From NCBI GenBank assembly GCA_019359115.1, contig JAHHHW010000095.1:1-55022 (forward strand): a DNA stretch of 55,022 nucleotides, read 5' to 3'. Position 1 is the first letter of the stretch; the number at the start of each line of letters is the position of its first letter. The notes beneath the pieces are model-generated. The model was not told where the DNA came from. It saw only the letters and a program-made list of their open reading frames with translations, and ran no database searches. A program made the translations under genes and the position numbers. The stretch is from Pelatocladus maniniholoensis HA4357-MV3 (lineage in GTDB: Bacteria > Cyanobacteriota > Cyanobacteriia > Cyanobacteriales > Nostocaceae). Below are positions 1 through 55,022 of this stretch, piece by piece.

Positions 1-55
1 TTAATCGCTTGGTTTCTTGAGGATTCTCCTCTATGTGATTTAGTACGTTACTCAT
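1..55 (-). CDS. Transposase, N-terminal fragment (runs off left edge)
   Basis: The reverse strand from 55 downwards reads ATG then MSNVLNHIEENPQETKRL and continues past the window edge. This N-terminus resembles the start of a common cyanobacterial transposase family (helix-turn-helix part of IS5-like elements, proteins beginning MSN-LN-IE-NP-E-KRL). The resemblance is from memory and rests on 18 residues. It implies an insertion sequence borders the Y RNA/Ro locus on its left. Its terminal inverted repeat should lie in 56-200 but I could not define it. Confidence 0.5.
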   Translation of the reverse strand, partial: MSNVLNHIEENPQETKRL

Positions 56-159
56 ATTTTGGTGTCAAAAAACTTCTATTGACGTTCTTTTACCACAAAA
101 TATACTATTTTGGAGATGTTTAGTGTATTATGCAGCAACTTAATAAATAAGTAGATTAA

Positions 160-654
<495 letters not shown>

Positions 655-659
655 TAATT

Positions 660-769
660 GTTGCCGTACCCTAATCGCGGAAGCTTACATACTCCTAATA
701 TAAGCAAAAAAACAGAGTCTACGTCTGAAGCCGTCTTCAGGCTTATGCTTCCTCTACTTGTGCGGCAAT
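660..769 (+). ncRNA. Y RNA-like non-coding RNA, copy 1
   Basis: The two ends pair perfectly: 660-669 (GTTGCCGTAC) with 760-769 (GTGCGGCAAT), ten base pairs. Inside are stacked helices 679-684/747-752 (GGAAGC/GCTTCC), 700-705/741-746 (ATAAGC/GCTTAT) and a hairpin 725-730/735-740 (CTGAAG/CTTCAG). A second copy follows at 832-957. The terminal stems of the two copies differ at several positions but remain paired, with three double compensatory changes. CCCTAA on the 5' side and ACTTG(C/T)GCGG on the 3' side are shared. The long terminal stem, large internal loop and position just upstream of a Ro60-like gene match bacterial Y RNAs; Deinococcus has two Y RNA genes beside rsr. The structure is seen; the Y RNA identity is inference. 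Confidence 0.7.
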
Positions 770-831
770 CTTAATACTAAGTCTAAATGTAGCATTTGAT
801 ATCCAAGCTTCTTGCAGTTACAACAGTAGTT

Positions 832-957
832 GTCACCGCGCCCTAACAGAAAAAGCTTACATACTAGCTCAATTGGTAGAGCAGTCGGCTATTAACCGAT
901 GGTAATAGGTTCAATTCCTGTGTATAAACCAATAGCTTTCTCAACTTGCGCGGTGAT
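832..957 (+). ncRNA. Y RNA-like RNA, copy 2, with complete tRNA-like module (YrlA-like)
   Basis: Terminal stem 832-841/948-957 (GTCACCGCGC/GCGCGGTGAT) is ten base pairs, continued by 852-857/934-939 (AAAGCT/AGCTTT). On top sits a cloverleaf at 858-928 resembling tRNA-Asn: D arm 867-882 with GG in the loop, anticodon-like arm 884-900 with loop CTATTAA, four-base variable loop, and T arm 905-921 with loop TTCAATT. The invariant tRNA positions U8, A14, G18G19, U33, T54T55C56 and A58 are all present. The acceptor stem keeps only about four contiguous pairs and the anticodon would be AUU, which is not a normal bacterial tRNA-Asn. YrlA-type bacterial Y RNAs carry tRNA-mimicking modules, so this is best read as the partner RNA of the adjacent Ro60-like protein. 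Confidence 0.75.
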
Positions 958-1018
958 TTCATTCACCTCGTAGCATGTGACAACTACACTCCACGGTTTT
1001 AGATTTTGGTTGCAATAA

Positions 1019-2485
<1,467 letters not shown>

Positions 2486-2493
2486 ACTTAATG

Positions 2494-2514
2494 TCTAGCG
2501 GCATTGCCGCTAGA
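2494..2514 (+). terminator. Hairpin between convergent genes
   Basis: A nine-base-pair stem TCTAGCGGC/GCCGCTAGA with loop ATT, nine bases after the Ro60-like stop. Only a weak T run follows. rpsU converges from the other side, so it may serve both strands. Confidence 0.55.
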
Positions 2515-2551
2515 TATTAATTGAGTATTGTTTATAATAAATTTACAAACA

Positions 2552-2746
2552 TTAAGAGCGGAAACGTTTCTTATACCGCCGGGAATTAGCAACCGCTTTA
2601 GCTTTCCGCTTGTTTTTCTCAAGAGGAGTTTCAAAGTGACGATGTTTCTTTAAGTCAGGCATAATTCCCGCCTTTGAAACTTGGCGTTTAAATCGACGTA
2701 AAGCTGACTCAAGTGCTTCGTTTTCGCCCACTACTATTTGGGTCAT
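2552..2746 (-). CDS. rpsU: 30S ribosomal protein S21
   Basis: A 64-residue basic protein with the full S21 pattern: [19 protein letters not shown] near the start, then [18 protein letters not shown] and an Arg/Lys-rich tail. S21 is a small-subunit protein near the 3' end of 16S rRNA, involved in initiation. It lies 238 bp downstream of the RRM protein gene on the same strand. This RRM-protein/S21 pairing is a known cold-regulated arrangement in Anabaena. A separate terminator-like hairpin at 2930-2950 suggests the two can also be transcribed separately. Confidence 0.97.
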
Positions 2747-2922
2747 TCTATCTCCTACTTAGATATTACTACTGGATAGCGGTCAGTTCATAAACATTTT
2801 ATTTGCTTTTTTGGTGAGGGGAAAAGTAAGGGAATACTCAACTAATGTTTTCCTGTTTACCTCAAAACCGAAAATTTGCCATTCAAATGCACTTTTTCTT
2901 CGTCAATCCAGTCAACTGAGAA

Positions 2923-2950
2923 CAAAAATGGGCAGACTCCTAGCCTGCCC
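2923..2950 (-). terminator. Rho-independent terminator of the RRM protein gene
   Basis: Read on the minus strand: GGGCAG, loop, CTGCCC (2930-2935 with 2945-2950), then ATTTTTGTTC. It begins 35 bases beyond the stop of the RRM gene. Partial read-through would join rpsU to that transcript. Confidence 0.7.
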
Positions 2951-2984
2951 AAGAGACTTAAAAGTTAAACTTTGTTTTTAAAGT

Positions 2985-3299
2985 TTAGTAACGACGGGAG
3001 TATCCTCCGCCATTATTTCCGCCACGTCTACCACCACCACCAAAGGAACCTCCCTCTGATTTTGGTCTTGCTTTATTAACTTTCAGACTACGACCCATCC
3101 ATTCAGCAGTATCAAGCGCTTCAATTGCCGCAGCTTCTTCTGCCTCTGATCCCATTTCTACAAAGGCGAATCCTCGCACACGACCTGTTTCGCGGTCTAC
3201 AGGTAATTGAACGCTTTTAACCGTTCCATACTCTGAGAACACCTGCTTGAGGTCATCTTGTTCAACCTCATAGGAAAGGTTACCAACGTAAATCGACAT
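2985..3299 (-). CDS. Glycine-rich RRM RNA-binding protein (Rbp family)
   Basis: A 104-residue protein. One RRM spans residues 1-80 with RNP2 (IYVGNL) and RNP1 (RGFAFVEM), followed by a Gly/Arg-rich tail (GGGGRRGGNNGGGYSRRY). It is the cyanobacterial homologue type of eukaryotic glycine-rich RNA-binding proteins; family members are often cold-induced and bind U-rich RNA. It sits upstream of rpsU on the same strand, as in Anabaena rbpA1-rpsU. The 160-bp leader between it and the divergent vWA gene is AT-rich and could carry cold regulation, but no specific box was identified. Which Rbp paralogue it is cannot be told from this window. Confidence 0.93.
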   Translation of the reverse strand: MSIYVGNLSYEVEQDDLKQVFSEYGTVKSVQLPVDRETGRVRGFAFVEMGSEAEEAAAIEALDTAEWMGRSLKVNKARPKSEGGSFGGGGRRGGNNGGGYSRRY

Positions 3300-3458
3300 A
3301 AAACATCTCCAGAATCACATGGCGTAGAGTTTTAGATCCGGAGAAGTCTGTAATATAAGTACAAATAAAAACAAACCGCACAACCGAATTTAAACTTCCG
3401 TTCATAGTTTATCACAAATTTGTAAGATTCAAGCAAGTTAATTAATATTCAAAATTCC

Positions 3459-4286
3459 ATGAAACCTCTTAATTACGTTGACTTGTGCTTTGTTGTAGAT
3501 ACAACTGGCAGTATGGGTAGTTTTATTCAGTCAGCACAGCAACAATTACTAAATGCCATCAAGGTGCTGTCAACTAATAGTAATATTGATTTGCAGATTG
3601 GTTTGGTAGAATACCGCGACCATCCTCCACAAGATAACTCTTTTGTTACCCGTGTTTATTCGCTTACGCCTAAATTGCAACTAATGCAGAAAGTCATCAA
3701 TCAACTCAGAGCTGATGGTGGTGGTGATGGGCCGGAAGCATTATATAGCGGTGTCTACGACGCTTGTACAAAAATGAATTGGCGTCGGCACAGTTGCCGT
3801 TTCATTTTACTTGTAGGTGATGCACCACCTCATGGATTTGGCAAATGGCTACAAGAAAAAATGTTTGATGGGCGCAAGTATCATAATGGTGATGCTTGGC
3901 CTGATGCTTGTCCTAGTGGGTTGGATGTCCAGTCAATAACTGCAACGGCAGAAAATCACCAAGTTATTATTCATGGATTATGTATGAGTGGTGATATGCT
4001 GGCACAACAAGCATTCAGGACAATCGCTCAAATTACAGGTGGTCAATGTGTAGCAGTTACCAATGCCAAAGATGTGATCGATAAAATTGTAGGTGTATTG
4101 CAAAATGAATTCTCTAATTTGGAGTTTGACCAAAAAATCTTGGAAACTGTGCAGCAAATAGGACATTTAGATAGCAGTAAAACTGCTGAAATTTTAGATA
4201 TGCCAAGATTACCAGTTGCTGGTGCGATCGCTCGGTTGGGTAAGCGGGGTTTCTTTGACCATCTCATCAAAGCGCGATCGCGTTGA
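3459..4286 (+). CDS. von Willebrand factor A domain protein
   Basis: A 275-residue cytoplasmic protein. The vWA domain covers residues ~7-205, opening with VDLCFVVDTTGSMGSF, a MIDAS of the DxTxS type at residues 14-18. A GDGPEALYSGV segment follows in the place of the second metal-binding loop. The last ~70 residues form a short helical tail (GHLDSSKTAEILDMPRLPVAG). Such proteins bind a divalent metal and a protein partner; the partner is unknown. It is the second vWA protein in 4 kb, but its sequence is not close to the Ro60-like one and it has no TROVE region. Its 3' end overlaps the convergent gene by 20 bp, including a HIP1 octamer. Confidence 0.85.
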   Translation: MKPLNYVDLCFVVDTTGSMGSFIQSAQQQLLNAIKVLSTNSNIDLQIGLVEYRDHPPQDNSFVTRVYSLTPKLQLMQKVINQLRADGGGDGPEALYSGVYDACTKMNWRRHSCRFILLVGDAPPHGFGKWLQEKMFDGRKYHNGDAWPDACPSGLDVQSITATAENHQVIIHGLCMSGDMLAQQAFRTIAQITGGQCVAVTNAKDVIDKIVGVLQNEFSNLEFDQKILETVQQIGHLDSSKTAEILDMPRLPVAGAIARLGKRGFFDHLIKARSR

Positions 4287-5208
4287 TCAAATCTTCCTGC
4301 TTTGTTTTCAAACTTTTTAAATGACGGATCAAGACTGCTAAAGAATTTATCCCATGCAGACTTAGCAAAATCAACCAGCAGAATGTCTTCAAAACACTAA
4401 AGGCTGTAGGTCTAGTTAAACCCTCATGAATTGCAACCCTAGCCTCATCTAAATAACCATCATACTCTTCTACAATTGGGAGATCATGGAAAATTCCTGC
4501 ATTAATTCCATGTATTCCACTGACCCAATTTTTACCTATCTGAATTCTATTTAGTTGGGCAACTTCTAGATGATACAAATCATGGTAATTAATTCCAATA
4601 CCACGTATTTTGACATTTTTACCACCAACACTAATCGGAATTAAGCTGATATAACCAAGATTTTTCTTTAATTCTACAATGATTGACTTTTTCCCAGAAA
4701 TATCAATTAACCACTCTACAAATTTTCCCCAAATAATGTAATAATCAAACCCAAATTTTGTATAATTGGATTTGTCAGCAACAGACTGAGATGGCTGAGA
4801 AATATTGTTAGATTCTAAACTTTTTTCGTCCTCAATATTAGGATAAACAGTAAATATTTCTTCTAAAAATAAAAGCAAGTAAAACGGAATTTTGATATTG
4901 AATCTGTCTCCTTGCCAACAAATTCTGCTTTCTGGCATGATATCTAAACACCGCTTTAATCGATTTTTATAATCAAGGTGATATTTGTTTAATTGATCTG
5001 GCAATAACTGCTGACGATGCTGATAAATCACAAATGCACGCAACAGCAACTGCTTTATCCGGCGAGCAAAAACATGATTTGTGCGATCGCTTTTGTTTTC
5101 CATCCACAAAGCCATAGCTAAAGCATGTTTTTGGCGTTTTGATAGATTTTCCATCGCCTCGTCTCGTTCTGTAACTTGGCGAAGATTCGCAGACTTCATT
5201 GTTTTCAA
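4267..5208 (-). CDS. Hypothetical protein, 313 aa
   Basis: Not recognised. The N-terminal ~110 residues are basic and helical (RQKHALAMALWMENKSDR, then RRIKQLLLRAFVIYQHR). A hydrophobic FYLLLFLEEIF stretch follows. The middle contains WGKFVEWLIDISGKKSIIVELKKNLGYISLIPI, compatible with a beta-rich core. The C-terminus has one hydrophobic segment (LKTFCWLILLSLHGINSLAVLI) that could be a membrane anchor. Starts are possible at 5208, 5199 or 5154 (MENLSKRQ). It is convergent with the vWA gene, so any link to it is only positional. Confidence 0.65.
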   Translation of the reverse strand: MKTMKSANLRQVTERDEAMENLSKRQKHALAMALWMENKSDRTNHVFARRIKQLLLRAFVIYQHRQQLLPDQLNKYHLDYKNRLKRCLDIMPESRICWQGDRFNIKIPFYLLLFLEEIFTVYPNIEDEKSLESNNISQPSQSVADKSNYTKFGFDYYIIWGKFVEWLIDISGKKSIIVELKKNLGYISLIPISVGGKNVKIRGIGINYHDLYHLEVAQLNRIQIGKNWVSGIHGINAGIFHDLPIVEEYDGYLDEARVAIHEGLTRPTAFSVLKTFCWLILLSLHGINSLAVLIRHLKSLKTKQEDLINAIAL

Positions 5209-5387
5209 CAGAGAATAAACATCAGTATTCTGAAAGTTGAAGTCGTTAAAATCAATAATATTGTTCCTTATGCAAATTACAGAACCTCCCAGTCTTTTCT
5301 TTCGTCCTTGTCTCTTTACTACCTAATTCCCAATCCCCATTACCCCTTATCCCCAGAGGGGGCCCCACAATCCCCAATCCCTGATTC

Positions 5388-6218
5388 CTAAAAATAGGGA
5401 TATAAACTTATAAATTCAGTAGTTGGATCGATAGTAGAATCTTTATTCAAGATTCTGTCATTGGATAAGTCAAAATCAAGAGATTTGTTATTTTTTTTAC
5501 CTCCTAAATTCTGAGCAATCTTATCAATAGCAATTGCAGCAGGCGATTTGTTTTTTCCTAATACTAAAGGCTGACCATGGTTAGTAGAAACGATCACACG
5601 CTCGTCTTCACAAATCGATCCTATAAGCGAAACTCCCAGAAGTTCTTGGACATCTTCTGGGGACATCATATTTAAATCGCGTACCATTCCAGGTCTAACA
5701 CGGTTAACAATTAATTGAATGGGTTTTATCTTTTGTGCTTGTAATAAGGTAATTACACGGTTAGCATCACGTACTGAGGAAATTTCTGGTGTAGCGATAA
5801 CTAATGCTTCAGTTGCAGATGCGATCGCAGTTTGAAATCCTGCATCAATACCTGCTGGACTATCTATTAGTATGTATTCATACTTCTGCGCCAAGTCATT
5901 CAATAATGGTTTTATCTGTTCTGGAGTTACTAATTCTTTGGTACGTTTTTTGGCTGCTGGTAAAAGTGCTAAACCTGGTTGGCGTTTATCTTTTACCAAA
6001 GCTTGTTCTAAGCGACATTCCCCAGCCAAGACATCAAATAATGTGTATATTATTCGTTTTTCTAGTCCCAGCAGCAAATCCAAATTTCTCAATTCAAAAT
6101 CAGCATCAACCAATGCAACCTGATTACCCATCTTGGCTAAAGCTATGCCCAAGTTGGCTGTTATGGTGGTTTTACCCACGCCGCCTTTTCCAGATGTAAT
6201 GACAATAATGCGAGTCAT
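5388..6218 (-). CDS. minD: MinD-like ATPase, orphan paralogue
   Basis: A 276-residue ParA/MinD-family ATPase. The deviant Walker A GKGGVGKTT is near residues 10-18, Walker A' VDADFELRNLDLLLG near 38-52 and Walker B (YILIDSPAGID) near 115-125. MinD positions the division septum with MinC and MinE. Neither minC nor minE is next to it, so this is probably a second MinD. The C-terminus ends in an acidic, Asn-rich tail (DFDLSNDRILNKDS...EFISLYPYF) instead of the short basic amphipathic membrane-targeting helix of canonical MinD. That casts doubt on ordinary membrane cycling. The start at 6218 matches MTRIIVITSGKGG. Confidence 0.85.
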   Translation of the reverse strand: MTRIIVITSGKGGVGKTTITANLGIALAKMGNQVALVDADFELRNLDLLLGLEKRIIYTLFDVLAGECRLEQALVKDKRQPGLALLPAAKKRTKELVTPEQIKPLLNDLAQKYEYILIDSPAGIDAGFQTAIASATEALVIATPEISSVRDANRVITLLQAQKIKPIQLIVNRVRPGMVRDLNMMSPEDVQELLGVSLIGSICEDERVIVSTNHGQPLVLGKNKSPAAIAIDKIAQNLGGKKNNKSLDFDLSNDRILNKDSTIDPTTEFISLYPYF

Positions 6219-7072
6219 GATAGAAAAGCTCTATTTAGGACATAGGGCTAGCACCCTGTTTATAATCTCTACCAAGAACTAAAAGACTAACCGGAGCAAA
6301 ATATGTTACTTGTAAAACTTCGTAAGGAAGTATTGCTGACGTGTAATTACTTATGAGCTTGTGTTAAACAAATAAAAATTCATTATTAAACCTGATTTTA
6401 TGTAAAAATTACGACATTTCAACTTTGTCAACGGTTAAAAGTTAAATTTAACTTCTCAGTTATTCTACATCAGGCTTTAGCCAAAGCGATCGCATACCTA
6501 ATAAATGTTTCAACTGTAATATTAAGTACCACTCTCACAGAAAGTTACAATTTTTGATATTAATGCAGTTCAATCAGTTCTGATCGCGACTCCAAAATTG
6601 AGTAACTTGACACATTTACTACTAATGTAGTATTTTGTAATCTCTTGTAAAATTACCTTTTGAGGTAGGGTCATAATTCATAGCAGTTTCAATCATTGTT
6701 AACCTTGGCAAAACGTCTCTCGGTTGACTACATAATTCAAATTTATTTTTAGTAATGTAGAAAAATTATCTCAAATTTACTGCTTGCGTGTCCCAACAGT
6801 TCAGAGCTTACATACATAGTATGAGAGGAAATGTACCGTTACTCAAAAGCGGTGGGTGCGTAGACACAAGGAAATTACTAAGAATCTGGGAGGTTGGCTT
6901 AAAAGTAGCTATCCTTGAAAGAGTGTGTAATAACTCACCAGTGGAGTTTTTTCTATGTGATAGACGCTTTGCTCTGGCGACTTACACGCAAGTAGTTTAT
7001 TTTATGAAAAAGTATAATTTAAAGACGTGCATCTGTTGAATATAAATCCATTAAAATTGCATTATAGAAAAT
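6219..7072. other. Gene-free 850-bp interval containing a 23S-like RNA element
   Basis: No convincing protein gene. The left two thirds, upstream of the divergent minD, is AT-rich with one HIP1 site and no clear motif. The right third contains the 58-nt L11-binding-domain-like sequence at 6885-6942. Around it, 6869-6879 can pair with 6945-6954, and ACATAG near 6814 with CTATGT at 6953-6958. A TTGACT at 6724 could be a -35 element, but the best -10 candidate (TAGTAA) is about 20 bp away, so a promoter is uncertain. Confidence 0.5.
6885..6942 (+). ncRNA. Stand-alone mimic of the 23S rRNA L11-binding (GTPase-associated) domain
   Basis: This 58-nt stretch aligns without gaps to E. coli 23S rRNA 1051-1108 (recalled from memory) with 43 identities. 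It includes GGTTGGCTTA, AAAGAG and GTAATAACTCAC, and the positions equivalent to A1067 and A1095. Relative to E. coli the changes are compensated: 1053-1106 C-G to U-A, 1054-1105 A-U to G-C, 1058-1080 U-A to G-C, and 1092-1099 C-G to U-A together with 1072 C to U, the known covarying triple. No other 23S segment is recognisable around it, so it is not part of an rRNA operon. It ends 130 bp before the AAA gene at 7073 and could be its leader or a separate RNA. Confidence 0.6.
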
Positions 7073-8275
7073 ATGGAATTTGATTACTTCAGACACAATG
7101 AAGGTTCTCCTGTTAATAACAACCGCCAAAGTTTACTCTCCAGTGGTTGGCGACCTTTGCAACGGGAATTTGACTGGGATTTTTTAGGTCAACTGATGTT
7201 TAGTGACACACAGGAGTTAACTCAAAAAAGTCTAAATTTAGCAAGTAGCATTGCCGAGACATTGGGACGCAATAATTATACTTGGTGGGCAAATTTATTA
7301 AATATTGTTTCCGAAAATACGCGCTACGAAGTTGAAAAATATTGAAACTATATCACACCAGATCCACTAACACCTGATTACCGTTACCAGGATGTTTTAA
7401 ATACAGACACACCCATTACTCAGTTTGTCAATCGTAACAGTATTCCCATTGACTATGTTCTCAATCGCCTGCAAGAAATTACGGTGATGCGGGTTTTAAA
7501 ACTATTAGGAACTCCTGATATTATCACCCAATATTATTTAGAAAGGAATTTTTATTTTCCCATCGATAAATTTGTGAATTGGGAGCGACTAGATATCATT
7601 AATACTGTTTATGCATACTGGTCAAAAGATGATGTATGGTTACAAATTGATCCCTATGACCGAGGACGACGACACTATAGTTTGATGGGAAAAAACTTAT
7701 CTCCATTAATTAACAAAGCAACTTATAATTTAGCAATCATGTTGAGTGGATATCAAAGTCGTGTTGGTAAGGTACAAAACCAATTTAAAATTCGCACCTT
7801 TCCAGAAAATATTCAAAATTTTACTGACATAGTTCAGCAGACAGTTTTGAATCAACATCAATTAGCGGTTTTAGTACATGGTAAACCAGGAACAGGTAAA
7901 ACTGCGTGGACACAAGCATTCGCCAAAGAAGTTTTGGTCTCACTTGGCTTTGTGATTTTTATTTTGGATCATGATGCGATCGCCAATTTTGTACCACCTA
8001 CATACTTAGAGCGAATTTGTATTATTATTAATGAGGCAGACAATTTAGCTCAAGACCGTGCTAGCGAAATCGCACAACAAAGTAACAAGACTGAGCATAT
8101 TTTAAGCTTGCTAGATGGCACTTTGTACCAAAGTGTTGCTGACGATTCTGGAATTCAAATACAACAAAGGTTGGTAGTACTGATGACTTGTAACACCACA
8201 GAAAGACTAGATCCTGCGATGTTGCGTCGAGGTAGGGTAGATTTAATATATGAATTTACTCATTTATTTGTTTAA
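7073..8275 (+). pseudogene. AAA ATPase interrupted by one in-frame TGA
   Basis: One reading frame runs from ATG 7073 to the stop at 8275 (about 400 codons) with a single TGA at 7343-7345. Codons on both sides stay coding-like: before it ...TRYEVEKY, after it NYITPDPLTPDYRYQDV. The C-terminal half is a P-loop ATPase: Walker A GKPGTGKTAW, a Walker B-like CIIINEADNLA (Asn in place of Asp), a sensor-1-like MTCNTTE and MLRRGRVD. One base change (TGG to TGA) would explain the stop, so the gene is recently inactivated, read through, or expressed as two pieces (the second could start near 7484). It heads a same-strand run with Nudix, AAA and GNAT genes, only 8 bp before the Nudix gene. Confidence 0.75.
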
Positions 8276-8283
8276 ATTAGATA

Positions 8284-8706
8284 ATGCGTGAAATCAAATC
8301 TTGTGGTGTGCTTGTTATGCGATCGCAACCACAAATGAGCTTTTTACTCCTGTTAAAACCTAAGCGTTATGACTTACCTAAAGGTCATATAGAAACAGGT
8401 GAAGATGACATCAGTTGCGCCTTACGCGAATTATTTGAAGAAACTGGAATTAGTTCTAATGATATTGAATTAGATCAGCAATTCCGGTTTCATGTTAGTT
8501 ATCTAGTCAAATCTAAGCGGACTCAAAACAAAAAAGTAGAGAAAAAAGTTGTGATATTTTTAGCATGGCTAAAAAATGAAGTTTTGATCGAAATCAGTGA
8601 ACACAGTGGTTTTATGTGGGTAGAATGGAACCCACCACATACGATTCAGCAAAAAACCATTGACCCTTTGCTGCAAGAGTTGGAAAAATATCTATTTCAG
8701 GCGTAA
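8284..8706 (+). CDS. Nudix hydrolase
   Basis: A 140-residue Nudix protein. The Nudix box is complete: GHIETGEDDISCALRELFEE followed by TGI, in which the REXXEEXG glutamates bind the catalytic metal. YDLPKGH before it and the small size suggest the Ap4A hydrolase or NTP-pyrophosphatase type, but substrate cannot be read from sequence. It starts 8 bp after the stop of the upstream AAA gene, so the two were built as one transcription unit. An insertion of basic residues (KSKRTQNKKVEKK) in the middle is unusual. Confidence 0.9.
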   Translation: MREIKSCGVLVMRSQPQMSFLLLLKPKRYDLPKGHIETGEDDISCALRELFEETGISSNDIELDQQFRFHVSYLVKSKRTQNKKVEKKVVIFLAWLKNEVLIEISEHSGFMWVEWNPPHTIQQKTIDPLLQELEKYLFQA

Positions 8707-8865
8707 ATTTTTCGGGAATTGAATCTGAAGGTGTTGTATTAGTGATTAATAAAATTGGGATGCTTTCCATACCACAGATAAATTGACAAAACTCAGATCT
8801 ATAAAAAATTCCTAATCCAAAATCCAAAATCTAAAATCTAAAATCGTATAAGGATTGAGATTCCA

Positions 8866-10113
8866 GTGAACATACAACAACTAATTTCAGAAGCACTGAA
8901 ACTTCCTAATAATGCGATCGCTTATCATGTCAGTCAGGAATTAGCAGCACTATATCCTCGCAAGGTGATATTAGAAGGTAGTGACTCTAGCTTTGATATC
9001 GAAAGATATGCTGACGCTAACTTTTGTACAATCGAATATGATCCATCAATCCATAACCAGATTATTTCTGGTTGGAATGGTATGGACAATGCAATTTGTA
9101 ATTATACAGAAAATGCCTGCTTTGAGGTAACATGGCAAGGAAACAAACTCGAAGTAATTTTGCTCAGTTGGCAGCAAGGTTTTTGTAAAGTAAGATACTA
9201 TTGGATTTTAGCCAAAACCCTAGAATTGGCTGAAGACTTTTTTGCGTCTGTATGCGAGTGTAACTCAGAAATTCAAAGTGAAATTTTAGTTTTTGAAGAT
9301 GGTTTTTGGTCAAAAGATTCCGATTTATTTGAGTCTATTCAAAACGCGAGTTTTGATAATCTAATTCTGAGTGGAACTCTCAAGCAAGAGATTCAAAACG
9401 ACCTAACGCACTTCTTGGCTGCGCGAGAAACTTACGAAGCTTACAGTGTTCCTTGGAAGCGTGGAATTTTATTGATCGGTTCTCCTGGAAACGGTAAAAC
9501 CCACACGGTTAAAGCTTTAATTAATCAAATGCAAGTGCCATGCTTATACGTTAAAAGTCTCAAGTCTCAGTATGATAATCCTCATCATAATATTCAGCAA
9601 GTCTTCAAACGAGCGCGACAATCTGCTCCATGTATTCTTGTTTTAGAAGACCTTGATTCCCTCGTTGAAGGGGAAAATCGTTCTTTCTTTTTGAATGAAA
9701 TTGATGGCTTTGCTGCTAATACAGGGATAGTGATTTTAGCCTCAACAAACCATCCAGAAAAAATCGATTCAGCAATTTTAGATCGTCCAAGTCGCTTTGA
9801 TCGTAAATATTATTTTGAATTACCAGGTTTAACAGAACGTATTGCTTACATTAACTTGTGGAACGAAAAATTTAATTCTGCTATGCGTTTATCAGATACA
9901 AGTATGAATCAGATTGCAGAAATAACCGAGGGTTTTTCTTTTGCTTATCTTAAAGAACTATTTCTTTCTGCCATGATGCAATGGATAACGGAGATGAAAA
10001 TTGGTGGTATGGAGCAAAGTATTATTTCACAAGTTGCTGCTTTGCGAGAACAAATGGAAAGTGCGAACAATAGCGCAAAATCAGAAGAATCTCATGAAAC
10101 TCCAACAGTTTGA
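8866..10113 (+). CDS. AAA ATPase, BCS1/FtsH-type core
   Basis: A 415-residue protein. The first ~180 residues are a unique region with many acidic and aromatic residues. The AAA module occupies ~180-390: Walker A GSPGNGKTHT, Walker B CILVLEDLDSL, sensor-1 ILASTNHPEKID and arginine-finger region DRPSRFDRK. It lacks a membrane helix and protease domain, so it is a soluble remodelling-type ATPase, not FtsH itself. The start is GTG at 8866 with AGGA about 12 bases upstream; the first Met codons lie far inside the conserved part. Repeats of the AAAATCTA type occupy the 160 bp upstream. Its 3' end overlaps the GNAT gene by 20 bp, which implies translational coupling. Confidence 0.88.
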   Translation: MNIQQLISEALKLPNNAIAYHVSQELAALYPRKVILEGSDSSFDIERYADANFCTIEYDPSIHNQIISGWNGMDNAICNYTENACFEVTWQGNKLEVILLSWQQGFCKVRYYWILAKTLELAEDFFASVCECNSEIQSEILVFEDGFWSKDSDLFESIQNASFDNLILSGTLKQEIQNDLTHFLAARETYEAYSVPWKRGILLIGSPGNGKTHTVKALINQMQVPCLYVKSLKSQYDNPHHNIQQVFKRARQSAPCILVLEDLDSLVEGENRSFFLNEIDGFAANTGIVILASTNHPEKIDSAILDRPSRFDRKYYFELPGLTERIAYINLWNEKFNSAMRLSDTSMNQIAEITEGFSFAYLKELFLSAMMQWITEMKIGGMEQSIISQVAALREQMESANNSAKSEESHETPTV

Positions 10114-10936
10114 AGATGCAAGAGAATTTTATGAGAAGGTGAAAGACTATTTGCTGATTCATGAAGCAATGCATAACGTACAGTTTGCAATTTGTCACGC
10201 CTTGATTCACAATCCGGAACGCTTCAACGAAAAACCCTATTTAGCAATTGTGGAGGCAGATAGAGATATCATTGCAGTAGCCATGAAGACAAAAGCTCGC
10301 AACTTGCTATTATCAAAAATACAAGATTTTGCGGTCATAGAAGCGATCGCACAAAATCTGCACTTTAACCAAAATTTACCACCAGGAGTCAATGCTCCTA
10401 CAGCCGAGGCAAAAGCCTTTGCAGAGAATTGGCATTCAATCACAGGCCAATCATACCAATTAAAAATGGCGCTGTGTGCTTTTCAACTCGAACAGGTGCA
10501 GACGATTTCCAAAGTAAATGGTCACTTGCGTCAAGCGACACAAAGCGATCGCGAAATACTCATCCGTTGGTTTGAAGCTTTTGTACTAGAAGCTTTGCAA
10601 ACATCTCCAACACATATAGAACGTGCTGTTGACAACCATTTGCAGCGCGGTACTGCTTATATTTGGGAAGATAGAACCCCCGTCTCAATAGCTTGTCATA
10701 CTGGTATTACACCCAATGGTGCAGGGGTGAGTATGGTGTACACACCACCAGAATATCGCAAAAATGGCTATGCCAGTGCTTGCGTGGCAGATTTGAGTCA
10801 GACTTTACTTAATCAAGGCTATAAATACTGTTTTTTGTTTACAGATTTAGCAAATTCAACCAGTAACCATATCTATCAATTAATTGGTTATCAAGCTGTA
10901 GGTAATTTGCATGATTACTGTTTTGTATCTAACTGA
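10094..10936 (+). CDS. GNAT family N-acetyltransferase
   Basis: A 280-residue protein starting MKLQQFEDAREFYEKVKDY. The frame stays open upstream to 10001, but that part lies inside the AAA gene, so ATG 10094 is chosen. The C-terminal third holds the GNAT fold: AGVSMVYTPPEYRKNGYASA is the acetyl-CoA pyrophosphate-binding motif (R/Q-x-x-G-x-G/A variant) and is followed by NSTSNHIYQLIGYQAVG. The N-terminal ~140 residues are a typical helical GNAT-associated domain. Substrate unknown. Overlap with the preceding ATPase gene suggests co-expression. Confidence 0.85.
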   Translation: MKLQQFEDAREFYEKVKDYLLIHEAMHNVQFAICHALIHNPERFNEKPYLAIVEADRDIIAVAMKTKARNLLLSKIQDFAVIEAIAQNLHFNQNLPPGVNAPTAEAKAFAENWHSITGQSYQLKMALCAFQLEQVQTISKVNGHLRQATQSDREILIRWFEAFVLEALQTSPTHIERAVDNHLQRGTAYIWEDRTPVSIACHTGITPNGAGVSMVYTPPEYRKNGYASACVADLSQTLLNQGYKYCFLFTDLANSTSNHIYQLIGYQAVGNLHDYCFVSN

Positions 10937-10963
10937 ATCAGGATTAATATCAAGTTTATTAAC

Positions 10964-11923
10964 ATGTCACAGTTTAATTCTGTCACTTTTGCTGATATCG
11001 AAACAGCAGCCAAGCATCTTACTGGTGTTGCTCATCGTACACCAGTGATGACTTCAACAACTGTTAATCAACGCACTAATAGCCAAGTTTTCTTCAAATG
11101 TGAAAACTTTCAACGCACAGGTTCTTTTAAATTTCGTGGCGCATACAACGCACTGTTACAGTTAACAAAAGACCAAAAACAAAAAGGTGTAATCACATTT
11201 TCATCAGGAAATCATGCTCAAGCGATCGCCTTAGCTGGAAATTTGCTCAACATCTCTACAACTATAGTCATGCCAGAGGATGTCCCCACTGTCAAACAGT
11301 CAGCAACTCGTGGTTATGGTGCAGAGGTAATTTTATATAACCGCAAAACAACTGATAGGGAAGAATTAACGCAAAGTTTAGCACAGAATCGGGGTTTATC
11401 AATTATTCCTCCCTACGATCATCCCCATATAATAGCGGGACAGGGAACAGCAGCGAAAGAACTCATAGAAGAAGTCGGCGGACTAGATTTATTGTTAGTG
11501 TGTTGTGGTGGTGGTGGATTAATTTCCGGGAGTGCGATCGCCACTAAAATACTTACATCTAAGTGTAAAGTTATAGGTGTAGAACCAGAATGCGCCGACG
11601 ATGCTACCCGTTCTTTTCACAGCAAAACTCTCCACACAGTAAATAATCCTGATACTATCGCTGACGGTGCGCGGACTCCCAGCTTAGGTAAAATTACGTT
11701 TCCTTTAGTATTAAATTATGTTGATGATATGGTGACGGTATCTGAAGAAGCAATTGTTCGCACCATGTTCTTTTTATGGGAACGCTTAAAAATAGTTGTG
11801 GAACCCACTGGAGTGTTAGCTGCTTCTGCTTTACTAGAAGGTGTTGTCAAAGCTTCAGATGCCAGAATTGGTATAATTCTTAGCGGTGGAAATGTTGATT
11901 TGACACAAGTATTGAATTCATGA
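10964..11923 (+). CDS. PLP-dependent serine/threonine dehydratase or racemase (fold type II)
   Basis: A 319-residue enzyme of the tryptophan-synthase-beta fold. The PLP lysine lies in RTGSFKFRGA, SSGNHAQA binds the substrate carboxylate, and CGGGGLISG holds the PLP phosphate. It lacks the C-terminal ACT regulatory domain of biosynthetic threonine deaminase. Its length and features match serine racemase or threo-3-hydroxyaspartate ammonia-lyase, which also act on L-serine and L-threonine. It follows the GNAT gene by 27 bp and may be the last gene of that run, although the function looks independent. Confidence 0.88.
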   Translation: MSQFNSVTFADIETAAKHLTGVAHRTPVMTSTTVNQRTNSQVFFKCENFQRTGSFKFRGAYNALLQLTKDQKQKGVITFSSGNHAQAIALAGNLLNISTTIVMPEDVPTVKQSATRGYGAEVILYNRKTTDREELTQSLAQNRGLSIIPPYDHPHIIAGQGTAAKELIEEVGGLDLLLVCCGGGGLISGSAIATKILTSKCKVIGVEPECADDATRSFHSKTLHTVNNPDTIADGARTPSLGKITFPLVLNYVDDMVTVSEEAIVRTMFFLWERLKIVVEPTGVLAASALLEGVVKASDARIGIILSGGNVDLTQVLNS

Positions 11924-12011
11924 ACGATTCTCGCCTCATAATGGAGTCTGGTTAGTAGATAATGTCCCGCCAGAGTATTTGCAAAAAAAAGAATGAAAAT
12001 AAAACAATAGT

Positions 12012-12548
12012 CTACTGATGATCAATAATTTCAATAGCCGTCTTCAACCAATCTATATAAGTTTGTTCTCTGCGTAACACCAACTCTAATGCAAGCCTTT
12101 GCATAATCTGCTCACGACTTGCATATTTATCTCCAAGTACTGGTAAATTAGTCTTTTCACACTCAGTTAGTTTTTCAATATGTGCAGCTAGCTGATGTTC
12201 TAAAAGTTGCACGATCGCTTCATTGGATAATTGTGTGGCGAAAAATAATTGAATTAGCAATGGTTCTCTGAATGTTGGTAAAGGCTGGGGAGATTGTAAC
12301 CATCTAATTAATTCTGCTTTTCCGGCCTCCGTTACACTATAGATTTTGCGATTAGGGCGATCGCACTGAATTTCAACGGTACAGTTAATCCAACCCTGCT
12401 CAAGGAGTTTATCAAGAGTTCTGTAAATCTGTGCTTGATCTGCTGGCCACAAGTGAGCAATGCATTGATCGAAACAGCTTGTTTTCAACTCGTAGCCTGT
12501 CCTCTGTTCTTCTTGAAGCAGACCCATAATTGCATATGCTAGCGACAT
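12012..12548 (-). CDS. PadR family transcriptional regulator
   Basis: A 178-residue regulator. The N-terminal PadR winged helix starts MSLAYAIMGLLQEEQRTGYE, with QIYRTLDKLLEQGWI as the recognition region. The C-terminal half is the helical dimerisation domain of PadR-s2 type proteins. These repressors commonly control nearby membrane or stress genes and respond to small aromatic ligands, but the target is not evident here. It is transcribed away from the conserved hypothetical at 12814, and the 265-bp region between contains the likely operator, which I could not pinpoint. Confidence 0.93.
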   Translation of the reverse strand: MSLAYAIMGLLQEEQRTGYELKTSCFDQCIAHLWPADQAQIYRTLDKLLEQGWINCTVEIQCDRPNRKIYSVTEAGKAELIRWLQSPQPLPTFREPLLIQLFFATQLSNEAIVQLLEHQLAAHIEKLTECEKTNLPVLGDKYASREQIMQRLALELVLRREQTYIDWLKTAIEIIDHQ

Positions 12549-12813
12549 AGACGGTTTTCCGAATATAAAGTAGGTTGAGCTACTTATGTGTCATTTTTAA
12601 TATAGATGCTAATATAAGACTAATCATATATAAGAATCATCCACCAAAGTAACCTTGATGACGGCGTACTTGACAAAAAACCTAACTACCCGGTTTTAGA
12701 TTGACTCAGACTACAAGTTTTGGCCGTTGAGGATTTACAAATTGAATTGAAAAGTGAGGAAGTGGCGATCGCCAATTTACCAGATGCAAAATAACTATTG
12801 ACTTTGTTGCTCA
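12549..12813. other. Intergenic region with a possible gene remnant
   Basis: Promoter side of the PadR gene. On the plus strand, 12727-12795 reads VEDLQIELKSEEVAIANLPD and AK before a stop, coding-like but too short to identify. It may be the tail of a deleted gene. Confidence 0.3.
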
Positions 12814-13305
12814 TTGCTGGCGTACCACTCAACCAACTCTCAAGCAGAAATCATTCCAGCCCTTAAAACTATTGTAACGGGAGGATGGGTTCCATTGACT
12901 TCTAACACACTTTTACAGCGAATACATCAACATCAATATCTACGCGATTTGCGAAATAAATTGCTCCATCTTCATCGAATGTTGCTGGAGACAGAACGCA
13001 TCACTTACGAACAGGCGCGTGGACGAGTATCGAACGGAGAACTGCTGCGACTTGTCATCGAACATGAACAATTTGCTTGGCTACATCGCATATCTGAAAT
13101 AGTTGTGCAAATCGATGAAATGCTGCAAGCAGATCAACCGATGTCACTAGAAGATGTCGAAAATATGATTACTGATGTTCGCGTATTGCTGACACCACAA
13201 GAAGAAGGTAACGGATTTGCCAGAAAATACTACGCAGCTTTGCAACGTGAAGCTGGCGTTGTCTTAGCACATGCAGAGGTGTCACAACTGCTTGCGTCTA
13301 AGTGA
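12814..13305 (+). CDS. Conserved hypothetical protein
   Basis: About 163 residues. The recognisable block runs from LRNKLLHLHRMLLETERITY through NGELLRLVIEHEQFAWLHRI, EIVVQIDEML and REAGVVLAHAEVSQLL. This matches a widespread uncharacterised bacterial family (LHKLLLxxER...GELLQLVL...FAWLRPLS...VQIDE). Function unknown. There is no ATG until well inside the conserved block; the frame opens at 12802 and TTG at 12814 is the first usable start. Either it uses TTG or its 5' end was lost with the remnant just upstream. Confidence 0.7.
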   Translation: MLAYHSTNSQAEIIPALKTIVTGGWVPLTSNTLLQRIHQHQYLRDLRNKLLHLHRMLLETERITYEQARGRVSNGELLRLVIEHEQFAWLHRISEIVVQIDEMLQADQPMSLEDVENMITDVRVLLTPQEEGNGFARKYYAALQREAGVVLAHAEVSQLLASK

Positions 13306-13443
13306 AGAACAGGGATCGGGAATCGGGGAACAGGAAACAGGCAACAGAGAATGGAAAATAGGGGATTGATATTGGTGTTTATTCTCTCCCTTGTCTCCCT
13401 TGTCCCCCTTGTCCCCGATTCCCGATTCCCGATCCCCTTCCCC
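13306..13443. repeat. GGGAATCGGGG-type inverted low-complexity repeat
   Basis: The left side has GGGATCGGGAATCGGGGAAC and the right side CCCCGATTCCCGATTCCCGA, so the interval can fold back on itself. The same word family recurs at 5320-5390, 18040-18110, 30320-30350 and 37566-37690, and inside a coding gene at 50.6 and 51.3 kb. It acts as the separator between two convergent genes here. Confidence 0.7.
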
Positions 13444-14808
13444 TCAAAAAATCGTTTCAATCAAATATTCTGCAATCCGCTTCGCTGCACCCGCTTTCCC
13501 CATCCGTCGCAAACCATTTTCAGCGATCACATGCAATTTATCGGGGTTGGCAAAAAGCGATCGCACTACTTGAGCAACTTCATTTGATTGTTCCACTAAA
13601 ATTACACTTGGCCCCAAAAGCCGACTTTGTGTTTTGGCAAACTTGGAGTTAAACTGCGGCCCTTTTCCAACAATAGTAATCGCTGGTTTACCCAAACCCA
13701 CAAATTGTTCGGTTGCTGTTCCCGCCATCGCGATCGCCATATCTGCCATATGCAGGCAATCATTATAAGCTTTTTGTGTCAAGATAAAATATGCATTTTT
13801 TTGTTTAAATGTCAAGGCATCGGTGTCAGGAATTGTCACAGGAGAATCTGGGTAAGGATGCCAACCGTGGGATTGAAGAATTTGGTGCATACTGGCAAAA
13901 TGTAGACTAGGAGCGATCGCACCTAAAAATACAAGTTTGCCTCCAGTGTAGGCTTGTACACTTAGTTCTTGAGGAAGAGTAATTAATGCAGACACCGCCA
14001 TCAAAATTTTTTGCCAGTTAGCGTAAGCCTCTGGAGGGCGGGAACCTGGTAGAACAGTGATAATTAATGGTCGAGCCAATCCTGGATTTTCGCTGTTATT
14101 ACTATAAAATCGTGCCGTCGGAAAAGTTGGTTCTAAACTATCCATCATGGGATTACCAACATCAAAAGCGGGAATAGGCCATTGTTTTAAGATCTTTGTT
14201 GTTAACGAATCTCTGGGAAACACCGCCTTACAATTACGATGACTCATTAACCAACGTTCCCAAGGATGGTAAACTGAACCAGAAAAATGCCCTAACCGTG
14301 CCAGTTGACTGCTGCGTGGCAATAATCCTTTTTCATCCCGTACATGGTACTCTGATTTCGCCGTACCTACAAAAGCATATTTAGTACCACTCATCCAAGC
14401 AAACAATAACGGTATGATGTCCCCTACAGCTAAGATAGCGTGGTTTTTGCCAAATTTTTGTTGAGAATTGACCCAAGTGCGTATAGTTTGAATTTGGTTA
14501 AAAGTTAGTTGTATTAATCCCCCACACATATCACGTAGAAATTGTCGTCCGTCCATGTAAATAAAACCACCAGAAGGCATGGTACGTACTGAGCCGATAA
14601 CGGGAATATTTAACTTTTGGTAGGCGTATCCTTCTCCTACTAAAGGTAAAGCAAAAATTTTTGGTGGGTGAGGTTGTCGCTGGAGTTCTTGTAATATCCG
14701 AACTGCGATCGCATCTTCTCCATGACCATTACTTAAAACTAACAGCCGCAGAGGGGAATTTATTTCTTGATTTTTAGAGTTGGTGGATAAGGGGGAGACA
14801 TCACTCAT
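13444..14808 (-). CDS. Lipid-A-disaccharide synthase-related (LpxB-like) glycosyltransferase
   Basis: A 454-residue GT-B fold protein. It opens with LRLLVLSNGHGEDAIAVRI, the motif of the cyanobacterial LpxB-related family, and has VLPGSRPPEAY in the middle and AGTATEQFVGLGKPAITI near residue 375, the nucleotide-sugar side. True LpxB makes lipid A disaccharide; this family is conserved in cyanobacteria and its substrate has not been settled as far as I know. There is no signal peptide, so it acts at the cytoplasmic face. It is monocistronic, convergent with the gene at 12814. Confidence 0.88.
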   Translation of the reverse strand: MSDVSPLSTNSKNQEINSPLRLLVLSNGHGEDAIAVRILQELQRQPHPPKIFALPLVGEGYAYQKLNIPVIGSVRTMPSGGFIYMDGRQFLRDMCGGLIQLTFNQIQTIRTWVNSQQKFGKNHAILAVGDIIPLLFAWMSGTKYAFVGTAKSEYHVRDEKGLLPRSSQLARLGHFSGSVYHPWERWLMSHRNCKAVFPRDSLTTKILKQWPIPAFDVGNPMMDSLEPTFPTARFYSNNSENPGLARPLIITVLPGSRPPEAYANWQKILMAVSALITLPQELSVQAYTGGKLVFLGAIAPSLHFASMHQILQSHGWHPYPDSPVTIPDTDALTFKQKNAYFILTQKAYNDCLHMADMAIAMAGTATEQFVGLGKPAITIVGKGPQFNSKFAKTQSRLLGPSVILVEQSNEVAQVVRSLFANPDKLHVIAENGLRRMGKAGAAKRIAEYLIETIF

Positions 14809-14955
14809 AATTAGAAGGTAGCAGGCAAAAGATAGATTATTTTACATGTTATTTGATTAGCTTAAGAAATACACAATATAAACTCGGCATCTTGAGCAAG
14901 ACTACTATTTTTGGGAAGATAAACATATACCAAATCTAAATCCTAACTGCTGAGT

Positions 14956-15660
14956 ATGCTATCTATTATTTTAGGAGTCAGCCCGTTGGTTGGAAATTTA
15001 CTTGCCACTGTGCTGACTTTTATTTATGTCTTTGGGTTAGTAGCCCTCATGAATCTCTGCGTGACTCGTTTCGGTCTACCCCAAGATCTTAGCCGCAAAA
15101 TTACACATATTGGTGCTGGTTCAATAATTGTTTTTTTGCCACTTTATAACGATTTACATTGGTCAAAATATCTGAATATTTTGATTATGGTAGTGTGGCT
15201 AATTCTTTTAATTCAAAAAGGTTTTTTTGCCAACTCTGATGATGAAGCAGTTCAAACCATGACTCGTACAGGAGACAGGCGTGAATTACTCAAAGGACCA
15301 CTTTATTTTGTCATTGTGGCTATTATTTGTGGAACTTTATTTTATAAAACTTTCCCTGGAATTGTTGCTATGACATGCCTAGCTTGGGGTGATGGTTTTG
15401 CCCCAATTATTGGCTCAAGATTTGGCAAATGGAAATATAAAATCTTGAGCGATAAATCAATCGAAGGAAGTTTGACAATGTTTATTTTTGCCTTTGTCGC
15501 TAGTATATTTTTTGTATGGCTGATTATTCCCAGTGCTTTGAATATTAACCGGATTTTAATAATTGCTCTTGTCACGATGGTTGTAGAGGGATTCAGCCCC
15601 AAAGAAATAGATAATATCTTAATTCCAATCACAGCAATTGCAATAAGTAGTTTTGTTTAA
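14956..15660 (+). CDS. Phytol kinase/phosphatidate cytidylyltransferase-like membrane protein
   Basis: A 234-residue integral membrane protein with about six or seven helices. Family hallmarks are LSRKITHIGAGS near residues 50-62 and TCLAWGDGFAPIIGSRFGK near 140-160, followed by KSIEGSLTMF. These are the dolichol kinase/VTE5/CDP-alcohol synthesis motifs. In cyanobacteria and plastids the family includes phytol kinases that recycle phytol into tocopherol. Exact substrate is inference. The gene is divergent from the LpxB-related gene with a 147-bp shared upstream region. Confidence 0.85.
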   Translation: MLSIILGVSPLVGNLLATVLTFIYVFGLVALMNLCVTRFGLPQDLSRKITHIGAGSIIVFLPLYNDLHWSKYLNILIMVVWLILLIQKGFFANSDDEAVQTMTRTGDRRELLKGPLYFVIVAIICGTLFYKTFPGIVAMTCLAWGDGFAPIIGSRFGKWKYKILSDKSIEGSLTMFIFAFVASIFFVWLIIPSALNINRILIIALVTMVVEGFSPKEIDNILIPITAIAISSFV

Positions 15661-15795
15661 CTCAGTTAGGACATATAATATCCAAAAATGACGATGCTGC
15701 TTTCGCGCAAGCGTGCCGAAAGCATTAGTAACCGCTACGCGATTGCGCGGAGCGCAGCGCCGGGGGCGATCGCACAACCTACACAAAACATATAG

Positions 15796-15824
15796 CTCCC
15801 CGACTTTTTCAAAAAGTTGGGGAG
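15796..15824. repeat. Hairpin of the CCCCGACTT...AAGTYGGGG family
   Basis: CTCCCCGACTTTTTC followed by AAAAAGTTGGGGAG forms a nearly perfect 13-bp stem. Two relatives are at 42237-42269 and 52026-52058. It lies after the phytol-kinase-like gene and could terminate it, but the sequence is a dispersed repeat. Confidence 0.65.
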
Positions 15825-15867
15825 ATTACTAGAGTGCATTTTACCAATCCCAATGCTACAGAAAGGG

Positions 15868-16011
15868 TATGATTCATTGGGTGTAAGATTTGTAGATTGT
15901 CCACACTGCCAAAAACAGCATGATAGAGACATCAACGCTGCCATAAATATTAGAAATGTTCGCGAAGCGTTCCCGAAGGGTAGGATTGCGACTTTTGGAG
16001 TTAGGAACTAG
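15868..16011 (+). pseudogene. TnpB (IS200/IS605 OrfB) C-terminal remnant
   Basis: The frame reads YDSLGVRFVDCPHCQKQHDR then DINAAINIRN. This is the end of TnpB: the second half of the zinc ribbon (CPHC) and the third RuvC motif with its catalytic Asp (DRDINAAINI). Everything upstream, including RuvC I and II, is missing, so it cannot be active. It is followed by an IS605-type right end. A dispersed repeat (CGCGAAGCGTTCCCGAAGGG) has invaded the tail. Confidence 0.8.
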
Positions 16012-16019
16012 CTCTTCTG

Positions 16020-16141
16020 CCCTTGGAGGGGATGTAAGACCAAAGTCTTCTGGACGTAAAAAATCTACGAAGGTCGAGGCAGTCCCTAATGAATTGGGAA
16101 GCCCACACCGTACCCGATAGGGTCGGTGTTGGGTAGTTCAC
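16020..16141 (+). mobile_element. IS200/IS605-type right end with guide-RNA (omega RNA) relic
   Basis: Downstream of the TnpB tail comes the sequence typical of these elements: GCAGTCCCTAATGAATTGGG, then AAGCCCACACCG, a short stem (TACCC/GGGT) and CGGTGTTGGGTAGTTCAC. In live elements this end folds into the subterminal hairpin used by TnpA and is the 3' part of the guide RNA for TnpB. A diverged relative is at 49101-49200 on the other strand. The boundary at 16141 is exactly where the 21-bp tandem array begins. Confidence 0.65.
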
Positions 16142-16147
16142 TTAATG

Positions 16148-16285
16148 TATCGGCTTACAATGTGAATGTATCGGCTTGCATTGCGAATGTATCGGCTTGC
16201 ATTGCGAATGTATCGGCTTGCATTGCGAATGTATCGGCTTGCATTATGAATGTATCGGCTTGCATTATGAATGTATCGGCTTGCA
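16148..16285. repeat. 21-bp tandem array A
   Basis: Six complete 21-bp units (consensus TATCGGCTTGCATTGCGAAT plus G) and a partial seventh. Units 2-4 are identical and units 5-6 share a GC to TA change, showing recent expansion. Each unit carries CATT/AATG inverted arms. It would translate as NVSACIA heptads, but no start site or flanking coding signal supports a protein. It joins an IS605 end on the left to a MITE-like repeat on the right. Confidence 0.95.
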
Positions 16286-16383
16286 AAAATATTTTTACCC
16301 CACCCTAACCCTAAGCGTAAACGCTTAGGGAACTAAATCTTCCCCCCGTGAACGGGGGGATTGAGGGGGGTTCATTTTGCAAA
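16281..16383. repeat. MITE-like repeat, copy lacking outer ends
   Basis: From TTGCAAAAATATTTTTACCC to GGGGTTCATTTTGCAA, about 100 bp. It matches the interior of the element at 48714-48833 almost base for base, including the CCCCCCGT/ACGGGGGG stem. The outer GACCTC/GAGGTC ends present at 19169-19284 and 48714-48833 are missing. It also has an extra AAGCGTAAACGCTTA hairpin. Confidence 0.85.
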
Positions 16384-16499
16384 AATTAATCCTACATTTG
16401 TCTGAACTAAAACTAAAGGCTTTGCTTCCAGTAAATCCAGAAAACAAAGCCTATATCACCAAATTCATCACTATTAAGTAAGAAAGAGGTATTACCTTA

Positions 16500-17039
16500 T
16501 TATTCAGGCTTGATGCTGTTGAGATACGTATCAAAATCTACATAAATCTGCGTATTATCGCTATTTTGATTAAGTATTCTCCCCGCCGCCAAACCACCAC
16601 GATCAAGCAGCCTTTCGACAGCCTGTTTAGCATTAGTACCACGCTGGAGAGTAAATAAGAGATTATTCTTGTTGCAAGTATCGTATGTGCTAGCAGCAGC
16701 GCATACAACAGGTTGTTTGTTGAGCGTACCAGAAATAATGGTTTTAAGAGTGCCGTTATCGTAGCTTCTTTGAAATCTATCTGATACTTCCCGACAACGT
16801 TGTGCAGGAGACAACTTAGAGGCAAAGTAATTATTTGGAACCCAACGAATCATTGGTATTTTCCGGCCATTGTAAGTCTTAGCAAAGGTTGTAGGATAAC
16901 CTTTGCTGTTAGCGCAAAAGAAGGTTGTACCACTGGCGTAACTAGGCTGATTGGCAATTGCAGCTATCGTAGATATTGTCAGCAAAGCAATACCAGAAAC
17001 TCTCGCAACTTTTGTCAATGTGGAACTACTACTGCTCAT
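16500..17039 (-). CDS. COP23 domain secreted protein
   Basis: A 179-residue exported protein. Residues 1-36 are a signal peptide (basic start, hydrophobic VSGIALLTISTIAAIA, cleavage near SYASG). The mature part has the COP23 pattern: TTFFCANSKGYPTTFAKT, IPMIRWVPNNYF, SPAQRCREVSDRFQ and VVCAAAS, with conserved cysteines likely forming disulfides. COP23 was described as a circadian-oscillating membrane-associated polypeptide in a unicellular cyanobacterium; its function is unknown. No regulatory site is recognised in the 360-bp upstream region. Confidence 0.88.
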   Translation of the reverse strand: MSSSSSTLTKVARVSGIALLTISTIAAIANQPSYASGTTFFCANSKGYPTTFAKTYNGRKIPMIRWVPNNYFASKLSPAQRCREVSDRFQRSYDNGTLKTIISGTLNKQPVVCAAASTYDTCNKNNLLFTLQRGTNAKQAVERLLDRGGLAAGRILNQNSDNTQIYVDFDTYLNSIKPE

Positions 17040-17403
17040 AAAAAGTGCGTGAATAAGAAAAAAGCGTAAATCCCACTGTTGTGGGGATATAAACAGCTAC
17101 AATTTTTCTTTGTAGCATTTCGGAATCATAATCAGATATATCAGTAAAAATAACATTAATTTCAATATAGAAATAATTAAATAAGTGTATGATACCTCTT
17201 TTTTAGAAACACGCGTATTAGATTATACTGTTTATTTTAATTGCGAAATGCGATCGCTCAGGGAATATAAAAGACTTTTCTTAGAGAAAAATTATTGATT
17301 ATCATCCACATAATTTCTGTTTTTTCTATCAATAGGCTGATTAATTGCTCTACTTACTACGAACATAATTAGCAAGTGTAAAACTTTAACAAAAACATAA
17401 ATT
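17040..17403. other. Divergent intergenic region
   Basis: AT-rich promoter region between the COP23 gene and the DUF2945 gene. It holds one imperfect hairpin (ATCCCACTGTTGTGGGGAT) about 30 bp upstream of the COP23 start, and a HIP1 site. I see nothing else. Confidence 0.4.
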
Positions 17404-17619
17404 ATGACTGAAAAATTAAAAAAGGGAGATCAAGTTAAGTGGAACACTTCTCAAGGCGAAACTACTGGTGAAGTTAAAGAAAAACTCACCTCATCCACAG
17501 AAATAAAAGGACATCACGTAGCAGCGTCTAAAGAGAATCCAGAATACTTGGTTGAAAGTGACAAAACAGGGAAACAAGCTGCTCACAAACCAGATGCCCT
17601 TGAAAAAATAGAGGAATAA
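17404..17619 (+). CDS. DUF2945 / HVA1-TUDOR family small protein
   Basis: A 71-residue charged protein: KKGDQVKWNTSQGETTGEVK is the family's opening strand pair, followed by NPEYLVESDKTGKQAAHKPD. This is a small beta-barrel (Tudor-like) family often found beside DUF3140 and other stress-related small proteins. No catalytic residues. It is 10 bp from the next gene, so the pair is almost certainly an operon. Confidence 0.9.
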   Translation: MTEKLKKGDQVKWNTSQGETTGEVKEKLTSSTEIKGHHVAASKENPEYLVESDKTGKQAAHKPDALEKIEE

Positions 17620-17629
17620 TTATAGTTTT

Positions 17630-17965
17630 ATGAGTAAAGATACTAAATCAGTAATTGATGAGTTTCGTAGCTCAGTTAATATGACAGTCAAAGAATTACA
17701 ATCTTGGTTGCAAACAGAAGAATCTCAATCGGTTGGTCAAAAAAATGGAGACTCAGAATCTATAGGACATAAATCTGGGAAAGAAATTGTTAAGTTATTG
17801 GAAAACAAAAAAGATGAATATAATGATGACGAAATATCGCATATGAAAAAAGTCATCAGTTATATCCATCGTCACTTAGCACAAAAACCCAGTGGAGATA
17901 TAAAGAATACACACTGGCATTACTCATTAATGAATTGGGGACATGATCCGTTAAAAGACGAATAA
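17630..17965 (+). CDS. DUF3140 family protein
   Basis: A 111-residue protein with the complete DUF3140 signature: VNMTVKELQSWLQTEESQSV, ESIGHKSGKEIVKLLENKK, a HMKKVISYIHRHLAQKP helix and WHYSLMNWGHDPLK at the end. Members are annotated as DNA-binding in databases, without firm experimental support that I know of. It is linked to DUF2945 in many bacteria, as here with a 10-bp gap. Confidence 0.92.
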   Translation: MSKDTKSVIDEFRSSVNMTVKELQSWLQTEESQSVGQKNGDSESIGHKSGKEIVKLLENKKDEYNDDEISHMKKVISYIHRHLAQKPSGDIKNTHWHYSLMNWGHDPLKDE

Positions 17966-18288
17966 AAGACGAAAATGGTTAGGGAACTCAAAAAAATAAA
18001 TTATCCAACCCTAAACTTTTGCATCAAACACAATTTATTCCCCCTTCCCTCCCCAATCCCCTGTCCGTTGTCCCCAATCCCGTTTCCCCAATCCCCTGTC
18101 CCTCTGCAATTGGATATTTTTTATTTAGAGTCGTCAAAGAGTAAGTCCAAATACGCTACCAATCAGCTTTTGTGCTTTGTTCCAGCTATTTTCAAGTACG
18201 ATATTGCCTAATAACAAACAAATGAGTGCCGAAGGCTAATAGTAGAATAAGGTACAGGATAAAGCTGCATGGAAGGGAGGCAGGGAAA

Positions 18289-19131
18289 TTGGATGAACTG
18301 AGGGCGGTACTCGAACTTGCCACTGAAGATGAATTGCAAGACTTAACGGCAATTATGTTTAGCCGTAAGTTCAATCCCCTAGATTATGTTCAGACACCTG
18401 AACCGATAGAAATACAAAGCCAAGGTCGTGAAGCTTGGCTAAATGCACTGGAGGAACGCTTTCGCTTTTTAGCAGCCGATGGTGTGACTGTATTGCGAGG
18501 ACGTACAAACCAAGTAACATATCGGCAAGCACTAATCCAGGTCTGTAAGTATTTAAAAATTCCTTATTCTGATGATTTATCAACTATTGATTTAGAAGCA
18601 GAAGTGTTTTTACACCTGCTAGGACGGGTGTGGAAAAAATTGCCGGAGAAAGATAAACAAAAGTTGACTGCAAAAGTTCAGCATCAGTTGTCAAAATCAC
18701 AACTGAATGAACCACTACCGCTTTCTTTGCAGCATGATCCTTTGGGTTTACTTTTCAAAGGGGGTAGTGCTTTGGCTGTCACCTCTGTGATCCAGCCATT
18801 GTTACTCAAGCAAATTGCCCGTCAATTTGCAATGCATTTTGCTACCTATCAAGTCACCAAACAAGCTGCACTTGAAGGTGGGGCTGCTGCTACAGTACAG
18901 TTTCAAAACTACGTAACATTGCAGATGGCAAAGCGGGGTATGGCTGTAAATGCAGCTCGTTATGGTACTGTCAGGAGTGTGTTTGCATTTGTAGGACCGA
19001 TGATGTGGGCTTGGTTTTTTGCAGATTTGGGATGGAGAACGATCGCTGTTAACTATGGTCGAATTATTCCAACTATCTTCGCCTTAGCTCAAATTCGGCT
19101 TACTCGTATGGAATGTTGGGAATTAGCCTGA
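18289..19131 (+). CDS. YaaW (UPF0174) family protein
   Basis: About 280 residues. The N-terminus MDELRAVLELATEDELQDLT, the block DLEAEVFLHLLGRVWKKLPE and the hydrophobic glycine/alanine-rich C-terminal part (ALEGGAAATVQF, FVGPMMWAWFFADLGWRTIA) match the YaaW layout. Function is unknown; the C-terminal hydrophobic hairpin suggests membrane association. I prefer the TTG start at 18289, which has GGGAGG eight bases upstream and matches the family N-terminus. A GTG at 18226 in the same frame would add 21 basic residues of no family resemblance. Confidence 0.75.
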   Translation: MDELRAVLELATEDELQDLTAIMFSRKFNPLDYVQTPEPIEIQSQGREAWLNALEERFRFLAADGVTVLRGRTNQVTYRQALIQVCKYLKIPYSDDLSTIDLEAEVFLHLLGRVWKKLPEKDKQKLTAKVQHQLSKSQLNEPLPLSLQHDPLGLLFKGGSALAVTSVIQPLLLKQIARQFAMHFATYQVTKQAALEGGAAATVQFQNYVTLQMAKRGMAVNAARYGTVRSVFAFVGPMMWAWFFADLGWRTIAVNYGRIIPTIFALAQIRLTRMECWELA

Positions 19132-19168
19132 CGACATAGTCATTAGTCATTGGTCACATTGGTTATTA

Positions 19169-19284
19169 GACCTCTTGCAAAAGTCGAATTAACCTCCCTC
19201 AGTCCCCTTGAAACGGGGAGAATAAATCTTCTCTCCGTTTCAAAGAGGGTAGGGGAAGGTTATTTATTATTTTTGCAAGAGGTC
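19169..19284. repeat. MITE-like element with GACCTCTTGCAAAA ends
   Basis: A 116-bp element. Terminal inverted repeats GACCTCTTGCAAAA and TTTTTGCAAGAGGTC flank a hairpin of CTCCCTCAGTCCCCTTGAAA type. Same ends as 48714-48833 but a different interior. No open reading frame, so any movement needs a transposase in trans. Confidence 0.85.
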
Positions 19285-19353
19285 GATTGATTAGTGGAAT
19301 ATAAGAAACAACTAACCATAAACCACAGACAAGTGACAAATAACAAATGACTA

Positions 19354-20730
19354 ATGACTAATGACAAACAACAAATGACCAAGTATAAATTACCATTTTT
19401 ACGCCATCCTGACCCTAAACTGCAATTTTCGTGGCATTGCGCCCAGTTTGGATTGCTAGTCTTTCCATTACTTCCATTATTGGGGAGTGTGTTTCTAGGT
19501 GTGGCATTGTTAGGAACATGGTTAATAAAATACCGCAGAATTATTCGTCAACCCCAAAATTTGGGATTTGCGGTTTTAAGTATATTGCTCGTCATTAGTA
19601 CTGTCTTTGCTTTTGAGCAAAAGGAGGCTATTCTCGGTCTATGGAATTTCCTACCATTTATTTTATTTTTTGCTGCTTTTAGTGTCTTAATCCAAACACC
19701 ACAACAACTGCGTCAACTATCTTGGATTTTGGTAATTACTTCTGTACCAGTAGTCATAATTGGTTTAGGACAATTGTTTTGGGGTTGGACTACACCACCA
19801 CATTGGAAAAGTATTTTTGGTTGGGCGATCGCAGCTGGAGGAAACCCACCCGGTCGTATGGCTTCTAGTTTCATGTACGCTAACACTTTGGCTGGTTATC
19901 TGGTGATTGTGTTTGTGCTTGGGTTGGGTTTGTGGTTAGAAGCATATCAGAAGTTAAGAGTTAATGATTCCCTAAATTTTCGTCTCTCCATACCTCTGCG
20001 TCTGTCTTCTTCTGCTGTGTCAGTTGTTTTGCTGACTCTCATAGTCATGATTGATTTTGTGGGCTTAATTTTAACCAATTCGCGTAATGCATGGGCGATC
20101 GCTGTTTTTGCTTGTTTAATTTATGCACTTTATCAAGGTTGGCATTTTTTGGTAACTGGTGTCACTGCCATAGCCACAAGTATACTTGTAGCTGCTTTTG
20201 CTCCTCCACCCATTGCTCAATTGTTTCGTAAATTAGTACCTGCTTACTTTTGGGCGCGGTTAAATGACCAAATGTATCCCGATAGACCAGTCGCCCTCCT
20301 CCGCAAAACTCAGTGGGATTTTGCTTGGTCATTAACTCAGGAACGTCCTTGGACTGGGTGGGGTTTACGCAACTTTACACAACTGTATAAAGCAAAAATG
20401 CATATTTGGTTAGGTCATCCCCATAACTTTTTTTTGATGCTTTCTGCTGAAACCGGATTACCCGCAACTTTGTTATTTTGTGCTTTATTAGGCTGGATAT
20501 TCATCGCAGGTATGCTACTGTTATTAAATTCAAAAGCCCTCAAAGCCGAAGATAAATTAATATTTTTTAGTTATCAAGTTGTATTTGGAGTATGGGTATT
20601 ATTTAATACAGCAGATGTCACGCTCTTTGATTTGCGACTCAATACTCTTTCGTGGTTAATTATTGCTGGCATTTCTGGTGTGGTTTATCGCTATAGTCAT
20701 TATGATAAATTCATCGCAAAGCACACTTAG
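19354..20730 (+). CDS. O-antigen ligase family membrane protein (WaaL/Wzy type)
   Basis: A 458-residue polytopic membrane protein with about 11-12 helices. A long periplasmic loop holds TNSRNAWAIA and later TGWGLRNFTQLYKAK...HPHNFFLMLSAETGLPATLL, the ligase/polymerase signature with the conserved His of NxxLHNxxL type motifs. It would join or polymerise surface glycans at the periplasmic face. The first ten codons (MTNDKQQMTK) are made of the heptameric TAATGACAAA repeat that fills the upstream region, so the real start may be the second ATG (19375). Confidence 0.85.
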   Translation: MTNDKQQMTKYKLPFLRHPDPKLQFSWHCAQFGLLVFPLLPLLGSVFLGVALLGTWLIKYRRIIRQPQNLGFAVLSILLVISTVFAFEQKEAILGLWNFLPFILFFAAFSVLIQTPQQLRQLSWILVITSVPVVIIGLGQLFWGWTTPPHWKSIFGWAIAAGGNPPGRMASSFMYANTLAGYLVIVFVLGLGLWLEAYQKLRVNDSLNFRLSIPLRLSSSAVSVVLLTLIVMIDFVGLILTNSRNAWAIAVFACLIYALYQGWHFLVTGVTAIATSILVAAFAPPPIAQLFRKLVPAYFWARLNDQMYPDRPVALLRKTQWDFAWSLTQERPWTGWGLRNFTQLYKAKMHIWLGHPHNFFLMLSAETGLPATLLFCALLGWIFIAGMLLLLNSKALKAEDKLIFFSYQVVFGVWVLFNTADVTLFDLRLNTLSWLIIAGISGVVYRYSHYDKFIAKHT

Positions 20731-20892
20731 TATAGTGAAAAAGCTATCTTCAAGAATTACCTACCTGAGCATCAGTGAGAAAACAAACAATTTGATTCAC
20801 CCGTAACACACCCTACACCCTGACTCAAGTTTCATGCGATCACTCTGTTAAAAGTATCTTAAAATAAGATAGACTATACAAAAATTCACGCT

Positions 20893-20911
20893 CTTTGGTA
20901 GTCTACCAAAG
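20893..20911. promoter_or_regulatory. Perfect palindrome upstream of the nuclease gene
   Basis: CTTTGGTAG T CTACCAAAG is a 19-bp perfect inverted repeat 105 bp upstream of the TM0106 gene. It could be a dimeric regulator's operator or a short hairpin; there is no T run after it. Confidence 0.4.
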
Positions 20912-21015
20912 TTAAAGAATACAAAAGTGTAATACCAGGACTAGGAAAACCAAAACTGGTGCCTTCAATCCCAAAATCCCAAGGTGATCAGCCTCTGGGA
21001 GTTACAATATACTAA

Positions 21016-22716
21016 ATGTTAATTAGTGCTGAACTACTGCTGCAATACCATCGCTGTAAGCGCCGACCTTATTTAGATCTCTACGGTGACTTCAGAGAAA
21101 CAGATGGTGCAAATGATTTGCTGATCAAGTTGCAGCGAGACAAAATCGTTTATCAAAAAACAGTCCTCACACAGTGGAATTCTTTGCGACCCAATTATCC
21201 CCAAGGTGATTGGTACAGAGGTCAAACTGCGACTATTGAATTAATGCAGCAGGGCGTAGAGTGTATTTATCATGGTGTGCTGTTAACTCAGTACTCTGAT
21301 ATACACTTACACTTATACGAGTTGATAGATACCCAAGAAGTTACAGATACACAAAGTGAAGATTTCTCGGTGTCCCCTCGTCAGGATTTCCGCATTTTTC
21401 CTTCAGCTTCACCTGTTTATCCTGATTTAGAAAGATATACCCTATTAAGTCGTCCAGATTTACTAATTAAAAAACCGGGAAATTCTTGCTTTGGAGACTG
21501 GATGTATGTTCCGGTGAATATCGAACTAGGAAAACGTCCTAAACAAGAGTATCAAAGTGTAGCAGCATTTCACGCCCAAGTTTTGGCGATGGTGCAGCAA
21601 GCAGAACCAGAAACGCCTTGGCTAATTTTACGCGGTAAAGAAACTAGATATCCAGTAGATTTAACCAAAGCAATGCCACAAATGCATCGTATTTTGTGGG
21701 AATTGATTCAAACTCTAGAAAAAAATAAAGCACCAGAGATATTTATTAGTCGTCAAAAGTGCAATCTTTGTCATTGGTACAGCAGTTGTTATGCGATCGC
21801 TCAATCTCAAAAACACCTGTCTCTACTCCCAGGAATCACACCCATTCGCTACACTCAACTACAAGCACTAGAGATCACCACATTAGAATCTTTAGCTCAA
21901 ACAAGTCCAACATTACTAGAAAATCTACCTGGTTTTGATAGCCAAATTGCTTGTAAAGTTATAGTCCAGGCTCAATCTGTCATCGAAAATCGCCCGCTTA
22001 TCTTACCTGCTAGTGACAAAATTTTAACTCTTGCTAAGGATAACATCACTACAAATGGATCTAATAGAGCAAGCGGTATTGCTCAACAGCAGAATTTACT
22101 GCTATTTTCTCAACAGCAAATTAATTCCCTGAGTTTGACTAGTTCGTCTCCAGATATATTTACAGCACCGATTGAGCTTTACTTTGATATTGAAGCTCAA
22201 CCAGACTTGAATTTAGATTACTTACTAGGTGTTTTGGTTGTTGATAGACAAAACAACACAGAGCAATTTTATTCTTTATTAGCAGAAAAGCTAGAAGACG
22301 AAGAGTTAATATGGCAGCAATTTTTGGATTTGGTGTGGCAATATCCTCATGCACCAATTTACCATTTTTGCATCTACGAATACGACACAGTTAAACGACT
22401 GTCTAAACTTTACCATACTCCAAATGCTGTGGTAAAACCCATACTAAATCGGTTTGTAGATGTATATGAAAAACTAACCCAAAGTGTAGCATTGCCTGTA
22501 GAAAGTTACGCCTTAAAAGCGATCGCCCGTTGGTTGGGTTTTGAATGGCGTCATCCCGAAGCTAGCGGTGCTAAATGTATATACTGGTACGATCAGTGGT
22601 TAAAAACAGGCGATCGCACTTTATTAGAAAAAATCCAATCTTACAATGAAGATGATTGTCGTGCGACGCGCAGTGTGAAAGATTGGTTCGTTAGCTTTTT
22701 GCCAACTGAGTTATGA
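21016..22716 (+). CDS. TM0106 family RecB-like nuclease with RNase H-like domain
   Basis: A 566-residue protein. The N-terminal half is a RecB/PD-(D/E)XK nuclease: the first cysteine in YHRCKRRPYLD, RPDLLIKKPG, the E-x-K element in PVNIELGKRPKQEY, and CNLCHWYSSC. The four cysteines would hold a Fe-S cluster, as in Cas4 and AddB. A helix-hairpin-helix-like segment (LAQTSPTLLENLPGFDSQIA) follows. The C-terminal part from ~380 is a DEDD-type RNase H-like domain with FDIEAQPDLN and YNEDDC. The pathway is not settled; DNA repair or nucleic-acid clearance is inferred. Confidence 0.88.
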   Translation: MLISAELLLQYHRCKRRPYLDLYGDFRETDGANDLLIKLQRDKIVYQKTVLTQWNSLRPNYPQGDWYRGQTATIELMQQGVECIYHGVLLTQYSDIHLHLYELIDTQEVTDTQSEDFSVSPRQDFRIFPSASPVYPDLERYTLLSRPDLLIKKPGNSCFGDWMYVPVNIELGKRPKQEYQSVAAFHAQVLAMVQQAEPETPWLILRGKETRYPVDLTKAMPQMHRILWELIQTLEKNKAPEIFISRQKCNLCHWYSSCYAIAQSQKHLSLLPGITPIRYTQLQALEITTLESLAQTSPTLLENLPGFDSQIACKVIVQAQSVIENRPLILPASDKILTLAKDNITTNGSNRASGIAQQQNLLLFSQQQINSLSLTSSSPDIFTAPIELYFDIEAQPDLNLDYLLGVLVVDRQNNTEQFYSLLAEKLEDEELIWQQFLDLVWQYPHAPIYHFCIYEYDTVKRLSKLYHTPNAVVKPILNRFVDVYEKLTQSVALPVESYALKAIARWLGFEWRHPEASGAKCIYWYDQWLKTGDRTLLEKIQSYNEDDCRATRSVKDWFVSFLPTEL

Positions 22717-22755
22717 TATTGTGTTGTGGAATTTTATTCTTAGCAACACTTACCA

Positions 22756-23943
22756 ATGCACTTAGTCAAAAAAATATTGAAATTTCCCAAATTTATTTTA
22801 TTTTTGCTCACGATTTTCATCATCAGTCTTTTTTTAAGTAATTTCAGAACATCGGCTGTTGAAATCGCAGATATAAAATTTATTGGTTCTACTACTTTAC
22901 CCAAAGGTTTGTTATTTCAAAAAACTGAAGTAGGTGGTTTATCTGGAATCACCTATGATACTAAAAATGACCTGTACTATGCCATATCTGATGACCGTAG
23001 TAACAAAGGTGCGGCTCGTTTTTATACTCTCAAAATCAACCTGAGTAAAGGTTCTCTTCAAGATGGTGGTGTTACTATTGTTGGAGTTAATCCACTAATT
23101 AATGAAACTGGTAAAAACTTTGGTGCTGGTAGTATAGATGCAGAAGGAATAGCCTTAACCAGCAAGTCAACAGTATTTATTTCTTCTGAAGGTGATGCTA
23201 ATCAATTAATAAATCCTTTTATCAAAGAGTTTTCTCTATCTTCTGGGAGCGAATTAAGAACACTACCCATACCAAGCAAATTTTTGCCAGATAAAAATGG
23301 GAAAAAAGGTATCCGCAACAATTTAGCTTTTGAGAGTCTCACGATTACACCTGATGAAAATAGTTTATTCACAGCCACCGAAAATGCTCTAATTCAAGAT
23401 GGTTCAGAAGCAAAGCCAAATACTAGTAGTCCATGTCGAATTTTGCAATATAATTTGTTGACAAATCAGCCAGAAAAAGAATTTGTTTATCAGACTGAAG
23501 CGATCGCACCATTTTTTAATATTTCTCGCAAATTTGCTAGTGGGATACCTGATTTATTTGCCCTTGACAATCAAGGACATTTTCTGAGTTTAGAACGGAG
23601 TTTTACTGGCTTAGGATTTTATATTGCGCTGTTTCAAGTTTCTCTAGAAGGAGCAACAGATATTCATAATATTAACAGTCTTTTAGCATCTGGCTCTCCA
23701 AATATTAAACCAGTTCAAAAAAAACTACTATTCGACTTGAGAAATCTTGACGTATTTTTAGATAATGTTGAAGGTTTAACTCTTGGTCCCAAATTATCAA
23801 ATGGACAGCGTTCATTAATTCTTGTCAGCGACAACAATTTTAATTCTCTGCAACGTACTCAATTTTTAGCTTTTGAACTCAAGATCGAATCACCTCTGAT
23901 TAGATTATTACGTCGTCTGAGAAATCTTAATTTTCAGCGCTAA
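22756..23943 (+). CDS. Secreted phytase-like esterase domain protein
   Basis: A 395-residue exported protein with an N-terminal hydrophobic segment (FILFLLTIFIISLFLSNF) acting as signal or anchor. The phytase-like/esterase-like beta-propeller starts with GGLSGITYDTKNDLYYAISD and includes GAGSIDAEGIALTSKSTVFI, LTITPDENSLFTATENA and DNVEGLTLGP. The substrate is unknown. It follows the nuclease gene by 39 bp on the same strand and may be read with it, though the functions seem unrelated. Confidence 0.88.
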   Translation: MHLVKKILKFPKFILFLLTIFIISLFLSNFRTSAVEIADIKFIGSTTLPKGLLFQKTEVGGLSGITYDTKNDLYYAISDDRSNKGAARFYTLKINLSKGSLQDGGVTIVGVNPLINETGKNFGAGSIDAEGIALTSKSTVFISSEGDANQLINPFIKEFSLSSGSELRTLPIPSKFLPDKNGKKGIRNNLAFESLTITPDENSLFTATENALIQDGSEAKPNTSSPCRILQYNLLTNQPEKEFVYQTEAIAPFFNISRKFASGIPDLFALDNQGHFLSLERSFTGLGFYIALFQVSLEGATDIHNINSLLASGSPNIKPVQKKLLFDLRNLDVFLDNVEGLTLGPKLSNGQRSLILVSDNNFNSLQRTQFLAFELKIESPLIRLLRRLRNLNFQR

Positions 23944-24219
23944 GGTCATACCAAAATCATAAAATAAAAATGAAGCACCACCAATGATCAATGATCACTC
24001 TAACGAGTCAAGTTTATTTGTACCGATCTACATTAACTCCCAAATCCCCCGTTTCCTTATATACATCTACAGCTTCGGTTCAAGCGATCGCCTTGCGGAT
24101 GAGATGAGCCAAACAATGTTGGCATTCTTGGATAATCACTGTCTTCAAAGATTCATGGAGGTTTGTGATAATATGGGAGACTGCTGCATAATTTATAGAA
24201 ACAGACAACTAACTCAATC

Positions 24220-24489
24220 ATGGCTCTGACGCAACAGCGCAAACTGGAGATTATCTCCCAATACCAAGTACACGAAACCGACACTGGCTCTGCCGATGTT
24301 CAAATTGCCATGCTGACGGAACGTATTAACCGTCTTAGTGAACATCTGCAAGCCAATAAGAAAGACTTTTCTTCCCGTCGGGGATTGTTAAAGTTGATCG
24401 GTCAGCGTAAACGTCTTTTATCCTATATACAGAAAGATAGTCGAGAACATTATCAAGCTTTGATTGCTCGTCTCGGCATTCGTGGATAG
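24220..24489 (+). CDS. rpsO: 30S ribosomal protein S15
   Basis: An 89-residue protein with the complete S15 sequence pattern: [36 protein letters not shown] and [20 protein letters not shown]. It binds the central domain of 16S rRNA. The gene precedes PAM68 with a 12-bp gap. S15 mRNAs often carry an autoregulatory leader; the 270 bp upstream contains no gene and could host one, but I did not see a clear mimic. Confidence 0.98.
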
Positions 24490-24501
24490 GAACTCTTTAT
24501 T

Positions 24502-24966
24502 ATGCCTGCTGAATCTGATCGCTTGCCATTTGAACCGAATAAAAAGCGTCAAAAACCTGCCAAGGCAGAAAGTAAAGCTCAAATTGTTAAGCAAGAGCCT
24601 GTAAAAAAGGAAAAGAAAAAACCACGTTATAGCAAAGAAGAAGTTGCGATTCCCCAAGTAGTCAGCCAACGAATGATGCGTCGTGTGGCTGGTTTTGCTG
24701 GAGTGCCAACCTCTTTGGGGATAATGACCTTGGTTGTGAGCTATTTCCTTCTCACCAACACCGACATCAAACTACCTCCCGTCGCCGTTTTATTGGTGAA
24801 TATGGGATTTTTTGGTTTAGGTGTATTGGGGATATCTTACGGTGTTCTTTCTGCTTCTTGGGATGAAGATAGAACCGGAACTCTCTTGGGTTGGAATGAC
24901 TTTATTACCAACTTTGGGCGGATGGTTTCAGCTTGGCGTGAATCTCGGCAAAAAAAGAATACATAA
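24502..24966 (+). CDS. PAM68 family photosystem II assembly protein
   Basis: A 154-residue protein. A Lys-rich N-terminus (KKRQKPAKAESK) comes before the PAM68 core: IPQVVSQRMMRRVAGFAGVP, two membrane helices (SLGIMTLVVSYFLL and PVAVLLVNMGFFGLGVLGIS), then YGVLSASWDEDRTGTLLGW. The plant homologue and Synechocystis Sll0933 help assemble photosystem II in the thylakoid. Its pairing with rpsO is common in cyanobacteria. Confidence 0.95.
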   Translation: MPAESDRLPFEPNKKRQKPAKAESKAQIVKQEPVKKEKKKPRYSKEEVAIPQVVSQRMMRRVAGFAGVPTSLGIMTLVVSYFLLTNTDIKLPPVAVLLVNMGFFGLGVLGISYGVLSASWDEDRTGTLLGWNDFITNFGRMVSAWRESRQKKNT

Positions 24967-24971
24967 TTGCT

Positions 24972-25135
24972 AGCGCTCAGAGACTCAGATAATTGCTGAT
25001 CTGGAAATAAACATTTTTCCAGCGTATTGGGTAGATTTAAAAAAAGTGTTGAAGTTTAATAACTTCAACATTGCTGAACTCAGCAAAAATTAATATTCTT
25101 TTAACCCAATACAAGCAGCAAAACTTCTGAGCGCT
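24972..25135. other. Nested inverted-repeat element, possible structured RNA
   Basis: A 164-bp element closed by AGCGCTCAGA (24972-24981) and TCTGAGCGCT (25126-25135). Inside lie CTGGAAA/TTTCCAG (25001-25007/25016-25022), GTATTGGGT/ACCCAATAC (25024-25032/25104-25112), and within that TGTTGAAGTT/AACTTCAACA (25047-25056/25061-25070) and TTGCTG/CAGCAA (25071-25076/25081-25086). That gives five perfect helices in a multibranched fold. It starts six bases after the PAM68 stop and ends 173 bp before the DAHP synthase gene. It could be a non-coding RNA, a 3' structure or a non-autonomous mobile element. Confidence 0.6.
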
Positions 25136-25308
25136 CTATTTTTGATTTGTTTTCTCAAAGTGAATTATTAAAAAAATATTATAAATTTGTAAAAATCAAA
25201 AGAGATCTGTATTAAAGCGTAAAGAAAAAACTAGAAACCACAAAATATAACTGAATTTCTTAGATATTAGATAATAATTAATAGCAACTAGCAATTAACA
25301 ACTGAAAC

Positions 25309-26367
25309 ATGATTGTAGTCATGAAAATTGGTTCCCCTGAAGCGGAAGTTAACCGCGTTAGTGAGGAACTCACCACTTGGGGGCTGACACCAGAAAGAAT
25401 TGTTGGTAAACACAAAGTCGTAATTGGTCTAGTTGGTGAAACAGCCGACTTAGACCCCCTGCAAATTCAGGAAGTTAGTCCTTGGATTGAGCAAGTATTG
25501 CGGGTAGAAAAGCCTTACAAACGCGCTAGCCGTCAATACCGTCACGGAGAAGCGTCTGAAGTAGTTATCAACACTCCTGATGGGCCTGTTACCTTTGGCG
25601 AACACCACCCCTTAGTAGTTGTGGCTGGACCCTGCTCCGTCGAAAATGAAGAAATGATTATTGAGACGGCGCAACGTGTCAAAGCTGCGGGAGCTAGATT
25701 TCTCCGTGGTGGTGCTTACAAACCCCGGACTTCGCCTTACGCCTTCCAAGGTCATGGTGAAAGCGCTTTAGAATTACTTGCAGCAGCACGGGAAGCTAGC
25801 GGGCTGGGTATTATTACAGAAGTTATGGACACTGCTGACCTGGACAAAATCGCAGAAATTGCTGATGTTGTCCAAGTAGGAGCAAGAAACATGCAAAATT
25901 TCTCTCTACTCAAAAAAGTCGGAGCGCAACCAAAGCCAGTTTTACTAAAGCGGGGAATGTCGGCAACTATTGAAGAATGGTTGATGGCTGCTGAATATAT
26001 TTTGGCGGCGGGAAATCCAAATGTGATTTTGTGCGAACGAGGAATTCGTACCTTTGACCGCCAATATACGCGTAATGCTTTGGATATATCAGCTATACCA
26101 GTGTTGCGAAACCTGACTCACCTACCGATCATGATTGATCCTAGTCATGGTACTGGTTGGGCTGCTTATGTACCTTCGATGTCAATGGCGTCTATTGCTG
26201 CTGGGTGTGATTCCTTAATGATTGAGGTTCACCCCAACCCGAAGAAGGCTTTGTCAGACGGGCCTCAATCTCTGACACCAGAGGCTTTCGATCAGTTAAT
26301 GCAAGAACTAGCAGTCATTGGTAAGGCTGTGGGACGTTGGCCACAACCAGCTGTGGCTTTGGCTTAA
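25309..26367 (+). CDS. aroF: 3-deoxy-7-phosphoheptulonate (DAHP) synthase
   Basis: A 352-residue class I-beta enzyme with an N-terminal ferredoxin-like regulatory domain (residues 1-75) and a TIM-barrel catalytic domain. Motifs are VVVAGPCSVENEEM, FLRGGAYKPRTSPYAFQG, LKRGMSATIEEWLMAAEY, ERGIRTF and PIMIDPSHGTG. It condenses phosphoenolpyruvate and erythrose 4-phosphate, the first step of the shikimate pathway. The extra N-terminal domain usually mediates feedback control by aromatic amino acids. A palindrome at 26381 lies directly downstream. The tyrA homologue is 1.9 kb away on the same strand. Confidence 0.96.
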   Translation: MIVVMKIGSPEAEVNRVSEELTTWGLTPERIVGKHKVVIGLVGETADLDPLQIQEVSPWIEQVLRVEKPYKRASRQYRHGEASEVVINTPDGPVTFGEHHPLVVVAGPCSVENEEMIIETAQRVKAAGARFLRGGAYKPRTSPYAFQGHGESALELLAAAREASGLGIITEVMDTADLDKIAEIADVVQVGARNMQNFSLLKKVGAQPKPVLLKRGMSATIEEWLMAAEYILAAGNPNVILCERGIRTFDRQYTRNALDISAIPVLRNLTHLPIMIDPSHGTGWAAYVPSMSMASIAAGCDSLMIEVHPNPKKALSDGPQSLTPEAFDQLMQELAVIGKAVGRWPQPAVALA

Positions 26368-26380
26368 AGTAATACACAGA

Positions 26381-26409
26381 GTAGAGACGTTGCAGTGCAA
26401 CGTCTCTAC
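26381..26409. repeat. GTAGAGACGTTGCAGTGCAAC-type palindromic repeat, copy 1
   Basis: A near-perfect 29-bp palindrome: GTAGAGACGTTGCA and its complement around a central G. It starts 14 bp after the DAHP synthase stop and could terminate it as a hairpin. An identical copy is at 29522-29550. Confidence 0.8.
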
Positions 26410-26527
26410 ATGCCCAAAATTATGACGAAAAATCCTATCCCTTGCAGTATTGATGCTTAATTACCATTACTCATTACCGACCTCAACGGATAGTATAAGT
26501 GTTCAAGCAGACATAATATCAAATTAA

Positions 26528-27397
26528 CTACCGTCTTCTGCTACCAAAACCACTGCTACGACGACTTGAAGAACTACGTCCGCTACCAAAACTTCTACCA
26601 GAATTGCGTCTAGTAGAACTAGAGTTACCAGATGGTCTGAGGGTACTGCTACCATAACCAGAACCAGTGGGGCGACTACCAGTAGTGGTACGTGGTGTTG
26701 TGCGTACAGTTGAGGTATTGGGAGTTCTGCGAATATTCCCTGTTGTACGGAAAGCAGTGCGATTTCTGACTGCTGCTGGTGGCTGATTGTAACGACTCTG
26801 ATAGCTGGAAACTGCATCGTTATAGCTTCTGCCATAACCGCCGTAACCAGTCAAAGTTACTCCTGGTTGATACACAGGTGGTACATAGTACTGGGGTCTA
26901 AACAACAGACTACCAAGGGCTTGACCAGCTAAAGCTCCAGCAAAAGGTGTCCAAAAACTACTTTGTTGACGGACGACTACCGTCTCCTGCTGTCCAGTTT
27001 GAGGATTTGTTTGAGTTTGGGTGACGTTGTGGACGTACTCAATTTTAAAATCTTCTGTTAAGTACATCGCTGGCTGTCCGTTTTCCACTTTCAGGTAAGT
27101 TTTTTTACCCTGTTTGACTTCATCATCGGTCAGCCGCGCCATTTGCAAATTTTCGGTTCTCACAGTTGGGGGCGTAGTGTTGAGCAAAAATAGAGTGTAT
27201 ACCCCATCACCATCGTCATAAGTAGCTTGTTGTACTGGATACTGACCATCTTTCAACTTACTGATGTTTGTTGTCTGATTGCCATTATTAGCTTGTGGCT
27301 GATTTTGATTTGCTCCACCACCGCAGGCAACTGTGGTTAAACACAAACTCAATGTTAGAACAATTACTGTTAATTTACGCAAAATTTTCATCAGCAT
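26528..27397 (-). CDS. Lipoprotein with Arg/Ser/Gly-rich tail
   Basis: A 289-residue protein with a lipoprotein signal: basic start, hydrophobic VIVLTLSLCLTTVAC with the lipobox Cys at about residue 25. The central domain (residues ~45-135) is folded, with NTTPPTVRTENLQMARLTDD and KVENGQPAMYLTEDFKIEYV. A glycine/alanine stretch (FAGALAGQALGSLLF) follows. The last 110 residues are low complexity, rich in Arg, Ser, Thr and Gly, ending FGSRRR. Its start is 115 bp downstream of the DUF1517-like gene on the same strand. Function unknown. Confidence 0.78.
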   Translation of the reverse strand: MLMKILRKLTVIVLTLSLCLTTVACGGGANQNQPQANNGNQTTNISKLKDGQYPVQQATYDDGDGVYTLFLLNTTPPTVRTENLQMARLTDDEVKQGKKTYLKVENGQPAMYLTEDFKIEYVHNVTQTQTNPQTGQQETVVVRQQSSFWTPFAGALAGQALGSLLFRPQYYVPPVYQPGVTLTGYGGYGRSYNDAVSSYQSRYNQPPAAVRNRTAFRTTGNIRRTPNTSTVRTTPRTTTGSRPTGSGYGSSTLRPSGNSSSTRRNSGRSFGSGRSSSSRRSSGFGSRRR

Positions 27398-27512
27398 TTA
27401 ACTATCTTCTCATCTTCGAGCTTAACAATTTCTCAATCAAATTGGGAATTGATGGGTGTTGGTAGTTGTTAGTTAATTGTCCCAAATAACAATCAACCAT
27501 ATACTAAGACCA

Positions 27513-28106
27513 TTACAAAGGTATCAACTCTGGATAGTATTGCAAAAGTTGGTCGTTAGTAAGTTCATCACCTAATTGAGCAGGTGAAAAATGTACCTGA
27601 ATTGCTTGGAGTTTATGGTTATAATGCAAATTAATTAAGGCTTTGAAAGCTTCTTTCAAAGCATAAGTATTGGCGAGATCGGTTTCTAATTCTGGTACTT
27701 CTCCTTGATAAGCAATTGTAATCATGACAACAACATTGCGCGTTACAGGTATAGAAAAAGAGTCATTATAATCAGACTCAGAACTGAAATCTGGCTCACT
27801 CTTGTAACGTTGGGCTGAGTCTGTAAACAACTCATTCACATAATCTCCCGCTTCGCCTTCATTCCAAAATACATCACCTTCATTGGCAGCAGAAAGCCAG
27901 TATTCATCGTATTGCAAGAGAGTTTGGCTGAGTTCTACTAGTCCCTCTCCCAAAATATTTAAATCACCATCAGAATCTATTGCTTCTCGCGCACCATGAT
28001 TTAATATTCCCAAGATTGGTGCAACTTCAGATCCTGCTAAATGTAACATAATACGACACACTACATAGCGAGTCTTACCTATCATTCTATTAAAGGAATC
28101 ACGCAT
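27513..28106 (-). CDS. DUF1517-like protein
   Basis: A 197-residue protein. The C-terminal half has the DUF1517 pattern: PVTRNVVVMITIAYQGEVPE, a helix with ALKEAFKALINL, then LQAIQVHFSPAQLGDELTND and LLQYYPEL. The N-terminal part is acidic with ILNHGAREAIDSDGDLNILG. It lacks the membrane segment present in many DUF1517 proteins. It may form a unit with the downstream lipoprotein. The assignment rests on the C-terminal pattern. Confidence 0.7.
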   Translation of the reverse strand: MRDSFNRMIGKTRYVVCRIMLHLAGSEVAPILGILNHGAREAIDSDGDLNILGEGLVELSQTLLQYDEYWLSAANEGDVFWNEGEAGDYVNELFTDSAQRYKSEPDFSSESDYNDSFSIPVTRNVVVMITIAYQGEVPELETDLANTYALKEAFKALINLHYNHKLQAIQVHFSPAQLGDELTNDQLLQYYPELIPL

Positions 28107-28228
28107 TTTTTACTCCTAATATTTGGTCAGTGGTTATATAGTTTTTTATTTACCACTATTTACTATTTATTAACTACTAAATATTAATTTATATAATGAC
28201 TGGTAATTGAATTTCGGTCAAAATCACA

Positions 28229-29074
28229 ATGAATATTGGTATTTTAGGACTTGGACTAATTGGCGGCTCTTTGGGTTTAGATTTACGATCGCATGGACAT
28301 TATGTTGTAGGAGTCAGTCGTCAGCAATCCACCTGTACCAAGGCGATCGCTCTTGGTAGTGTAGATCAAGCATCTGTTGACATGAGCTTGCTCACTGCTG
28401 TAGAGGTTGTATTTATTTGTACACCGATTGGACTTATTATTCCTACTGTTGAGCAGTTGATCACTTATCTATCTGCTAATGTTGTGATCACCGATGTTGG
28501 TTCAGTCAAAACACCGATAGTTAAAGCCATTTCTCCCCTATGGACAAATTTTATCGGTGGACACCCGATGGCGGGTACAGCCGAAAGTGGTATTGAAGCT
28601 GCACAAAGACATCTATTTGTTGATAGACCTTATGTGTTGACACCAACTGCTACAACACCCCCAGAAGCAATATCTACCGTAGAGACAATAGTCAAACAAC
28701 TGGGATCTAAACTTTATTATTGTCCTCCCGAACATCATGACCGCGCCGTAAGTTGGATTTCTCATTTACCAGTCATGGTGAGTGCTGCTTTAATTACTGC
28801 TTGTTTGGGTGAAAGTGATCCCCAAGTCTTGCAATTAGCCCAAAAATTAGCTAGTTCTGGCTTTCGAGATACTAGTCGTGTCGGCGGCGGTAATCCAGAA
28901 CTAGGAATGATGATGGCACAGTATAATCAACAAGAAGTATTGCGATCGCTCCAACAATATCGTCATAATATTGATGAATTAATTCACCTGATTGAGCAAA
29001 AAAATTGGACAGGTTTAGAAGAAAAGCTCAAGTTGACTCAATCAAGTCGTCCTGAATTTGTAGAAAATTTTTAG
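28229..29074 (+). CDS. tyrA: Arogenate/prephenate dehydrogenase
   Basis: A 281-residue enzyme. The N-terminal Rossmann motif is MNIGILGLGLIGGSLGLDL. Next come FICTPIGLIIP, ITDVGSVKTPIV and GGHPMAGTAESGIEAA, the TyrA active-site region with its catalytic His; HDRAVSWISHLPVMVSAAL opens the helical dimer domain. Cyanobacterial members usually use arogenate and NADP to make tyrosine. No ACT domain. It stands alone, divergent from the DUF1517-like gene, and is a second aromatic-pathway gene near aroF. Confidence 0.95.
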   Translation: MNIGILGLGLIGGSLGLDLRSHGHYVVGVSRQQSTCTKAIALGSVDQASVDMSLLTAVEVVFICTPIGLIIPTVEQLITYLSANVVITDVGSVKTPIVKAISPLWTNFIGGHPMAGTAESGIEAAQRHLFVDRPYVLTPTATTPPEAISTVETIVKQLGSKLYYCPPEHHDRAVSWISHLPVMVSAALITACLGESDPQVLQLAQKLASSGFRDTSRVGGGNPELGMMMAQYNQQEVLRSLQQYRHNIDELIHLIEQKNWTGLEEKLKLTQSSRPEFVENF

Positions 29075-29272
29075 TCATCATAATTTTGAGATTGTATTGT
29101 AGAGACGCGTAGACGCTCGTAAGAGCGGCTTCTCGTAAGAGTATTATCGCGTCTCATATCCTAATGAGCGCGTCTACGTTCCTCAAACCAACCTACATCA
29201 GTTCTAGTTTTTAGCCTTAACACCAAGCGTATTGGTTCTAAACTCGGATGTTGAAGCTTTGAACTCCAAGTT

Positions 29273-29450
29273 TCTCGTTCCAAGTGGGAAAGTTCTCGTT
29301 TCAAGTGAAAAAGTTCTCGTTTCAAGTGGGAAAATTCTCGTTCCAAGTGAGAAAGTTCTCGTTCCAAGTGGGAAAGTTCTCGTTTCAAGTGAAAAAGTTC
29401 TCGTTTCAAGTGGGAAAATTCTCGTTCCAAGTGAGAAAGTTCTCGTTCCC
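29273..29450. repeat. 21-bp tandem array B with 84-bp higher-order unit
   Basis: Eight full 21-bp units (TCTCGTTYCAAGTGRRAAAR plus T) and a partial ninth. Units 1-4 differ from each other but are repeated exactly as units 5-8, so the array last grew by an 84-bp duplication. TTCTC/GAGAA-type inverted arms occur in each unit. The minus strand reads as leucine heptads (ELSHLKR), a coiled-coil-like shadow without evident start signals. Confidence 0.95.
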
Positions 29451-29520
29451 AGATATCTTGCACCAACCCCATATCCCGCAATACGGTTCGGTTAAGAATT
29501 TTTCGTCATAATTTTGGACA

Positions 29521-29550
29521 TGTAGAGACGTTGCAGTGCAACGTCTCTAC
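29521..29550. repeat. GTAGAGACGTTGCAGTGCAAC-type palindromic repeat, copy 2
   Basis: Identical to the palindrome at 26381-26409. Here it is not next to a stop codon, which favours a dispersed repeat over a dedicated terminator. Confidence 0.8.
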
Positions 29551-29615
29551 AGGGTTTAAATGTCTCTGGATCATTGAGGCGTTGCTGAGTCCACCAAGCG
29601 GCTTTCACAATATCC

Positions 29616-29780
29616 TCACTCACTGGCAATTGAAACACACTCAACCGCGCCAGCAACTTTTGTTTCACATACATCAATCAGCGCCCCCAACTCCACACTA
29701 TCCAAACGCCGCGAATCATAATCACACCGTAACTCAAACGTCTGATTTTGACTGAGAGCAAAGCTGAAGGTGAGAGGCAT
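29616..29780 (-). pseudogene. Possible decayed gene fragment
   Basis: The minus strand from ATG 29780 reads MPLTFSFALSQNQTFELRCD and is coding-like for about 40 codons before a stop at 29616. A second frame then looks coding (VFQLPVSEDIVKAAWWTQQR), so a frameshift may have split a small gene. Not recognised; low certainty. Confidence 0.3.
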
Positions 29781-29879
29781 AGCAAGATTAATATAAAGTC
29801 ACTATCTTGTTATTCCCAGTATAATCACCGAATTTCGGAATCACAGGGAGCATCCCAATTTTTTCAAAATACCATAAAC

Positions 29880-29999
29880 CAAAGGGTTTAAACCCTTTGC
29901 TAATAGCGCAAGTCGTCTTCAGACGACTTCATAAAATCAAACAGTCTGCTTCAGCAGAGTTTCACTATGAGACTGCGATTTCAATCGCAGGCGTTTTTT
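29880..29999 (+). repeat. Cluster of four perfect hairpins ending in a T run
   Basis: Four consecutive inverted repeats: CAAAGGG..CCCTTTG (29880-29899), AAGTCGTC/GACGACTT (29910-29929), TCTGC/GCAGA with loop TTCA (29945-29958) and CTGCGATT/AATCGCAG (29973-29990). The last is followed by GCGTTTTTTG and would act as an intrinsic terminator on the plus strand. No gene precedes it closely, so it may end a non-coding transcript. Confidence 0.65.
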
Positions 30000-30024
30000 G
30001 AACATTTGGGATGCTCCCGAATCA

Positions 30025-30126
30025 GAACCCGAAGTTTCCTGTTTCAAACCCAAAGCTTCCTGTTTCAAACCCAAAGTTTCCTGTTTCAAACCCAAAGCTT
30101 CCTGTTTTGAACTCGAAGCTTCTGTC
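30025..30126. repeat. 21-bp tandem array C
   Basis: Four full 21-bp units (AAACCCAAAGCTTCCTGTTT plus C, with GAACCCGAAG variants) and a partial fifth. Each has AAAC/GTTT inverted arms and most contain AAGCTT. Alternation of AAGCTT and AAGTTT units points to a 42-bp dimeric step. Confidence 0.92.
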
Positions 30127-30357
30127 AATATACAAAAGTGCATTATGGACGGAACACCGAAAATCACCGAATGGCGCGTTGCGCTGCGCGACAACACACC
30201 CTACAAAACTTAGGAATTCTCAAAGAACCCCACCCCGGTTTTGTCTAACGCCAAAACCTCCCCTCCCCGCTTGCGGGGAGGGGATTAAGGGGTGGGGTGC
30301 AATGACTGTGGGAAGTATAACTATTCCCTGATCCCCGATCCCCGTTCCCTAATTAAA

Positions 30358-31197
30358 TCAAGATCGATATCCTACTGCTTTAGAAAAATCCGTATTTCCA
30401 AGTTTGGCATTTTCAAAATTAGCATTTGTCAAGTCAGCACTGCGAAATGATGTGGCGAAGCAGCGTGTAATCTCTTTGACATTCTCAACCAACAAAAGCA
30501 TGACTAGTGCGATCGCTCCTACACACAAACTCCCCCATACCAATCCCCAAACTAGATGCAGGGTGCTTAAGTGTGCAAATGCGACTGCTGCTAGTAAAAA
30601 AGCAAACCCATACGCTGCAACCGTACCACCAACCCCAATTCCCACACCAGCTAATCCCCTGGGAAAGCAAAAACCGAGCAATCCTGTAATCACCGCACTC
30701 AAAATTAAAGTTTTGATACCAACCTGCGGCTGATTTTGGATCGTGGTGATTCCGCGATAAAACAAAGCTAGTAATGCGCCTAATAATGCGCCGGAAACTG
30801 TTGTTGCAACACGCTTGATGAATAATCTAGTATGATTAATAACTCTTACAGCAGAAGCAACTGTGACAATACCCAAAACCGAGAAAAAAACGAGAGTATA
30901 AAACCAGGCAGGTTCTTCGGGAGTTACACCCAGAACATTAAATAATATCTGGCTAATTGCATGAAACGTCGCGATCGCCACAACTACTGCCACAATAATC
31001 GTAATTATCAAGTGTGTAAGAGTTTGACCAGCCTTGACTTCTTTAAAATTAGCTTCTCGCAATAGCGCTTTACTAAAATCACAACCACGAATGTCTGCAC
31101 CGCTAAAGTCTGCACCAATCAAATTACGCTTTTGAAAAGAGCGATTTTGTAAATCCTGATTAGCAAAGTTGAACTCACTGGAATTATACCGTTTCAC
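30358..31197 (-). CDS. Pentapeptide-repeat membrane protein
   Basis: About 279 residues. Pentapeptide repeats at the N-terminus (FANQDLQNRSFQKRNLIGAD, FSGADIRGCDF) and at the C-terminus (SADLTNANFENAKLGNTDF) bracket a membrane domain of about six helices. The two repeat segments may pack together on one side of the membrane. Function unknown. The frame opens at 31257, but the first 20 codons lie on a dispersed palindrome (GGCTGTACAGCC), so GTG at 31197 (reading MKRYNSSEFNFAN) is the likelier start. Confidence 0.82.
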   Translation of the reverse strand: MKRYNSSEFNFANQDLQNRSFQKRNLIGADFSGADIRGCDFSKALLREANFKEVKAGQTLTHLIITIIVAVVVAIATFHAISQILFNVLGVTPEEPAWFYTLVFFSVLGIVTVASAVRVINHTRLFIKRVATTVSGALLGALLALFYRGITTIQNQPQVGIKTLILSAVITGLLGFCFPRGLAGVGIGVGGTVAAYGFAFLLAAVAFAHLSTLHLVWGLVWGSLCVGAIALVMLLLVENVKEITRCFATSFRSADLTNANFENAKLGNTDFSKAVGYRS

Positions 31198-31288
31198 AAA
31201 AATCCTGATACATACTGGATTTACTGTAGGGCTGTACAGCCTTACACCCCTACTCATGTATTTGTATCATCAAAAAAGTGAAATGGTA

Positions 31289-32047
31289 TTAGGCCAAAAG
31301 GGCAGCTAACAAAAATAAACTATCTACTAAAATTGTACTTAACACTGCTCCGCCAAAAGCATACCAGTGCCACTGTCTTCTACCTAAAGGTAAAATTCCT
31401 ACCATTGTGAGAACCATAGCAAGAATTAATGCCCAAGCTACTCCCCAAGGGGTTTCTACTTGTGCTACAGCATTATGTAAAATTAATGGCACAAATTCTG
31501 GTTCTACTCGCATAATTTGTCGCCAGTGTGGCATTAAATTTACTAAGTAGAAATACACATCAGTTAAGGCAGTACCTAGTAAAGAACCCAAATAAAACCA
31601 GTTACCAACTTTTCCCCAATTGCGACGCAAGCACCATATGGCAAATGGTAGACCGATAGCTTCTACTGGTAAGTGCCATAAAGGTTCCCAACGTAACCAA
31701 CCCCAGTAAATCGAACCAGCTAACCAACTCCAGCTAAACCCAAATAATAAATCTCCCCAATGGTATGTTACAGAACGTGACATTAATAAGAAACTCAGCC
31801 ACACCCACAAAAATGTCAGACCAACACTCAACCACGGCAGCGATCGCACCAGAGGCGCTTCAATAAATACTGGTACGGTTACTAAAAATATAGCTGCTGC
31901 AAAAATTAACCAGGTTTGCCGAGCAGAAGCAAATACTACAAGCGGATTTGACGCCTGCATGTGCTGATGTCCGGAAGTGGAGAATGTCTCCGTCTTAGTT
32001 TTGATGCCAGTGGAAACAGTGTATGAAGACAATGTATTGTTAACCAA
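31289..32047 (-). CDS. DUF3120 membrane protein
   Basis: A 252-residue protein conserved in cyanobacteria. After a ~35-residue hydrophilic N-terminus it has six or more membrane helices. Signature stretches are GFSWSWLAGSIYWGWLRWEP, HLPVEAIGLPFAIWCL and YLGSLLGTALTDVYFYLVNL. Trp-rich helices and restriction to oxygenic phototrophs suggest a thylakoid or plasma-membrane role, but none is established to my knowledge. MQASNPLVVF at residue 30 is an alternative start. Confidence 0.88.
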   Translation of the reverse strand: MVNNTLSSYTVSTGIKTKTETFSTSGHQHMQASNPLVVFASARQTWLIFAAAIFLVTVPVFIEAPLVRSLPWLSVGLTFLWVWLSFLLMSRSVTYHWGDLLFGFSWSWLAGSIYWGWLRWEPLWHLPVEAIGLPFAIWCLRRNWGKVGNWFYLGSLLGTALTDVYFYLVNLMPHWRQIMRVEPEFVPLILHNAVAQVETPWGVAWALILAMVLTMVGILPLGRRQWHWYAFGGAVLSTILVDSLFLLAALLA

Positions 32048-32293
32048 AGTTTATTAATATTATTTATTTAACTTTATTTTATTTAATATATCACAACACA
32101 TATCCCCCCCAGGGGCATAATAATTATATCTTTTATCTTACAGGGAATTTTGAGCAGGAAAATCACATTTTCAATCCCTGTATTCCTCCTTTAGGAGTGT
32201 TTTTGAGAAAATACTCTTCCGGTACAACTGACTCCCAAGACGTAAAGTTGGATAATTCGTTAAAGTTAGGCAGCTACTTCTGGAGTGTGGTTA

Positions 32294-33205
32294 ATGGGAA
32301 CAATGTTTGTAACAGGTGGAGTAGAATTTTTTTTGCCTGTAGGAAATCATCTGATGCAAACAGCTGGTAATGCTGTTGCAGGTGAATCCAACTTGATTGG
32401 GAAAATAGTGCAAGGATTTATTTTAGGTATAGTCCAAGGTATTACAGAATTTTTACCTATCAGCAGTACCGCCCACCTGATCATATTTCGAGACATTTTA
32501 GGTTGGAAGGTGACATGGAGTAAAGCAGCTATTGATGCGATTCAGCTTGGCAGCGTTTTTGCAGTAGTAATATATTTTTGGAAAGACATTCACAATATTT
32601 TAGGGGGTGCTTGGTTCGCATTTCAGCATAAGGAATGGCAGCGATCTGAGTGGAAAATGTTTGTGGCGATCGCGATTGGGACGTTTCCTGCGTTATTAGG
32701 TGGTTTAGTACTCAAGATTTTAAATGTTGAATTGGAAAGTTCTTTGATGATTGCAGTCATGTCAATCGTGATGGCGATATTGTTGGGTTTAGCAGAGAAA
32801 TTCGGCTCGCGCAAGCGTGGTTTTAAAGAAGTAAAAATTAAAGATGGAATTATTGTAGGTTTAGGGCAAATGATAGCTCTTCTACCAGGAGCTTCACGTT
32901 CTGGTTCAACTCTGACAACAGCCTTATTTATTGGCTTACAACGAGAGACTGCTGCTCGATTTTCATTTTTGTTAGGCTTACCAACACTGGCGATCGCCAC
33001 AGCTGTTCAAACTAAAGACGTACTCCAAGAATCGCATATATTCCTGCCATTATTGATTGGTATCGCCTCAACCTTCGTATTTTCCTATTTATCAATTGCT
33101 TGGTTGCTGAAGTTCCTGCAACGACGTAGCAGCTGGGTATTTGTATGGTATCGCCTGGGGTTTGGAGCAGCAATTCTGGGTGCAATTGGTGCAGGAATTC
33201 TTTAG
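32294..33205 (+). CDS. uppP: Undecaprenyl-diphosphatase (BacA/UppP)
   Basis: A polytopic membrane enzyme of about 303 residues. The two catalytic regions are clear: GIVQGITEFLPISSTAHLII (the E-rich motif) and LPGASRSGSTLTTALFIGL (PGxSRSGxT). It dephosphorylates undecaprenyl diphosphate to recycle the lipid carrier for peptidoglycan and surface glycans; loss or overexpression alters bacitracin sensitivity. ATG 32294 has GGAG eight bases upstream and is preferred over GTG 32285. Confidence 0.96.
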   Translation: MGTMFVTGGVEFFLPVGNHLMQTAGNAVAGESNLIGKIVQGFILGIVQGITEFLPISSTAHLIIFRDILGWKVTWSKAAIDAIQLGSVFAVVIYFWKDIHNILGGAWFAFQHKEWQRSEWKMFVAIAIGTFPALLGGLVLKILNVELESSLMIAVMSIVMAILLGLAEKFGSRKRGFKEVKIKDGIIVGLGQMIALLPGASRSGSTLTTALFIGLQRETAARFSFLLGLPTLAIATAVQTKDVLQESHIFLPLLIGIASTFVFSYLSIAWLLKFLQRRSSWVFVWYRLGFGAAILGAIGAGIL

Positions 33206-33350
33206 CAGCGCATGGAAAGGTGGCAACGGGGATAACTTTTTTGGTATAGGCTGATATTTGGCATATTAATACTGGCTGCAACTAGGATGGGATTGTTGAT
33301 AAATATTTAATAGTTATTTAGTCATTAGTCATTTGTTTAAAACAAATGAC

Positions 33351-33413
33351 CAATGACCAATGACCAATGACCAATGACCGATGACCAATGACCAATGACC
33401 AATGACCAATGAC
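33351..33413. repeat. Heptameric short tandem repeat (CAATGAC)9
   Basis: Nine CAATGAC units (one CGATGAC). The last unit contains the start codon of the TIGR03279 gene. This is the STRR type of repeat known from heterocystous cyanobacteria. Related arrays abut the starts at 19354, 48206 and 50077. Confidence 0.95.
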
Positions 33414-34734
33414 TACTATTCGTCCGGCTCGAATTACCAAAGTATTACCCGATTCTATTGCAGCAGAAATTGGTTTTGAAGTTGGGGATGCGATCGTCAC
33501 TATTAACGGTACGCCTCCCCGTGATTTAATTGATTATCAGTTTTTGTGCGCTGATGAAATTTTAGAATTAGAAGTCTTAGACGCTACTGACAAAACTCAT
33601 CATCTGGAAATTGAAAAAGACTACGACGAAGACTTGGGGTTAGAATTTGAAACCGCTTTGTTTGATAATTTAATTCAGTGCAATAATCGTTGTCCGTTTT
33701 GTTTCATCGATCAACAACCACCAGGTAAGCGTTCAAGTTTGTATCTCAAAGATGACGACTATCGCTTGAGCTTTTTGTATGGTTCTTACCTGACTTTAAC
33801 TAATTTGACAGAACGGGAATGGCAACGTATTGAAGCAATGCGCCTGTCTCCATTATATGTATCGGTTCATGCTACAGAACCCGAAGTGAGAATTAGACTC
33901 TTAAAAAATCCTCGCGCGGGACAAATTTTGCAGCACATCAAGTGGTTTCAACAAAGACGACTGCAAATCCATGCCCAAGTAGTAGTATGTCCTGGTATAA
34001 ATGATGGCAAGCACTTGGAACAAACCCTAACAGAATTAGCGTCATTTCATACTGGTGAAGTGCCAGCTGTTGCTTCGGTAGCAGTAGTACCAGTGGGATT
34101 AACCAAGTTTCGTCCCTCAAAAGACGAACTGACACCAGTTACACCAGAAAAAGCTCAAGAAGTGATTCAACAAGTGCGATCGCATCAGCAGCAATTTCGA
34201 CAAAAATTTGATTCTACATTTGCTTGGTTAGCTGATGAATGGTTTTTAATCGCAGGAGAGAAATTACCATGTGAATCTGAATATGAAGACTATCCCCAAA
34301 TCGATAACGGTGTCGGCTCGATTCGCTTGTTTATCAAGCAGTTTATGCAAACTGCGGATCAATTACTACCGCCAAAAATAAAAGAGCAAAAAAGATTTAC
34401 TTGGGTAGTGGGTAACGCTGTAGAACAAGCATTTCAACCAATTCTAGAACGGTTAAATTCGGTAGAAGGTTTAGAAGTAAATATGCAGGCTCTTAATAGT
34501 GATTATTGGGGACAAAATATATCCGTGACAGGCTTGCTTACTGGTCATGATTTGTTGTTAAATTTACAAGGTCAAGATTTAGGAGATGGCATCTTGCTGC
34601 CAAGTATCATGCTAAAGCATGGTGAGTTGGTATTTTTAGATGATATAAATATGAAAGAATTAGCCCGTAAATTGGATACAAACATCTTTCCCGTTGCCGG
34701 AGTAGAGGAACTGATAAAGACCTGTATTAAATAG
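33409..34734 (+). CDS. TIGR03279 family radical-SAM-like Fe-S protein (DUF512)
   Basis: A 441-residue protein found across cyanobacteria. An N-terminal PDZ-like domain (ITKVLPDSIAAEIGFEVGDA) is followed by a cysteine cluster CNNRCPFCFIDQQP, a Cx3Cx2C radical-SAM motif, and YLTLTNLTEREWQRI. The C-terminal DUF512 domain includes RLFIKQF, TGLLTGHDLL and GILLPSIMLKHGELVFLDD. A radical-SAM reaction is implied, but substrate and product are unknown. The ATG lies inside the heptamer array, so the leader length varies in steps of seven. Confidence 0.92.
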   Translation: MTTIRPARITKVLPDSIAAEIGFEVGDAIVTINGTPPRDLIDYQFLCADEILELEVLDATDKTHHLEIEKDYDEDLGLEFETALFDNLIQCNNRCPFCFIDQQPPGKRSSLYLKDDDYRLSFLYGSYLTLTNLTEREWQRIEAMRLSPLYVSVHATEPEVRIRLLKNPRAGQILQHIKWFQQRRLQIHAQVVVCPGINDGKHLEQTLTELASFHTGEVPAVASVAVVPVGLTKFRPSKDELTPVTPEKAQEVIQQVRSHQQQFRQKFDSTFAWLADEWFLIAGEKLPCESEYEDYPQIDNGVGSIRLFIKQFMQTADQLLPPKIKEQKRFTWVVGNAVEQAFQPILERLNSVEGLEVNMQALNSDYWGQNISVTGLLTGHDLLLNLQGQDLGDGILLPSIMLKHGELVFLDDINMKELARKLDTNIFPVAGVEELIKTCIK

Positions 34735-34837
34735 TTGGTTTGTTATTATTTGGTTGTTGAAATTAACTACCTACTAATGACCAATAACCAATAACCAATG
34801 ACCAATGACCAATATTAATTGAGGAGTAAATAGTGAA

Positions 34838-37567
34838 GTGCTAAATAAAAAGATAAAAAAAAATAAATTAAAAAATATCAAAACAACTGGATTATTTATT
34901 TTTAAAATAAAATTTATATTTATACTACATAATCTATTCGCGATCGCACCAGCAATAGCTGCAACTAGTGAAGAACCTGTATTTAGTATTGTCCATACCC
35001 AAGAAAATGCCAGTCAGTGGGCGGGAATTGAAAATCGCTTACAAGCAATCGGAGCCAAGTACTGTGTAATTTCTTTAGATAGCGTTAAAAGTGCAGCAGA
35101 TTGGGGCGATCGCCCGGTGTTATTTTTGCCGAATGTAGAGAGTATCTCACCAGTACAAGCGATCGCTCTCGAAGAATGGATGAGAAATGGTGGACGTTTG
35201 ATCGCTAGTGGCCCAGTGGGGAGTTCATCAGCGCCGGGAGTGCGCCAACTGCTGGAATCTTTGTTAGGTGGATATTGGGGATTTAGCCTCAACTCTCCCC
35301 AAAAATTACAACCATCAGCAGTAATTACACGTAATTTAGACAACCAAGATGATCTGCTGGGTACAGTGCGTGGTGGCGTCATGATTCCCAATGCTATGGC
35401 GTCGCAAGCAGGTGCTGTTTGGGATGCTCAAGATAAACCTCCAGCAGTGTTAACCACAGAACGCTCTACTTTGTTAGGTTGGCGTTGGGGAGTAGACGCT
35501 GCTTCTGGTGTACAGACAGATACTGCTTGGTTAAAAGCTGCACTCAAACGTCATCTCAAAAAGTTTTCTATTTTTATTAGTAAAGTACCAGGAGGTTCAT
35601 CAAACTGCTCTACCTCCGTCATTGCTAGCACTTCTGTCAATCCAGGTATTCCTCCTACTCCAAACAAACCCCCCACTCCAAGCACACCCCCTCCTCAAAT
35701 TACAGCCACTGCTCCTCAACCCAGACCTCTACCTAATATTACGTTCCCACGTTCCGATGAGGCTATTGACCAACTTGAGCAGAGAGTGCGTTTGGATATA
35801 GAACCTAGATCTAATGCACCTATTAGTCGTAACGAAGCGATCGCTCTCCAACAACAGTTAGAAAATCTCATCGGTCGAGTAGAAAGCGCTCACCTAGCAG
35901 CTGCGGTACAAAATGGTAATTCCCAAATTGTTAAGGTACAGCAAGCAGAATTTGCTTCGGTGAAATCTGGCGCACCAGTCCAGACTACTGAGCAGGTAAT
36001 AGCACAAGCAAGGGAAGTTGTCAAAAACTTGCCACAGCTAATTGCTCAAAAACAGTATGCTCAAGCACGCTCAAATTGGTTCATGGCCAAGTCTTCATTG
36101 TTGCAACAGTTTCCTGTTGATCAGAGATTAGCTCAACCAGAAATCCGAGCAATCTGGCTTGATCGGGGTACAATTGTGCGGGCTGGTAGCGAAAAGGGAT
36201 TGGCTAAAATTTTTGATCGCTTGGCACAAGCAGGATTTAACACAGTATTTTTTGAAACAGTCAACTCTGGTTACACCATCTACCCTAGTCAAGTTGCACC
36301 CCAACAAAATCCCCTGATTCGTGGTTGGGACCCCCTAGCAGCAAGTGTGAAATTAGCCCACCAGAGAGGTATGGAATTACACGCTTGGGTTTGGACTTTC
36401 GCAGCTGGTAATCAACGCCATAATCAAATTCTCAACCTTAAACCTGATTATCCAGGGCCAGTGCTTGCTGCTCATCCAGATTGGGCAAATTATGATCAGC
36501 GTGGTCAAATGATTCCTCAAGGTCAAGGTAAACCCTTTTTTGATCAAGCTAATCCACAAGTGCGACAATACTTACAGCAACTATATGAAGAAATTGTTAC
36601 CCGCTATCAAGTTGATGGCCTACAACTAGACTATATTCGCTATCCTTTCCAAGATCCAAATGCAGGAAGGACTTATGGCTATGGTAAAGCAGCAAGAGCC
36701 AAGTTTCAACAACTTACGGGTGTAGATCCAATCAATATCTCTCCCAGCCAAAGGGAATTATGGCAGAAATGGACAGAATTTCGTACTCAGCAAGTAAATA
36801 GCTTTGTTGCAGAATTGTCCAAGAATTTGCGAGCGAAAAGACCTAACCTGATATTATCGGTAGCAGTATTTCCCTTACCAGAACAAGAACGCATTCAGAA
36901 AATTCAACAAGATTGGGAAGTGTGGGCAAGACAAGGTGACGTAGATGTCATAATTCCCATGACCTATGCTCAAGATACCCTCCGCTTTGAGCGATTAGCA
37001 CAACCTTGGATTGCTTCTTCAAAATTAGGCTCTACCTTACTAGTACCAGGAATTCGTCTGCTTTCTTTACCGACTGCTGGAGCATTTGACCAAATCCAAT
37101 TAGTCAGAGATTTGCCAATTAGTGGTTATGCTCTGTTTGCTACTGAGAATTTTAACAACGAATTACACAAAGTTTTCAGTCGCACACAAAGTAGAAGACA
37201 AGGTACGCAAAAAGAACCGATTCCCTCTCGTCAGCCTTTTGCTGCTGCTGCTGCCCGTTATAATGCCTTGGTAAATGAATGGAAATTTGTTGACCAAAAC
37301 GACGAACTGAAGTTATCAGCGATCGCAGTTTCGGACTTTCACACTCAAGCAGAAGTTTTACAAAGTACTTTAAATCAACTAGCTGCTGAACCAAATGCAA
37401 GTAAATATAGGCTAGCAAAAGCAACTCTGGCTCGTTTCCAGTCTCAATTTCGCGTCTGGATGCGATCGCAATCTGTGAATGAACCCTATCAAGTCAAAGC
37501 TTGGGAAAATCGTTTGGTGGCGATCGAAAAGCTATTACGTTACGGGGAGCGAACAACGGGAATTTAA
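34838..37567 (+). CDS. GHL10-type glycoside hydrolase-like exported protein
   Basis: A 909-residue protein. The N-terminus is Lys-rich then hydrophobic (signal peptide ending near PAIAATSEE). Residues ~45-240 are a GATase-like/ThuA-like module, then comes a Pro-rich linker (PPTPNKPPTPSTPPP). Residues ~435-760 are the glycosyl-hydrolase-like 10 (DUF187) TIM barrel: IRAIWLDRGTI, FNTVFFETVNSGYTIYPS, HAWVWTFAAGN, VDGLQLDYIRYPF and DVIIPMTYAQD. It probably acts on a periplasmic or surface polysaccharide. The start is GTG 34838 with GAGGAG 11 bases upstream. Next to UppP, it fits an envelope block. Confidence 0.88.
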   Translation: MLNKKIKKNKLKNIKTTGLFIFKIKFIFILHNLFAIAPAIAATSEEPVFSIVHTQENASQWAGIENRLQAIGAKYCVISLDSVKSAADWGDRPVLFLPNVESISPVQAIALEEWMRNGGRLIASGPVGSSSAPGVRQLLESLLGGYWGFSLNSPQKLQPSAVITRNLDNQDDLLGTVRGGVMIPNAMASQAGAVWDAQDKPPAVLTTERSTLLGWRWGVDAASGVQTDTAWLKAALKRHLKKFSIFISKVPGGSSNCSTSVIASTSVNPGIPPTPNKPPTPSTPPPQITATAPQPRPLPNITFPRSDEAIDQLEQRVRLDIEPRSNAPISRNEAIALQQQLENLIGRVESAHLAAAVQNGNSQIVKVQQAEFASVKSGAPVQTTEQVIAQAREVVKNLPQLIAQKQYAQARSNWFMAKSSLLQQFPVDQRLAQPEIRAIWLDRGTIVRAGSEKGLAKIFDRLAQAGFNTVFFETVNSGYTIYPSQVAPQQNPLIRGWDPLAASVKLAHQRGMELHAWVWTFAAGNQRHNQILNLKPDYPGPVLAAHPDWANYDQRGQMIPQGQGKPFFDQANPQVRQYLQQLYEEIVTRYQVDGLQLDYIRYPFQDPNAGRTYGYGKAARAKFQQLTGVDPINISPSQRELWQKWTEFRTQQVNSFVAELSKNLRAKRPNLILSVAVFPLPEQERIQKIQQDWEVWARQGDVDVIIPMTYAQDTLRFERLAQPWIASSKLGSTLLVPGIRLLSLPTAGAFDQIQLVRDLPISGYALFATENFNNELHKVFSRTQSRRQGTQKEPIPSRQPFAAAAARYNALVNEWKFVDQNDELKLSAIAVSDFHTQAEVLQSTLNQLAAEPNASKYRLAKATLARFQSQFRVWMRSQSVNEPYQVKAWENRLVAIEKLLRYGERTTGI

Positions 37568-37690
37568 TGGGGAATGGGGAATGGGGATCGGGGATCGGGG
37601 ATCGGGGATCAAGAAGGAGCAGGAGCAGGAGGAGGTGGAGTCTCTACCTTCCTCAATCCCTAATCCCTAATCCCCAATCCCCATTTACTA
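37566..37690. repeat. GGGGATC-type low-complexity repeats
   Basis: GGGGATCGGGGATCGGGGAT on the left and CCCTAATCCCTAATCCCCAA on the right form an imperfect fold-back between the convergent GHL10 and TolC genes. Same word family as 13306-13443. Confidence 0.75.
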
Positions 37691-39958
37691 TTGAGCAATC
37701 CTAGCTAATCCTCTAGCAGTTACAGATCTTTGCAAAGTCGCTAGAGCGCGATTGTAAGACAAAATAGCGCTGACACTATTACCTTCCGCTCTTGTGAGGT
37801 CATTTTCAGCTGCGATCACATCTGTTTGAGTTCCTACACCTGCTTGGAATCGCAAACGCGCCAAACGTAAAGATTCTCTAGCTTGTTCTAAAGCAATATT
37901 TGCAGTTTGTACTTGGTCTAAGTTAGATCTCAATTCCGAATAAGCTTGTTCTACCTGGAAGCGGATTTGATTGCGTGTATCTTTAAATTGAGTTTCAGCA
38001 ATCCTAATATTAGCTTTTTGCTGGTTAGCTCTGGCTCTGGCTGCTCCCCCATCGAATAAATTTAGGGTGGCTTGCACTCCAACGGAATAACCATCGGTGA
38101 CGCTAATACTATCATCAAACTGATCTAATAGGTTATAACTAGCAACTAAGCTGATTTGTGGGCCAAGTTCTGCAAGTGCTAAACGTCGTTGCTGTTCGCT
38201 AATATTGCGTTGTGCCAACTGCTGTTGCAGTTCTGGACGATTTTGATAGGCTAGTACAACCGTATCTTCTAGCGGCAAATTCCACAGACCTGCCAATCTT
38301 ACAGGATCTGCGGCACTGACAGTTAATGCATCTGGAACATTTAATGTACTTGCTAACTGACTGCGGCGAATTCTTTGTTGAGATAACGCTCCACTCAAAT
38401 CTTGTTGAGCATTTGCTAAAGTTACCTGCGCTCTAAGTACATCAAATTGAGTACCTACACCCGCTCTTTCTAAAGCTTGAGCATCGCGTAAAGTCACCTC
38501 AGCATTTCTCACAGAAGATTGGGCGATGCGTACATTTTCATCTGCTTCTTGCAAATCGTAGTAATTTGTGGCGACAGTGAGGCGAATTTCCTCAGCTTGA
38601 CGCATAGTATCCAATTCTTGGAAGCGTACCTGTTCTTCAGCAGCGCCTATGTTGGCTGAACGTCTGCCTGAAGTAAAGATATTATAAATAAGTTGTGCTT
38701 GACCATTGAAGGATGTACCAGGTTCATCGTCGTTGGATTGAGTACGCAGTTCTGGTGGTAAACCCCGTTCTTGTTCGTCTCGTATTTCTGAGGTGAGTTG
38801 ACTTTGAGCAGATTGGCTGCGGGTAATGCTAGTACTCAAGTCAAGGGTGGGAAATAAAGCAGCTTGAGCTTCCCGCAAGCTAGCTTGAGCTCGTTGTAAT
38901 TCCAATAAAGATATTTGTAGTTGTGTATTGTTGCGCTGTGCTAAATCTACAGCTTGTTCTAAGGTAATTGGCTGGTTTCCCTTTTGTCTAACTTCATCAG
39001 GTTTGGTAGGAAATAGCAAGGGATTGCTTTTGTCAGGATTGAGGTAATTAGGTGCAGGTGTTGTTGGTTTGGAAATTGGCGAAACGATGGGGACTTGTGG
39101 AGTTGTTTGTTGTTGCTGATTGTTGATTGTTGGTGCTGTCGGAGAAATTGCTTGCGATACGAGTTGCGGGCTGAGATTTTGTGGAGGACAACTAAGTGTA
39201 TCTTGAGAGCAATTATCGATCGCTAATAATTTTGCCGAACCTGAACCTCTAGCGACATTTTGTAAAAAAGCTGAAGCTTGGATGTTAGGGTTTTGCTTTG
39301 ATGGTGCTTGTGTAGTGGTAGAGTTGGTAAATTCCTGGGGAGCGATCGCATCACTTACACCCACTGGCAATTTTTCTGGATTTGAACTTCTACTAATTAT
39401 GACTTCACGCAATTTTTGCCCAACTTGAGACGGCGATCTAGGTTTGACAGAGTTTTTCGGTGATCCAGTTTTAGCCTCAGCAGTGCTTTGGCGTAGATGC
39501 TGAGTACCATAGTCAAAGGGAGCTACCTGCATAATTTCTGGCTGCAAGTTGGCATCAAAAATCGCAGAGGCTAACTGATTGCTATCTACTGGCTGGGCTT
39601 GGTATTGGGCTGATGTCACCCTGAAAGTACTTCTTTGATCTTGAAAAGAAATTTCTTCTATTGGTACACCAATTGTTTTAGTAGCAATTTTCCCAACATC
39701 ATCACTCCCAAACCTCTGCATGTTAATTGTCTTAAAATCTGTCGGTTCTGGTGTTTTGATTGTTGTTGGCAAATTAGTTGAAAAACTACTATTTCCAGCA
39801 GAAACTTGATTTTTTGTATTGTCTGCTACTAAGTTTCCACCCTCGTTCAGGGTAGAAATACTGGGGTTAACAACATTTTGCGCCCAACTCGGTTGAGTGG
39901 TTAACACTGCTGCTGTTACACCAGGTAAGAAACTATAGAGTATTATCTGTCCTTTCAC
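37688..39958 (-). CDS. TolC family outer-membrane efflux protein
   Basis: A 756-residue protein. Residues 1-25 form a signal peptide (FLPGVTAAVLTTQPSWAQ). Residues ~25-335 are a long polar, Pro/Ser/Gln-rich extension. The OEP/TolC domain occupies ~335-750, with paired repeats QPITLEQAVDLAQRNNTQLQ and DTVVLAYQNRPELQQQLAQR and long helices such as RLARLRFQAGVGTQTDVIAA. It should form the trimeric outer-membrane channel for type I secretion or drug efflux. No inner-membrane partner is adjacent. The long N-terminal extension is common in filamentous cyanobacteria. Confidence 0.92.
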   Translation of the reverse strand: MKGQIILYSFLPGVTAAVLTTQPSWAQNVVNPSISTLNEGGNLVADNTKNQVSAGNSSFSTNLPTTIKTPEPTDFKTINMQRFGSDDVGKIATKTIGVPIEEISFQDQRSTFRVTSAQYQAQPVDSNQLASAIFDANLQPEIMQVAPFDYGTQHLRQSTAEAKTGSPKNSVKPRSPSQVGQKLREVIISRSSNPEKLPVGVSDAIAPQEFTNSTTTQAPSKQNPNIQASAFLQNVARGSGSAKLLAIDNCSQDTLSCPPQNLSPQLVSQAISPTAPTINNQQQQTTPQVPIVSPISKPTTPAPNYLNPDKSNPLLFPTKPDEVRQKGNQPITLEQAVDLAQRNNTQLQISLLELQRAQASLREAQAALFPTLDLSTSITRSQSAQSQLTSEIRDEQERGLPPELRTQSNDDEPGTSFNGQAQLIYNIFTSGRRSANIGAAEEQVRFQELDTMRQAEEIRLTVATNYYDLQEADENVRIAQSSVRNAEVTLRDAQALERAGVGTQFDVLRAQVTLANAQQDLSGALSQQRIRRSQLASTLNVPDALTVSAADPVRLAGLWNLPLEDTVVLAYQNRPELQQQLAQRNISEQQRRLALAELGPQISLVASYNLLDQFDDSISVTDGYSVGVQATLNLFDGGAARARANQQKANIRIAETQFKDTRNQIRFQVEQAYSELRSNLDQVQTANIALEQARESLRLARLRFQAGVGTQTDVIAAENDLTRAEGNSVSAILSYNRALATLQRSVTARGLARIAQ

Positions 39959-40023
39959 CGCATCCCCTCACACAACAATAAGGCGGCTTCATACCGTTTT
40001 TTCACACAGAATATAACACGAGG

Positions 40024-41592
40024 CTAACTAGAAGCATCATTACTGTCTTTGTCTTGAAAACTCTTGACTATTCGAGACAGTTCAGCTTTTTCATCGATAC
40101 TAACGCGAGTAGGCGCTCCGCTAACAATTCTTTCGTAATTGCGGAAAGAATCTTTAATTTCCGGGCCATCCGCCGTGATATTGTATTCACGAATACCCTT
40201 ATCATGCCAAGAGCCACGCATTTTAAATACATTGATTGCCCGTGACATTTCTCCACGAATTTCTACATACTGCAACATCAAAATCGTGTCAGTAATTGTG
40301 GAAATATGGGAGTCGGTAATCGAATGCGAACCCATAAATTGATCGGTTGTATTAGTAAAAAAGCCTGTTATTTCTTCTTGCTTGGCGTACCCCGTGACAC
40401 CAATGACAAATTGTCGGAATGCATTATTACTTACACCGCGTGCCAAGGCTGAGAGTGAATCAATAGCAATCCGAGCAGGTTTAAAATCAGCAATTTCTGA
40501 CTTGATAATTTGTAGATGATCTTCTAAACCAGTTGATTCAGGATAGGTACAAATTATTTTCAGCAATCCTTGACGTTCTAAATCCTCAAATTCGATTCCC
40601 CAAGATGAGGCGTTACGCGAGAGTTGAGCGCGCGATTCTTCGTAGGCAAATAATATTGCCCGTTCACTGTTTTTGCACCCATTTTGCAGAAATTTGCTGA
40701 CTAATAATGTCTTACCTGTGCCTGTAGCTCCTGTGGCTAAAATAATTGAATCTTTAAAGAAACCACCGCCACACATATCATCTAAGGTTGTAACCCCAGA
40801 AGATACACGTACATTGGAAGATCTTTGAGTTAAGCGCATTGCCCCAAGTGGGAAAATATTGACTCCTTCATTAGTAATTGTGAAAGGATATTCGCCTTTC
40901 ATGTGTGTTGTACCACGCAGTTTCAAAATTTCGATGGTACGACGACGACGTTCCCCCTCCAAGACGTTGCGGACAATTACTACGTTATCGGAAACAAATT
41001 CTTCTACTCCAAAACAAGCGACTGGACCATATTCCTCGGTACGTTCTGTGGTAATTATAGTGGTGACATTCAGGAGTTTGAGTCGGGCTACTAAACGAAA
41101 AATTTCGCGCCTGACGACTCCAATAGCTTCATATTGCTGAAATACAGCAGTGATGGAGTCAATAGCTACTCTTTTTGCTTTATATTTGCGTATAGCATAC
41201 TGCAAGCGTTCAATCAATGCTGAAAGGTCAAAGTTACCAACAATATCTTGTCCTTCTGGGTCAGGAGAAGCATCCAAAATAAATAACTTCCCATCATTGA
41301 TTAAGCCTTGCAAATCCCAACCAAAAATATAGGCGTTTTTTATGATATCATAGGGGGATTCTTCAAAGGTGACGAACACTCCTGGTTCTTCCAAATAGCT
41401 AATACCGTTAAAAAGAAACTGGAGAGAAAATAAAGTTTTACCAGTTCCAGAGGTACCACTGACCAGAGTTGTTCTCCCTACAGGTAATCCACCATGACTA
41501 ATATCATCAAACCCCTCTATCATCGTACGAATTTTTTCGACACCACCAAATAAAGGTGTGTTGTTTTTCTCTGGTTGGTCGTTTTCTCTCAT
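40024..41592 (-). CDS. kaiC: Circadian clock ATPase KaiC
   Basis: A 522-residue protein with the two RecA-like domains of KaiC. CI has Walker A GTSGTGKTLFSLQF and CII has GATGTGKTLLVSKF. Catalytic glutamates follow in FVTFEESPYDI and LFAYEESRAQL. The CII phosphorylation segment SHISTITDTILMLQYVE carries the adjacent Ser and Thr equivalent to S431/T432 of Synechococcus. The A-loop and C-terminal tail are present. The hexamer is the core oscillator and acts with KaiA (phosphorylation) and KaiB (sequestration). The gene is last in kaiA-kaiB-kaiC, 87 bp after kaiB. Confidence 0.98.
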   Translation of the reverse strand: MRENDQPEKNNTPLFGGVEKIRTMIEGFDDISHGGLPVGRTTLVSGTSGTGKTLFSLQFLFNGISYLEEPGVFVTFEESPYDIIKNAYIFGWDLQGLINDGKLFILDASPDPEGQDIVGNFDLSALIERLQYAIRKYKAKRVAIDSITAVFQQYEAIGVVRREIFRLVARLKLLNVTTIITTERTEEYGPVACFGVEEFVSDNVVIVRNVLEGERRRRTIEILKLRGTTHMKGEYPFTITNEGVNIFPLGAMRLTQRSSNVRVSSGVTTLDDMCGGGFFKDSIILATGATGTGKTLLVSKFLQNGCKNSERAILFAYEESRAQLSRNASSWGIEFEDLERQGLLKIICTYPESTGLEDHLQIIKSEIADFKPARIAIDSLSALARGVSNNAFRQFVIGVTGYAKQEEITGFFTNTTDQFMGSHSITDSHISTITDTILMLQYVEIRGEMSRAINVFKMRGSWHDKGIREYNITADGPEIKDSFRNYERIVSGAPTRVSIDEKAELSRIVKSFQDKDSNDASS

Positions 41593-41679
41593 CTTTGTTT
41601 TATACTTACCAAATGGGAATTTAACCCAGTTATTATATTAATAAAATGTTGAGACTTATGTTTTATCTATTTATATAAT

Positions 41680-42000
41680 CTATTCTGCTTGAAATTGTTC
41701 GTCTTCTATTAACTCTTCGTAAAGTAAGTCTAAACCAATCAATACTCTTTCTCGGTCTGAAAGATCACCAATAATTTTCCGAACGGGTGGAGGCAATATT
41801 TTAGATAATGTTGGTGTAGCTAATATTTTGTCTTCCTCCGCCAATTGTGGGTTTTTGAGTACGTCTATGACTTTGAGAGTATACACTCCTTTAAATTCTC
41901 GTTCTAATATATTTTTTAGTGTTCTTAGTGCCATGACTGAGTTGGCGGTATTCCCTGCTACGTACAACTTGAGAACATAACTCTTTTTGATTTTATTCAT
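41680..42000 (-). CDS. kaiB: Circadian clock protein KaiB
   Basis: A 106-residue thioredoxin-like, fold-switching protein: [20 protein letters not shown], then [40 protein letters not shown] and [20 protein letters not shown]. It binds KaiC CI at night and traps KaiA. It lies between kaiA and kaiC on one strand, 362 bp downstream of kaiA. Confidence 0.98.
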
Positions 42001-42100
42001 AGTCAGCTAGAGTCTGGGATAAAGAGTAAAGAAGTTATCAAACAAGCGCAACAACATTTTCAGGTACTAATCTTTGGGTGGTAGCAAACCTCCCACTGCA

Positions 42101-42142
42101 AGACAAAAAGCTTAACTTTGCTATAACGTAGGCTTTTTGTCT
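42101..42142 (-). terminator. Hairpin between kaiA and kaiB
   Basis: AGACAAAAAGC (42101-42111) and GCTTTTTGTCT (42132-42142) pair perfectly over 11 bp in the kaiA-kaiB gap. There is no long T run beyond the stem, so it may be a weak terminator or a processing site that uncouples kaiA from kaiBC. Confidence 0.5.
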
Positions 42143-42236
42143 TCTGTTTTCCTATACTAGTACAATGCCATGAAAATAGAGATGCTATCCAAAACTACTG
42201 CTCTGTCCCATTTATTTTGATGAGTTGTGGGTGTCC

Positions 42237-42269
42237 AGATCCCGACTTCGCAAAAGTTGTGGGGGATCT
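42237..42269. repeat. Hairpin of the AGATCCCCGACTT family
   Basis: AGATCCCGACTTCGCAAAAG with TTGTGGGGGATCT, an imperfect stem-loop related to 52026-52058 and 15796-15824. It also lies in the kaiA-kaiB gap. Confidence 0.6.
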
Positions 42270-42362
42270 ATAACCTCTCAAAGTTAGGTTGACACAGTAC
42301 TATTAGCCTATCAGCGCTAACTCTCTATACACAAACATGCATAAGCCTGAAATCAAATGTAT

Positions 42363-42668
42363 CTATTGAGGAAGCGATCGCCGATAAAGTTCACACAAAT
42401 GAGCCAGAATATCAATTAACGTCAGACGATAGTCTAGTAATGTCTCGTCTCCGCGTCCTTCTAATCTTAGCTGCTTGGAAAATTCATCAATAAGTTCCAT
42501 ATGAATTTCTATAATTTGCGGCACAGGAATATTAGCATAAAATACTGCATTGATAAATTTATCAATTTTTTCCTTCAGTCTTTTGTCTGTGGTAAAGTAA
42601 TCTATAAGAATTTGGCGGTATTCTAATTTAAGTTCCTGTAAAAATGCCTGTTGTTCGGCTTTCGTCAT
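42363..42668 (-). CDS. kaiA: Circadian clock protein KaiA, short form
   Basis: Only 101 residues, against about 284 in Synechococcus. It consists of the C-terminal four-helix KaiC-activating domain: LQELKLEYRQILIDYFTTDK, KIDKFINAVFYANIPVPQII, EIHMELIDEFSKQLRLEGR and LLDYRLTLIDILAHLCELYR. The N-terminal pseudo-receiver is absent, as is typical of Nostoc/Anabaena-type clocks. It binds the KaiC A-loops and promotes autophosphorylation. The first gene of the cluster, divergent from the large histidine kinase with a 1.0-kb gap. Confidence 0.95.
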   Translation of the reverse strand: MTKAEQQAFLQELKLEYRQILIDYFTTDKRLKEKIDKFINAVFYANIPVPQIIEIHMELIDEFSKQLRLEGRGDETLLDYRLTLIDILAHLCELYRRSLPQ

Positions 42669-43686
42669 TTGCTGAAAAAAAATCTATTGTTCTTGCTGCT
42701 GGCATCTGGTGACATCTAAAATCTTCGATTTTATTGTTTGTTTTTTACTTTTGAATGTAACTAATTATTCGGGAAAAGATGAGATTTTTTCAACTGTTTA
42801 GTTATAGTGATTAGATAAATAGCTTTCTTATTTATCATGCCAACTAAAATTTATCGGATCATAATATCAAAACAATATTAATGTTTGATTGCTTCATAGT
42901 ATTAATATGATCTTATGTGTACCTCCTTGAGCAACTGAACTCAGAACATAAAGTTATGATTTGGTAATTTGACAAACAATCTCACAGTCCCATCGGCTGC
43001 ATGGCCATTTTGTAAAGTTACCTAAAGATTGCTTCTTAACAAATTGTACAATCTTATTAACAACTGTTACAGATATTATTTCAAACAAGCACTTGACCTG
43101 TATTTTGAGGAGAAGATCAACGCAGAGTAAATAGTTGTAAATGCCTGCTCTTAGACACTGTTTTAGGCAAATCAGAGTTCAAAGGGAAAGATTTAGTTTC
43201 ATGCTAAATCAGCGAGATTTTGCCTCTTGTTCTTCATATCTAACTAAATACAGATTTTCTAGTTTTACTCCTTAGATAAAATACTTAAACTAAGTTAAAT
43301 AATCATTGCGTTGTAAATCATTATAATTCCTAAAGGTTCTAAAGCGAATCTTTGGAGCCATAATTGTTTTAGGTATTGCTAATCTTAAAGAGGGTTTTTT
43401 ACAACAACAGCACAACTGACACCAGGAAGCTATATTTTTAGTAGTAGTTATAACTAATACAAACTACTTAGTACCAAACAATAGATACGCTAAAAGCAGC
43501 TATGCTCACAGAAATAACACCAATGCTATAAGCTTTTGTATGATTTCTTGCCATGCTGCATAAACAATAGTAATTTTGACTTTTGAATTCCCTAGGCTGA
43601 CCGTATTGCCTTATAACCCGCAATGGCAAAGTGAAGATATGGCTGGAAACGCGAACAGCACCAGCTTAACTACTTGGTGATGCTAA
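42669..43686. promoter_or_regulatory. 1.0-kb divergent region between kaiA and the CBS-histidine kinase
   Basis: No protein gene. AT-rich. It must hold the kaiA promoter (minus) and the kinase promoter (plus). One fold stands out: AGGCAAA (43165-43171) with TTTGCCT (43219-43225), enclosing GATTTAG/CTAAATC (43190-43196/43204-43210), followed by CTTGTTCTT. It could end a small RNA or sit in the kinase leader. No known clock-box motif was recognised. Confidence 0.45.
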
Positions 43687-46600
43687 ATGTTTCCATACCG
43701 ACAGAATGATACTCGAAAGCTTATAAAGCTTATGTCAATGCTAAAGTACCCGCTATACGAATTCGTCTGCACTGTACCCATTTGCTCAAAAACAGCAACT
43801 TTAAAAGTTGTATTGGAAATTTTTGAGGCGCAGCAGTGCGATCGCTTGATAGTTTTAAATGAGCAGCAAAACCCCATTGGGGTAATTTATTCTGCTCATT
43901 TGCTACCAGAAATTTTGGCAGCAAATCAAGGAAATAGCAATCAAGCAGGGTCTTTTAACTTACAGCAGCCATTGGCAAGTCGGGAATCAAGCTTGATACA
44001 ACCAATACAGACTTTAGCGTCTGATTGTGGTATCGAGGAATTCAGTCATTTATTGCGATCGCAACAGACCAAAAATAATATTAACCGAGATTGGGCATTA
44101 ATTGACCCTGAAGGCAAATTTTTGGGGTTAATAGATACTTCACGGTTGCTGCAATTTGTGTTTCGGCAAAAAGTACAAAATCAACCGCAAATCGAAGATA
44201 GTACTAACAAAACTAAATCCCGTCGCCGCAAAGCACCCCTCGCCGCCAAGACTGCAAAAGAAGCAAAACAGACAAAACAGACAACACCCCCATTTGCACC
44301 ATTGCCTAATCATCCGTTCATCCAACTTTTGGAAAGATTACCTTGGCCTTTAATGCTGCAAACGAACACAGGCAAGGTTGTCACTCAAAATCCAGCATGG
44401 TGGGAACAATTAGGAATTTTAAAAGACCCAGAAGGCGTTAGACAACAAGTAGAAGCAATCCTCAACCCCGCAGCTGTCAAAAACCTCGAATATGCAACTC
44501 ACAAAAGTCTAGCCGATATCAGCACCAACAATAATGCTGATCATTATCAAACCCAGCCCATAGTTGCCAAAACTCTGGTACGAAATGATCATTTGTCCAC
44601 TAGTAGTGAAGTACTACTACCAATAACTACAACTACAACTACAACTACAACTACAACCGAAAGTTCAATATTGTCTACACGATTACCTTCTAAAAATCGC
44701 TGCTTTTTAGATAGCCAGCATGGAACTTGCACCTGTGTTGTAGAAGTAGAAAATGGTCAAGAACGAGTCTGGCAATTTGCCAAAATTCCTTTAGACAGCC
44801 CAGAACTGAAAGTCAAAAATCCTAGTTCCGACACCGTGCTGAACTCAGATTTGTGGTTAATGTTAGCAACAGATGTCACCGAACAGCAGCAGCTTTGTAA
44901 AGAACTAGCAGCAAAAAATGCCGATTTGATGCAACTAAATCGGTTAAAAGACGAATTTTTAGCCTGCATTAGCCATGAGTTAAAAACTCCCCTCACGGCG
45001 GTTTTGGGATTATCGCGGTTGTTAGTAGATCAACAATTAGGAGAACTCAATGAGCGACAAGCACGTTATGCTGGACTAATTCATCAAAGTGGGCGGCATT
45101 TGATGAGTGTAGTCAATAATATTTTAGATTTGACCCGCATGGAAACAGGGCAAATGGAACTGATGCTGGCAATTGTGAATATTCGTACAGTGTGCGATCG
45201 CGCTGTCGATGAAGCAAAAGCTATCCATGCTCAAAGTCGCAAAACCACAGTTTCTTCCCATCATCCTCAAGCTGGTGGAGAAGAACACACATTCAGTCTT
45301 TCTATAGAACCAGGTTTAGAAGAAATTGTCGCAGATGAATTTCGCCTGCGTCAAATGTTGGTACACCTGCTATCCAATGCTTTCAAGTTCACAGAAACTG
45401 GAGGAGAAATTGGATTGCGAGTCAGTCGCTGGGAAGGTTGGATTACATTTACAGTCTGGGATACAGGCCTTGGTATTCCCGAACATCAACAGCATCTGAT
45501 CTTTCAAAAATTTCAACAATTAGAACATCCACTTACCCGCCAGTTTGAAGGTACAGGACTGGGATTAGTATTAACTAGGGCCCTTGCTCGTCTGCATGGT
45601 GGTGATGTTAACTTTTTATCTCGCGAAGGTAAAGGCAGTCAGTTCACTTTGTTGTTACCACCAAGTCCTCCAAAAGAGTTAGGAAGACTAGCAGAGGAAG
45701 AGATTGAGACACAGATGAAGAAGAGATCGCCAGATCGCGAGATCAAAAGAAAGATTTCACCCCACCATTCCACTACCTCAAGCCTGGGGACACAACACAG
45801 ATGGGGACAAAAATCTACATCATCATCATCATCATCATCATCCCACCATTCCACCTCTTCCCAACAACTAGTATTGGTTGTAGAAGCTGTAGCCCGATAT
45901 ATTGAAGACTTTACCGAACAACTCACAGGTTTAGGTTATCGAGTAGTAATAGCGCGATCCGGATGTGAAGCTGTAGAAAAAGCCCGTCGTTTGCAACCAA
46001 AAGCTGTATTTCTCAATCCCCTACTACCTCTGCTTTCGGGTTGGGATGTGCTAACTTTACTCAAATCTGATGCTACAACTCGCCACATTCCTGTAATTGT
46101 GACAGCAACCGCAGCTGAGAAAGAGCAAGCATTTGCTAATCGTGCAGATGGTTTTTTAAGCTTACCTGTAGAACCTCAGTTCTTAGCACCATTATTGGAA
46201 AGTTTGTATATAGTTTCCCAAAAAAAGCAGCAAAACAAACAAACAAAACCTGTTCTAAGTCATGCACCACTGCGAATTCTTAGATTCGTCCATCCTGAAG
46301 GAGAAAATCTCGATTTATATCCCTTACTGCAACAACATCGAATTATAGAAGTCGATGATATTGAACAAGCAGAATTGCTAGGTAGAGTGTGGCAATTTGA
46401 TGTCATTTTGCTAGACCCAGAAGTACCCGCAGCAACAGCTTACTTGCAAAAACTAAGTAAGCTTCCTCGCTTGGCAAATCTACCTATAGTTACCTGTGAT
46501 GTTCAAACTACACAGACAGCTTCTCAAATAACTGGTTTGTCCGTGTTTCCTTGTTTAACGCGATCGCATACCAACAACAGCGATAAAAACAAAAAAATAG

Positions 46601-47154
46601 ATGCTTTATTGTCAGTGCTGCAAATAGCAGTTGGTATTTCCTGTCCTTCCAGTATATTAGTTGTAGAATTGGCAGCACTACCAGATTTACCAGATGCAAA
46701 ACGTAAGCATTCTACTAGCAAAACTTTAGAAAAAGACTCTCAAGTCAAAGATTTTCCCAATCAAGGTTTTAAACCTCTAACTATCTCTCGTGGTTCAGAG
46801 TGGTTTCAAGCATTAATTCAGTATCTACATACAGCCGGACTCAAAGCGACTATTGGTAGATCTTGGGAAGAACTGCTACAACAACTCCGTCACAAAAGCG
46901 TTGACTTATTACTAATTTGCTTAGAAGAATCCAGCCTCAAAAAAGAAGTATACTCAGCCCTGAAAACACTTGGAGAGTTACCAGTAAAATTGCCACCCGT
47001 TTTAGTACTAGATCAGCAATTAAATCCTGATCTTACTCAAGAACAGTCTCTAGAAAATGCTGTCGGTGCGATCGCAAGCCAAGTTTTACCTCGGTCGATC
47101 TCTATGGAAGATTTACTCAATCATATTAATCAAGCTTTATCAACGAGTGATTAG
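43687..47154 (+). CDS. Large CBS-domain histidine kinase with degenerate receiver domains
   Basis: An 1155-residue cytoplasmic kinase. Residues ~15-165 are a CBS pair (GVIYSAHLLPEILA, WALIDPEGKFLGLIDTSRLL). A basic linker (KSRRRKAPLAAK), a PAS-like segment (~215-260) and a poly-Thr tract follow. HisKA contains H430 in CISHELKTPLTAV; HATPase has HLLSNAFKF, DTGLGIP and GTGLGLVLTRALA. After a Ser/His-rich linker come three receiver-like domains. The first has Asn777 (FLNPLLPLLSG) where the phospho-Asp should be, and the third (DLLLICLEESS) also lacks it; the second keeps DVILLDPEVP. Starts at 43732 or 43738 (MLKYPLYEF) are plausible. Adjacency to kaiABC suggests a clock role, which is inference. 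Confidence 0.85.
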   Translation: MFPYRQNDTRKLIKLMSMLKYPLYEFVCTVPICSKTATLKVVLEIFEAQQCDRLIVLNEQQNPIGVIYSAHLLPEILAANQGNSNQAGSFNLQQPLASRESSLIQPIQTLASDCGIEEFSHLLRSQQTKNNINRDWALIDPEGKFLGLIDTSRLLQFVFRQKVQNQPQIEDSTNKTKSRRRKAPLAAKTAKEAKQTKQTTPPFAPLPNHPFIQLLERLPWPLMLQTNTGKVVTQNPAWWEQLGILKDPEGVRQQVEAILNPAAVKNLEYATHKSLADISTNNNADHYQTQPIVAKTLVRNDHLSTSSEVLLPITTTTTTTTTTTESSILSTRLPSKNRCFLDSQHGTCTCVVEVENGQERVWQFAKIPLDSPELKVKNPSSDTVLNSDLWLMLATDVTEQQQLCKELAAKNADLMQLNRLKDEFLACISHELKTPLTAVLGLSRLLVDQQLGELNERQARYAGLIHQSGRHLMSVVNNILDLTRMETGQMELMLAIVNIRTVCDRAVDEAKAIHAQSRKTTVSSHHPQAGGEEHTFSLSIEPGLEEIVADEFRLRQMLVHLLSNAFKFTETGGEIGLRVSRWEGWITFTVWDTGLGIPEHQQHLIFQKFQQLEHPLTRQFEGTGLGLVLTRALARLHGGDVNFLSREGKGSQFTLLLPPSPPKELGRLAEEEIETQMKKRSPDREIKRKISPHHSTTSSLGTQHRWGQKSTSSSSSSSSHHSTSSQQLVLVVEAVARYIEDFTEQLTGLGYRVVIARSGCEAVEKARRLQPKAVFLNPLLPLLSGWDVLTLLKSDATTRHIPVIVTATAAEKEQAFANRADGFLSLPVEPQFLAPLLESLYIVSQKKQQNKQTKPVLSHAPLRILRFVHPEGENLDLYPLLQQHRIIEVDDIEQAELLGRVWQFDVILLDPEVPAATAYLQKLSKLPRLANLPIVTCDVQTTQTASQITGLSVFPCLTRSHTNNSDKNKKIDALLSVLQIAVGISCPSSILVVELAALPDLPDAKRKHSTSKTLEKDSQVKDFPNQGFKPLTISRGSEWFQALIQYLHTAGLKATIGRSWEELLQQLRHKSVDLLLICLEESSLKKEVYSALKTLGELPVKLPPVLVLDQQLNPDLTQEQSLENAVGAIASQVLPRSISMEDLLNHINQALSTSD

Positions 47155-47315
47155 GGATTGGGGACGTATCAATTCAAAATTCAAAATACCTTCGGTAGGC
47201 GCGTAAGCGACTTCTGTAAGTAGCCGCTCCGCGTCTACAAAATTCAAAATTGGGAAGGAGAACAAGGGGGAGAATAAACACCAATGACAGTTGTCAACTG
47301 TCAATCAATAATTGA

Positions 47316-48206
47316 CTAATGAGTTAAGATATTGCCGAAACTATGATCGGAATTGATCTCAATCACTAAATCAACTAGTGTGGGAGATTCGACTAACGGT
47401 TTAATGAATAATTCTGGATGGAGAGAACACCAAAAATAGTTGACAAATTGCTCAATTTCTGCATTACTCATCCCTGATTTGCCAACAGCAATCATTTCCC
47501 TTTCTGCTTGCTTGCGCCACTCTAAAGAAAGTCGATAATCTTGGGGATACAACACGATTAAACCATCCAATCTTTCCCATAGTGGCAGATAATCACGCAA
47601 GTTACGATTCATATCACGAGCAAAAGCTTTGTCATCAGGAGTGATGATCGGTGGTGGTGGGTGATCAAATGCACTGGGATCAATAGGTTGCACGCCTACA
47701 AACCAACCTTCAAATAACACAATGTCTGCATTTGCCACAATTTCTGGAGTAGTTCTATCACCAGCACCATTGTGTGCTGATTTATCAAAGCGGGGAACTG
47801 ATACTGGAAGTTCACAATTGCGAACTTTGTCTAATACAGTTAAGCCTAACTCAACATCATGAGTTCCAGGCGGACCGCGCCAAATCAAACGGGGATCATG
47901 CTGTTTGAGAATTTGGCGATCGCAATAGGTTTTGTATAGGTCATCCAAAGACAAACTCAGCGTTTGATATCCCAAGTGTTGAAAAATCAAGGTCAAAACT
48001 CTACACAAAGTAGTTTTACCCGTCCCTTGTCCTCCCAAAATACCCTGAATCAACGGACGATTTAATTGCTGTCGCTGGGACACCAACTTTGTAGCTAAAG
48101 GTAGCCACAAATTACATAACACCTCCGACACCATCTGGGGCTGCATCCGCAGATGAGTTTGGCAAAATTCCAGCACATCAGGATATAAAAATTTGTCATT
48201 TGTCAT
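47316..48206 (-). CDS. D-glycerate 3-kinase
   Basis: A 296-residue P-loop kinase. Walker A is GILGGQGTGKTTLCRVL. It is followed by LSLDDLYKTYCDR, WRGPPGTHDVELG, VPRFDKSAHNGAGDR and FEGWFVGVQP, the pattern of plant and cyanobacterial glycerate kinase (GLYK). It phosphorylates glycerate to 3-phosphoglycerate, the last step of photorespiration. The first codons (MTNDK) come from the TTTGTCATTTGTCAT heptamer repeat at the start, so MQPQMVSE or an upstream codon are alternatives. Confidence 0.92.
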   Translation of the reverse strand: MTNDKFLYPDVLEFCQTHLRMQPQMVSEVLCNLWLPLATKLVSQRQQLNRPLIQGILGGQGTGKTTLCRVLTLIFQHLGYQTLSLSLDDLYKTYCDRQILKQHDPRLIWRGPPGTHDVELGLTVLDKVRNCELPVSVPRFDKSAHNGAGDRTTPEIVANADIVLFEGWFVGVQPIDPSAFDHPPPPIITPDDKAFARDMNRNLRDYLPLWERLDGLIVLYPQDYRLSLEWRKQAEREMIAVGKSGMSNAEIEQFVNYFWCSLHPELFIKPLVESPTLVDLVIEINSDHSFGNILTH

Positions 48207-48290
48207 TTGTCATTGGGTATTTTCTCCCTTCTCCCCATTCACAATTTTTAATTTTTAATTTTTAATTGATACGTCCCCGATTCCCACTCC

Positions 48291-48641
48291 TCACGATCCC
48301 AGCTTGAATGCTTCCAAAAATAAACTGTAGGTGAGACCAATTTTCAGATAGTTCATTGCTTGCACCCAAAATACTTGTCGTGCTAAGACGCTGCGATTGT
48401 AAAATATCCTGTTGGCAATTTCTGTTGCCAACACTAAAGTTCCAGCCACTACAATATCCCATTCTGCTGTTTGTCCAGCTGTAGTTGCAAGTGCGTTTCC
48501 TAGAAAAAAACCAAATAAAAAACTAATGATTAGTATAGATATGCGTCGCCAAGGGTTGAAAATCCACTGTTCTAACCTCCTAGCGATCGCATTGAATAAG
48601 TTATTGAGACGAGTATTTTGCATGATTGATGATGGTGACAT
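48291..48641 (-). CDS. DUF565 / Ycf20-like membrane protein
   Basis: A 116-residue protein: TRLNNLFNAIARRLEQWIFN, WRRISILIISFLFGFFLGNA (membrane helix), TAEWDIVVAGTLVLATEI (second helix) and MNYLKIGLTYSLFLEAFKLG. It matches plastid Ycf20/DUF565, linked in algae and plants to non-photochemical quenching. MQNTRLNNL at 48623 is an equally good start. Confidence 0.9.
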   Translation of the reverse strand: MSPSSIMQNTRLNNLFNAIARRLEQWIFNPWRRISILIISFLFGFFLGNALATTAGQTAEWDIVVAGTLVLATEIANRIFYNRSVLARQVFWVQAMNYLKIGLTYSLFLEAFKLGS

Positions 48642-48713
48642 TGATCAAAATCTGATTAGATATTTCCATCTTGAAGATATTAGGTTTAGCATAAAGTTAT
48701 GTGGATAATATTA

Positions 48714-48833
48714 GACCTCTTGCAAAAATATTTTTACCCCACCCTAACCCTAAGCGTAAACGGGGAGGGAACTAAATCTTCCCCCCGTTCACGGGGGGAT
48801 TGAGGGGGGTTCATTCGACTTTTGCAAGAGGTC
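48714..48833. repeat. MITE-like element with GACCTCTTGCAAAA ends, second copy
   Basis: A 120-bp element with GACCTCTTGCAAAA and TTTTGCAAGAGGTC at its ends and a CCCCCCGTTCACGGGGGG hairpin inside. The interior is shared with 16281-16383 and the ends with 19169-19284. Confidence 0.88.
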
Positions 48834-49100
48834 AATTGAAGCTGTTTTGGGTTTAGGGTGAACACAAAAATCAATATATAGTATCATCATCTTGAGCTAG
48901 TACGAATAAATGAAGCGTCAAGGAAATTTTTCCTAACTTCCTTCAGTATTGTTGCTCATAATGGCATAAAGTATACATCCTACCCATAATTCTCAAAAAG
49001 TCTGTAGTCCTCAATTCAATGAGTCACCAGTAATTTGTGATCAGTGAAATGCTTTGCATATTCACTTAATCATTGGTCAATGTTGATATTAGGCTACTAT

Positions 49101-49200
49101 GTCAACTACCCATACCCACACTGACTCAATACAGTGAGCGTGTGGGCTTGAAAGAACCAGCTTTCAACGTAAAAGATGGCTAGCCCGTGAGACTTGTTTT
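49101..49200 (-). mobile_element. IS200/IS605-type right-end relic
   Basis: On the minus strand: AAGCTGGTTCTTTCAAGCCC, ACACGC, a CACTG/CAGTG hairpin, GTGTGGGTATGGGTAGTTGAC. This is the same layout as the TnpB-linked right end at 16090-16141 (AAGCCCACAC ... GGTGTTGGGTAGTTCAC). No tnpB remains beside it. It could be a solo end or the residue of a guide RNA. The rest of 48834-49309 shows nothing I recognise. Confidence 0.5.
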
Positions 49201-49309
49201 GTTACAGACTACCGAATGTTTCCCTAGTTCGGATTATTTCTAAGTCTACTGCTTGTAGGGTTCAGTTGAACGAGCCTAGAAAAATACTTATTTGTAATAT
49301 CTATACAAT

Positions 49310-49867
49310 ATGAAACCGCTAATCTACCGTCATGCTGTTCTCGCAGCTGCTTGCTTAGGATTGCTTTTGTTAGCTGTAGGTTGCTATGAACTGAAAGTAT
49401 CTTTTGAGGGGGATCAATCTTCTGAATCTCAATCAAACACTAACTCAGAAAGTGCGATCGCTTCTACTTTAGATACTTCTGTAGCGACATCTCAAAAAAA
49501 ATCCTTATTTGCATATCATCAAGGCTCAACGATCAAAGCAGCAAGCCAGGGAAGTTTACGAATGAGTAATCAAACTGAACAACCTGTCCGTCTTGCTTTA
49601 CTAGCACGCAAAGCAGGAGTTAAAAGTAATTCTCAAGAAAATTATGCAGTCCCAGCACATTGGGATTTTGCTCCAGGAGAAGGTAGTGAAAAGGGTTTAA
49701 TTTTATCGCTACCTAACGGTAGCATCAAAATCGAAAAGGGAGATGTTTTAGTCGCCTTTGCACAGGATGGTTCCCGTCGCTACTGGGGACCTTACGTAGT
49801 TGGCGAAACTCCCGCTCCTGTCTGGAATCCGCAAAAGAAAGAATGGGAATTAATTCTTGATCAATAG
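49310..49867 (+). CDS. Putative lipoprotein
   Basis: A 185-residue protein with a lipoprotein signal (HAVLAAACLGLLLLAVGC, Cys at about residue 25). A Ser/Asn-rich linker is followed by a compact C-terminal domain (MSNQTEQPVRLALLARKAGV, VPAHWDFAPGEGSEKGLILS, SIKIEKGDVLVAFAQDGSRR, YWGPYVVG). It reads like a small beta-sandwich found in cyanobacterial secreted proteins. Function unknown. Confidence 0.78.
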   Translation: MKPLIYRHAVLAAACLGLLLLAVGCYELKVSFEGDQSSESQSNTNSESAIASTLDTSVATSQKKSLFAYHQGSTIKAASQGSLRMSNQTEQPVRLALLARKAGVKSNSQENYAVPAHWDFAPGEGSEKGLILSLPNGSIKIEKGDVLVAFAQDGSRRYWGPYVVGETPAPVWNPQKKEWELILDQ

Positions 49868-50019
49868 TCAATTATTAGTTTTTAATTGTTGATTGTTGGT
49901 TTTTGTACCAGATGTCTATTTGTTAGTGGTCAGGGAAACCGCAAACCTCATATCATTTGGTATTGGTTTTGAGAACAAAAAACAAAAAATCACGTCAAAC
50001 GAGTATTGACTAGTGGCCC

Positions 50020-50075
50020 TTGACCATTGACCATTGACCATTGACCATTGACTATTGACTATTGACTTGTGACTA
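50020..50075. repeat. Heptameric short tandem repeat (TTGACCA)8
   Basis: Eight units, four TTGACCA then TTGACTA, TTGACTA, TTGACTT and GTGACTA, ending one base before the ATG of the GT39 gene. Several TTGAC words resemble -35 boxes, so the array may influence transcription. Confidence 0.93.
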
Positions 50076-50076
50076 A

Positions 50077-51978
50077 ATGACAATTCGCGCTTTCGACCAG
50101 TTGTTAAATAGGATTGGCAAACGTCCAGCCTTGGCGATCGCACTGTCAACTTTGTGGTTGATTTTGGTTGGTGGGATCGCATTTTTTTGGCATTTGGGTA
50201 GTATTGGGCTGATAGATGAAACTGAGCCTTTGTTTGCTGAAGCTTCTCGGCAAATGTACGTAACAGGCGATTGGATCACGCCGTTTTTCAATGATAAAAC
50301 TCGCTTTGATAAGCCTGCTTTGATTTACTGGTGTCAGGCGATCGCATACAACATTTTTGGTGTGAATGAGTGGGCAGTGCGTCTGCCAAGTGCGATCGCG
50401 GCAATGAGTGTAATTGCCTTAGCATTCTACACTGTGCAATGGCAACTGGCAAAACAAGATGCCTTAGAACAAGTTTTTCGTCCTTCCAGACGCTGGTTAA
50501 CAGCAGGTTTAGTAGCAGCTGTCATGGCACTCAATCCCGAAATGATTGTATGGGGAAGAACTGGTGTCTCAGATATGCTGCTGACTGGCTGTATAGCATC
50601 AGCTTTGTTGTGCTTTTTTCTTGGATATGCTAGTCAGGAGGGATCGGGGATTCTCCAGAGGAAACGCTACGCTAACGGGGACAGGGGACAAGGAGGAATT
50701 TCTCTTTCCCAATCCCCATTACCCAATAATTGGTATCTCGCTTGCTACGTACTAATAGCTGGGGCAATTTTGACTAAAGGGCCTGTAGGTATTGTTTTAC
50801 CTGGGCTAATTATTGGTGTATTTTTGCTTTATCTGGGCAAATTGCGAGAGGTTGTGCGGGAAATGCGCCTCTTGTTAGGTATGCTAATTATCTTGGGTTT
50901 ATCAGTACCTTGGTACGTGCTAGTAATTTGGCGCAATGGCTGGAATTTTATTAACTCCTTTTTTGGCTACCACAATATCGAACGCTTTACAGAAGTAGTC
51001 AACGGTCATAGAGCTCCTTGGTTTTTTTATTTTTTGGTAGTATTACTGGGTTTTGCTCCTTACTCAGTATACTTACCCCTATCAATGGCAAGGCTAAAAT
51101 TTTGGCAGCGTCAGTATTGGCGTTCTCAAGAGCGATCGCAACAACTTGGTTTATTTGCCTTTTTCTGGTTTGCTAGCATCTTTGGCTTTTTTACCATTGC
51201 TGTCACCAAACTTCCTAGCTATGTCTTGCCATTAATGCCAGCAGCAGCCATTCTGGTGGGACTTTTGTGGAGCGATTTCTTCCAAGACAAAGCGATAAGG
51301 GATCAAGGAGGACAAGGAGGCAATTTTTCTGTGTTGTCTTCCCATACTTCTCCCACTCCTCTGTCCCCTTCCTCTCTCCTCTGGACTGGCTGGGTTAATG
51401 TAGTATTTGTATCAGCGATCGCAGTAGCGCTGTTTTATGTACCCCGGTTAATAGGTGCTGATCCTGCTGCACCCGAATTTCGCCAACTGCTGCAACAATC
51501 AAGTTTAACAACTTTGGGCAGTGTGATCTGGTTCGTTTGTGCTGTGGTATTAGTAGTGGTAATACTGCGTCGTCGTTGGCGTCTATTGATTGGTGTGAAT
51601 TTGTTGGCGTTTGCGCTGTCTTTAATTTTTGTCTTGACTCCAGCTTTGTTTTTAATAGATCAACAGCGTCAGTTACCTTTAAGAGAATTGGCAGCGATCG
51701 CAGTTAAAGCTGAAAAACCAGGTGAAGAATTACTCATGGTTGGCTTCAAAAAACCCACCGTTGTTTTTTATAGCCACCGTCCTGTAAATTACATCAAAAT
51801 GAGTGTAGCCGCAGGAGATTATGTGAGAACTCAGGCTGTGCAGAAAACACAAACTGATTCAATTTTAGTTTTAGCTCAACCGAAAAAGTTTCCAGAAATG
51901 GGTTTGCAAGCAAATAATTATCAAACTTTAGGAAAAAGTGGTGCTTATCAATTAATTAGAGTGCCTTTAAATAGGTAA
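50077..51978 (+). CDS. GT39 (ArnT/PMT-like) membrane glycosyltransferase
   Basis: A 633-residue protein with about 11-12 membrane helices. The GT39/PMT signature is at the first periplasmic loop: GLIDETEPLFAEASRQMYVT with the acidic pair, then RFDKPALIYWCQAIAYNIFG. It transfers a sugar from a polyprenyl-phosphate donor to lipid or protein at the periplasmic face. Two loops contain in-frame tracts of the GGGGATC/GGACAAGGAGG intergenic repeat type: ~190-215 (SQEGSGILQRKRYANGDRGQ) and ~405-430 (IRDQGGQGG...SPTPLSPSS). They look like repeat insertions tolerated in loops. Confidence 0.9.
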   Translation: MTIRAFDQLLNRIGKRPALAIALSTLWLILVGGIAFFWHLGSIGLIDETEPLFAEASRQMYVTGDWITPFFNDKTRFDKPALIYWCQAIAYNIFGVNEWAVRLPSAIAAMSVIALAFYTVQWQLAKQDALEQVFRPSRRWLTAGLVAAVMALNPEMIVWGRTGVSDMLLTGCIASALLCFFLGYASQEGSGILQRKRYANGDRGQGGISLSQSPLPNNWYLACYVLIAGAILTKGPVGIVLPGLIIGVFLLYLGKLREVVREMRLLLGMLIILGLSVPWYVLVIWRNGWNFINSFFGYHNIERFTEVVNGHRAPWFFYFLVVLLGFAPYSVYLPLSMARLKFWQRQYWRSQERSQQLGLFAFFWFASIFGFFTIAVTKLPSYVLPLMPAAAILVGLLWSDFFQDKAIRDQGGQGGNFSVLSSHTSPTPLSPSSLLWTGWVNVVFVSAIAVALFYVPRLIGADPAAPEFRQLLQQSSLTTLGSVIWFVCAVVLVVVILRRRWRLLIGVNLLAFALSLIFVLTPALFLIDQQRQLPLRELAAIAVKAEKPGEELLMVGFKKPTVVFYSHRPVNYIKMSVAAGDYVRTQAVQKTQTDSILVLAQPKKFPEMGLQANNYQTLGKSGAYQLIRVPLNR

Positions 51979-52025
51979 ATTGTTGGTTATTATTTGGAGT
52001 TGAATTTGCCAAAATTGAGATATCC

Positions 52026-52058
52026 AGATCCCCAACTTCTTTAAGAAGTCGGGGATCT
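52026..52058 (+). terminator. AGATCCCC hairpin after the GT39 gene
   Basis: AGATCCCCAACTTCTT pairs with TAAGAAGTCGGGGATCT (one mismatch) and is followed by TGTTGTT. It is 48 bp after the stop. It belongs to the dispersed hairpin family at 15796 and 42237 and probably terminates transcription here. Confidence 0.65.
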
Positions 52059-52150
52059 TGTTGTTCACGAATTATTTAGGAATACTATAGATGATCATAA
52101 TGTATTGAGCAATACCCCAACACATCCTGATATCTTCACTAATTACTCCA

Positions 52151-52720
52151 TTATTGCTCGCCGGTAATTGCAGGTTCATTTGCCATTGAGATAGCCATAT
52201 CTATCATCTGCTGTTGGGACACATCCCTAGTTGAACCACCTCCCAATCCTAATACGTATTCCAGTCCATCTTGCTTCCAAAAAACGTATTGGCTAATGTT
52301 ATTTCCTTGTCCCCTGGTGATATAAAAGCCACTAATGCCATTCCCCAAGTCTACTGGAGTGATACTATCTCCTTTCGGAGGCCAAATTTTAGAAGTTCCC
52401 TCTGGAGTGAAGACGCCAAATCCTCCAGTAGTACAAGCAGAAGGGTTGTTTGAGGCAGAACAATCCGATGTATTTGGGAGGCGAACTTCAAAGACTTTAC
52501 TATCAGAAGCAATGTAGGAATAAAGCTTGATCTTGGAAGCTACGGGAGGGAGAGAAGAAGGTAAACGCATTTTCAATCCTTTTGGTAACTGAGTGCGAAT
52601 ATCGTCAATTAAAGGTCTAAAAACAGATGCAGGTTCAGCTCCAGATTTAAAAGAAATGACTAAACCAGTTACAAGAATTGATAGCCCAACCAAAGAATTT
52701 AGAATCATTTTGCGCTTCAT
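52151..52720 (-). CDS. Hypothetical exported protein
   Basis: A 189-residue protein. Signal peptide: MKRKMILNSLVGLSILVTGL and onward, cleavage near SGAEPAS. The mature part includes LRMRLPSS-type basic residues (GLKMRLPSSLPPVASKIKLY), two cysteines (SDCSASNNPSACTT) that may form a disulfide, and SQYVFWKQDGLEYVLGLGGG near the C-terminus. No family recognised. Confidence 0.75.
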   Translation of the reverse strand: MKRKMILNSLVGLSILVTGLVISFKSGAEPASVFRPLIDDIRTQLPKGLKMRLPSSLPPVASKIKLYSYIASDSKVFEVRLPNTSDCSASNNPSACTTGGFGVFTPEGTSKIWPPKGDSITPVDLGNGISGFYITRGQGNNISQYVFWKQDGLEYVLGLGGGSTRDVSQQQMIDMAISMANEPAITGEQ

Positions 52721-52884
52721 TTGCTTTTTCCTGACAAACGATCATCTCCACATCAGAGTATCGAAGTTAACTTCGCGATCGCCTTATCAAAAGTCATCTA
52801 AAATTCATGACGAAAGTCATGTTTTAAATTCAACACAGTATTGCATGATATTACCCGTGAAGATATTTCCCTGCCTCTAGTTCA

Positions 52885-54060
52885 ATGAACCTGCTCGCAA
52901 ACCGTTTTTTCTCTTTTCGTTGGATATTGCGATGGGTAGAATGGGTGATTTTGCTAGCAAATCTCTTTTCCGGCTTGATCAGCAATTATTTTCAAGATCA
53001 CCCGCATTTACTACCCTTATTTATTGCTTTTAATATTGCGTTCTTTTTACTCAGTTTTATTTTTCCGCTTGAGCGTCCACTCTGGCAAAGACGAGCTTTC
53101 ATTGCTGTGGAAATAATATTAATTGTCTCTGCTGTTTGGCTACGTTTTTGGTTTACAATCTTTATGTATTTTGTTCTTGCCAAGAGTTGTTTTCTTCTCA
53201 GTCGCAGAGATGTCATCCTAACAGCAATTTTCACGGGAATTGGCTACTTATCCAGTGAAGCTTGGTATCTTCCCCAACGGATAGCAGAAACCATTACAAA
53301 ACTCCAATCCCGTGGTTCAGAGTATGTATATGACGCCAAGGCAATTTTATTGACCAGTTTGCTAGATTACATAGGAGCCAGCCTGTTTATAATTTTGCTG
53401 GGTTTTGTGATCGTGGCGGAGCGCAAAAGCCGACAGAGAGCAGAGATGTTAGCAAAAGAAGTGGAAACTTTAGCAGCAACTTTGGAACGTACTCGTATAG
53501 CTCGTGAGATCCATGATTCCCTTGGTCACACTCTTACTACTCTTGATGTTCAGTTAGAACTAGCCCAAAAATTGCACCAACGTGATCCTGATCAAACTCT
53601 ACAAGCACTGGATACTGCCAAGTATCTTTCTAGTCAATGCCTTCAAGATGTACGTCGTGCTGTACAAACAATACGCCGATCAGATTTTGATCTCAATCAG
53701 GCACTCAGCGTCCTAGTTACGCAAATCCAGCAAAACCGATCCTTTACGGTGCAGGCGGATCTAAATTTGCCACCATTACCTCTTCAGACGAGTCATCAAC
53801 TTTACTGCATTATTCAGGAAGGATTGACAAATATTCAAAAACATGCATATACTTCTCACGTGATTCTGCGAGGACAATTTACGCTTGATGCCATTATCCT
53901 GGAGTTAGAAGACGACGGGCTGGGCTTTAATCCTGATTTGCCTCATTCTGGTTTTGGATTACGAGGAATGCAAGAGCGGATACAAATATTGAATGGTAAG
54001 CTGAGTATTAAAAGTACCCCTGGTCAAGGTACTCATATTTGGATCACAGTTCCTCGATGA
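52885..54060 (+). CDS. NarL-type sensor histidine kinase
   Basis: A 391-residue membrane kinase. Residues ~15-180 hold five or six helices without a large external sensor loop. HisKA_3 contains the phospho-His in IAREIHDSLGHTLTTLDVQL, and the HATPase has IIQEGLTNIQKHAYTS, LEDDGLGFNP and GFGLRGMQERIQILNGKL. It is the DesK/LiaS/NarX-like class. The stop overlaps the response-regulator start (ATGA), so the two are translationally coupled. The signal is unknown. Confidence 0.93.
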   Translation: MNLLANRFFSFRWILRWVEWVILLANLFSGLISNYFQDHPHLLPLFIAFNIAFFLLSFIFPLERPLWQRRAFIAVEIILIVSAVWLRFWFTIFMYFVLAKSCFLLSRRDVILTAIFTGIGYLSSEAWYLPQRIAETITKLQSRGSEYVYDAKAILLTSLLDYIGASLFIILLGFVIVAERKSRQRAEMLAKEVETLAATLERTRIAREIHDSLGHTLTTLDVQLELAQKLHQRDPDQTLQALDTAKYLSSQCLQDVRRAVQTIRRSDFDLNQALSVLVTQIQQNRSFTVQADLNLPPLPLQTSHQLYCIIQEGLTNIQKHAYTSHVILRGQFTLDAIILELEDDGLGFNPDLPHSGFGLRGMQERIQILNGKLSIKSTPGQGTHIWITVPR

Positions 54061-54692
54061 TTCGGCTTTTGCTTGTAGATGATCAACATCTATTTCGGCA
54101 AGGATTAGCATCCTTATTGTCACTAGAAGAAGATTTAGAAATTGTCGGTGAAGCTAATGATGGTAATGAAGCGATCGCCCTTACTAAAAAACTCCAGCCT
54201 GATGTGATTCTAATGGATGTAAGGATGCCTGTTTGTGATGGGGTAGTTGCCACTCGTGAAATTCACCAACGCTATCCCTGGATCAAGATTCTGGTACTAA
54301 CAACGTTTGATGAAGATGAATATATTTGGCAATCCCTACAAGCAGGAGCATTAGGGTATCTACTCAAGAGTACTCCCTCCGGACAATTAGCAGCAGCAAT
54401 CCGCACCCTGAATCAAGGATACAGCCAGCTAGGGCCAACCATCGCTCCCAAAGTCTTTGCTCAAATTAATCCCCCTGTATCTAAACACACAAACTACCAA
54501 AACTTGTTTAGCGATCGCGAACTAGAAGTTTTAACTCTATTGGGTCAAGGGAAAAACAATCGAGAAATTGCTCAAACTCTTTATCTGACTGAAGGTACGG
54601 TAAAAAACTACATCACTCAAATTCTTTGTCAGCTTGGTGTACAAAATCGTACTCAGGCAGCATTATGGGCGCAACAGTATTTAAGATTTTGA
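54057..54692 (+). CDS. NarL/LuxR family response regulator
   Basis: A 211-residue regulator. The receiver domain starts MIRLLLVDDQHLFRQGLASL, with the phospho-Asp in DVILMDVRMPVCDG and the Thr/Lys pair in VLTTFDEDEY and YLLKST. The C-terminal LuxR helix-turn-helix is LFSDRELEVLTLLGQGKNNR followed by EIAQTLYLTEGTVKNYI. The frame is open upstream to 54039, but ATG 54057 overlaps the kinase stop and gives the standard N-terminus. The targets are unknown; the CRISPR array begins only 36 bp downstream. Confidence 0.95.
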   Translation: MIRLLLVDDQHLFRQGLASLLSLEEDLEIVGEANDGNEAIALTKKLQPDVILMDVRMPVCDGVVATREIHQRYPWIKILVLTTFDEDEYIWQSLQAGALGYLLKSTPSGQLAAAIRTLNQGYSQLGPTIAPKVFAQINPPVSKHTNYQNLFSDRELEVLTLLGQGKNNREIAQTLYLTEGTVKNYITQILCQLGVQNRTQAALWAQQYLRF

Positions 54693-54728
54693 GTGAGCAG
54701 TATGGATACTGAAGAGCCAGTTTTTTAA

Positions 54729-54898
54729 GTTTCAATCCCTAATAGGGATTAATGTTAGTTGCAACGCTAATTCCGAAATTGTTGGCTGAGGGACATCAAG
54801 TTTCAATCCCTAATAGGGATTAATGTTAGTTGCAACAAAAAGTTTAGTTCTGTTCATAAGGAATTATCAGTTTCAATCCCTAATAGGGATTAATGTTA
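54729..54898 (-). CRISPR. Short CRISPR array, third repeat truncated
   Basis: Two complete 37-bp repeats (54729-54765, 54800-54836) and a third cut at 29 bp (54870-54898). Each begins GTTTCAATCCCTAATAGGGA and the full ones end GTTAGTTGCAAC; the AATCCCTA-TAGGGATT part is an internal palindrome. Spacers are 54766-54799 (34 bp) and 54837-54869 (33 bp). Read on the minus strand the repeat ends in GGGATTGAAAC, the usual 3' tag of cyanobacterial type I/III repeats, so crRNAs are probably minus-strand and the truncated repeat faces the leader side. No cas gene is in the window. Confidence 0.93.
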
Positions 54899-55022
54899 TA
54901 GCGTTTCTTAATCTAGTGAAGTACAGTAACAACAATGGGTAAACCAATTATGAATATCATTTAAACAGACTTGGTTAAAAGCAATTTCAATCGCTTTTGC
55001 TAAATCTGGATAACTCCTAGCA
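54899..55022 (-). mobile_element. Insertion sequence end with transposase C-terminus (IS630-like)
   Basis: The minus strand from 55020 to 54908 reads ARSYPDLAKAIEIAFNQVCL then NDIHNWFTHCCYCTSLD and a stop. This tail resembles cyanobacterial IS630-family transposases (from memory). The element ends nine bases past the stop, exactly where the CRISPR repeat breaks after a TA dinucleotide. TA is the target of IS630/Tc1-type elements. The rest of the element is outside the window. Confidence 0.6.

What the first reader, a model, noticed from the sequence alone, without database searches (positions are those of the whole stretch)
660..957. Two tandem Y RNA-like genes with compensated terminal stems
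Seen: two consecutive RNAs whose ends pair over 10 bp (660-669/760-769 and 832-841/948-957). Comparing the copies, three stem positions changed on both strands (T-A to C-G, G-C to A-T, A-T to G-C) and one went from G-U to G-C, so pairing is conserved while sequence is not. The loop-side words CCCTAA and ACTTG(Y)GCGG are kept. Known: bacterial Y RNAs have a terminal Ro-binding stem and often lie beside the Ro gene, sometimes as two copies. Inference: this is a cyanobacterial Y RNA pair.
Basis: partly seen in the sequence, partly recalled or inferred. Interest (0 to 1): 0.92.

Follow-up and report, generated by a model that had tools for sequence, protein, structure and literature searches.

The report
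Y RNA arrays mimicking translation RNAs
Beside a Ro60-like protein gene, this cyanobacterium and its relatives carry families of small Y-type RNAs that share one stem but display different copies of translation-machinery parts (tRNA anticodon arms, pieces of 23S ribosomal RNA), which looks like a set of RNA decoys.

Summary
They belong to a larger family. A scan of 45 stretches found 171 RNAs with the same frame and none in a reversed-sequence control; 39 of 43 Ro-like loci have at least one. Inserts differ: tRNA-like domains (70, with 26 anticodons), YrlA-like permuted tRNAs (28), 23S H69-H71 pieces (11), sarcin-ricin loop plus GTPase-associated centre (9), short or unclassified (53). RNA2 is a tRNA-Asn mimic. 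A third member, at 6782-6993 in the same window, carries the rRNA factor-binding elements. RNA1's insert is unidentified. The neighbouring protein is a divergent Ro60-like protein: modelled helices plus a vWA domain, Pfam vWA_Ro60 in 3 of 22 relatives, no TROVE match. Class A RNA and this gene co-occur (15 of 16 versus 3 of 64 genomes). Anticodon arms vary more than most of the RNA between close orthologues. A TrcR operator word, linked elsewhere to translation stress, precedes several members. Best reading: Ro-bound decoys (or baits) of translation RNAs. The anatomy is shown; Ro binding and decoy function are inferred and untested.

The parts
660..769 (+). RNA1: frame RNA with 10-bp terminal stem (660-669/760-769) and an unidentified hairpin insert, seen also in L005-L008 and L016 (Fischerella/Westiellopsis)
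   Evidence: no Rfam hit
832..957 (+). RNA2: class A frame RNA (terminal stem 832-841/948-957), tRNA-like domain joined through a short ATAC/GTAT acceptor
   Evidence: model R1 131 bits
858..930 (+). tRNA-like domain of RNA2, ARAGORN tRNA-Asn(att); anticodon arm equals the genome's own tRNA-Asn(gtt) arm except G34 to A
826..836 (+). 5' arm of an alternative helix that competes with the first 5 nt of the RNA2 stem
   Evidence: p=0.003 here; p<0.05 in 11 of 29 loci
977..987 (+). 3' arm of that alternative helix, upstream of the Ro-like gene
1052..2485 (+). Ro60-like protein, 477 aa: helical N-terminal part plus C-terminal vWA with DxSxS motif
208..654 (+). 148-aa ORF without known family; relatives in 17 of the 43 sources clustered, this one included
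6626..6633 (+). TGTAGTAT, the TrcR operator word of Anabaena 7120, 156 nt before RNA3
6782..6993 (+). RNA3: class D frame RNA (212 nt) carrying two 23S rRNA mimics
6817..6829 (+). sarcin-ricin loop mimic TAGTATGAGAGGA (12 of 13 identical to Calothrix 23S; too short to beat shuffles by score alone)
6871..6953 (+). GTPase-associated centre (L11-binding) mimic, LSU_rRNA_bacteria 51.2 bits, E 1.2e-14

Best explanation
These are Y-type RNAs of a divergent Ro60-like protein. A common frame (terminal stem, CCYAAC/AACTTG internal loop, second stem) is the presumed handle for the protein. The insert presents a miniature of an RNA site at which translation is attacked or controlled: anticodon arms, whole or permuted tRNAs, H69-H71, and the sarcin-ricin loop with the GTPase-associated centre. 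Probably made under translation stress, the set most likely works as decoys: it competes for RNases and other toxins (or hostile factors) aimed at tRNA and 23S rRNA, and Ro may hold or hand over the trapped partner. Shown: frame, inserts, covariation, linkage and co-occurrence with the protein gene, diversification of anticodon arms. Inferred: expression, Ro binding, TrcR control here, decoy action.
For: 171 frame RNAs with different translation-RNA inserts. Covariation of the frame and of the tRNA-like, permuted and class D modules. Class D folds to the three-helix GTPase-centre junction and the AGTAYGAGAGGA loop is exact in 9 of 9, although members were sorted into D by that word with up to one change. 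23S similarity of D and of the four class C members tested well above shuffles. The anticodon arm differs 0.231 per site between six close orthologues against 0.000-0.055 elsewhere; in a second set of six 0.173 against 0.042-0.150 (the D arm reaching 0.150), where mainly the anticodon changes; 26 anticodons in 70 RNAs, stem at least 4 of 5 in 70, U33 in 64. Class A modules have no free 3' end, being fused to the frame. Ribosomal L7/L12-like genes in 15 loci, not in the window (two confirmed with Pfam), would fit a stalk mimic. TrcR word before some members; in Anabaena TrcR represses the trn operon, which translation stress activates (PMC10272220). Hughes 2020 names competitive inhibition of an anticodon nuclease by the YrlA tRNA-like domain as a possibility (PMC7790460 passages).
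Against: No toxin or target is known here and no expression data were used. 59 of 70 class A loops are not identical to a tRNA loop in the pool, which was 31 tRNAs of the window's genome. Some inserts (RNA1, many short ones) mimic nothing recognised. Rfam LSU, at E 0.01 in larger searches, found the class D RNA of L029 but not those of L004, L027 or L042, and no class C RNA in L009, L010, L011, L024, L027 or L029; these rest on direct 23S alignment. Ten proteins scanned with PADLOC gave matches for only four: two AAA, one Nudix, one HNH; the best is an IetA ATPase model, 83 bits, but the NCBIfam IteA model is far below its cut-off (74.8 of 510). The TrcR word is only weakly enriched by count: 58 against 32 for a control word.
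Confidence: 0.46

Rival explanations
1. Adaptors of an RNA quality-control machine: each insert recruits the enzymes or proteins that know that site (PNPase, tRNA or rRNA processing and modification enzymes, L11, L12) and brings them to RNA held by the Ro-like protein, as Y RNA does with PNPase in Deinococcus.
For: Class B resembles YrlA, which is described as tethering PNPase and as a substrate of DusA and TruB (PMC8394870 passages); poly(A)-polymerase-head protein beside the Ro-like gene in Kovacikia.
Against: Does not need fast-changing anticodons, nor both the sarcin-ricin loop and the GTPase centre in one RNA.
Confidence: 0.27
2. Regulatory sponges of translation: the tRNA-like and factor-site mimics titrate translation factors, synthetases or modification enzymes during stress.
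For: Class D combines two 23S elements of the translation-factor site, and L7/L12-like proteins are linked in 15 loci.
Against: Explains permuted tRNAs and isolated anticodon hairpins less well.
Confidence: 0.13
3. Damage sensors: cleavage of a Y RNA copy, rather than its binding, is the signal that frees Ro or switches the Ro mRNA leader and repair genes.
For: Alternative helix in the Ro leader, kept with different base pairs in different loci; tRNA fragments activate the Salmonella repair operon that also encodes Ro and Y RNAs (PMC7790460 abstract and passages).
Against: The leader helix was significant in only 11 of 29 loci by the ungapped test, six of them the close Fischerella group.
Confidence: 0.1
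4. Captured tRNA and rRNA fragments without function.
For: Some members carry extra hairpin inserts in the T loop, and class C is only loosely 23S-like outside H69-H71.
Against: Compensatory changes in three module types and linkage to the gene.
Confidence: 0.04

Closest known systems
YrlA bacterial Y RNAs (Rfam RF02553)
   Same: Terminal stem, internal loop with 3' word AcUuG (compared by eye with the consensus printed), middle stem, tRNA-like module; class B shares the permutation T arm, closed acceptor, D arm
   Different: Below the Rfam cut-off; class A is not permuted, classes C and D carry rRNA; up to 9 per locus. Many class B members show by eye a further hairpin at the anticodon-arm place, but the consensus fold predicts no common one
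Ro60/Rsr (TROVE) proteins
   Same: Helical N-terminal part plus vWA-like part with DxSxS; neighbour of Y-like RNAs
   Different: No Pfam TROVE hit in 22 members; PDB TROVE chains only at E 0.1-0.25
Salmonella rsr-yrlBA-rtcBA RNA repair operon
   Same: Ro-like protein with tRNA-mimic Y RNAs (passages)
   Different: No RtcB among the 7 window neighbours scanned with Pfam; possible control by TrcR rather than RtcR
Anabaena trn tRNA operon and TrcR regulon (PMC10272220)
   Same: tRNA arrays of other cyanobacteria hold or flank the same RNAs; same operator word
   Different: Sections 7-9, which I read, describe tRNAs and protein genes; a text find for Ro60, TROVE and L12 gave 0

Membership tests
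YrlA / bacterial Y RNA | Rfam RF02553 score at or above gathering (69 bits) | tested here: not met
   RNA1/RNA2 no YrlA hit up to E 10; class B sisters 31-42 bits, E 2.7e-8 for one in a 221-nt search
YrlA / bacterial Y RNA | Conserved terminal stem from paired 5' and 3' ends | tested here: met
   members were selected on it
YrlA / bacterial Y RNA | tRNA-mimic module | tested here: met
   RNA2 and 69 others by ARAGORN; permuted form in 28 by a pairing rule, 9 of which ARAGORN accepts after rotation (no shuffled control for the rotation); not RNA1 or RNA3
YrlA / bacterial Y RNA | Binding to a Ro protein | not testable with these tools
   Only linkage and co-occurrence
Ro60/Rsr | TROVE domain by sequence | tested here: not met
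Ro60/Rsr | vWA domain of Ro60 type with MIDAS | tested here: inconclusive
   vWA_Ro60 in 3 of 22, best E 1.7e-5; D300, S302, S304, T362, D386 invariant in 22; the window protein itself only VWA_2 E 0.004
Ro60/Rsr | Ring of helical repeats plus vWA fold | tested here: inconclusive
   AlphaFold pLDDT 83.8, 19 helices then a vWA-like alternation of strands and helices; fold comparison could not be run
tRNA | Functional tRNA with 7-bp acceptor and free CCA end | tested here: not met
   Acceptor of about 4 bp continued by the frame; the two class A RNAs score lowest of 41 tRNA matches
23S rRNA | Part of an rRNA gene | tested here: not met
   Only isolated segments, in the order SRL then GTPase centre
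TrcR regulon | TGTAGTAT at the promoter | tested here: inconclusive
   Box begins 11-25 nt before class D RNA in 4 of 9, 156 nt before RNA3; within 710 nt around the small ORF in 17 of 23 (of 25 clustered) against 10 of 23 for the control word

The most novel reading that the evidence does not exclude
The array is a diversifying decoy repertoire: a Ro-type scaffold with interchangeable heads that copies each vulnerable site of the translation machinery (anticodon arms swapped between strains, H69-H71, sarcin-ricin loop plus stalk base completed by an L7/L12-like protein) to absorb RNA-targeting toxins.
Probability: 0.34. Interest if true: 0.96.

Novelty: new variant of a known kind. Interest (0 to 1): 0.9.

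Why it matters
What bacterial Y RNAs do beyond tethering PNPase is open. Here nature has run the module-swap experiment: one frame, many heads, many of them recognisable translation sites. That makes the decoy, tether and sensor models directly testable, and suggests that tRNA annotation includes RNAs that are not tRNAs (two of 41 tRNA matches in this genome). If it is a decoy set, it is a protective layer for ribosomes and tRNAs and a natural toolkit of small rRNA-site mimics.

Tried and rejected
Plain tRNA gene for RNA2: rejected, as the acceptor is continued by the covarying frame and the score is below the 39 other tRNA matches. Known RNA family for RNA1: no Rfam match. rRNA origin of RNA1, RNA2 and two tested short or unclassified inserts (L033, L004 4420) and of L043 1913: no similarity above shuffles. 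Circular permutation of class C at H69: in 11 members the natural order scored equal or better than the permuted one, so it is not claimed. Own 23S: not found in the assembly, so a Calothrix 23S was used (L069). Two further AGCTTACAYAC sites of the genome, on C136 and C139, are not members: best stem 7 and 0 of 10. Phage carriage: two exact pattern scans of viral contigs gave nothing. Literature: the listings showed, by title and abstract start, no description of rRNA-mimic Y RNAs or cyanobacterial Y arrays; Burroughs and Aravind 2016, Wang 2018 and two Y RNA reviews are not held, so absence from print is not claimed; 292 of 292 genomes match model R1 because of ordinary tRNAs; only matches of at least 90 bits (16 genomes) were counted, by reading a listing that is sorted but cut.

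Full report
Check of the observation. The two stems, the three two-sided changes, the G-U to G-C change and the loop words are present as described. Both RNAs fold with these stems, though the minus strand of RNA2 folds even better. RNA2 contains a tRNA-like domain: Rfam tRNA 45.2 bits and ARAGORN tRNA-Asn(att) at 858-930. Neither RNA matches a Y family in Rfam.

Family. A protein search brought 41 loci that encode relatives of the neighbouring protein. A first script found 109 RNAs with the same frame. A relaxed scan of 45 stretches (the first 12 kb of the window plus L002-L045) found 171 in 41 of them, all on the plus strand as held and none in the reversed control. Of 43 loci with the gene, 39 have at least one; in three of the other four (L037, L038, L040) the gene lies at the edge of the held DNA, and in the fourth (L041) the match is partial. 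All were selected by at least 8 of 10 terminal pairs: 115 have 10, 35 have 9, 21 have 8. The pattern was widened after seeing members.

Frame. Terminal stem of 10 bp, 5' internal loop mostly CCYAAC or near it, 3' word ACTTG or ACTTA (169 of 171), second stem around AAAGCT/AGCTTT, then TACATAC. In 35 class A RNAs (of 48 distinct) a 36-bp structure is 96.5% paired, covariation score 0.477 against 0.181 in shuffles, 196 two-sided cells against 54.6; pairs with a two-sided change are 18 against 15.3, reached by 26 of 500 shuffles; 7 of 10 terminal pairs are among them. The printed YrlA consensus shares the order stem, internal loop, middle stem and the 3' word AcUuG (my reading by eye).

Inserts. 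Class A, 70: tRNA-like, 26 anticodons, stem of at least 4 of 5 in 70 and U33 in 64. Classes B and b, 28: T arm, 7-bp acceptor closed by a loop, then D arm, i.e. a circularly permuted tRNA, found by a pairing rule; ARAGORN accepts 9 of 28 after rotation (no shuffled control). On 20 of them, chosen by eye, 15 of 28 predicted pairs have two-sided changes, including 5 of 7 acceptor pairs; the consensus fold predicts neither the D arm nor a common anticodon-arm hairpin. Several hit Rfam YrlA at 31-42 bits, below 69. That bacterial Y RNA superposes on tRNA with a circular permutation is in PMC11472068 (passages). Class C, 11: sorted by a 23S word of H70; four members tested align to 23S around H69-H71, 24 of 26 to 29 of 33 identical (helix names recalled). 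Class D, 9: sorted by the sarcin-ricin word; they also carry the GTPase-associated centre, and the alignment folds to its three-helix junction, 16 of 49 pairs changed on both sides. Class E, 33 short ones, and 20 unclassified, some of them anticodon-like hairpins or damaged class A or B (read by eye).

Rfam and the rRNA classes. The LSU model reached the class D RNAs of the window (51.2 bits) and L029 (51.0 bits). In the same larger searches (E up to 0.01) it did not report those of L004, L027 or L042, nor any class C RNA. For these the evidence is direct alignment to 23S.

The window's third member. 6782-6993 is class D: 10-bp stem, GTPase-centre part E 1.2e-14, 43 of 50 identical to Calothrix 23S with score 65 against a shuffle maximum of 28; the sarcin-ricin part, 12 of 13, is too short to beat shuffles alone. 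TGTAGTAT lies 156 nt upstream. Downstream lie AAA ATPase genes, a Nudix gene and a threonine dehydratase-like gene (my reading). The paper lists an AAA ATPase and a threonine dehydratase, all0263 and all0262, among genes raised in the trcR mutant; orthology was not tested.

Own genome. Five frame RNAs: three in the window, two on contig C9; two other motif sites are not members. Of 41 tRNA matches the two class A RNAs score lowest. RNA2's anticodon arm equals that of the genome's tRNA-Asn(gtt) but for G34 to A.

Variation. Among six close orthologues of RNA2 the anticodon arm differs at 0.231 per site and pair against 0.000-0.055 in other regions. In the C9-type set it is 0.173 against 0.042-0.150; there the stem is nearly constant while the anticodon is TCG, GCA, GAA, TCC, TCG, GCA. 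Six related sequences each; no tree-based test.

Protein. 477 aa; alignment of 22 relatives. No TROVE hit; vWA_Ro60 in 3 of 22, best E 1.7e-5; PDB TROVE chains at E 0.1-0.25 only. The model has 19 helices then a vWA-like alternation, pLDDT 83.8, pTM 0.76. A fold comparison could not be run.

Co-occurrence. In 292 cyanobacterial genomes 16 have a class A match of at least 90 bits. Of 80 genomes tested for the protein (these 16 and 64 of the other 276, chosen by kinship), it is in 15 of 16 and 3 of 64 (Fisher p 1.9e-12, ignoring relatedness). The miss is G278. Of the 15, G074's copy has two stops and those of G103 and G229 come in two pieces; of the three others, G125 and G167 are partial and G116 is full length. 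One MAG labelled Acidobacteria carries a tRNA array, four frame RNAs and the gene.

Surroundings. tRNA arrays in some loci, a small ORF of about 66 aa in 25 loci, L7/L12-like genes in 15 loci but not in the window (Pfam confirmed for two), HNH and ThiF genes. In L027 and L004 a tRNA has its anticodon arm replaced by a whole frame RNA: 7 of 7 acceptor pairs, 5 of 5 T-arm pairs (L029 looks alike by eye but the script did not match it). L027 and L029 also hold an 84-nt tmRNA-like domain just below the family cut-off. PADLOC matches near the window are an AAA (IetA model, 83 bits), a second AAA and a Nudix protein; NCBIfam's IteA cut-off is not met.

Regulation. TrcR represses the trn operon and rtcB in Anabaena; the trn operon is activated under translation stress (PMC10272220: abstract and sections 7-9). 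Its word TGTAGTAT begins 11-25 nt before class D RNAs in 4 of 9, and lies within 710 nt around the small ORF in 17 of 23 against 10 of 23 for a control word. Overall 58 sites against 32. Control here is likely for some members and unproven for RNA1 and RNA2. A second, competing helix 826-836/977-987 in the Ro leader is significant in 11 of 29 loci, six of them the close Fischerella group, with different base pairs in the others.

Mechanism. Decoy action is inferred from the choice of sites, the fused ends, the varying anticodons and the linked stalk protein. That sarcin-ricin, H70 and anticodon loops are targets of known toxins is recalled, not from a call. Hughes 2020 raises competitive inhibition of an anticodon nuclease by YrlA (passages). 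Tether, sponge and sensor models remain open.

Noticed in passing
L027 2394-2602, L004 3171-3335 (L029 about 3280-3490 by eye): tRNA whose anticodon arm is replaced by a whole frame RNA, itself with a tRNA-like insert in L027 and L029.
   Followed up: partly
L029 3184-3267, L027 2250-2333: 84-nt tmRNA-like domain without the reading frame (Rfam tmRNA 45.4 and 42.0 bits, gathering score 47).
   Followed up: no
L029 4423-4803, L009 3899-4306; 16 ORFs in 15 loci in all: Ribosomal protein L7/L12-like genes inside the arrays (two confirmed with Pfam).
   Followed up: partly
window 826-836 and 977-987: Alternative helix upstream of the Ro-like gene, possible autoregulation.
   Followed up: partly
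window 54729-54836, minus strand: Two CRISPR-DR5 repeats at the end of the window.
   Followed up: no
L012 413-561, L020 2313-2473, L009 1465-1615: Small palindromic inserts in the T loop of class A-like RNAs, read by eye.
   Followed up: no
NZ_CP051207.1 66404-66561 (L107): Class D-like match on a Dolichospermum plasmid near ThiF and hypothetical genes, as in L027.
   Followed up: no
window 2552-3299: Ribosomal S21 and an RRM RNA-binding protein gene directly behind the Ro-like gene, minus strand.
   Followed up: no
window 7073-8275: Two consecutive ORFs (7073-7345, 7484-8275), the second AAA-like, perhaps one interrupted gene.
   Followed up: no
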